Below, one piece after another: positions 1 through 38,602 of a stretch of 38,602 nucleotides of DNA. The DNA comes from Longimicrobiales bacterium (lineage in GTDB: Bacteria; Gemmatimonadota; Gemmatimonadetes; Longimicrobiales; RSA9). The translations under genes were made by a program, and so were the position numbers. The DNA lies in contig DATHUY010000062.1 in the NCBI GenBank assembly GCA_035461765.1, positions 1-38,602 on the forward strand. Reading direction: 5' to 3'. Every line of letters begins with the position of its first letter. Position 1 is the first letter of the stretch. Below the pieces are notes generated by a model. That model did not search any database. It was not told where the DNA came from and saw nothing but the letters and a program-made list of their open reading frames with translations.

Positions 1-345
1 GTGCTGCCCTGCACCCGTCTCGGCGATGATGCGGCGCTTGCCCATGCGCCGGGCCAGCAGAATCTGACCCAGCGTGTTGTTGATCTTGTGCGCACCCGTG
101 TGGTTCAGGTCCTCGCGCTTCAGATAGACGACCACGCCCCCCGCCGCGTCACCCAGGCGGCGCGCACGGTACAGCGGCGTCGGCCGTCCGACGTAGTCCC
201 GCAGGAGCTCATCGAGCTCCGCGTGGAACGCCGGGTCCGCGACGGCCGCATCCCAGGCGCTCGTCAGCTCATCCAGCGCGGCGACGAGCGTCTCGGGAAC
301 GAAACGCCCACCGAATGCGCCGAAGCGCGTCAGATCATCCGTCAT
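1..345 (-). CDS. trpB: Tryptophan synthase beta chain, N-terminal part (cut by window edge)
   Basis: This is the PLP-dependent beta subunit that condenses indole with L-serine to give tryptophan, the last step of the pathway. Only the first 115 codons are inside the window. The reading begins [19 protein letters not shown], the usual TrpB opening, and continues through GRPTPLYRA and [16 protein letters not shown]. The last motif contains the lysine that binds PLP. The sequence ends in IAETGAGQH, which lies just inside the conserved core, so the rest of the gene lies to the left of base 1. The ATG has a GAGG ribosome site 7 bases upstream and begins one base after the trpF stop, so the two are likely translationally coupled. 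trpA would be expected next, but it is outside the window. Confidence 0.95.
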
Positions 346-346
346 C

Positions 347-985
347 TCAAATCCTCGCGCCGCGCGCGGCGGCGATAAATGCATGGATCCCTGCGTGCGA
401 CTTCCGGCCCGGTGCTTCCTCGACGCCCGAGCTGACATCGACCATGGCCGGCCTGAGCAGTGCGACGGCCGCCGCCACATTGCCGGGCGTCAGGCCGCCG
501 GCCACCACCAGCCGGGCGCCGGTGGACACGTCTTCCGCCGCGACGGCGCTCCAGTCGAAGCTCACTCCCGCGCCGCCGTGCGCGCCAGGCGACCAGCCGT
601 CCAGCACCAGCGCGTCCACCTCGTTACCGTACGTGCCGGCACCGCGCACATAGTCCGCGGCATCCCTGACACGAAGGGCCTTCCACACCTCACACGCGAC
701 GCCGGCGCGGACGCGCCGCACGACATCGACCGGCTCGTCTCCGTGCAGCTGCACCGCGTCGAGCGCGAGATCCCGCGCCGCGGCGGCCACCACGGCGGGC
801 TCCGCATCCACGAACACACCGACGCGTCGCGCTCCCGCCGCATCGAAGATAACCGCGGCCTGACCGACGGTCCGCGAGCGGGTACGACCCGGGGCCAGTA
901 TGACACCGATCCAGTCCGCGCCCGCGTCCGCGGCCGCGCGCGCATCGTCCGTGCGACACACGCCGCAGATCTTCACTTCCACCAT
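347..985 (-). CDS. trpF: Phosphoribosylanthranilate isomerase
   Basis: TrpF performs the Amadori rearrangement of N-(5'-phosphoribosyl)anthranilate to CdRP in tryptophan biosynthesis. The protein is about 212 residues, normal for a TIM-barrel TrpF. It opens [20 protein letters not shown], with the catalytic cysteine in KICG. It has AVQLHGDE and the phosphate-binding [10 protein letters not shown], and ends with [15 protein letters not shown], all typical of the family. The frame stays open upstream to 1159 and overlaps trpC, but that extra part is arginine-rich and unlike any TrpF. The ATG at 985 is preceded by GGAG six bases away, so I choose it. It lies 112 bases after the trpC stop, a long gap for an operon in which trpF and trpB are one base apart. 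Confidence 0.95.
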
Positions 986-1097
986 TACCGGCTCCGTGCG
1001 GTCGCGCGCGCGCTCCGTGCGTCCGCGCGCGCGCCGGCGACCGTCGGCGATACCAGCGCGATCCCTGGCGCGGCCGTCTCCACCGATCCCCGCTCCT

Positions 1098-1910
1098 TCA
1101 TCGCGGGTTGCGCGGCACGGACGAGAATTCGCCGATGAGCGCGGCCGGATCCGCCGCACGCATCAGCGCCTCGCCCACCAGCACCGCATCGACGCCTGAC
1201 GCCGACAGGCGCTCGACATCCGCCGTGGTGTGAATGCCACTCTCACCGACGAGCACGACGTCGGGCGGAAGGTAGCGCGCGAGCCTCTCCGTTACGGCGA
1301 GGTCCGTGGTGAACGTCGCCAGGTCCCGGTTGTTCACGCCGACGATGCGGGCGCCCGCCTTCAGCGCCCGCTCCGTCTCCTCCTCATCGTGCACCTCCAC
1401 CAGCGCCGCGAGCTCGAGCTCCTGTGCGAGCGCGTGGAAGTCGGCCAGCTCGACGTCGTCCAGGATGCGCGTGATCAGCAGTACCGCCGACGCGCCCGCG
1501 GCCCGCGCCTCGTACACCTGCACCGCGTCGATCGTGAAGTCCTTCCGCAGCAGCGGAACCGCCACCGCGTCGGACACCGCCTCCAGATCCGACAGCGTCC
1601 CGCCGAAGAAATCACGGTCGGTCAGGACGCTGATGCCCGCCGCACCGGCGCCGGCATACGCCTCCGCCACCGCGACCGCCGGCGCGTCCGTCCGGATCTC
1701 ACCCGACGACGGCGAGCGGCGCTTCACCTCGGCGATCACGCCTACGGTGGGCCGCGACCGGAGCGCCTCTTCGAACCCGGGCGCAGGCGCCCGCGACTCC
1801 GCCCGGCGGCGCACGCCGCCGGCATCCCGCCTCAGCGCCGTCACCTCCCGGTGCTTGACTTCCACGATCTGGCGGAGCACGCCGGACAAATCTCTTGCGT
1901 TTCGGTTCAC
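1098..1910 (-). CDS. trpC: Indole-3-glycerol-phosphate synthase
   Basis: TrpC closes the indole ring by decarboxylating and dehydrating CdRP to indole-3-glycerol phosphate. The 270-residue protein has the expected VIAEVKRRSPSSG motif with the catalytic lysine, VLTDRDFFGG, LLRKDFTID, the VGVNNRDL motif and VGESGI near the end. The reading starts at a GTG (1910). A second in-frame GTG at 1880 (residue 11) would also give a normal TrpC N-terminus. No good ribosome site precedes either. A TATACC box ends 6 bases before the 1910 GTG, so a leaderless mRNA is possible. The start lies inside the lexA promoter region, so transcription of the two genes is physically linked. Confidence 0.95.
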   Translation of the reverse strand: MNRNARDLSGVLRQIVEVKHREVTALRRDAGGVRRRAESRAPAPGFEEALRSRPTVGVIAEVKRRSPSSGEIRTDAPAVAVAEAYAGAGAAGISVLTDRDFFGGTLSDLEAVSDAVAVPLLRKDFTIDAVQVYEARAAGASAVLLITRILDDVELADFHALAQELELAALVEVHDEEETERALKAGARIVGVNNRDLATFTTDLAVTERLARYLPPDVVLVGESGIHTTADVERLSASGVDAVLVGEALMRAADPAALIGEFSSVPRNPR

Positions 1911-1943
1911 CTTCGGGTATACTGCCTTTCGGTTGTTCTTCGG
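1895..1943 (+). promoter_or_regulatory. lexA promoter with a pair of operator-like direct repeats
   Basis: TTGCGT (1895-1900) and TATACT (1918-1923) are separated by exactly 17 bases, a good sigma-70 type promoter directed at lexA; the expected start is near 1930. Two 16-base direct repeats of the form TTCGGTT-N4-CTTCGG lie at 1901-1916 and 1928-1943. They match at 13 of 16 positions and flank the -10 box, an arrangement that suits repressor binding. The -35 box overlaps the first codons of the divergent trpC. LexA usually represses its own gene, but the repeat does not match the E. coli or B. subtilis SOS box, so assigning it to LexA is inference. Confidence 0.6.
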
Positions 1944-2022
1944 CTTCCGGATCCAGCGCGCGCGGCGGACGGCGCGCCCGGACCCGGGGCCACGATCCGA
2001 GCCTGAACGGAGAGGCGTCGAG

Positions 2023-2631
2023 ATGCCGTTGACGAAGCGTCAGAAAGAGATCCTCGATTTTCTCGAGTTGTTTCTGGCTGAGTACGGGTACCCGCCGAGC
2101 TACGAAGAGATCGCGCGGAACTTCGGCTACACGTCACTCGCGACGGTGCACGAGCATCTCGAGAATCTGAGCGACAAGGGGTACATCCGAAAGAGCCGGA
2201 ATTCGAGCCGTTCGATCGAGCTGGTCCCGGCGGGTGGCGGGGTGAGTGCGGTGGAGCTGCCGCTGCTGGGCATGGTGGCGGCGGGCCAGCCGATCGAAGC
2301 GGTGGCCGAAGAGGAGAGTGTTGCGGTGCCGGAAGATCTGGTGGGGCGCAGCGGCCGGCATTACGTGCTGAAGGTCCGTGGCGACTCGATGATCGACGAA
2401 CAGATCCGTGACGGCGACTACGTGATCGTGAACTCACGCAACAGTGCCGACAACGGTGAGATGGTGGTGGCGCTGGTACACGGTGATTCCGCGACGGTGA
2501 AGAAGTTCTATCGCGAGCGTGACGGCCGGGTGCGGCTGCAGCCGGCGAACGTGACGATGTCTCCGATGTTCTTTCCGTCGGAGGAAGTGATGGTCCAGGG
2601 GGTGGTGGTCGGCGTCATCAGGAGGTATTGA
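2023..2631 (+). CDS. lexA: LexA repressor (SOS regulator, autoproteolytic)
   Basis: LexA represses DNA-damage genes and cleaves itself when stimulated by RecA filaments. The 202-residue protein has an N-terminal winged helix (LTKRQKEILDFLELF, then YPPSYEEIARNFGYTSLAT). The C-terminal S24-type peptidase domain contains the Ala87-Gly88 cleavage site in GMVAAGQP, catalytic Ser122 in RGDSMI and Lys160 in SATVKKF. The open frame continues far upstream to 1306, but that stretch is antisense to trpC and low in complexity. The ATG at 2023 has GGAGAGG seven bases before it. The gene sits inside a tryptophan gene cluster on the opposite strand. It is immediately followed by a small ORF that probably shares its mRNA. 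Confidence 0.97.
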   Translation: MPLTKRQKEILDFLELFLAEYGYPPSYEEIARNFGYTSLATVHEHLENLSDKGYIRKSRNSSRSIELVPAGGGVSAVELPLLGMVAAGQPIEAVAEEESVAVPEDLVGRSGRHYVLKVRGDSMIDEQIRDGDYVIVNSRNSADNGEMVVALVHGDSATVKKFYRERDGRVRLQPANVTMSPMFFPSEEVMVQGVVVGVIRRY

Positions 2632-2632
2632 G

Positions 2633-2758
2633 ATGCGAAAGCGCACGTTCATGGTGGGTCGTACGACGGGCCGTAACACACTGGTGGTGTTCGTGAGTCT
2701 GATGAAGAGCCCGATCGCGGGGCCGTTCACGGTGAGGGCGGTCGTTTCGTCCAACTGA
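2633..2758 (+). CDS. Unrecognised 41-residue small protein downstream of lexA
   Basis: This ORF begins one base after the lexA stop (TGAGATG) and is preceded by AGGAGGT at 2620-2626, a near-perfect ribosome site 7 bases from the ATG. That site lies within the last lexA codons, so translation is probably coupled to lexA. The product starts MRKRTFMVGRTTGRN, is basic at the N-terminus, has a short hydrophobic stretch (TLVVFVSLM) and ends VRAVVSSN. I do not recognise it as any family. The hydrophobic run is too short for a confident membrane segment. It could be a real SOS-induced small protein or a short non-functional reading that exploits a chance ribosome site. The ribosome site and spacing are the main evidence. 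Confidence 0.55.
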   Translation: MRKRTFMVGRTTGRNTLVVFVSLMKSPIAGPFTVRAVVSSN

Positions 2759-2760
2759 AA

Positions 2761-2928
2761 TCGGACGCGGCACGTCGATCGGACGCGGCACCTCGATCGG
2801 ACGCGGCACCCACTTTTCCGGACGGCTCATCCGCGCAGGCTCGTGTCCCGGTGCGAAAGCAAACGCTTACGCGCCGGGACATTTCTTTGTCGGAATGAGC
2901 CGTTCTGAAGAACGGGTGCCGCGTCCGA
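2761..2928. repeat. Foldback repeat, copy A: three 18-bp tandem units plus long inverted repeat
   Basis: Three 18-base units beginning TCGGACGCGGCAC run head to tail at 2761-2814. The third forms the left arm of an inverted repeat: 2797-2811 pairs perfectly over 15 bases with 2914-2928. Pairing continues imperfectly inward through an ACGGCTCAT block, giving arms of about 37 bases. Nested inside is a second stem at 2844-2881: TGTCCCGG and CCGGGACA at its base, AAGC/GCTT at the top and an AAAC loop. The element lies between the convergent 3' ends of the lexA operon and trpD, so it may act as a bidirectional terminator. Its outer arm recurs at 6414-6542. Confidence 0.8.
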
Positions 2929-2931
2929 CGG

Positions 2932-4005
2932 TCAGTGTGCGGGCGCGGCGGCTTTGGCCGCATCGCGCAGACGGTCCAGCGCCTCGAGCGCCCGACCGGA
3001 ATCGATGCTCTGCTCCGCGACATCGAACGCGGACTGGACGGAGTCGGCGAGCCCCGCGACGTATATGGCCGCGGCGGCATTGACGCTGACAGCGGCCCGG
3101 GCCACATCCGGAGCCTCGCCGCGCAGGACGCGGAGCACCATGCGCGCATTGTCCACGGGGTCGCCGCCCGCGAGGCCGGCGGGATCGAGATCGCGCCCCG
3201 GCAGCATCTCGCGGAAATCGATCGTCGTGGACGTGATCGCGCCATCGCGCACATCGAGCATGCGCGTGGCCCCGATGGGACTCAGCTCATCAATGCCCGG
3301 CTCGCCGTGCACGACGAGCGCATGGACATGGCCCAGCTCGCGGAGCGCTGCTGCAATCAGCTCGAGCAGGGCCGGATCGGACACACCGACCACCTGCCGT
3401 CGCGCGCCGGCAGGATTCGTGAGCGGTCCGAGCAGGTTCATGATGGTCGGCATGCGCAGCTCCCGTCGCACCGGTGCCACGTGTCGCATGGCCGGATGGA
3501 GGAGCGGTGCGAACATGAAGACGAGCCCCGCTCGTTCGAGCACGTCCGCCATGCCGTCCGGCGAGAGCTCGATCGGCACGTCGAGCGCTTCCAGGATGTC
3601 GGCGCTGCCGCAGCGTGAGCTGAACGACCGGTTGCCGTGCTTGGCGATGCGAACGCCGGCGCCGGCCGCGACGAATGCGGCCGCCGTCGAGATGTTGAAC
3701 GTCGTGAGTGCGCCGCCTCCGGTCCCGCAGGTATCCACCAGCTGGTCCGGGTCCGACGCCGGCACGGGAATCATTGCCCGGCGCAGCGCGCGCACACCGC
3801 CCGCCACCTCTTCCGCCGTTTCACGCCGTGCCTTCATGGCGACGAGGAGCGCCGCGATCTGCACGGGTGTGGCACGGCCCTCCATCACCACATTGAAAGC
3901 CGCCTCGGCATCGGCGCCGTCGAGCCTGCCCTCTCCTGCGGCGCGCGCGATGAGCGAGCCGAGGTCCGGCAGCTCATCTTCCTGGCTGTCTGATCCGGTG
4001 CCCAT
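2932..4005 (-). CDS. trpD: Anthranilate phosphoribosyltransferase
   Basis: TrpD transfers the phosphoribosyl group of PRPP to anthranilate, the step before TrpF. The protein is about 357 residues from the ATG at 4005, slightly longer than usual because of an acidic N-terminal extension. It has the family signatures DTCGTGGGALTTFNIST (PRPP and anthranilate site), KHGNRSFSSRCGSADILEAL and the MNLLGPLTNPA motif. The open frame extends to 4086 but the extra residues are not TrpD-like. No strong ribosome site is seen. A CATACT box at 4021-4026 could be a -10 giving a short leader. The gene is separated from trpC by lexA and the foldback repeat, so it is probably transcribed on its own. Confidence 0.95.
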   Translation of the reverse strand: MGTGSDSQEDELPDLGSLIARAAGEGRLDGADAEAAFNVVMEGRATPVQIAALLVAMKARRETAEEVAGGVRALRRAMIPVPASDPDQLVDTCGTGGGALTTFNISTAAAFVAAGAGVRIAKHGNRSFSSRCGSADILEALDVPIELSPDGMADVLERAGLVFMFAPLLHPAMRHVAPVRRELRMPTIMNLLGPLTNPAGARRQVVGVSDPALLELIAAALRELGHVHALVVHGEPGIDELSPIGATRMLDVRDGAITSTTIDFREMLPGRDLDPAGLAGGDPVDNARMVLRVLRGEAPDVARAAVSVNAAAAIYVAGLADSVQSAFDVAEQSIDSGRALEALDRLRDAAKAAAPAH

Positions 4006-4129
4006 GGAGCATTCTGAACGAGTATGACGCGTGGCCGGATGCCGTGCGCGGCCAGAAGGCGTACCGCACCAGCGCCCGTTAGGCAAGTGCGGGATCGGCT
4101 GACTGCCGCCTCCACGTCGCTGTCAAACC

Positions 4130-4157
4130 TTGCAGCGCGGGCCCGCGACCTTAATCT
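4130..4157 (+). promoter_or_regulatory. Promoter of the threonine catabolic operon with a palindrome in the spacer
   Basis: TTGCAG (4130-4135) and TAATCT (4152-4157) are 16 bases apart. The spacer contains a perfect 12-base palindrome, CGCGGGCCCGCG, at 4136-4147. Such a position suits a repressor or a spacer-binding activator, though a GC-rich palindrome can occur by chance here. The predicted transcript would have a leader of about 42 bases before the ATG at 4206. Confidence 0.45.
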
Positions 4158-4205
4158 AAGCGCGCCGCCGGCGCAGGTGCCGGCCGATTCCGCCTGGAGC
4201 AGTTG

Positions 4206-5177
4206 ATGAAGAGAATTCTGGTGACCGGGGCCGCGGGCCAGGTCGGTACCGAGCTGGTGCCGGCGCTGCGGGCCGCTTACGGCGAGGACGCCGTGCTGGC
4301 TACCGACGTGCGCCGGCCCGATGCCGGGTCGCTCACGGAAGGGCCGTTCGAAGTGCTCGACTGCCTCGACGCCGCTGCCGTCGGCGATGCGGTGCGCCGT
4401 CATCGTGCGGATGCCATCTATCATCTCGCCGCGCTGCTCTCCGCTTCGGCGGAACGGAAGCCTCAGCTCGCGTACGAAGTGAACATGGGCACGCTGATGA
4501 ACGTGCTCGAGGTCGCGCGCGAGGCGGCGTGCGCCGTGTTTACGCCGAGCTCCATCGGTGCGTTCGGCCCCGGCACTCCCCCCGATCCCGCGCCGCAGGA
4601 CACGATCCAGCGGCCGAGCACCATGTACGGCGTCACGAAGGTCGCGGGCGAGCTGCTGTGTGACTACTACCACACGCGGTTCAATGTGGACACGCGCGGC
4701 CTGCGCTTCCCCGGTCTGATCTCATACGTCGCGCCGCCGGGTGGCGGCACGACGGATTACGCGGTGGAGATCTTCTACGAAGCTCTCGAGCACGGTCGCT
4801 ACACCTGCTTCCTGTCGGCGGACACCCAGCTCGACATGATGTACATGCCGGACGCAGTACGTGCAGCGATCGACGTGATGGAGGCAGATCCGGCGCGCCT
4901 GAAGCATCGCAACGCGTTCAACGTGACGGCGATGCAGCTGACGCCCGCAACGCTCGCGGAGGCGATCCGGACGGAGCTGCCCGGCTTCGAGATCACGTAC
5001 GACGTCGACCCCGTGAGGCAGCGCATCGCCGAATCGTGGCCGCGCCGCATCGATGACAGCGCAGCGCGCAGCGAATGGGGCTGGAGCCATCGCTACGATC
5101 TGGCTTCGATGACCAAAGACATGCTGAGTCACCTCAGAATCAAGCTCGGCGCGGGCGCCGGCAACACAGGGAGCTGA
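4206..5177 (+). CDS. L-threonine 3-dehydrogenase, NAD-dependent epimerase-fold type
   Basis: This is a short-chain extended dehydrogenase that probably oxidises L-threonine to 2-amino-3-ketobutyrate with NAD. The 323-residue protein has the N-terminal Rossmann motif VTGAAGQVGTELV, a serine in FTPSSIGAFGP and the catalytic pair Tyr141/Lys145 in YGVTK. It also has the RFPGLISY stretch and the late MMYMPDAVRA block seen in this threonine dehydrogenase family. The partner gene two bases downstream is the ligase that uses its product, which makes the assignment firm against other epimerases. The ATG at 4206 has GGAG six bases upstream; the frame opens one codon earlier at a TTG. The enzyme is unrelated to the zinc-dependent Tdh of E. 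coli. Confidence 0.88.
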   Translation: MKRILVTGAAGQVGTELVPALRAAYGEDAVLATDVRRPDAGSLTEGPFEVLDCLDAAAVGDAVRRHRADAIYHLAALLSASAERKPQLAYEVNMGTLMNVLEVAREAACAVFTPSSIGAFGPGTPPDPAPQDTIQRPSTMYGVTKVAGELLCDYYHTRFNVDTRGLRFPGLISYVAPPGGGTTDYAVEIFYEALEHGRYTCFLSADTQLDMMYMPDAVRAAIDVMEADPARLKHRNAFNVTAMQLTPATLAEAIRTELPGFEITYDVDPVRQRIAESWPRRIDDSAARSEWGWSHRYDLASMTKDMLSHLRIKLGAGAGNTGS

Positions 5178-5179
5178 AG

Positions 5180-6406
5180 ATGCCGCTCGATCGGGTCGCA
5201 GGAGTCCTCGCGGCGCACGTCTCCGACCTGGAGGAGCGCGGCACGGCAAAAGGGGCGGAGACGGTCGTGACCGAGGTGGTACGCCCGCGCGAGGGGCGCG
5301 GACCGCGCTTCCGGCTGAAGGGTGCCGGCCAGCGCGAGTTCCTGCGCATGAACTCGAACTCCTATCTCGGCATGTCGTTGCATCTCGACGTGATCGCCGC
5401 CGAGGAAGAAGCGGCGCAGCGGTACGGTGCGGGACCCGGTGCGGTGCGCTTCATCAGCGGCACGTATGACGCACACGTCGAGCTGGAGCGCCGTCTCGCA
5501 GAGTTCCACACGCGCGAAGCGGCCATGATCTTCAGCTCCGCCTACGCGACCGTTGTCAGCACGATCGTACCGCTCACGACGGACCGCACGATCCTCATCA
5601 GCGACGAGCTCAATCACAACTGCATCATCAACGCGATGCGGCTCTCCCGTCCGCTCGACAAGGCGGTGTACGGCCATTCGAACATGTCGCAGCTGCGCGC
5701 AGCGCTCGAGAGCGCCTCCACCCGCGATGCCGCGCGCGCCATCGTCGTGACGGACGGCATCTTCAGCATGCGCGGCGATCACGCTCCGCTCGCCGAGGTC
5801 ATGGACCTCGCGGCGCAGTTCGATGACCGCTTCCCGGAGAACGTCATCGTCGTGGTGGACGACTCTCACGGCGTGGGCGCGTTCGGCCCCACCGGGCGGG
5901 GCACCGAGGAGTACACGTCGGCTCCGCCCGCGGATGTCCTGGTCGGCACGCTCGGCAAGGCGTTCGGCGTGAATGGCGGATACGTGACGTCACGCGAGGC
6001 CGTCATTCGTTACCTGCGCGAGACCGCGCCCATGTACATCTATTCGAATCCGATCACGCCCGCCGAGGCGAGCGCTGCGCTGAAATCGCTCGAGCTGCTG
6101 GACAGCCCCGCCGGCCGGGAGCTGCTGGAGCGCCTGCGCACGCTCACGAAGCGCTTCGAGGATGGACTGGTCCGTCTCGGTTTTGAGGTGATTCCGGGCG
6201 AGCATCCTGTCGTCCCGCTGATGGTACGGGACACGGCGCGCACGCGCGCGCTCGTCGCGCACCTGAAGGAGAACGGCGTGCTGGCCACGGGGCTGGCCTT
6301 CCCTGTCGTCCCGCGTGGTGACGAGGAGATCCGGTTCCAGGTGAATGCGGACCATACGGAGGGCGATATCGACGAGGTGCTCGACGTGCTGTCCCGGTTC
6401 GGCTGA
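5180..6406 (+). CDS. kbl: Glycine C-acetyltransferase (2-amino-3-ketobutyrate CoA ligase)
   Basis: Kbl cleaves 2-amino-3-ketobutyrate with CoA to glycine and acetyl-CoA, completing threonine breakdown started by the gene just upstream. The 408-residue protein is an alpha-oxoamine synthase with FLRMNSNSYLGM near the start and GAGPGAVRFISGTYDAHVEL. Further on are SDELNHNCI, VVDDSHGVGAFGPTGRG and the PLP lysine, Lys260, in GTLGKAFGVNGGY. It then has YIYSNPITPA and a C-terminal FPVVPRGDEEIRFQVNADHT. The start at 5180 has AGGGAG six bases upstream and lies two bases after the preceding stop. Other oxoamine synthases (KBL versus serine palmitoyltransferase or BioF) are possible by fold, but the neighbour settles it. 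Confidence 0.92.
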   Translation: MPLDRVAGVLAAHVSDLEERGTAKGAETVVTEVVRPREGRGPRFRLKGAGQREFLRMNSNSYLGMSLHLDVIAAEEEAAQRYGAGPGAVRFISGTYDAHVELERRLAEFHTREAAMIFSSAYATVVSTIVPLTTDRTILISDELNHNCIINAMRLSRPLDKAVYGHSNMSQLRAALESASTRDAARAIVVTDGIFSMRGDHAPLAEVMDLAAQFDDRFPENVIVVVDDSHGVGAFGPTGRGTEEYTSAPPADVLVGTLGKAFGVNGGYVTSREAVIRYLRETAPMYIYSNPITPAEASAALKSLELLDSPAGRELLERLRTLTKRFEDGLVRLGFEVIPGEHPVVPLMVRDTARTRALVAHLKENGVLATGLAFPVVPRGDEEIRFQVNADHTEGDIDEVLDVLSRFG

Positions 6407-6413
6407 CTCAGTC

Positions 6414-6542
6414 GGACGCGGAACCCACTCTGCAGAACGGCTCGGGCCCGCATGGCCGGGACGCGCGGAGACATGCGGAACCCCGCTCCCGGTGACATTC
6501 GCATGTCCCGGCAGGCCGTTCTGCAGAATGGGTTCCGCGTCC
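6414..6542. repeat. Foldback repeat, copy B
   Basis: Two 28-base arms (6414-6441 and 6515-6542) match as an inverted repeat at 27 of 28 positions. They begin GGACGCGGAACCCA and contain a PstI-like CTGCAG and ACGGC. Inside, CCGGGAC (6456-6462) pairs with GTCCCGG (6505-6511), with a further ACATGCG/CGCATGT stem within. The outer arm closely matches that of the element at 2797-2928, so the two are members of one family. The inner stem has the opposite polarity here. It lies just after kbl and before the truA promoter, so it could end the kbl transcript. Confidence 0.8.
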
Positions 6543-6574
6543 GCTGCCTCCGACGCCTCCGGCTGCGGGCGGCG

Positions 6575-6602
6575 TTGACACCCTGTCGCACGCGCGTAGC
6601 TT
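6575..6602 (+). promoter_or_regulatory. Promoter of the truA-pur operon, at the start codon
   Basis: A consensus TTGACA (6575-6580) is followed after 16 bases by TAGCTT (6597-6602). Counting seven bases past the -10 puts the transcription start at 6609-6610, the very position of the in-frame GTG at 6610. The first ATG is 12 bases later. A leaderless or almost leaderless mRNA is therefore predicted, consistent with the lack of a ribosome site. Confidence 0.6.
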
Positions 6603-6609
6603 TCGGCCG

Positions 6610-7440
6610 GTGAGCGCGCGCATGGAGGCGGACGAGCACCGGGTGAAGCTGACGCTGCACTACGACGGCGGTGGTTTCGCCGGCTGGCAGGTGCAGCGCG
6701 AAGCGCGGACGGTACAGGCCGAGCTGGAAGCGGCACTGCTGCGCCTGACGGGACGCGCGACGCGCGTCACCGGAGCGGGCCGGACGGACGCCGGTGTCCA
6801 CGCGACGGGCCAGGTCGTGGGTGTTGTCGTGCCGGAGCGCTGGACTCCGCAGGAGCTCAGGCGCGCGCTCAACGCAGTACTGCCGCGGGACGTGTGGGTG
6901 GCGGAGGCATGTGCGGCCGCGCCGGGCTTTCACGCGCGGTACGATGCGGTTGCCCGGGGGTACATATACAGGATCGGCACAGCCGATAGTTCGCGCTCGC
7001 CGTTCGTGCGGCGCTGGTGCTGGCCGCTCGCTCAGACGGTGCCGCTGGACCGGCTGAACGATGCGGCCGCTCGCTTTCACGGCGAGCACTCGTTCCGGGC
7101 GTTCGCCAAGGCAGGGCAGCCGCACCGCGGCGAGTACTGCACGGTGCACACGGCATACTGGCGCGAAGCGTCGAGCTCGACTGTCACGTTTCACGTGGTC
7201 GCCAACCGGTTCCTGCACCACATGGTGCGGTACATGGTGGGCACGATGGTGGAAGTCGGCAGCGGACGCCGGCCGGCGGCGCACATCGACGCGCTGCTGC
7301 AGAACGAGCCGGACGTGGTGACATCGCGACCGGCACCAGCGGCAGGGTTGTACCTGACACGCGTGTATTACGACACGACGCAGATCGCCACACACGAAGA
7401 CTGGAGCACCGGGAACGCAGCCGATGAAATTCTTTCTTGA
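6610..7440 (+). CDS. truA: tRNA pseudouridine(38-40) synthase
   Basis: TruA converts uridines 38-40 of the tRNA anticodon arm to pseudouridine. The protein (276 residues from GTG, 272 from the ATG at 6622) has [14 protein letters not shown] and the catalytic aspartate, Asp60, in [15 protein letters not shown]. It continues with [16 protein letters not shown], the HSFRAFAK block and [17 protein letters not shown]. These are in the normal order and spacing. The exact start is unsure: the GTG coincides with the predicted transcription start and the ATG has only a 12-base leader. The last 17 bases overlap the next gene, so the two are likely co-translated. Confidence 0.93.
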
Positions 7441-8092
7441 CAGTGCCGACCTGACGGAGATCCGCCGCGCCATGGACGCGGGACTGATCGACGGCATCAC
7501 CACCAATCCGTCTCTGCTCGCGAAGGTCGCGGGGGCGGACCACGAGCCGCGTGAGGTGCTCGCCGAGATCTGCCGCATTGTGCCCGGCCCCATCAGTGCC
7601 GAGGTCGTCGCGACGACGCGCGACGAGATGCTGCGCGAGGGCCGTGAGCTGGCGAAGCTGGCCGACAACATCGTCGTCAAGGTCCCGCTGACAGAAGCGG
7701 GCCTGATGGCATGCCGTCATTTCCGCGCGGAGGACATCCGCGTCAATGTGACGCTCTGCTTCTCCGCGGCGCAGGCACTCCTCGCCGCGAAGGCGGGCGC
7801 CTCCTACATATCGCCGTTCGTCGGCCGCCTCGATGACATCGCGCAGGACGGCATGCAGCTGATCGAGCAGATCGTGCAGATGTACGGCAATTACGATTTC
7901 CAGACGGAGGTCCTGGTCGCATCCGTGCGTCACCCGGTGCACGTGGTACAGGCGGCGCTGATCGGCGCCGATGTCGCGACCGTGCCAGCCAAGGTGCTGC
8001 ACCAGCTGATGCAGCACCCGCTGACGGACAAGGGCCTCGCCGGCTTCCTCGCCGACTGGCAGAAGCTGCCGGAGGCGAAGCGGGCGATCTGA
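7424..8092 (+). CDS. Transaldolase / fructose-6-phosphate aldolase family (small TalC type)
   Basis: This is a single-domain class I aldolase of 222 residues, the length of the TalC/FSA group rather than classical transaldolase. It begins [20 protein letters not shown], with [12 protein letters not shown]. The Schiff-base lysine is Lys86 in [42 protein letters not shown] and a terminal H-P-L-T-D-KG-L block follow. It either moves dihydroxyacetone units between sugar phosphates in the pentose phosphate pathway or acts as a fructose-6-phosphate aldolase; sequence alone does not decide. It overlaps truA by 17 bases and precedes the purine genes, where pentose phosphate supply is relevant to PRPP. 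Confidence 0.9.
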
Positions 8093-8141
8093 TGTCGAAT
8101 GCAGTGCAGCCCGGCAACATTCCACCGACCCTGAGCAGCTC

Positions 8142-9587
8142 GTGGCAGTGATCGACGGTCCGGACACGGCATACCGCAACCCGCTCGTCGAGCGGTATGC
8201 ATCACGCGAGATGAGCATGATCTTCTCGCCCGCGTTCAAGTTCCGCACGTGGCGCAGGCTCTGGCTGGCGCTCGCCGAATCGGAGCAGTCGCTCGGTATC
8301 GAGATTCCCGACAGCGCCATCACGGCGATGCGCGCTCAGCTCGACAACATCGATCTGACGCGCGCCGCCGAGCTGGAGAAGCGGCTGCGCCACGATGTCA
8401 TGGCTCACGTACACCACTTCGGTGAGGTGGCGCCCGACGCGAAGGCATTCATCCATCTCGGCGCGACGAGCGCATTCGTCACGGACAATACCGAGCTCCT
8501 CCAGCATCGCGACGCGCTGCTGCTCGTGCGGCGTCGCGTGCTCTCGTGCATCGCGGCACTGGCGCCGGTCGCGCGGGAACACAGGGCCCTGCCCACACTC
8601 GGCTTCACGCACTTCCAGCCGGCGCAGCCGACGACTGTCGGCAAGCGCGCGACGCTCTGGATCCAGGATCTGCTGCTGGACCTGGAGGAGATCGAGTTCC
8701 GCCTGGCGAACGTCCGGTTCCGCGGCGTCCGCGGGACGACGGGCACCGAGGCGTCGTTCCTCGAGCTGTTCAACGGCGACGGCAGCAAGGTGGATGAGCT
8801 GAACCGGCGCATTGCCGCGGCCATGGGCTTCGACCGGCTCTATGCCGTCACGGGGCAGACGTACACGCGCAAGACCGACTACGCGTACCTCGCCTCGCTC
8901 GCGGGCATTGCCACGTCGTCGTCGAAGTTCGCCCACGACATCCGGCTGCTGCAGCATTTGAAGGAGGTCGAGGAGCCGTTCGAGGACGAGCAGATCGGCT
9001 CGTCGGCCATGGCCTACAAGCGCAACCCGATGCGCACCGAGCGCATCACTGCGCTCGCCCGCCACGTCATCGCGCTCACGATCGATCCCGCATTCACGGC
9101 GGCCACGCAGTGGCTGGAGCGCACGCTCGACGACTCCGCGAACCGCAGGGTCGCCATCCCCGAGGCGTACCTCGGCATCGACGCGGTGCTCCTGCTCCAG
9201 CACAACGTGAGCGCCGGCCTGGTCGTCCGGCCGGGTGTGATCCGCAGGCATCTCGACGATGAGCTGCCGTTCATGGCGACCGAGACGATCCTGATGCACG
9301 CCGTCCGCCGCGGCGGCGACCGCCAGGACCTGCATGAGCGCATTCGCCGTCATTCCGTGGCGGCGGCGGAGCGTGTGAAGGATCACGGCGAGCGCAACGA
9401 CCTCATCGAGCGTATCATCGGCGATGACGCGTTCGGCATGGACCGCGCGGAGATCGAAGGGATGCTCGATCCCGCGCGCTTCACCGGCCGCGCTGCGGAG
9501 CAGGTGGACATATTCCTCAGAAACGAGGTGGACCCGGTGCTGAAGAGACACGAGACATCCGACAGTGTGCCGGAGCTGCGCGCATGA
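8142..9587 (+). CDS. purB: Adenylosuccinate lyase
   Basis: PurB cleaves SAICAR to AICAR and adenylosuccinate to AMP, both with loss of fumarate. The 481-residue protein has LGATSAFVTDN, the histidine-containing THFQPAQPTTVGKRA, and RGVRGTTGTEASF. The superfamily signature IGSSAMAYKRNPMRTE carries the catalytic serine loop. This resembles the longer, eukaryote-like PurB branch that has FNGDGSKVDELN. The start is a GTG at 8142 in a 49-base gap after the aldolase gene, with no strong ribosome site; a second GTG two codons on is possible. The stop overlaps purC by four bases (ATGA). Confidence 0.95.
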   Translation: MAVIDGPDTAYRNPLVERYASREMSMIFSPAFKFRTWRRLWLALAESEQSLGIEIPDSAITAMRAQLDNIDLTRAAELEKRLRHDVMAHVHHFGEVAPDAKAFIHLGATSAFVTDNTELLQHRDALLLVRRRVLSCIAALAPVAREHRALPTLGFTHFQPAQPTTVGKRATLWIQDLLLDLEEIEFRLANVRFRGVRGTTGTEASFLELFNGDGSKVDELNRRIAAAMGFDRLYAVTGQTYTRKTDYAYLASLAGIATSSSKFAHDIRLLQHLKEVEEPFEDEQIGSSAMAYKRNPMRTERITALARHVIALTIDPAFTAATQWLERTLDDSANRRVAIPEAYLGIDAVLLLQHNVSAGLVVRPGVIRRHLDDELPFMATETILMHAVRRGGDRQDLHERIRRHSVAAAERVKDHGERNDLIERIIGDDAFGMDRAEIEGMLDPARFTGRAAEQVDIFLRNEVDPVLKRHETSDSVPELRA

Positions 9588-10546
9588 GCACGGCAGTGGG
9601 ACGAACGGAACTGCCGCTCCCGCTGGTGGCGCGCGGCAAGGTACGCGACGTGTACGCCGTCGGCTCCGACCGGCTGCTGATCGTGGCGACGGATCGCATC
9701 AGCGCATTCGACGTGGTGCTCCCGCAGCCGATTCCGCGGAAGGGCGCCGTGCTGACGCAATTGACGTCGTGGTGGCTGACGAAGATTGCGGACATCACGC
9801 CCAATCACCTCATCAGCGCGGACCCGGACGTCATCGTGCGGGAGGTACCGGAGCTCGCGGAAACGCGCGACATCTGGGGCCGCAGGGCGATGCTGGTGCA
9901 CCGGGCGAAGGTGGTGCCGATCGAGTGCGTGGTGCGCGGATTCATCTCCGGCTCCGCATGGTCGGAATACCGCCGCAGCGGTACGCTCGCGGGCGAGCCG
10001 CTGCCCGAGGGTCTCCGCGAGAGCCAGCGACTCGACCCGCCGATCTTCTCGCCGGCCACGAAGGCGGAGACCGGGCATGACGAGAACATCACGTTTGCGC
10101 AGATGCGGGACGCGGTCGGTGCCGAGCTCGCGGAGGAGCTGCGGCGCCGGAGTCTCGCGATCTATCAGCGCGGCCGCGACATCGCCGCCGACGCCGACAT
10201 CATTCTCGCCGACACCAAGTTCGAGTTCGGCACGCTGCCCGACGGCACGCTCGTGCTGATCGATGAGGTGCTGACACCCGACTCGTCGCGCTTCTGGCCG
10301 AAGGAGTCGTTCGAGGTGGGCCGCGGCCAGCCGTCACTCGACAAGCAGCCCGTACGCGACTATCTGGAGGGTCTCGTCAAGGCCGGCGAATGGGACAAGG
10401 AGCCGCCGCCGCCCGACCTCCCCGACGGCGTGGTGACGGAGACGTCCGAGCGTTACCTCGGCGTGTTCCAGCGCCTGACCGGCGTCGCCCTGGACGACTT
10501 CCCGTCGCAGGACCCGGCCGCAGCGGGACGCGGCTCCGGCTCGTGA
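9584..10546 (+). CDS. purC: Phosphoribosylaminoimidazole-succinocarboxamide synthase (SAICAR synthetase)
   Basis: PurC joins aspartate to CAIR using ATP, making the substrate for PurB, whose gene lies just upstream. The 320-residue protein is of the longer type. It has ARGKVRDVYAVGSDRLLIVATDRISAFDV for nucleotide binding, the CVVRGFISGSAWSEYRRSG motif and SPATKAETGHDENITF. The acidic LADTKFEFG and LIDEVLTPDSSRFWP motifs follow. Its last 30 residues are proline and glycine rich and not conserved. The ATG overlaps the purB stop by four bases. Confidence 0.96.
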   Translation: MSTAVGRTELPLPLVARGKVRDVYAVGSDRLLIVATDRISAFDVVLPQPIPRKGAVLTQLTSWWLTKIADITPNHLISADPDVIVREVPELAETRDIWGRRAMLVHRAKVVPIECVVRGFISGSAWSEYRRSGTLAGEPLPEGLRESQRLDPPIFSPATKAETGHDENITFAQMRDAVGAELAEELRRRSLAIYQRGRDIAADADIILADTKFEFGTLPDGTLVLIDEVLTPDSSRFWPKESFEVGRGQPSLDKQPVRDYLEGLVKAGEWDKEPPPPDLPDGVVTETSERYLGVFQRLTGVALDDFPSQDPAAAGRGSGS

Positions 10547-10553
10547 TGATGCC

Positions 10554-11450
10554 ATGAGGCCGGTTCGCCCACGCCTGCAGCGCGGTGTCATCATCGTGCC
10601 GAGCGCCCTGACGCTCGGCAACCTGCTGTTCGGCATCTGGGCGATCGTATCCGCCGCGCGCGGCGACTTCGTCAATGCGGCCTGGCTCATCGTCTTCGCG
10701 GGGATCTTCGACACGATCGACGGCCGAGTGGCGCGGGCCACGTCCACCGGCAGCCGCTTCGGCGAGGAGCTCGACTCGCTGGTGGACGCCATCAGCTTCG
10801 GCGTGGCACCCGGGCTCATCATCTACTTCCTGTTCCTGAACGACGGCACGTGGGGCTGGGTCGCGGCGTTCTTCTACGTATCGAGCACCGTCATCAGACT
10901 CGCGCGCTTCAACGTGGAGCAGGCCGGTCACGCAAAGGTCGCGTTCCACGGCCTGCCCTCCCCTTCTGCGGGGATGACGCTCGCCACGTTCTATCCGTTC
11001 AGCCAGACGGCTTTCTTCCAGGCGAATCTCGCCGCATGGCGGTGGCCCGAGCTGATCACCGGCCTCATGATCGTGCTCGGCTTCCTCATGATGAGCCACG
11101 TGCTCTATCCCGTCGTGCCGAAGTTCGGATTCCGCTCCACGCGCGGCATCGTGACGGGACTGTTCATGCTCTCATGCATTGCAGCGGCGATCTTAATCCC
11201 GTCGATCTTCTTCTTCCCGGCGTTCATCGGCTACGTCAGCTACGGCGTGCTCAAGTCGCTGGCCATCGGTTTCTTCGAGCGCATGCCCGAAACCGATCCC
11301 ATGCTCGATGAGGAGGAGGACGAGGGCGATGAGGCGGGAGCCGAGCTGCGCGACATCGATTATCGCGAGCTCTCGCCTTGGCAGCGGTTCCGCAGGCAGC
11401 GGCAGGTGCGACGTCATTACGGTGCGAACGACCAGGAGGACATTCTGTGA
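10554..11450 (+). CDS. pssA: CDP-diacylglycerol--serine O-phosphatidyltransferase
   Basis: This integral membrane enzyme makes phosphatidylserine from CDP-diacylglycerol and serine, the first step to phosphatidylethanolamine. The 298-residue protein has the full CDP-alcohol phosphotransferase signature: DGRVAR, eight residues, G, then two aspartates in EELDSLVD. Around it are several hydrophobic membrane segments (for example ALTLGNLLFGIWAIVSA, LITGLMIVLGFLMM and the stretch near IPSIFFFPAFIG). The C-terminal 60 residues are charged and probably cytoplasmic. It starts eight bases after the purC stop and overlaps purS by four bases, so it is embedded in the purine operon. That places lipid synthesis under the same transcription as purine synthesis. 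Confidence 0.93.
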   Translation: MRPVRPRLQRGVIIVPSALTLGNLLFGIWAIVSAARGDFVNAAWLIVFAGIFDTIDGRVARATSTGSRFGEELDSLVDAISFGVAPGLIIYFLFLNDGTWGWVAAFFYVSSTVIRLARFNVEQAGHAKVAFHGLPSPSAGMTLATFYPFSQTAFFQANLAAWRWPELITGLMIVLGFLMMSHVLYPVVPKFGFRSTRGIVTGLFMLSCIAAAILIPSIFFFPAFIGYVSYGVLKSLAIGFFERMPETDPMLDEEEDEGDEAGAELRDIDYRELSPWQRFRRQRQVRRHYGANDQEDIL

Positions 11451-11704
11451 GCAGTTATACGGCTGAAGTGCGAATCACCCCACGGGCAGGACTGCTCGAC
11501 CCGGAGGGCAAGGCGGTCCAGAACGCACTGCACTCGCTCGAGTTCGAGGGTGTCGAGGATGTGCGGGTCGGCCGGCTCGTGCGGCTGCGCCTGCGGGCCG
11601 ACAGCGACGACGGTGCGCGGCAGAGCGCCGACGAGATGTGTCGTCGCCTGCTGGCCAATCCGGTGACCGAGGACTACGAGATCGTGCTCGTGAAGGGCAG
11701 CTGA
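11447..11704 (+). CDS. purS: Phosphoribosylformylglycinamidine synthase, PurS subunit
   Basis: PurS is the small structural subunit that bridges PurL and PurQ in the three-part FGAM synthase. The 85-residue protein begins [20 protein letters not shown] after a GTG start. It has the typical [22 protein letters not shown] stretch and ends YEIVLVKGS. The frame is open from 11378, but AGGAGGA ends six bases before the GTG at 11447, which fixes the start. The GTG overlaps the pssA stop (GTGA) and the stop shares its last base with the purQ ATG, so coupling is tight. Confidence 0.95.
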
Positions 11705-12407
11705 TGCGCGCGGCGATCGTGACGTTCCCTGGCTCCAACTGCGACTACGACTGCTACAAGGCCGTCACCGATGTGCTCGGTGAAGATGCGTACTTCGTGT
11801 GGCACCGCGAGGAGAGCGTAGGCGACTGCGACCTCGTGATCCTGCCCGGCGGCTTCAGCTACGGCGACTATCTGCGTGCGGGCGCGATCGCACGGTTCAG
11901 CCCGATCATGAGTGACGTGCAGCGCTTCGCCGCTGAGGGCGGGTACGTACTGGGAGTCTGCAACGGCTTCCAGGTGCTGTGCGAGGCGGGCATGCTGCCC
12001 GGTGCACTCATCCGCAACCGCTCGCTCAAGTTCCAGGGTGAGCGCGTCTACATCCGCGTGGAGAACACGGACACCGCATTCACGGCCCATTACGAGCCCG
12101 GGCAGCTGCTGCACCTGCACATCGCGCACGGACAGGGCAACTACGTGGCGGAGCCCGACATCATCGAGCGACTCGAGGCGGAGCGCAGAGTCATCTTCCG
12201 TTACGTGGACGAGAGCGGCCAGGCGACGGACGAGGGCAATGCGAACGGCTCGATGAACAACATTGCCGGCATCATCAACGAACAGGGCAACGTGCTGGGG
12301 CTGATGCCGCATCCGGAGCGATCCGTCGAGGCGCTGCTCGGCTCCACGGACGGGCTGCCGATCTTCACGTCGCTCGCGGAACGACTCGCCGTCGCCGGGA
12401 GGTCCGC

Positions 12408-12411
<4 letters not shown>
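11704..12411 (+). CDS. purQ: Phosphoribosylformylglycinamidine synthase, glutamine amidotransferase subunit
   Basis: PurQ hydrolyses glutamine and passes ammonia to PurL. The 235-residue protein is a class I glutaminase: it begins [18 protein letters not shown], with [17 protein letters not shown]. The nucleophile Cys86 lies in [13 protein letters not shown], and the His-Glu pair lies in LMPHPERS near the end. Length and motif order are standard for stand-alone PurQ. The ATG overlaps the last base of purS, and the gene's own stop overlaps the purL ATG by four bases. Confidence 0.97.
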
Positions 12412-14753
<2,342 letters not shown>

Positions 14754-14760
14754 AGAGATA

Positions 14761-14783
14761 CCGGCGCGTCGCGGGCGCGCCGG
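14761..14783 (+). other. GC-rich hairpin in the purL-purF spacer
   Basis: CCGGCGCG and CGCGCCGG form an 8-bp stem with a 7-base loop. No T-run follows; the next bases are CAAGAGAG and then a GAGAGGA ribosome site for purF. It is therefore more likely an RNA-stability or translation element than a terminator. Confidence 0.4.
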
Positions 14784-14810
14784 CAAGAGAGCCGAGAGGA
14801 CAGCGAATAC

Positions 14811-16190
14811 ATGTGCGGTATTGTCGGTGTAGCAGGGATGGATCGGGCGGCCGAGCTGGCGTATCTCGGCCTGTATGCACTGCAGCACAGGGGTCAGGAA
14901 GCGGCGGGTATCAGCGCCGTCGATGAGCACGGCCGCGCGCGCCTGCAACGCGAGCACGGCCTCGTCGTCGAGGGATTCAGCGATGACGTGATGGACGGGC
15001 TGCCTGGTCGCGCAGCGCTCGGACACGTCCGCTATTCGACAGCCGGCGGGCCCGGCCTCGTCAATGCCCAGCCCCTCCTCGTCCGCTACCATCAGGGCGA
15101 CCTGGCCCTGGTCCACAACGGCAACATCACGAATGCCGGCGTCCTGCGCGATGCACTGGTCAAGGACGGCGCGTTGTTCCAGACGACCGTCGATTCCGAG
15201 GTCATCGTCCATCTCATCGCGAAATCGCGCGCACCCACCGTCGATGAGCAGGTGCAGGATGCGCTCGCCCGCCTCACCGGCGCGTTTTCCGTCATGATCA
15301 CGATCGGCGACACCATGTACGCTGCTCGCGATCCGTGGGGGTACCGCCCGCTGATCCTCGGCCGCCTGAACGGCGGCCATGTGATCGCGAGCGAGTCCTG
15401 CGCCCTGGACCTGATCGGTGCGACGATCGAACGCGATATCGACCCCGGTGAGATCATCCGCATTCGCGGCGGTGTGGCCGAGGTGCTCCCGCGTCTGCGC
15501 GGTGCAGAACGCCCTGCCCCGTGCATCTTCGAGCTCGTCTACTTTGCGCGACCCGACTCACGCATCTGGGGCGTCAGCGTCGATCGCGCCCGCCGCGCAT
15601 TCGGCCGCCAGCTCGCGAAGGAGCAGCCTGCCGAGGCCGACTGTGTGTTCAGCGTTCCCGACTCATCCAACTCCGCGGCGCTCGGATTCGCCGAGCAGAG
15701 CGGCATCCCCTACGAACTGGGTCTCATCCGCAACCACTACGTCGGCCGCACGTTCATTCACCCGACCCAGAAGGGTCGCGACTTCCGTGTCCGGATCAAG
15801 TACAACGCCGTCCGCGAAGTCATTGATGGCAAGCGGGTCATCGTCGTCGATGACTCCCTCGTTCGCGGCACGACCAGCCGCGGCCTCATCGCACTGATAC
15901 GTGAGGCGGGAGCGAAGGAAGTGCATTTCCGCGTTTCTTCACCGCCCGTGACCAATCCCTGCTATTACGGCATCGACATGCCGACGAAGCAGGAGCTGAT
16001 CGGTGCGCAGAAGACGGTCGAGGAAATCCGTGAGCACCTGAATGTGGACTCGCTCGGCTACCTGTCGCTGGAAGGGATGCACAGTGCAGTAGCAGCGCGC
16101 GGCCCGTTCTGTGACGCATGCTTCTCCGGCAACTACGGCGCGCCGCTGGTCGACCTCGAGATGGGCAGAGGCCTAAGCTCGCACTGCTGA
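14811..16190 (+). CDS. purF: Amidophosphoribosyltransferase
   Basis: PurF makes 5-phosphoribosylamine from PRPP and glutamine, the committed first step of purine synthesis. The 459-residue protein starts MCGIVGVAGM, so Cys2 becomes the N-terminal nucleophile after methionine removal; no propeptide is present. It has LQHRGQEAAGI, GHVRYSTAGG, LVHNGNITN and the PRPP loop IVVDDSLVRGTTS. Cysteines in APCIFELVYFARPDS, TNPCYYGIDMPT and PFCDACFSGNYG match the iron-sulfur cluster ligands of the B. subtilis-type enzyme. GAGAGGA lies about 10 bases before the ATG. The 57-base gap from purL and the terminator after it make purF the last gene of the operon. Confidence 0.96.
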   Translation: MCGIVGVAGMDRAAELAYLGLYALQHRGQEAAGISAVDEHGRARLQREHGLVVEGFSDDVMDGLPGRAALGHVRYSTAGGPGLVNAQPLLVRYHQGDLALVHNGNITNAGVLRDALVKDGALFQTTVDSEVIVHLIAKSRAPTVDEQVQDALARLTGAFSVMITIGDTMYAARDPWGYRPLILGRLNGGHVIASESCALDLIGATIERDIDPGEIIRIRGGVAEVLPRLRGAERPAPCIFELVYFARPDSRIWGVSVDRARRAFGRQLAKEQPAEADCVFSVPDSSNSAALGFAEQSGIPYELGLIRNHYVGRTFIHPTQKGRDFRVRIKYNAVREVIDGKRVIVVDDSLVRGTTSRGLIALIREAGAKEVHFRVSSPPVTNPCYYGIDMPTKQELIGAQKTVEEIREHLNVDSLGYLSLEGMHSAVAARGPFCDACFSGNYGAPLVDLEMGRGLSSHC

Positions 16191-16213
16191 AGCAGTTCGA
16201 AGCCTGTCGGTCC

Positions 16214-16260
16214 AGCGGGCCGCGGAGAGGCCCTCCGTGGCCCGCTTCTTGTTACCTTTT
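16214..16260 (+). terminator. Terminator of the purine operon
   Basis: AGCGGGCCGCGGAG (16214-16227) pairs with CTCCGTGGCCCGCT (16233-16246), with one wobble or mismatch and a 5-base loop. It is followed by TCTTGTTACCTTTT. The stem is strong and the tail moderately T-rich. It sits 24 bases after the purF stop and before ppdK. Confidence 0.75.
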
Positions 16261-16306
16261 CGACCGATTCCAGAGCTTACCGATCCAACCGTAACGGGAC
16301 CATCTC

Positions 16307-19030
16307 ATGCCGAACCGGTTCGTCTACTACTTCGGGAACGGCTACGCCGACGGCGGCCGCGAGGACAAGTCGCTGCTCGGCGGAAAGGGCGCCAACCTCG
16401 CCGAGATGACACGCATCGGGATCCCTGTCCCACCGGGATTCACGATTACCACGGAAGTCTGTCGCCTGTACCTGCGCGACCACCGGTATCCTGAGGGAAT
16501 CACGCATCAGGTTGAGGAGAATGTGCGGCGGCTGGAGGCCGACACCGGCAAGAAGCTGGGGAGTGGCGAGTCGCCGCTGCTCGTGTCCGTACGCAGCGGC
16601 GGCGCAGTGTCGATGCCGGGCATGATGGAGACGATCCTGAATCTCGGACTGAACGATGTCAGCGCGGACGCCCTCGCGCGCGAGTCCGGCGATGCGCGGT
16701 TTGCGTTCGACTCATACCGCCGGTTCGTACAGATGTACGGTGACGTGGTCATGGGCGTGCCGGGCAAGTTGTTCGAGCACCGGCTGGTGGCCCTGAAGCA
16801 CGAGCGCCGTGTGGAGCAGGACACGGACCTGAGCGCCGTCGATCTGCGGGGGCTCGTGGACGGGTTCAAGGAGCTGGTGCGGGAGCATACCGGTGAGCGG
16901 TTTCCCGAGGATCCGGAAGAGCAGCTCTGGGGCGCGATCGAAGCGGTGTTCCGATCGTGGAATGCTGAGCGTGCCATCGCATACCGTCGTGTGCACGGCA
17001 TTCCGGATTACATGGGCACAGCCGTGAGCGTTGTGGCGATGGCGTACGGCAACATGGGCAACGACTCGGGAACCGGCGTCGCGTTCACGCGCAATCCGTC
17101 GACGGGGGAACGCACCTTCTTCGGCGAGTTCCTGGTGAATGCGCAGGGCGAGGATGTAGTGGCGGGGATCCGCACTCCGCTCAGCATCGACCAGATGGCG
17201 AACAAGCTGCCGGAGGCGTATCAGCAGCTGCTGATCGTGCAGGACAAGCTGGAGCAGCATTTCCGGGAGATGCAGGACCTCGAGTTCACTGTCGAGCGCG
17301 GGCGGCTGTATCTGCTGCAGACGCGTACCGGCAAGCGTACTTCGCGGGCCGCCGTGCGCATCGCGACGGAGATGGTCGCGGAGGGGCTGATCGACGAGGC
17401 GGAGGCGGTGCGGCGGGTCGATCCGAAGCAGCTCGACCAGCTGCTCCATCCGCGCCTCGACCCGGCAGCGGACGTGCAGGTGCTGGTCACGGGGCTGCCG
17501 GCGTCACCGGGTGCCGCGAGCGGGAGGGTGGTGTTCGATCCGGACACGGCGGCGGCGCGGGCAGCGGAGGGCGAACAGGTGATCCTCGTTCGCGAAGAGA
17601 CGTCGCCCGATGACTTCCACGGCATGGTCGCCGCCCGGGCAGTGGTCACGGCGCGCGGCGGCATGACGTCGCATGCGGCCGTGGTCGCGCGCGGGATGGG
17701 CAAGTGCTGCGTCGTGGGGGCGAGCGGAATGGTGGTGGACGGCGACGATGCGTGCTGCCGCTGTGGCGAGGTCACGCTGAAGGAGGGCGACTGGATCACG
17801 GTGGATGGAACGAGCGGACGCGTGCTGCTCGGACAGGTCCCCACCGTCGAGCCGGAGCTGGGCGAGGATTTCCACCTGCTGATGTCCTGGGCGGATAAGG
17901 TGCGCACCATGAAGGTGCGTGCCAACGCGGACACGCCGGCGGACGCCGCCAAGGCGCGCGAGTTCGGCGCCGAAGGCATCGGGTTGTGCCGTACCGAGCA
18001 CATGTTCTTCGACGCTGAGCGGGTGCAGGCCGTGCGTGAAATGATCCTCGCGCAGACCTCCGCTGCGCGCACCGAGGCCATCAACCGCCTGCTGCCGATG
18101 CAGCGTGAGGACTTCGAGGGAATCTTCCGCGCGATGGACGGGTTCCCGGTGACGATACGGCTGCTCGACCCGCCGCTGCACGAGTTCCTGCCGCGGACCG
18201 CCGAGGAGATCGAACAGTTCGCCCGCAAGGCGGAGATACCGACGGCCGAAGTGACGCGGGTGGTGGAGAAGCACCGCGAGTCGAATCCGATGCTGGGGCA
18301 CCGCGGCGTTCGTCTCGGCATCTCGTATCCCGAGATCACGGAAATGCAGACGCGGGCGATCTTCGAGGCCGCAGCGGCGGTGACAGCGGATGGCGTCAAG
18401 GTGAAGCCGGAGATCATGGTGCCGCTCGTCGCCGACGAGAAGGAGCTGGCCCGCCAGCGCGAGGTGATCACGCGCATCGCCACCGAAGTGCTCGGCAACG
18501 GCGATCAGATCCCGTACATGATCGGTACGATGATCGAGCTGCCGCGGGCGGCACTGCTCGCCGGCGAGATCGCGCAGCACGCCGAGTTCTTCTCGTTCGG
18601 TACCAACGACCTGACACAGACGACGTTCGGCATCTCGCGCGATGACGCGGCGACGTTCCTGCCGCGCTACATCGAGCTCGGCATCCTGGAGGAGGACCCC
18701 TTCCAGATTCTCGACCGCGAAGGTGTTGGCCAGCTGGTGCAGATGGCCACCTGGGAAGGCCGGCGCCGGCGCTCGGATCTGAAGGTGGGCATCTGCGGCG
18801 AGCACGGCGGTGAGCCGCGTTCCATCGAGTTCTTCCACGAGACCGGCCTCGATTACGTGTCCTGCTCGCCGTTCCGCGTTCCCATCGCCCGGCTGGCGTC
18901 GGCGCAGGCGTCGCTCATGAACGGCGGCAGCACGCGCAAGGTGGCGGAGAAACGGGTGCACCAGGCGGAGTCCCGCGATGCGGAATCGACGCTCGTCCGG
19001 ACGGGACAGGCCGCGTCCGCGTCGCCCTAA
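16307..19030 (+). CDS. ppdK: Pyruvate, phosphate dikinase
   Basis: PPDK interconverts pyruvate, ATP and phosphate with PEP, AMP and pyrophosphate, in either gluconeogenic or glycolytic direction. The 907-residue protein has the usual three-part plan. The ATP-grasp N-terminus has KSLLGGKGANLAEM, SVRSGGAVSMPGMMETILNLG and GTGVAFTRNPSTG. The phosphohistidine domain has His456 in GGMTSHAAVVARGMG. The PEP-binding barrel has GLCRTEHMFF, NPMLGHRGVRLG and Cys830 in GICGEHGGEP. Length and residue positions agree closely with the bacterial enzyme. The start is ATG 16307, with only a weak GGGA upstream. It follows the purine terminator and is probably a single-gene unit. Together with fbp elsewhere in the window it suggests a working gluconeogenic route. 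Confidence 0.96.
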   Translation: MPNRFVYYFGNGYADGGREDKSLLGGKGANLAEMTRIGIPVPPGFTITTEVCRLYLRDHRYPEGITHQVEENVRRLEADTGKKLGSGESPLLVSVRSGGAVSMPGMMETILNLGLNDVSADALARESGDARFAFDSYRRFVQMYGDVVMGVPGKLFEHRLVALKHERRVEQDTDLSAVDLRGLVDGFKELVREHTGERFPEDPEEQLWGAIEAVFRSWNAERAIAYRRVHGIPDYMGTAVSVVAMAYGNMGNDSGTGVAFTRNPSTGERTFFGEFLVNAQGEDVVAGIRTPLSIDQMANKLPEAYQQLLIVQDKLEQHFREMQDLEFTVERGRLYLLQTRTGKRTSRAAVRIATEMVAEGLIDEAEAVRRVDPKQLDQLLHPRLDPAADVQVLVTGLPASPGAASGRVVFDPDTAAARAAEGEQVILVREETSPDDFHGMVAARAVVTARGGMTSHAAVVARGMGKCCVVGASGMVVDGDDACCRCGEVTLKEGDWITVDGTSGRVLLGQVPTVEPELGEDFHLLMSWADKVRTMKVRANADTPADAAKAREFGAEGIGLCRTEHMFFDAERVQAVREMILAQTSAARTEAINRLLPMQREDFEGIFRAMDGFPVTIRLLDPPLHEFLPRTAEEIEQFARKAEIPTAEVTRVVEKHRESNPMLGHRGVRLGISYPEITEMQTRAIFEAAAAVTADGVKVKPEIMVPLVADEKELARQREVITRIATEVLGNGDQIPYMIGTMIELPRAALLAGEIAQHAEFFSFGTNDLTQTTFGISRDDAATFLPRYIELGILEEDPFQILDREGVGQLVQMATWEGRRRRSDLKVGICGEHGGEPRSIEFFHETGLDYVSCSPFRVPIARLASAQASLMNGGSTRKVAEKRVHQAESRDAESTLVRTGQAASASP

Positions 19031-19032
19031 CC

Positions 19033-19191
19033 CCCCGGACCCGGCTTCACTTTGGAGGAAACGCCCCGTTTGGCCATGGAAATGGCCTGCAGGTGAGTGA
19101 GACGGACGCGGATACGGCCAGTTCCAGCCAATGAACGGGTAATTGTCATGGCTGATCGCGACATAAACGCAAAGTGAAGCCGGGTCCGGGG
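19033..19191. repeat. 159-bp intergenic element bounded by perfect 22-bp inverted repeats
   Basis: The left arm (19033-19054, starting CCCCGGACCCGGCTTC) and right arm (19170-19191) are perfect inverse complements over 22 bases. Between them are smaller stems: GGCCAT-GGAA-ATGGCC (19072-19087) and AGCCA/TGGCT (around 19125-19153). No ORF fits inside and no obvious target-site duplication flanks it. There is no T-run after the right arm. It could be a terminator for ppdK, a structured RNA or a small mobile-element remnant. The rest of the 214-base gap holds only the promoter of the next gene. Confidence 0.75.
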
Positions 19192-19209
19192 CCGGAACGT
19201 CGCGCGGGA

Positions 19210-19238
19210 TTGCCAGCGTTACCGCGCCCGCCTAGTTT
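19210..19238 (+). promoter_or_regulatory. Promoter of the nucleotidase-adenosine deaminase operon, leaderless
   Basis: TTGCCA (19210-19215) and TAGTTT (19233-19238) are 17 bases apart. Seven bases past the -10 is base 19245, exactly the A of the first in-frame ATG. No ribosome site is present, which agrees with a leaderless mRNA and supports 19245 as the translation start. Confidence 0.6.
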
Positions 19239-19244
19239 TTTTCC

Positions 19245-22200
19245 ATGGAACCCCGAAGCATGTTTCGACTGATCAGACGAGCGGCCGGATTCCGGCCGCT
19301 CGTACTCATATCTGCGCTGTTTGCGCTCCCTGCCTGCGCCGCCAGGACGCCCGCTGCTGCTCCCCCTGCGGACGCTCCCTTCCCCACCGGCGACACCATG
19401 ACCCTCGTGCTCATGGGCACGACCGACGTGCATGGCCGCCTGGTGAACCACGACTACTATACCGGCCGCGAGACCGACCACGGGCTCGCCCTGCTCAAAC
19501 CGCTTATCGACAGTGTCCGGGCCGTCCACGCAGGCCGTACCATGCTGTTCGACTCCGGAGACCTGCTGCAGGGCAACCCTCTCGGCATGGTCTACGCCCG
19601 CATCCACGGCGATCAGCCGAACCCGATCATCCGGGCGATGAACCTGCTCGACTACGACGCGGCCGCGATCGGGAACCACGAGTACAACTACGGCCTCGAG
19701 CATCTGCGCCGTGCGCTGGACCTGGCGGAATTCCCGTTCGTGTCCGCGAACACTTTCCGTGCGGGTACACGGCAGCACGCGTTCACACCGTACGTCCTGC
19801 TGCCTGTCGCGACACCCGCCGGCGATACGCTGCACGTCGGCGTCACGGGCAACACCCCACCGGGCGTCCACGTGTGGGACCGCGACAACGTCAGCGGCAT
19901 CCTGGACTTTCGCGAGATAGTGGGCTCCGTCCGGAGCGCCGTGACCGAGATGCGTGCACGCGGTGCCGACATCGTCGTGGTGCTGTCGCACGGTGGCCTG
20001 GAGGGGACCAGCTACGATACCGTGACGACGGGGCTGCCGCCGGAGAACGCGGCGGCAGAGCTGGCGCGGCAGGTGCCTGAAATCGACGTGATCTTCCTCG
20101 GCCACACGCACCGTGAGCTCGCGGACACGGTCATCAACGGCGTCATGCTGACACAGGCGAAGAACTGGGCGAGCAGCCTGGCCGTCGCGACGCTCCTGGC
20201 ACGGAGGAACGCGTCGGGAGACTGGAGCGTCGAGCAGAAGCGTGGTGCGATCGTCAGGCCGAAGCCCGGCGTCGTGGACCGTGCGTTCATCGACTCCCTG
20301 CGCTGGGAACACGAGCGCACCGTAGCGCACGTCAACGCGCGGATCGGAGCGGCGTCGGAGCGGATGGGGGCCCGCGAAGCACGTGTTCGCGACACGCCGA
20401 TCATCGATTTCGTGAATGAGGTACAGCGCCGGGCGGCGGGCGCAGACCTCTCGTCCACGGCGGCGTTCCAGATCGATGCTGCGCTGCCGGCCGGCGACAT
20501 CAGCGTCGCGGACGTAGCGGCACTGTATCCGTACGACAACACTCTGAAGGCCATCCGCATCTCAGGTGCGCAGCTGCGGGCATACATCGAGAAGGCGGCG
20601 GAATACTACCGCGGGTATCCGGCGGACGGCGGCACCGTGACGAACTTCGATGTACCGGGTTACAACTTCGACATCGTCGCCGGCGTCGATTACACACTCG
20701 ACCTGTCGCGTCCCGTCGGGGAGCGCGTGACCTCGCTCACGCGCGATGGCGCGCCCGTGCGCGATGACCATTCCTTCACACTCGCCCTCAACAACTACCG
20801 TCAGTCGGGCGGCGGCGGGTACGACATGATCGCCGGCGCGGAAGTCGTATATGACCGGCAGGAGGACATCCGCGAGCTGCTGATTGCCGAGGTGCGCCGG
20901 CGCGGTACGATTCGCCCGGAGGACTATTTCGTCGACACCTGGCGGATCGTGCCGGCGGCGGCGGCTGAAGCGGCACTCGCCGAGCAGACGTCCCGCGAAG
21001 CGCGCGGAAGTATGCAGCCCTCCGGAGCCGATGCGGCAACAGCGCGCAAGCGGCTGCGCGTGCTGGCCACGAACGATTTCCACGGCAATCTCGCGCCGAC
21101 ACGCAGCTCCGGCGGGCCGCCGGTCGGCGGCGCGGCCGCTCTTGCGACGTACTTCGACCTGGAGCGGGCGGGTTTTGCAGGCGCGCCCGTCCTGCTGCTC
21201 GATGGCGGCGACGTCATGCAGGGCACGCCCGTGTCGAATCTCACCCGCGGGCGCAGTACGGTGGAGTACTACAATGCGGCGGGCTATGACGCGGCCGCGA
21301 TCGGCAACCATGAGTTCGACTGGGGGCCGGCAGTGCTGCGCGAGCGCATGGCGCAGGCACAGTTCCCCTGGCTCGCCGCAAACATCGTAGTCGCAGGCAG
21401 TGACACGACGCCGTCCTGGATACGCGGCACGACGATCCTGGAGCGTGACGGAGTGCGGATCGGCATTGTCGGTCTGATCACGGAAGAGACGCCGACAGCA
21501 ACCATGGCGGAGTACGTGCGCGGCCTGGAGTTCGCCGACGGCGCGCAAACGCTGGATCGTGTGGTTCCGGCACTCAGGGCCCAGGCTGTGGATTTCGTGA
21601 TCGTCGTAGCGCACGCGGGCGCATACTGTGAGGCGGCCGTACACGCCTGCCAGGGGGAGATGATCGACTGGCTGGAGCGCGCCACTGAAAAGCCGGACCT
21701 GGTCGTCGCCGGTCATACGCACGACGTGGTGCGCACGCGCGCGAACGGAGTGACCATCATCGAGACGGGATCCTGGGCACGCAGCTATGGCGTCGTGGAT
21801 CTCGAGCGTATCAGCGCGGACAGCGTCGACGTATGGATCCGCGGCACCCCGGTGCCGTGGACGGAGAAGGTGGCAGCAGACAGCACGGTGGCCGCGATCG
21901 TGACGCGTGCGGAGACGGAGGTCGGTCCTCAGCTGCTGCAGGTCGTCGCACATGCGGCGGAGGAGATCCCGCGCGGTGCCGGCGAGAATCCAATGGGACG
22001 GCTCATCGCCGATGCACAGCGGACGATCACGGGCACGCAGGTGGCCATCATGAATGCCGGCGGGGTGCGTGCCCCGATGCCCGGCGGCCCGGTCACCTGG
22101 GGCGACCTGTACCGCATCCAGCCATTCGGCAACCGTCTCATGGTTCTCAGGCTGACCGGTGCACGGCTGCGGGAGGCGATGGAGCACGCCGTTGGCGGCA

Positions 22201-22511
22201 CGAGCCCGGGCGCTCACGTGAGCGGGCTCCAGGTTCAGTTCGATCCGCGCCGACCGGCCGGCGACCGCGTCGTATCCATGACTCTGAGCACGGGAGAGCG
22301 TGTCGAGCCGGATGTCGTCTACAGCGTCACGGTGAACGACTTCCTCGCCAGCGGCACGGGCGACGGGTTCACAGCCCTCGGTCAGGCGCTGGACACCAGG
22401 GCCACCGGCATCGTCGATCTCGACGCCCTCATCGAGTATGTAAAAAGCCAACCGCAACCGCTCCGCGCGCCACGGGACCAGCGCATCCGGGCCGTCACAA
22501 CAGCTTCCTGA
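19245..22511 (+). CDS. Lipoprotein with tandem 2',3'-cyclic phosphodiesterase/nucleotidase and 5'-nucleotidase modules
   Basis: This 1088-residue protein carries two complete metallophosphatase plus 5'-nucleotidase C-terminal units in one chain. A signal peptide ends in LPAC, so Cys31 is probably lipidated and the enzyme faces the periplasm or the cell surface. Module 1 has Asp61 and His63 in GTTDVHGRL, DSGDLLQGNP, GNHEYNYG and LGHTHRE. Its NHDYYTG stretch resembles CpdB, so 2',3'-cyclic nucleotides or 3'-nucleotides are likely substrates. Module 2 restarts at about residue 605 with ATNDFHGNL, then LDGGDVMQGTP, GNHEFDWG, AGHTHD and MNAGGVRAPMP, resembling UshA-type 5'-nucleotidases. The plan recalls B. 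subtilis YfkN. All metal-site motifs look intact in both modules. Adenosine deaminase follows two bases later. Confidence 0.9.
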   Translation: MEPRSMFRLIRRAAGFRPLVLISALFALPACAARTPAAAPPADAPFPTGDTMTLVLMGTTDVHGRLVNHDYYTGRETDHGLALLKPLIDSVRAVHAGRTMLFDSGDLLQGNPLGMVYARIHGDQPNPIIRAMNLLDYDAAAIGNHEYNYGLEHLRRALDLAEFPFVSANTFRAGTRQHAFTPYVLLPVATPAGDTLHVGVTGNTPPGVHVWDRDNVSGILDFREIVGSVRSAVTEMRARGADIVVVLSHGGLEGTSYDTVTTGLPPENAAAELARQVPEIDVIFLGHTHRELADTVINGVMLTQAKNWASSLAVATLLARRNASGDWSVEQKRGAIVRPKPGVVDRAFIDSLRWEHERTVAHVNARIGAASERMGAREARVRDTPIIDFVNEVQRRAAGADLSSTAAFQIDAALPAGDISVADVAALYPYDNTLKAIRISGAQLRAYIEKAAEYYRGYPADGGTVTNFDVPGYNFDIVAGVDYTLDLSRPVGERVTSLTRDGAPVRDDHSFTLALNNYRQSGGGGYDMIAGAEVVYDRQEDIRELLIAEVRRRGTIRPEDYFVDTWRIVPAAAAEAALAEQTSREARGSMQPSGADAATARKRLRVLATNDFHGNLAPTRSSGGPPVGGAAALATYFDLERAGFAGAPVLLLDGGDVMQGTPVSNLTRGRSTVEYYNAAGYDAAAIGNHEFDWGPAVLRERMAQAQFPWLAANIVVAGSDTTPSWIRGTTILERDGVRIGIVGLITEETPTATMAEYVRGLEFADGAQTLDRVVPALRAQAVDFVIVVAHAGAYCEAAVHACQGEMIDWLERATEKPDLVVAGHTHDVVRTRANGVTIIETGSWARSYGVVDLERISADSVDVWIRGTPVPWTEKVAADSTVAAIVTRAETEVGPQLLQVVAHAAEEIPRGAGENPMGRLIADAQRTITGTQVAIMNAGGVRAPMPGGPVTWGDLYRIQPFGNRLMVLRLTGARLREAMEHAVGGTSPGAHVSGLQVQFDPRRPAGDRVVSMTLSTGERVEPDVVYSVTVNDFLASGTGDGFTALGQALDTRATGIVDLDALIEYVKSQPQPLRAPRDQRIRAVTTAS

Positions 22512-22513
22512 AG

Positions 22514-23590
22514 ATGGATACGATGAACGATATGACGCGCGTCACGCGGGACATGCTGCACCGTCTGCCGAAGACCGACCTCCACGTGCATCTGGACGGG
22601 TCACTGCGCCCGCAGACGATGCTCGAGCTGGCCGACGCGGCAGACATCGCACTGCCCGCCAGCGACGCAGACGCGCTCGGCGAATACATGCACGTGCGCG
22701 AAGGCCGCGACCTCGTCGATTACCTCGCCCGCTTCGACATCACGCTTGCCCTGATGCAGACGGCGGGTGCCATCGAGCGGATCGCGTACGAGCTCGCGGA
22801 GGATTGCGCGCTGGAGAACATCCGATACACGGAGATCCGCTTCTGTCCGGCGCTCAACACGCGCGGCGGTCTGTCGCACGCGGATGTCGTCGAGGCCGCC
22901 CTGCGCGGCCTGCGTCGGGCGGAAGCTGATCACGAGATCACAACAGCGCTGATCGTCTGCGGGCTGCGCAACCTGCCGGTCCAGACATCGATCGAGATGG
23001 CGGAGCTCGCGGTGGATTTCCGGGACCGCGGCGTCGTCGCATTCGATCTGGCGGGCGCCGAACGCGGACATCCGCCGATCGACCACCAGCCTGCGTTCCA
23101 GATCGCCGCGGACGCGAACATGGCCATTACGATCCACGCAGGCGAGGCGTTCGGCCCGGCGTCGATCCACCAGGCCATCCACAACTGCAATGCGCGCCGC
23201 ATCGGGCATGGCACACGGCTCTGGGAGGACCCGGACCTCCTCGCTTTCGTCAATGACTTCCGGATCCCGATCGAGGTCTGCCTGACGTCGAACATTCAGA
23301 CGCGCGCAGCGCCGTCACTGGAAGATCATCCCCTGCGGATCTTCTACGATCAGGGCCTGGTCGTCACGCTGAACACGGACAATCGGCTCATGAGTGCGAC
23401 CACCATGACCGACGAGTTCCTGCGTGCCCACGAGGCCCTCGGCTTCACGTGGGACCAGCTCTGCGAGCTGGCCGTCATGGGCTTCGAGAGCGCGTTTCTG
23501 CCGTACCGGGACAAGGCGGCTCTGGTGGCCGCGGTCAGCGCCGAAATCGACGCAGCCGCGGCCCCGGCGCCGGCTCCCGAGGCCTCCTGA
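22514..23590 (+). CDS. add: Adenosine deaminase
   Basis: Adenosine deaminase turns adenosine into inosine. The 358-residue protein has the zinc histidines His24 and His26 in LHVHLDGS, then HAGEAFG with a zinc histidine (His208) and the catalytic glutamate (Glu211). IGHGTRL and VTLNTDNRLMSAT follow. The last motif has Asn where many enzymes have a second Asp; as I recall, other bacterial adenosine deaminases share this. The frame is open upstream to 21833, inside the nucleotidase, but that part is in a shadow frame. ATG 22514 is chosen; in-frame ATGs at 22523 and 22532 are alternatives. It is two bases from the nucleotidase stop, so extracytoplasmic nucleotide breakdown and adenosine use are coupled. 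The C-terminus ends in an Ala-Pro tail. Confidence 0.93.
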   Translation: MDTMNDMTRVTRDMLHRLPKTDLHVHLDGSLRPQTMLELADAADIALPASDADALGEYMHVREGRDLVDYLARFDITLALMQTAGAIERIAYELAEDCALENIRYTEIRFCPALNTRGGLSHADVVEAALRGLRRAEADHEITTALIVCGLRNLPVQTSIEMAELAVDFRDRGVVAFDLAGAERGHPPIDHQPAFQIAADANMAITIHAGEAFGPASIHQAIHNCNARRIGHGTRLWEDPDLLAFVNDFRIPIEVCLTSNIQTRAAPSLEDHPLRIFYDQGLVVTLNTDNRLMSATTMTDEFLRAHEALGFTWDQLCELAVMGFESAFLPYRDKAALVAAVSAEIDAAAAPAPAPEAS

Positions 23591-23596
23591 GAAGTT

Positions 23597-23629
23597 CCGC
23601 CGGCGGCCCCCCGTCGGCGGGTCCCTTTT
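23597..23629 (+). terminator. Terminator after adenosine deaminase
   Basis: CCGCCGGCGG (23597-23606) pairs with CCGTCGGCGG (23611-23620), with one G-T wobble and a CCCC loop, followed by GTCCCTTTT. It starts six bases after the stop codon and lies immediately before the next promoter. Confidence 0.7.
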
Positions 23630-23632
23630 CCC

Positions 23633-23661
23633 TTGACCATGCCCCGCCCGCGGTTTATCAT
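23633..23661 (+). promoter_or_regulatory. Promoter of the TonB-dependent receptor gene
   Basis: TTGACC (23633-23638) and TATCAT (23656-23661) are separated by 17 bases, close to the sigma-70 consensus. The -35 starts right after the terminator of the previous operon. The predicted start, near 23668, would leave a leader of about 284 bases. Confidence 0.6.
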
Positions 23662-23951
23662 CGGCCGCGACCAGGAAGCACTCAGCCCCCATGCGCAGGC
23701 CCCGGCATGAAGACGTGCCCCAGCTGGTCCGATCACTCGCGGCGACGACCGTCTCCGCCGGATCGGGCCTCCCGAAACCGATCCCGGCCTGCCGGCACAA
23801 TCCACACAGCTGTCATTCACCCGCCGCGGCACCATCGCGCGCACGTGACCGGGACGTTACACCCCGCTCCTTGTGCACAGGCCGCGGCGTCAGACAGGTT
23901 TTTCCGGACCCATGACGATTCTCCCGACACCAACCCAACAGGAGTAAAACG
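23662..23951 (+). promoter_or_regulatory. Long untranslated leader of the receptor gene
   Basis: This stretch of about 290 bases lies between the predicted promoter and the GTG at 23952. It ends with AGGAG a few bases before the start. It contains open frames (for example from 23691), but they are proline and arginine rich with no ribosome site, and I do not take them as genes. No known riboswitch was recognised. A stem near GCCGGATCGG/CCGATCCCGGC (about 23758-23792) may fold. Confidence 0.35.
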
Positions 23952-26900
23952 GTGACACGATTTAGATGGTCCCTGCTGACGATGCTCGTCGCCGCCGCCG
24001 GGCTGCTGCCCGCGTCGGAGGCTTACGCGCAGGGTACCACGACCGCCGTGATCAGTGGACGCATCACTGATACCGAGGGCCAACCCCTCCCGAATATTCA
24101 AATCACGGTCACGAACCTGTCGACGGGCGTGGTCCGCAACTCGATCAGCAACGACCAGGGCCGCTACCTCGTGCCCGGCCTCCCGGTGGGCGGGCCGTAC
24201 ACCGTAGCCGCCAGCGCGATCGGCTTCGCGGCGTCGGAACAGGAGAACCTGCGGCTGACGCTCGGCCAGAACCTGGCCGTGGACTTCGTCCTCCGCGTTC
24301 AGGCCGTCGCTCTGCGCGGCATCGATGTCCTCGCGGATCGCGCACAGGGCCAGATCATCAACCCCGGCCGCACCGGCGCAGAGCAGCTCGTCACGGAGCG
24401 GCAGATCGACAACCTGCCCACGATCTCGCGTAACTTCACGGACTTCATTCAGCTCTCCCCGCTCGTCGGCGCAGGCGGCAGCGCGACCTCGGTCGGCGCC
24501 CAGAACAACCGCTTCAACAATATCCAGATCGACGGCGCGACGACGCAGGACCTGTTCGGTCTCGGCTCGACCGGCCAGCCGGGCGGTCAGGCCGGCGCGC
24601 GCTCGATCTCGCTCGAGGCGGTCCAGGAGTACCAGATCCTCGCCGCCCCGTTCGACATCCGGCAGAGCGGTTTCTCCGGCGGTCTCATCAACGCCGTGAC
24701 CAAGAGCGGAACCAACGACCTCGCCGGCTCCGTGTACGCCTACTACAACAACCAGGACTTCGCCCGGGACGAGCTCGAAGTTGGCGGCGACACGTTCACG
24801 TTCGATGAGGAGTTCACGAACCGCATCCTGGGTGCGTCGCTGGGCGGTCCGATCATCCGCGACCGCGCGCACTTCTTCCTCTCGGCCGAGTTCGAGAAGG
24901 ACGAGCGTCCCGGCGGCAACATCGCCGTCGGGCGTGAGGCTCCGACCGTCACTGGTGTCGATCCGGCGGATGCACAGCGGTTCGCCGACCTGCTCGCAGG
25001 TTATGGCGCGACGGCCGGCAGCTTCGGCGCACGCGAGGACAACAGCCCGAACAACAACCTGTTCGGCCGCATCGACGCGCAGCTCAGCGCCAACCACCAC
25101 CTCACGCTCCGCCACAACTATGTGCGGGCCGAGGATGACGTGGTCGTGAACCGCTCCACGGGTTCGAACTACTCCTTCGATTCGAACTGGTACTTCTTCG
25201 AGTCCACGACGAACTCGTCGGTGCTTCAGCTCAACTCCACGTTCGGCGGACTGTTCAACGAGTTCACGGCCGGCTACACGCGGATCCGCGACCGGCGCAC
25301 GCCCAACCAGACGTTCCCCGTCGTCCAGGTGAACGTGCCGAACCAGGCCGGCACCGGCACGAAGCGCCTCATCGCGGGAGCCGAGTACTTCTCGCAGGGT
25401 AACGAGCTGGACCAGGATGCGCTCGAGCTCACGAACAACCTGAGCTTCACACGCGGCAACCACCGCATCACGTTCGGTGCACAGGCGCAGTACTTCAAAT
25501 TCCGTAACCTGTTCCAGGCCGGGAAAACCGGTGAGTGGTCGTTCAGCTCCCTCGCCGATCTCGAGGCTGGAACGCCGAACTTCTACCGACGCTCCGTGCC
25601 GGTCGCCGGCGTGGAGGATCCGAACGCTCGCAACTCCGTACTGAATGCATCGCTGTACGCCCAGACGGAGTGGTCCGGCGTCGAGAATCTCGTTCTTACG
25701 GCCGGCCTGCGTTACGACGTGCCGCTCACCATGGGCGATGACCCGCTCAACAACCCGCTCGTGCAGACGGAGATCGACCGTCGGACCGATGAGATCGCCA
25801 GTGGCAACGGCCTGTTCTCGCCGCGCCTCGGCTTCAACTGGGACGTCAGGGGAGACCAGACCACGCAGCTGCGTGGTGGCGCCGGCGTGTTCTCCGGCCG
25901 TCAGCCTTACGTCTGGATCTCGAACCTGTACGGCAACACCGGACTGGCGACCGTCCAGATCAGCTGCTCGGGTGCGACCCTCCCGACGTTCACGGTGGAC
26001 CCGAACGGCCAGCCGACGGCGTGCGTTGGTGCCGGCGGCAGCCCGGCCCCGCCCGCGCGCCCCGTCATCAACCTGATCGATCCGGACTTCAAGTATCCGC
26101 AGAACTTCCGGACGAACATCGGCATCGATCACACGCTGCCGTACGGCGTCGTGGCGACGGTCGACTTCATGTACACGCGCGCACTGAACCAGATCTTCCT
26201 GCGCGAGCTGAACGTCGACTTCGAGAACCCCGTGTCGACGACGCAGGGAGGACGGCCGGTGTTCGGCACGCACACGATCGGGCCGATCTCCGGCTCGAAC
26301 ACCAATGTGGCATCGCCGAACCGCATCTCGAATGAGCTCGCCGCCGTGGTCGAGCTGACGAACAGCGATCAGGACCGTTCCTGGAGCATCACGACCCAGG
26401 CGCAGAAGCGCTTCAGCGCCGGGTTCGACATGAATGCGTCCTACACGTACATGGATGCGCAGGACGTGTCGGGACTCACATCGAGCATCGCGACGTCCAA
26501 CATCGGCTTCAACCCGGTGACCGGCAGCCCGAACTCGCCGATCCTGTCCACATCCGACTACGAGACGACGCACAAGATCGTGCTCAGCAGCACCTACGAC
26601 GTCATGCCGTGGATGACCGTGTCGGCGTTCTACGTCGGCGCGTCGGGTGACGGCTACTCCTACGTCTATGATGGCGATGTGAATGCGGACGGCTTCGAGG
26701 CGAGCTACGCCAGCAACCGCTTCAATGACCTGATCTACGTGCCGATGAATGCGGCGGACATCACGCTGACCGATCCGCTGGACTGGGCCGAGCTCGATCA
26801 GTTCATCTCGACCGAGGAGTGCCTGGACGAGAATCGCGGCCGCATCATCGAGCGGAACGCGTGCAAGGAGCCGTGGCAGAACCGGCTCGACACGCGCTTC

Positions 26901-27182
26901 ACGTTCCGCGTGCCGACCATCAACTCGCAGCGTGCGGAAGTGTCGCTCGATGTCATCAACGTGCTCAACCTGGTCAACCAGGACTGGGGCGTCATCCGCG
27001 GGATGCCGAACGCGACGGCGGACCTGCTCGAGCTGCGCGGCTGGGATGCGGTCAACAACCGGGGCATCTTCGAGCCGACGGACTTCGTCCGGCTCGATGA
27101 TGATAACAATGCGAACCCGTTCACCACGTTCACCGGCAGCTCACGCTGGCGGATGCAGCTGGGCGTGAGGTACGTCTTCTAG
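23952..27182 (+). CDS. TonB-dependent outer-membrane receptor with carboxypeptidase-like regulatory domain
   Basis: The 1076-residue protein is a predicted outer-membrane transporter or adhesin of the Oar/TonB-receptor type. A signal peptide with a likely cut after AYA (about residue 26) is followed by a beta-sandwich (VISGRITDTEGQPLPNIQITV to about residue 115). A plug-like domain follows, with RQIDNLPTISRNFTDFIQLSPL, IDGATTQDLFG and GGLINAVTKSGTNDLAGSVYAYY. The rest is a long barrel with many aromatic alternating strands, ending GVRYVF, a C-terminal phenylalanine typical for barrel assembly. The substrate is unknown. The start is a GTG with AGGAG upstream; an ATG does not occur nearby. It has its own promoter and is probably a single-gene unit ending at the hairpin 27210-27243. 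No SusD-like partner gene follows. Confidence 0.9.
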   Translation: MTRFRWSLLTMLVAAAGLLPASEAYAQGTTTAVISGRITDTEGQPLPNIQITVTNLSTGVVRNSISNDQGRYLVPGLPVGGPYTVAASAIGFAASEQENLRLTLGQNLAVDFVLRVQAVALRGIDVLADRAQGQIINPGRTGAEQLVTERQIDNLPTISRNFTDFIQLSPLVGAGGSATSVGAQNNRFNNIQIDGATTQDLFGLGSTGQPGGQAGARSISLEAVQEYQILAAPFDIRQSGFSGGLINAVTKSGTNDLAGSVYAYYNNQDFARDELEVGGDTFTFDEEFTNRILGASLGGPIIRDRAHFFLSAEFEKDERPGGNIAVGREAPTVTGVDPADAQRFADLLAGYGATAGSFGAREDNSPNNNLFGRIDAQLSANHHLTLRHNYVRAEDDVVVNRSTGSNYSFDSNWYFFESTTNSSVLQLNSTFGGLFNEFTAGYTRIRDRRTPNQTFPVVQVNVPNQAGTGTKRLIAGAEYFSQGNELDQDALELTNNLSFTRGNHRITFGAQAQYFKFRNLFQAGKTGEWSFSSLADLEAGTPNFYRRSVPVAGVEDPNARNSVLNASLYAQTEWSGVENLVLTAGLRYDVPLTMGDDPLNNPLVQTEIDRRTDEIASGNGLFSPRLGFNWDVRGDQTTQLRGGAGVFSGRQPYVWISNLYGNTGLATVQISCSGATLPTFTVDPNGQPTACVGAGGSPAPPARPVINLIDPDFKYPQNFRTNIGIDHTLPYGVVATVDFMYTRALNQIFLRELNVDFENPVSTTQGGRPVFGTHTIGPISGSNTNVASPNRISNELAAVVELTNSDQDRSWSITTQAQKRFSAGFDMNASYTYMDAQDVSGLTSSIATSNIGFNPVTGSPNSPILSTSDYETTHKIVLSSTYDVMPWMTVSAFYVGASGDGYSYVYDGDVNADGFEASYASNRFNDLIYVPMNAADITLTDPLDWAELDQFISTEECLDENRGRIIERNACKEPWQNRLDTRFTFRVPTINSQRAEVSLDVINVLNLVNQDWGVIRGMPNATADLLELRGWDAVNNRGIFEPTDFVRLDDDNNANPFTTFTGSSRWRMQLGVRYVF

Positions 27183-27209
27183 ATCCACGCCTTCCACGCA
27201 CGGCATGAA

Positions 27210-27243
27210 AGAGCCCGGGAGCGGATCTCCGCTCCCGGGCTCT
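27210..27243. terminator. Bidirectional terminator between the receptor gene and fbp
   Basis: A perfect 15-bp stem, AGAGCCCGGGAGCGG (27210-27224) with CCGCTCCCGGGCTCT (27229-27243), closes on an ATCT loop. On the minus strand it is followed by TTTCATG; on the plus strand by GGTCATC. It lies between convergent genes and is best suited to end fbp transcription. Confidence 0.8.
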
Positions 27244-27282
27244 GGTCATCTCGGACGTCGTATTGCGCCGGAGCTGATCGTG

Positions 27283-28305
27283 TCAGCGCACCACTGCCAG
27301 CGAGTCCTGCTTCAGGTACTGCTCCGCCAGATCCACGTACTCCTTCGTACCCAGATAAAGCGGAACGCGCTCATGGAGAGCCGTCGGGTTCACGTCGGCA
27401 ATGTCCTGCTCTCCGGTGGAGCCGCGGCCGCCTGCCTGCTCTGCCAGATACGCGAGCGGCGCCGCCTCGTAGAGGAGACGCAGCTTGCCGTTCGGGCTGT
27501 TGCGGTCGGCCGGATACATGAAGATGCCGCCATAGAGCAGCGTGCGGTGGAAGTCGGCGACGAGTGAGCCGATGTAGCGCGAGCTGAACGGCTTCGGGTT
27601 CGATCCATCGGCATTCTTCAGGTGGTCCACGAACGCGCGCTGTCCGTCGGACCAGTTCGCGTAGTAGCCCTCGTTCACACTGTAGATGCGCTTGCCGGGC
27701 GAAGGGATCTTCATGTCCGGATGACTGAGCAGGAACTCACCGATGAGCGGGTCCAGCGTGAAGCCGTGCACGCCGTGACCGGTCGAGTATACCAGCATGG
27801 TGGACGAGCCGTACACGATGTAACCGGCGGCCACCTGGTCGCGGCCCGGCTGGATGCAGTCCTGCTCGGTGCCGCGCTCCCCCTCCGTGATCTTGCGATG
27901 GAGTGAGAAGATCGTGCCGATCGACACGTTCGCCTCGATGTTCGAGGAGCCGTCGAGCGGATCATAGAGGAGGACGTACTTGCCGGCCTTGAACTTGTCC
28001 GGGATCGGCAGGAACTCCTCGGATTCCTCGGATGCCATGCACGCCAGATGACCGCAGTGGTCGAGCGCCTTGAAGATCACGTCGTGCGCCCACACGTCCA
28101 GCTTCTGGACTTCTTCGCCGTGGATGTTGCGCGCGTCCGTGCCGCCGAGGATGTCGACGAGGCCGGCCATGTTGACTTCGCGGGAGATCATCTTGGCCGC
28201 GAATGCGATGTCCTGCAGTATCGTGCTGAACGCTCCCGTCGCCTCGGGGAACTGGCGCTCCATGTCGAGGATGTGACGCGAAATCGTGACGATCGGCTGA
28301 CCCAT
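27283..28305 (-). CDS. fbp: Fructose-1,6-bisphosphatase, class I
   Basis: FBPase removes the 1-phosphate of fructose 1,6-bisphosphate, the committed gluconeogenic step. The 340-residue protein has ASEESEE and the metal-binding LYDPLDGSSNIEANVSIGTIF. YGSSTMLVYSTG, RYIGSLVADFHRTLLYGGIFMYPAD and a YEAAPLAYLAEQAGGRGSTG end block follow, all diagnostic for class I. The ATG at 28305 has GGGAGG four bases upstream and lies 18 bases after the small HExxH gene, so it is likely the last gene of the comEC operon. Its combination with ppdK fits growth on pyruvate-level substrates. Confidence 0.96.
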   Translation of the reverse strand: MGQPIVTISRHILDMERQFPEATGAFSTILQDIAFAAKMISREVNMAGLVDILGGTDARNIHGEEVQKLDVWAHDVIFKALDHCGHLACMASEESEEFLPIPDKFKAGKYVLLYDPLDGSSNIEANVSIGTIFSLHRKITEGERGTEQDCIQPGRDQVAAGYIVYGSSTMLVYSTGHGVHGFTLDPLIGEFLLSHPDMKIPSPGKRIYSVNEGYYANWSDGQRAFVDHLKNADGSNPKPFSSRYIGSLVADFHRTLLYGGIFMYPADRNSPNGKLRLLYEAAPLAYLAEQAGGRGSTGEQDIADVNPTALHERVPLYLGTKEYVDLAEQYLKQDSLAVVR

Positions 28306-28323
28306 GCTGCCTCCCGGTAGGGA

Positions 28324-28656
28324 TCAGGATTCTTTTTCTGCGGCCCGCGCCTCGACCTCGTAGGGGTTGTCGCGGTAGCCGTGTTTCAGGTGCTGCCAGA
28401 CGTAACGCACCGGGAATGTAAGGGGTGCGCGCTGCCATTGGCGAACATGGGCCAGCTCGTGGCGCAGCAGCCGGTCCGACAGGTGCACGTCGGGATGGAC
28501 GATAATGGTCCGACCGAGAGTAACGGCCGCGGCCGGACGGGCCATGCCCGACAGGCGGCCGCCGATGGCCGGCACCAGGCGACCCGCTCTGATGACGACG
28601 TCCTGCGGCGTGTCTGCCACACGTGTGACCTTCCGTCCGAACAGACGTCCGAGCAT
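28324..28656 (-). CDS. Small HExxH protein, possible zinc metallopeptidase-like fragment family
   Basis: The 110-residue protein has HELAHVRQWQ at residues 66-75, the HExxH zinc motif, and a later NPYEVEARA whose glutamate could be a third ligand. The spacing recalls the short DUF4157-like proteins, where the same HELxHVxQ block occurs, but I cannot assign a substrate. There is no signal peptide. The frame opens at a TTG (28713) overlapping the comEC stop, which would add 19 residues. The ATG at 28656 has GGAGG five bases upstream and is preferred. It lies between comEC and fbp in the same direction and is probably co-transcribed. The fold is too small for a complete gluzincin, so it may be a metal-binding accessory or a peptidase of minimal type. 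Confidence 0.7.
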   Translation of the reverse strand: MLGRLFGRKVTRVADTPQDVVIRAGRLVPAIGGRLSGMARPAAAVTLGRTIIVHPDVHLSDRLLRHELAHVRQWQRAPLTFPVRYVWQHLKHGYRDNPYEVEARAAEKES

Positions 28657-28709
28657 CCCGCCCTCCACGCCCGCCGGCAAAGCGGCGGATTGACGTGTCG
28701 GACCCGCAT

Positions 28710-31079
28710 TCAACGGGCAAGCACGTCGATTCTGCCGCTGCGCGCGGCGCGCACCATGAAGTTGCCGCTCTCATCCGTGCGCAAAACGCGCACCCTGTAG
28801 GTCTCGAGGCGCTGCAACACAGCGGGATTCGGATGGCCGTATCGGTTCCGGCGGCCGGCGGACACGAGGGCAACGGCAGGGTTCGCGGCCTCGAGCAGCG
28901 CGACGCCCGTCGACGTCCTGCTGCCGTGGTGCCCGACCTTGAGCACGGCGGAGGCCAGCGCCGCGCCATGGCGCGCGACCAGCTGCTCCTCGACGGCCAC
29001 GGGAGCATCGCCGAGAAAGAGCGCGGCAAACGCGCCGAACGTGATCTGGAAGACGACACTGTTGTCGTTCGCGTCCGCTGCCGCGTCGACGGCGGTGAAC
29101 GGAAAGAGCAGTGCGATGCGGACGCCGTCGATGTCGAACGAGATCCCTTCGCGCGCGGCCACCCAGCGCTGGTCATCACGGCGCGCCGAGGCGAGCAGAT
29201 CGATGAAGATATCCTTGCCGGCAGGCAGCCCCGGATCGATGACCAGTCCCGTTTCGAACGCGTCGAGCACGGCCTCGGCTCCACCGATGTGGTCCGCATC
29301 GGGATGCGTGAGGATGAGTGCGTCCAGGCGCCGGGCGCCCCGGGCGAGCAGGTAGGGTACTACACGGTCACGTCCGGCGTCGCCGCGCGCGGTGCGCGGC
29401 CCGGTGTCCACGAGCAGCCAGCGCCCTGCGGGTGTACGGATCGCGAAGGCGTCGCCCTGCCCTACGTCGATCGCGTGGATCTCCAGGTGTCCGTCGTGCG
29501 GCCGCAGGAGCAACGGCGCCCAGGCCAGCAGCGCGAGTGCCGCCGTGACGGCGATAGCTGCACGCAGTCGTCTGCGCACATGGCGACGAGCGAAAGCCTC
29601 ATGGGCGGCGTCGCCTGCATGACTCGGCGGCGGCACATCGTCCCGGCCGCGGACCATTCCGTGCACGATGACAGCGGCGGCAATGGCGATCAGTGCGTAC
29701 ATCACCGTGCTGGCGGCCAGGTATCCATGCCCGCCCGGCACGGCGGCCGCGGCCTCCGCAATGCGATCGAGGAGCCGGAGCACGCCATCGGCGGCTGACG
29801 CATGCAGTCCGGCGGTGGCGCCCGTCACGGCCGCGATGAGGAGTGCGGCGAGCAGCAGCGCCACCGCGCACGCCAGCACGGGCACGGCGACGATGGATGC
29901 GGGGATGCCGATCCACGATGCGGTGCCGAAGTGAAGCGCCGCGATGGGCGTCGTGAGTGCGCTCGCAGCCACGCCCGCGGCCAGCCCGTCGCGCAGATGC
30001 GGATGCAGCTGCGCGGGCAGTGCCGCGGCGATCGGCCGCCGCCATCCGATCAGACCCGCCATGCCGGCAAAGCTCAGCTGGAACCCCGGGTCGAGGATGG
30101 CGAGCGGCTCCAGCAGCAGGATGACCAGGCCGGCGGCCGCGAGTGCGGTGAACGGCTCCGCCGGTCGCTGCAGCTCGACGGCAGCGAGCAGCAGGGACGC
30201 CTGGAGCAGGGCCCTGAGAGCCGCACTGGGCGCGCCGAGGAACAGCACATACGCCAGCGTCACGAGGAGCGCGAGGCGACGTGCGTTGCGGGGCGGGACC
30301 CCGCACAGACCGGCCAGCAATACTACGCCGGCGGCGATGAGGCCGACGTGCATGCCCGAGATCGCCAGCAGGTGCACCAGGCCGGCGGCAACCCAGCGGG
30401 AGCGCGTCTCGGTCGACAGACCGGCCTTCTGCGCGAGCAGCAGTGCCTCTGCGAGTCCCCAGCTGTCCGGCAGCAGCGTGCGCAGCCGCTTCTGCTGCGA
30501 CGTGCGGAACCGCGTCAACGCATCTGCCCCCGCGTGGCTGACGGAATCACCGCGGCCGGGTGCGATGTGCGCGATCGCGATCCGGTCCACCAGCAGGCCA
30601 CCCGCGTATTCCGGCCTGCGCGGCCAGCCGTTACGCGGCGCGTACGCCATCCAGCGACCTGTCACGACGAGCGGGGCGCCACGCTGGACGGCAGAATCGA
30701 GCACGGCGCGGTGTCGGGCAGCTACACGTGTGCGCACGACCACATTCGCACAGCTCACGTCTTCCGATGCCAGCTGCCGCGCACGGACAGGCAGCGTGAC
30801 ACCGTCAGTGGGGACCACGAGCGCCACCGCTACCAGATGGACGCTCGTTCCATCCTGCAGGCGCTCGCGGCAGTCACGCGCGGCACCGCTGGCGCGCACG
30901 CTGCCGGCGACCGCGCCCGCCACGATGAAGAGGACGACGGCAGCGCGCCGCCGGCGCAATGTCAGCAGGAATGCGCCTCCCGCACACGCCAGGGCCAGCA
31001 GAACCAGAGGCAGCGGCTGGCGCAGGCCTCCGAGCAGACCGGCGGCGAACGCAAGCGTGACCGACAGGAGCAGCGTCAT
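28710..31079 (-). CDS. comEC: DNA internalisation channel protein ComEC/Rec2
   Basis: ComEC forms the inner-membrane channel for single-stranded DNA in natural transformation. The 789-residue protein has the full plan: N-terminal hydrophobic segments and an OB-like region, then the competence membrane domain with HLLAISGMHVGLIAAG and GAPSAALRALLQASL. The C-terminal metallo-beta-lactamase-like domain has HAIDVGQGDAFAIRTPAG, LLVDTGPR, LTHPDADHIGGAE and LKVGHHGSRTS. No frameshift or missing motif is seen, so competence may be functional, though no other com gene is in the window. Its ATG is only seven bases from the T-run of a strong terminator behind miaB, and only a weak CGGGGC precedes it. 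Confidence 0.93.
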   Translation of the reverse strand: MTLLLSVTLAFAAGLLGGLRQPLPLVLLALACAGGAFLLTLRRRRAAVVLFIVAGAVAGSVRASGAARDCRERLQDGTSVHLVAVALVVPTDGVTLPVRARQLASEDVSCANVVVRTRVAARHRAVLDSAVQRGAPLVVTGRWMAYAPRNGWPRRPEYAGGLLVDRIAIAHIAPGRGDSVSHAGADALTRFRTSQQKRLRTLLPDSWGLAEALLLAQKAGLSTETRSRWVAAGLVHLLAISGMHVGLIAAGVVLLAGLCGVPPRNARRLALLVTLAYVLFLGAPSAALRALLQASLLLAAVELQRPAEPFTALAAAGLVILLLEPLAILDPGFQLSFAGMAGLIGWRRPIAAALPAQLHPHLRDGLAAGVAASALTTPIAALHFGTASWIGIPASIVAVPVLACAVALLLAALLIAAVTGATAGLHASAADGVLRLLDRIAEAAAAVPGGHGYLAASTVMYALIAIAAAVIVHGMVRGRDDVPPPSHAGDAAHEAFARRHVRRRLRAAIAVTAALALLAWAPLLLRPHDGHLEIHAIDVGQGDAFAIRTPAGRWLLVDTGPRTARGDAGRDRVVPYLLARGARRLDALILTHPDADHIGGAEAVLDAFETGLVIDPGLPAGKDIFIDLLASARRDDQRWVAAREGISFDIDGVRIALLFPFTAVDAAADANDNSVVFQITFGAFAALFLGDAPVAVEEQLVARHGAALASAVLKVGHHGSRTSTGVALLEAANPAVALVSAGRRNRYGHPNPAVLQRLETYRVRVLRTDESGNFMVRAARSGRIDVLAR

Positions 31080-31085
31080 GCCCCG

Positions 31086-31125
31086 AAAAACAATCCGGCC
31101 ACGTCCCGTGATGGGACGTGGCCGG
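31086..31125 (-). terminator. Strong terminator after miaB, abutting the comEC start
   Basis: CCGGCCACGTCCC (31095-31107) and GGGACGTGGCCGG (31113-31125) form a perfect 13-bp stem with a 5-base loop. On the minus strand it is followed by ATTGTTTTTC, a classical intrinsic terminator tail. The last T is seven bases from the comEC ATG, so little room exists for a separate promoter and ribosome site. Confidence 0.85.
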
Positions 31126-31220
31126 TATCGTCGTAGTATCGTCGCCGCTCAGGCCCCGCCGACCTGGTCCGGCGCGAGCGCCGTTCGGGCCAGACAAACC
31201 TCGGGCACCATGTGCGCCGT

Positions 31221-32852
31221 TCAGGCCACGCGCGTGATCCCGCGCTCAACTCCCGCGCGACCGGCTGCATCCGCGACGCCGTCCGGTCCGTCGATGGCGA
31301 CGCCACGGAACGTGGCGCCGGTCGTGCCGGTGAGACGCACATGCAGGTAGCGCCCGATGAGCGATTCATCGCCGGGGAACGCGACGACCTTGTAACTACC
31401 CGTACGGCCGAGCATGTCGCCGTCCGAACGCGCAGCGCGTTCGACCAGCACCTCCACCGTGCCGCCCACCTCGCCGGCGTTGATCTCCGCCTGGATCTCA
31501 CGATGCAGATCGATGAGCCGCGCCAGCCGCTCCTGCGCGATATCCGCGGCCACGAACTGACCCTCGGGCAGTCGCGTGGCCGGCGTGCCTTCGCGCGGCG
31601 AGTACTTGTAGAGGAACGCATCGTCGTATCGAACCTCACGCACCAGGTCCAGCGTGGCTTCGTACTCCTCGTCCGTCTCGCCCGGGAACGCGACGATGAT
31701 GTCGGTCGAAAGCGCGATGCCGGGGACGGCGGAACGAACCATCGCCACGCGCTCGAGGTACTCCTCGACCGTGTAGCGGCGGAGCATGCGCTTCAGCGTG
31801 CGGTTGTGCCCCGACTGCACGGGCAGATGCAGCTGTCGGCACACGTTCGGCTCGCTCGCCATCACCTCGACGAGATCCGCCGTGAAGTCGTTCGGGTGCG
31901 GCGATGTGAACCGAACGCGGCGGATGCCATCGACACGCGCCACCGCGCGCAGGAGCTGCGGGAAACGCCAGTCACCGTGCTCCCAGGAATTGACCGTCTG
32001 TCCGAGCAACGTCACTTCGGTGATGCCGCGGTCGGCGAGACCCCGCACCTCGTCAATGATCCGCTCGGCAGCACGATTCTTCTCGGCACCGCGCACGTAG
32101 GGCACGATGCAGTACGTACATCTGTAGTTGCAGCCGCGCTGAACCGGCACCCACGCCGTGATGTCCGACGCGCGGCGCATCTCGAGGCCCTCGTAATTCT
32201 CGTCCTCGCGGAAATCGAGGACCGCGATGCGCTCATCCTCACGCGCTGCCGCCGCGACATCAGCGCTCACTACGGGAAGCTGTCGCCGAGACGTTCCATC
32301 ATGCGCCCGTGCCGACGCGCCCGGCGCAATCGGCTCGCCCGACGCCCCGGCCGGAGAAACCGACGCCCCCGGCGAAACCGGCGAAACCGAGGCGCCGGAC
32401 ATTCGTGGCGAAACCGCCCTGGCGGCGTCCGATCCGGCGCCGGCTTCGACAGCGCCCGGCGTAGCACCGGGATGATCCGCGCGCAGACGTCCGAGCGTTT
32501 CCGGCAGGCCGCGGTAGCCGTCCGGTCCCATGACGAGGTCCACGTACGCCGCTCGCTCGAGCAGGCGCTCACCGAGCCGCTGCGCCATGCATCCCGTCAC
32601 GCCGATCACCATGTCGGGACGCGCCGTCTTGAGGCGGTAGAGCTCGCCCACACGGCCGATCACGCGCTGTTCGGCGTGGTCGCGGATGGCGCACGTGTTG
32701 ACCAGCACGACGTCCGCGTCCTCGGGCTTCATCACGATGTCATAGCCGCCGGCGGCGAGGATGCCCTGCATGAGCTCGCCATCGCTGACATTCATCTGGC
32801 AGCCGTATGTCTCGACGTAGGCCTTTTTTCTGACGCGTTCAATCTGTGTCAT
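31221..32852 (-). CDS. miaB: tRNA-2-methylthio-N6-dimethylallyladenosine synthase with a long linker insertion
   Basis: MiaB adds the methylthio group to i6A37 of tRNAs, using two iron-sulfur clusters and radical SAM chemistry. From ATG 32852 the protein is 543 residues, longer than the usual 440-475. It has the auxiliary-cluster cysteines Cys18 (ETYGCQMN), Cys54 (VNTCAIRDHA) and Cys88 (GVTGCMAQR). The radical SAM triad is Cys241, Cys245 and Cys248 in GCNYRCTYC, with a TRAM domain at the end. Between the first two domains, residues about 126-200 are Ala-Ser-Pro-Gly rich with SVSPVSPGASVSP repeats. That part is probably disordered and accounts for the extra length. Upstream in-frame ATGs at 32870 and 32921 cannot be excluded. 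Confidence 0.92.
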   Translation of the reverse strand: MTQIERVRKKAYVETYGCQMNVSDGELMQGILAAGGYDIVMKPEDADVVLVNTCAIRDHAEQRVIGRVGELYRLKTARPDMVIGVTGCMAQRLGERLLERAAYVDLVMGPDGYRGLPETLGRLRADHPGATPGAVEAGAGSDAARAVSPRMSGASVSPVSPGASVSPAGASGEPIAPGASARAHDGTSRRQLPVVSADVAAAAREDERIAVLDFREDENYEGLEMRRASDITAWVPVQRGCNYRCTYCIVPYVRGAEKNRAAERIIDEVRGLADRGITEVTLLGQTVNSWEHGDWRFPQLLRAVARVDGIRRVRFTSPHPNDFTADLVEVMASEPNVCRQLHLPVQSGHNRTLKRMLRRYTVEEYLERVAMVRSAVPGIALSTDIIVAFPGETDEEYEATLDLVREVRYDDAFLYKYSPREGTPATRLPEGQFVAADIAQERLARLIDLHREIQAEINAGEVGGTVEVLVERAARSDGDMLGRTGSYKVVAFPGDESLIGRYLHVRLTGTTGATFRGVAIDGPDGVADAAGRAGVERGITRVA

Positions 32853-32929
32853 AGATCGGGGCGGTTCCATGTCCAGTCGGGCCGGACACGCGATCGGGTC
32901 AGGCGAGTCCGGCGGCTGCACTGAGGGAC

Positions 32930-32958
32930 GTGCGCCGGGTGTCTACCCCCGAGCGCAC
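32930..32958. other. Hairpin between the outer-membrane protein gene and miaB
   Basis: GTGCGC (32930-32935) pairs with GCGCAC (32953-32958), and GGGT/ACCC form an inner stem around a GTCT loop. No T-run follows in either direction. It may be an RNA-stability element or a weak pause site within the operon. Confidence 0.3.
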
Positions 32959-32965
32959 TGTGAGA

Positions 32966-34141
32966 TCAGCGGGCGAAGAGCGAGAGCGAGAATGTGAAGC
33001 GCCAGAGCTGCTCGTCCACACCGTCGGTCACGGCACCGCCCGACAGGCCGCTGCGCGTGGCCCGCTCGATGGAGATGTCGGCGACCGCCGCGGGATCCAT
33101 GGGATCGCCGAGCAGGAATCCCGCCCCGCCGGACAGGCCGAGCTCGGTGGGCTGCGACTCACCATCCAGGTGATAGGGCAGCTGGGACCAGCGGGCGCCG
33201 AGGCGGATCGGGTAGGCACGCAGACCGGACCGCAGTCCCTGGTACTCGACGCCGCCGCCGACGCGCAGGCTCTCACTGCTGACCGTGCTGCCCTCCGTCG
33301 AAGGTACGCGGCTCCAGCCGCCGCCGACTGTCGCCATGAGCAGCGGCGAGAGCCGGATACTGGCGCCGGCATTCAGATCCAGCGGCGCGCCGTATTCGCG
33401 ATCCTCCGCACCCTCGTCGTCACTGCGCGCCTCGAGATCGGCGCCCGCCATCAGACTCGCGCCCACGCGTATGCCGCTCGCGGCATCCCAGCGGAATCCG
33501 AGAGCACCGATCGGCGCCGAATAGCGCCAGCGCCTGCGCTCCTCGAAAAACCGGATGTCGTTGGTGGAATCCGCGAACGTGCGGGCCGCCAGTCGATCGA
33601 CATTGCCGGCGAGCAGACCCGCGGCCGCGCCAATGGCGAACGTAGGCGTGAGCGAGTACGCGGCGCTGAGCCGCATCTGCGCAATGCCGCCGGTCGAGCG
33701 CAGCAGATCGTTGACGGCGACCGTTTCGCCACCGATCACCTGGTCCGATTGTGAGAGCACGCCCCACGTCTGGTCCAGATAGCCGCCATAGCCGAGCGAA
33801 AGCACCAGCCGCGGCGACACCGGATACAGTATGCTCACCAGGGGAAAGCGCGTACCCGACGTGCCATCCTCCACGCCGTCCACATCGACCGACGTGCTCA
33901 CGGGCTGAAGCGCGGCCGAGACCCCGCGGCGCGACAGGCCCGCGAGCTCGGCCGGGTTGACCATCGATGTATGGAAGCCGAGCAAGCCGACTCCCATGCC
34001 ACCCAGGGCTGCGGCACGCGCATCGACGGGCGACACGGGCACACCGAGACCGCGCGTGGCGAAAAGACTCTGCCCGGACGCGGGCAGCGTGCTGCACACC
34101 AGGAGCAGGGCGAACGTGAAGAGCGGACGTGTGCCCATCAT
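32966..34141 (-). CDS. Predicted outer-membrane beta-barrel protein, FadL/PorV-like
   Basis: The 391-residue product has a signal peptide ([19 protein letters not shown], cut near ASGQ). A mature start follows, with GLGVPVSPVDARAAALGGMGVG and TSMVNPAELAGLS. That opening, in which an alanine-rich strand is followed by an asparagine-proline pair, resembles FadL and PorV-type barrels. The rest shows alternating hydrophobic and polar strands (for example RLVLSLGYGGYLDQTW) and ends WRFTFSLSLFAR, close to a barrel end signal. No precise family is assigned. Its ATG overlaps the lipoprotein stop upstream by four bases, so the two are translationally coupled and may act together at the outer membrane. 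Confidence 0.7.
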   Translation of the reverse strand: MMGTRPLFTFALLLVCSTLPASGQSLFATRGLGVPVSPVDARAAALGGMGVGLLGFHTSMVNPAELAGLSRRGVSAALQPVSTSVDVDGVEDGTSGTRFPLVSILYPVSPRLVLSLGYGGYLDQTWGVLSQSDQVIGGETVAVNDLLRSTGGIAQMRLSAAYSLTPTFAIGAAAGLLAGNVDRLAARTFADSTNDIRFFEERRRWRYSAPIGALGFRWDAASGIRVGASLMAGADLEARSDDEGAEDREYGAPLDLNAGASIRLSPLLMATVGGGWSRVPSTEGSTVSSESLRVGGGVEYQGLRSGLRAYPIRLGARWSQLPYHLDGESQPTELGLSGGAGFLLGDPMDPAAVADISIERATRSGLSGGAVTDGVDEQLWRFTFSLSLFAR

Positions 34142-35406
34142 GGCAGCTGCAGCTCCCGCGAAATGGTTACGATGATCCTGAGGCTCGGCATCTCGGCAAA
34201 CGTGCCGAAGCCGAACGTGCGCGTGGATCCGGCCGGCAGCAGTGCGACGTATTCAGGCGTGAAATCGTCGTCCTCCCCCGGTGTAAACAGCAGCCGCATG
34301 AACTCCGTAGCCGCCAGCTCGACGACTGGCGCGCCGGGCGCCATGAAGCTCGATACCGGGACTGAGGCCTCGATCCCGCCCAGGGCACCCGTCACCGGGG
34401 AACGCGTCAGCGGCAGCAGTGGCGACGGCAGGACGGCATGAAGCGTGAGATTCAGCGGCAGCTCGGGTGCAAAACCGGCCGGTGAAGGCACGGGCTGCAG
34501 CAGCAGCGCACCATAGTTGATGGACACGTCGCCCAGCCGGAGCGTGCAGTTCGGGACACCCGGGCACGCAACCGTAACCGTGTCGAGTCGCTCGCGCAGA
34601 CGCATCACCGTGCGCCAGGCCGGCGTGCCGCCCACGCGCGGCGTCCCGACGGAATCCGGTTGCTGCGGTTCGTAAATGAACGTGCGCCCCGGCGCGAGCG
34701 TAAACTCGACGACCGTGTCCGGGTTGATCGTGCTCCGCGCCCGGAGGCGCAATGTCGGCAGGACACTGCGAATGCGCGTCCCCGGTGTGCTGGTCCCCAG
34801 AACTGCACCGCGAACCGCCATGGCGGTATCCGCCCACGCCGCGATCGTTGCGGAGTCCACGGGAATCAGGACCGTGTCGCCCTGCGCCCACGTGGTGCTG
34901 CCGATCAACGTACCCGGCGAGCCGCCCGGTTGCGCCCACGGCAGCTGCGCACCGGCGGAATCCACGCGGAACTGCCAGGTGGCCGTCAGGCGGTCCCAGT
35001 CCTCGGTGGGGCGGTACAGCTCGAGTGTGGCCGGTGGATCTGTGCTCGCCAGCGTATCAACGAGGACTCGCACATCACCCGCGAAATAGACCGGCATCGA
35101 GTCCGTCCGCAGCACGCCGAGCGTGTCGAGAACCGTGATGGTGCGCGGTATCGGATAACGCAGGAGCACGCGGCTGTTGAGCACGCCCTCGTAATCGTTC
35201 GCGATCAGCGTGTAGTCCGCGTCGGCCGTCGCGCTGTACAGACCGAACGCGGTATCCCACTGGAGATAGCGTTCCGGTCCGAGCACGAACTCGAACGTGC
35301 GGATCGCGTCCGGCGGAAGCAGACCGGAACCCGCCTCCGTCGGACTGTCCTGCGTGCACGCGCCGGCAAACAGCACCGCGCACAATGTCCACGACCAACG
35401 CTTCAA
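34138..35406 (-). CDS. Unrecognised secreted lipoprotein
   Basis: The 422-residue protein starts [20 protein letters not shown], a short signal peptide with a probable lipidated Cys17; Ala at -3 makes the lipobox less standard. The mature part is rich in Thr, Pro and Leu and looks like extended beta structure: [48 protein letters not shown]. No catalytic motif is visible. It starts at a TTG, supported by GGAGGT seven bases upstream, and overlaps the cdd stop by four bases (TTGA). Its own stop overlaps the next barrel gene. I would guess a lineage-specific outer-membrane lipoprotein working with that barrel; the function is not known. Confidence 0.7.
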
Positions 35407-35804
35407 GACGATACCTCCGCTTCAGGCAATTCAAAGCGCGCCGGCAGCAGCACATCGAGCGTCCATTCGCACGACGTGCCATCCGGCGCGACCGATTCGA
35501 TTTTCAGGGATGGTGCGAACTCCGCCATCACCTCGCGGCAGGCACCACATGGCGCTGCCGGCGCGGGCGCGTCCGTTGCCAGCGCCATGCGCACGAAGCG
35601 ACGCTCTCCCGCCTCCACCGCCTTCACGACCGCGACCCGCTCCGCGCAGATCGTCAGGCCGTATGACGCATTTTCCACATTGCAGCCGGTGTAGACCGTG
35701 CCGCTCTCACCCTCGAGCGCACACCCCACGCGGAAGCGCGAGTACGGCGCGTACGCCCGATCACGCGCACCTCGCGCCGCGGCTATCAGCCCTTCTCGCT
35801 CCAC
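35403..35804 (-). CDS. cdd: Cytidine deaminase
   Basis: Cytidine deaminase converts cytidine or deoxycytidine to the uridine form in pyrimidine salvage. The 133-residue protein, starting at GTG 35804, is the small tetrameric type. It has [13 protein letters not shown], then [18 protein letters not shown] with zinc ligand Cys53 and catalytic Glu55, and PCGACRE with Cys86 and Cys89. The open frame continues upstream to 35903, inside alr, but the extra residues are alanine and glycine rich. GGAG lies eight bases before the GTG. The start overlaps the end of alr by 19 bases and the stop overlaps the lipoprotein gene, so it is part of the long operon. Confidence 0.93.
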
Positions 35805-36934
35805 GTGCCCTTCTCCACCCGCGGCAGCCGCGGCCGCAGCCCCGTCAGGATCTCGTAGCTGATCGTTTCCGCCTGCTCCGCCACGTCGTCCAGCGTGATG
35901 CACGCATCACCGTCCGAGCCGATCAGCGTCACCATGTCCCCGACGCGCGCTTCGGGCACGCCGGTAATGTCTACCACCGTCATGTCCATGGAGATCCGTC
36001 CGACGAAGGGGACCACCTGCCCGCGTACGATCGCCGACCCCCGGTTGCCGAGCCGGCGCGGCAGGCCGTCACCGTATCCGATCGCCAGCGTGCCCCACCG
36101 TTCCCACCCCTTCGACACGTGCGTCGCGCCGTAGCCCACCGTACTGCCGGGGGCGACATCGCGAACCAGCACCAGCCGCGTGCGGACCGCCGCGACAGGC
36201 TTCGGCGCTGCCACCGCCTCGCCTGCTCCGCGCGCAGGATGGCCGCCGTACAGGAAGATACCCGGACGCACCGCATCCGCCGCATACTCGCGCCAGCGCA
36301 ACGCTGCCGCGCTGTTCGACGCATGAACCATCAGCTCATCGCGCGGCACGGGCAGCTGCGCCAGCGCATCCTGGAATCGCTGCCACTGCACGGCAGACGC
36401 CTTCGCATCGGCGCCGTCGGCACCATGGAAATGCGTCATGACGCCCGTCCAGCGCACACGTTCGCTGCTCGTCAGTTCCCGCACGGCCCGCGACCACTGC
36501 GGCGTGTCGCGCCAGTCGAACCCGGCCCTGCCCATGCCGGTGTCGATCTCCACGTGGAAATCGAGCTGGCCGCCCGTGGCGGCCGCCGACCAGCGCTCCA
36601 GCGACGGCAGGTCCGAGATCGTTGCGCTCAGACCGGCCAGCGCGGCAGCCTCGACCGCCTGCGGTGGCAAAGGCCCGAAAACGACAATGGGGCGCCGCAC
36701 GCCGAATTCCCGGAGCGCAGCGCCCTCATCCGCCGTGGCTACTCCATAGCCCCACGGCTCCAGCGGCTCGAGCGCGCGTACGACCCGGTCCGCGCCGAGG
36801 CCGTATGCATCGGCCTTGACCATCGCGATGATCGCCGGCCGATCACCGACCGCACCCCGCACCGCCCTGTAATTGTCGCGCAGGGCATCGAGGTCCACTT
36901 CGACCCATGCCCGCGCCTGCAAGTCGTTTGACAT
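35786..36934 (-). CDS. alr: Alanine racemase
   Basis: Alanine racemase makes D-alanine for peptidoglycan with PLP. The protein is 382 residues from ATG 36934. It has [15 protein letters not shown], the PLP lysine Lys40 in [12 protein letters not shown], the histidine-bearing MTHFHGAD, and RPGIFLYG. The second catalytic residue, tyrosine, lies in [11 protein letters not shown], followed by [12 protein letters not shown]. The frame opens at a GTG (36973), but a promoter lies inside that extension, so the ATG is preferred. The predicted transcript has a leader of about 12 bases. The gene is the first of a co-directional run of eight and is divergent from mazG. Confidence 0.94.
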
Positions 36935-36981
36935 CTCGGACAAAGAACGGATAGTATAGGCGCCCCGTGACACCCTCGCAA
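36928..36981. promoter_or_regulatory. Divergent promoters of alr and mazG with overlapping -10 boxes
   Basis: On the plus strand TTGACA (36928-36933) and TAGTAT (36952-36957) are 18 bases apart, directed to mazG; the start would be near 36964, three bases from its GTG. On the minus strand TTGCGA (36981-36976) and TATACT (36958-36953) are 17 bases apart, directed to alr. The two -10 hexamers overlap in the same seven base pairs, so only one can open at a time. Both mRNAs would be leaderless or have very short leaders. Confidence 0.6.
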
Positions 36982-37800
36982 CCGGACTTCGAAGTGCCCC
37001 CCGACTCTTCCGACGGCCCCGTTTCAGCGCCGAGCCTCGACCGCGCTCTCGAGCTGGTCCGCTTCCTCAGGGCAAACTGCGACTGGGACGCGGCGCAGAC
37101 ACCTCATTCGCTCCTGCCCTACCTCCTGGAAGAGGCACATGAGACTGCCGACGCCGTCGCGGCGGGCGATGAGGCCGCGCTCACGTCCGAGCTCGGTGAC
37201 CTCCTGCTCAATGTGGCGTTTCAGATCGTACTGGCCGAGGAGCGCGAGGCCTTCTCGGCCGATGACGTGGTGGTCACGCTGGAGTCGAAGATGCGGCGGC
37301 GTCACCCGCACATCTACGGCGACGGGCCGCGCGTGGACTGGGAAACCCTGAAAGCGGAGGAACGCGGCCAGCTGGCCGGCGAAGAGTCACTGCTGCACGG
37401 CATTGCCGGCGGCATGGAGCCGCTGTCCCGTGCGCAGCGGATCCAGGAACGGGTTGCGACCGTCGGCTTCGACTGGCCGGACGCCGGCGGCGCACTCGCC
37501 AAGGTGCACGAGGAAGTTGAGGAAGTCAGCGCTCTCCTCGATCGTCCGGGGTCCGACGAAGTCGAGGAAGAGATCGGCGACCTGCTGTTCGCCGTCGTGA
37601 ACCTGGCGCGCTTGTCCGGCGTGCACAGCATGCGAGCGCTGGTGCGCGCGAACGCGAAGTTCTCAGCGCGGTTCGCTGCACTGGAGGAGCTGGCACGCGT
37701 GCGCGGCGTCCAGCTGGGCGTGGCGACACTGGAAGAGCTCGACGTGCTGTGGGATGAAGTGAAGCTTGAAGGAAACCGGGAGCGGGAGCGGGATCGTTAG
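36967..37800 (+). CDS. mazG: Nucleoside triphosphate pyrophosphohydrolase MazG
   Basis: MazG hydrolyses (d)NTPs to monophosphates and pyrophosphate, cleaning unusual nucleotides and modulating stress signalling. The 277-residue protein has two MazG domains: LLEEAHETADAV with SELGDLLLNVAFQ, and VHEEVEEVSALL with EEIGDLLFAVVNLAR. Each has the EExxE plus ExxD metal site. It starts at a GTG next to the predicted transcription start. The last eight residues (NRERERDR) are encoded by a GGGAGC repeat that forms one arm of the inverted repeat at 37777-37889, so the native tail may have been replaced or extended by that element. It is divergent from alr and convergent with asnS. Confidence 0.93.
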   Translation: MTPSQPDFEVPPDSSDGPVSAPSLDRALELVRFLRANCDWDAAQTPHSLLPYLLEEAHETADAVAAGDEAALTSELGDLLLNVAFQIVLAEEREAFSADDVVVTLESKMRRRHPHIYGDGPRVDWETLKAEERGQLAGEESLLHGIAGGMEPLSRAQRIQERVATVGFDWPDAGGALAKVHEEVEEVSALLDRPGSDEVEEEIGDLLFAVVNLARLSGVHSMRALVRANAKFSARFAALEELARVRGVQLGVATLEELDVLWDEVKLEGNRERERDR

Positions 37801-37889
37801 CGTGGGCGGGAGGGGAAAGGCAGGAGCAAGCCCTCTGTTCCCCGCCGTTCCCGATCCCTCGCCCGATAACGATCCCGCTCCCGCTCCCG
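37777..37889. repeat. Inverted repeat spanning the mazG 3' end and the asnS 3' flank
   Basis: A perfect 23-base arm (37777-37799, starting CGGGAGCGGGAGCGGGAT) pairs with 37867-37889. The first arm contains the last mazG codons and most of its stop; the second lies seven bases from the asnS stop. The interior holds further purine-rich and pyrimidine-rich partner stretches (GGGCGGGAGGGG near 37804 against CCCTCGCCC near 37856). It may act as a bidirectional terminator and looks like an inserted repeat. Confidence 0.75.
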
Positions 37890-37896
37890 TGTTCGT

Positions 37897-38602
<706 letters not shown>

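Follow-up and report, generated by a model that had tools for sequence, protein, structure and literature searches.

The lexA gene of a Longimicrobiales bacterium is followed by a 41-codon open reading frame (ORF) that is almost certainly a real, conserved protein gene and that represents, by sequence comparison, a new family of small proteins in fixed relation to LexA, unnamed within the libraries searched. In all likelihood, this gene is co-regulated with lexA. The most likely mechanism, to which we assign a probability of roughly 0.4, is that its product is a soluble accessory factor that would bind LexA (or RecA) and adjust repressor activity or self-cleavage.

A small gene directly behind lexA

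The window analyzed here, a stretch of 38,602 nucleotides (contig DATHUY010000062.1), belongs to a Gemmatimonadota metagenome genome. Its lexA gene (positions 2023 to 2631, + strand; 202 amino acids) matches TIGR00498 with an E value of 5.2e-61, and relatives of the encoded LexA were retrieved. The gene ends in ATC AGG AGG TAT TGA, followed by a single G and then by the ATG, at position 2633, of the small gene (2633 to 2758, + strand). The 41-codon translation, MRKRTFMVGRTTGRNTLVVFVSLMKSPIAGPFTVRAVVSSN, carries the family motif F.VGR...GPW.LRAVV. The LexA codons for R-R-Y form the ribosome-binding site AGGAGGT (2620 to 2626, + strand), with AGGAGG spaced 7 nt from the ATG. The ORF coordinates, the ribosome-binding site embedded in the end of lexA, and the start one base past the stop are exactly as described in a first-pass annotation made from the sequence alone.

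That annotation had also held the ORF to be translationally coupled to lexA, which is the case in the family of the window, f1, and in a few other families; elsewhere, the two genes are as much as 276 nt apart, and the small one usually has a ribosome-binding site of its own. In nearly all f1 genomes, the ATG or GTG start overlaps the lexA stop or lies within 4 nt of it, the exception being one locus with a start 69 nt from the stop. The last LexA codons contain GGAGG at 7 of the 9 loci labeled as coupled versus 4 of the 101 others; the Fisher P value of 3e-7 overstates independence because these loci are mutually related, and it was computed before relabeling of three of those four others, which are in fact coupled too. 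We infer that in f1 the small protein is made in step with LexA via translational coupling. Most f1 members (L014 and L016 to L023) carry a second LexA-like protein elsewhere that is about 30% identical.

Selection on the ORF was estimated at several distances. A second, near-identical strain contig of the assembly also carries it, and the two copies show 8 differences, all of them synonymous and at third codon positions, with 0 nonsynonymous differences. Comparison of the ORF with that of the next relative, L025, gives 8.5 synonymous and 12.5 nonsynonymous changes (dN/dS of ∼0.4). For 11 pairs of closely related members taken together, the pooled pN/pS is 0.22, and third-position changes are the most frequent class in each of the 11 pairs. 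These values indicate that the protein is under purifying selection. The comparison of lexA 3′ flanks proposed in the first-pass annotation, which had named the lack of a conserved ORF after lexA in relatives as evidence against a gene, thus came out in favor of the ORF: relatives keep it, with amino acids conserved over synonymous change. The two contigs are near-identical strain versions of the region (LexA is 99.5% identical between them), and the 4.86% contamination of the assembly may partly be strain duplication.

Promoter, operators, and a shared transcript

A putative lexA operon promoter was read from the sequence at positions 1895 to 1923 (+ strand), with a −35 element TTGCGT (1895 to 1900), a 17-nt spacer, and a −10 element TATACT (1918 to 1923), and the same arrangement recurs 5′ of lexA in relatives. 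Two LexA-operator-like direct repeats, TTCGG-N6-TTCGG, are present on the + strand, one within the promoter spacer (1901 to 1916) and the other just past the −10 element (1928 to 1943); two copies around the −10 element are the typical layout at Gemmatimonadota lexA loci. The repeat is found 5′ of lexA in 106 of 126 loci, including the Gemmatimonadota loci with an intact upstream region, and the remaining 20 comprise 17 Acidobacteria-named and 3 truncated loci. Across 4.68 Mb of the genome, it occurs 14 times, versus 6 times for the reversed control. These sites, on three further contigs and in the window, include positions upstream of recA, dnaE2 (two copies), and a probable SbcD-like exonuclease, names that are our own reading of the sequence without a family search. 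TTCGG-N6-TTCGG is therefore best described as the probable LexA operator of Gemmatimonadota. It shares a direct-repeat structure and an 11-bp period with the alphaproteobacterial LexA box, GTTC-N7-GTTC, and differs from it in the half-site (PMC8565304). That study names no Gemmatimonadota motif, and the literature search found no paper on LexA motifs or a lexA-linked small protein in this phylum.

Downstream of the small gene, a terminator-like hairpin (2843 to 2882, + strand; −31.3 kcal/mol, z score of −6.0) followed by UUUCUUU marks the probable end of the operon, and L025 has a similar hairpin and U run at the equivalent place after its small gene. A simple sigma-70 promoter and terminator scan of the window listed neither the lexA promoter, the −35 element of which is weak and falls below the scan threshold, nor the terminator, in which the U run has too many interruptions or the stem is too irregular; folding was subsequently used to examine the hairpin. 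None of the 126 flanks has an operator in the gap separating the two genes, long-gap genomes included, so that the small gene shows no LexA operator of its own there and the lexA promoter is its only evident control. Given the shared promoter with its operators and the hairpin that follows, the two genes are expected to be cotranscribed as a single LexA-repressed message induced by DNA damage. All four elements, from the promoter through lexA and the small gene to the hairpin, thus apparently constitute a single operon, and the small protein would be repressed by LexA and rise with it after DNA damage. Induction together with lexA had been predicted from gene position; the two operators flanking the promoter, the lack of one before the ORF, and the hairpin after it lend this prediction support.

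The terminator is enclosed by one copy of a dispersed inverted-repeat element (2797 to 2928, without assigned strand) that lies outside the small gene and is part of its context. The same element is found at positions 6413 to 6543 of the window. Its arm, GCCGTTCTGnAGAAnGGGTnCCGCGTCCG, occurs 68 times genome-wide, in many cases as facing pairs about 102 nt apart, with 0 matches for a control pattern, and the element resembles a REP- or MITE-like family.

Distribution of the family and linkage to lexA

To define the family, LexA relatives were fetched regardless of the presence of the ORF, and an iterated profile was built from the ORFs behind lexA. Of 370 Gemmatimonadota genomes searched with the profile, 67 contain members, about 40 to 45 residues long with the motif F-x-[VA]-G-[RK] ... 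P-[IF]-P-G-P-[WF]-x-[LV]-x-A-V; in some genera, the members are divergent and retain only the first half of this motif. In 64 of the 66 places examined, the gene immediately follows lexA in the same orientation, at a distance of 2 to 276 nt. Of the other two, both weak matches, one is cut by a contig end, and one is unlinked, in a genome with lexA on a different contig. When 80 loci chosen by LexA were searched in six frames (875,000 residues), all 24 profile matches fell within 450 nt after lexA and none elsewhere, and the reverse strand of the 126 lexA 3′ flanks gave 0 matches. No convincing unlinked copy was found among the 66 placed matches or the 80 LexA-chosen loci.

When Gemmatimonadota loci were selected only by LexA (61 in total), a member was present in 23 and absent from 38 (about 60%), with a clean split in scores (at least 24 bits for members and about 7 or less for the rest); the small protein would thus not be required for LexA function in general. 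On the LexA tree, part of the rows of which were chosen for carrying the gene, its presence requires 10 changes versus 32 for shuffled labels. This pattern is compatible with largely vertical inheritance and with losses in certain clades, for example, Palauibacteraceae. Nine Palauibacteraceae-type loci without the small gene have a conserved, noncoding-looking block of ∼90 nt right after lexA (GTTGACGGAGGACCGCTCTC...CCGTCGGGGCGGAGGTTCCCGTC). Behind lexA, ten Acidobacteria loci have another conserved ORF (KQINFTIVPDD...RTYANFCAIAHTPFDFTL), which we take to be DUF3467-like, and the lexA upstream regions of these loci have a different common motif, TTCGCCTTTCTTTTGCG.

Beyond the phylum, a search of 199 genomes from the phylum of an Acidobacteria genome in the set yielded two borderline matches without lexA alongside (21 bits; E of about 1e-3), near chance expectation for that many genomes. 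A phage or plasmid origin was also considered, and tblastn with one member gave no match. Sequence searches against Pfam, NCBIfam, PHROGs, and PDB returned no family match, which bears out the initial impression that the ORF has no recognized family. Over 52 members, Pfam yielded no SulA and only two unrelated chance matches at E values up to 1.

Candidate functions and comparison with known systems

The conserved positions of the small protein are F6, [VA]8, G9, [RK]10, a hydrophobic run at 18 to 21, and P27-[IF]-P-G30-P31-[WF]32-x-[LV]-x-A36-V37. G9, G30, and P31 are nearly invariant, conservation between families extends down to about 20 to 30% identity, and the protein from the window has the rarer residue, F, at position 32. 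The protein looks soluble: the hydropathy maximum over 19 residues is 1.46 in the window and 0.54 in the median, and 1 of 52 members exceeds 1.6, with no member making a persuasive membrane protein. AlphaFold2 predicts a hairpin of residues 6 to 11 and 16 to 21 with an extended tail (pLDDT of 75, pTM of 0.33), and a second member was modeled with the same hairpin (pTM of 0.28). The fold is probably a beta-hairpin with a GPW tail, and we judge the protein to be a small module for binding, not an enzyme.

According to the preferred reading, the small protein would bind LexA (or RecA) through the beta-hairpin and the GPW segment and, when bound, would adjust the repressor activity or self-cleavage of LexA, such that the SOS system could reset cleanly as new LexA accumulates. 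Strict linkage to lexA over an order is expected of a LexA partner. The shared promoter, the ribosome-binding site made of LexA codons, purifying selection, clustering on the LexA tree, the lack of a membrane segment, the hairpin model, and the precedents of phage GIL01 gp7 and Acinetobacter DdrR also count in favor of this reading; the low confidence of the fold model (pTM of 0.33), the lack of a member at about 60% of the LexA-chosen Gemmatimonadota loci, and the lexA linkage of division inhibitors elsewhere (PMC6851548) count against it. A more specific form of the proposal is tentative: a chromosomal LexA cofactor, whose gene shares the lexA operon and whose synthesis would keep pace with that of LexA across much of an order, may modulate DNA binding or the RecA-stimulated self-cleavage of LexA, so that the SOS switch of these bacteria would be a two-protein system.

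The lexA linkage of division inhibitors points to the strongest competing possibility, a somewhat less likely one, that the product is an SOS-induced effector. It would then most probably be a cytosolic checkpoint protein causing a pause in division or replication, as a functional counterpart of SulA, SosA, YneA, DivS, and ChiZ. Such inhibitors are recurrently encoded beside lexA in Gram-positive bacteria (PMC6851548), and LexA-type operators are present at the shared promoter here. However, these Gram-positive neighbors have a single membrane span, whereas only 1 of 52 members passes the hydrophobicity limit; there is no Pfam match to SulA; and effectors are free to move to an operator of their own, yet no convincingly scored unlinked copy was found. 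A checkpoint role would make the product a nonmembrane solution to the problem solved by SosA and YneA. A role in nucleic acid repair or in an unrelated pathway that merely uses the SOS promoter is unlikely. The protein is mostly basic, with a median net charge of +4 and a charge of +7 for the protein from the window, but this charge varies from 0 to +10 among members, and conservation is strongest at hydrophobic residues and at Gly, Pro, and Trp, not at basic ones. More improbable still, translation itself rather than the product could matter, with ribosomes that traverse the 3′ end of the lexA message stabilizing this message or keeping it away from the transcript of the convergent trpD just downstream; a short ORF at the end of an mRNA and coupled to lexA translation is compatible with such a role, but the conservation of the amino acids, including the nearly invariant glycines and proline, and the pooled pN/pS of about 0.2 argue against it. 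A chance ORF without a product, for which the annotation had allowed and which the shortness of the frame and the abundance of open frames in high-GC DNA would favor, is contradicted by purifying selection and conserved position in all conservation tests and can be practically dismissed.

Gemmatimonadota are a common soil phylum, and their SOS response is apparently undescribed in the papers that could be searched. The present data supply its likely operator and several probable targets, together with a new small-protein family tied to lexA. Among known systems, the Pseudomonas lexA-sulA operon has a similar layout, with sulA behind lexA and co-directional with it. SulA differs in being several times longer and in having a Pfam family, with no Pfam match for the protein described here. 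SosA, YneA, DivS, and ChiZ are SOS division inhibitors encoded beside lexA (PMC6851548). The small gene resembles theirs in being apparently damage linked, adjacent to lexA, poorly conserved between groups, and, computationally, under a promoter with a LexA operator; it differs in orientation, sosA being divergent from lexA and the gene here co-directional, and in that those inhibitors have one membrane span and its product none.

The closest functional analogies are with proteins that act on the repressor. Phage GIL01 gp7 binds LexA, enhances its DNA binding, and inhibits its self-cleavage (PMC4551915), and the LexA binding proposed here is modeled on this very small component of a LexA circuit. 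The gene for gp7 is phage encoded, whereas the gene here is chromosomal and lies in the lexA operon; a search of PHROGs, which may or may not include a gp7 family, gave no match. DdrR of Acinetobacter is a corepressor co-regulated with UmuDAb; it is genus restricted and encoded beside a LexA-like repressor, with the same operator controlling both (PMC7273328). Its gene is divergent, beside UmuDAb, whereas the gene here is coupled and lies behind a true LexA. Co-regulation of a small protein with the repressor, common to both systems, is found here computationally, in the operon structure, and any relatedness of the proposed mode of action to that of gp7 or DdrR is by analogy. If the small protein acts on LexA, this would be a case of a dedicated LexA partner encoded by a cellular genome, beyond those of phages and UmuDAb systems. 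Small damage-linked genes beside lexA were already known, and what is new is one that appears soluble, co-directional, and, in part of the family, coupled to lexA.
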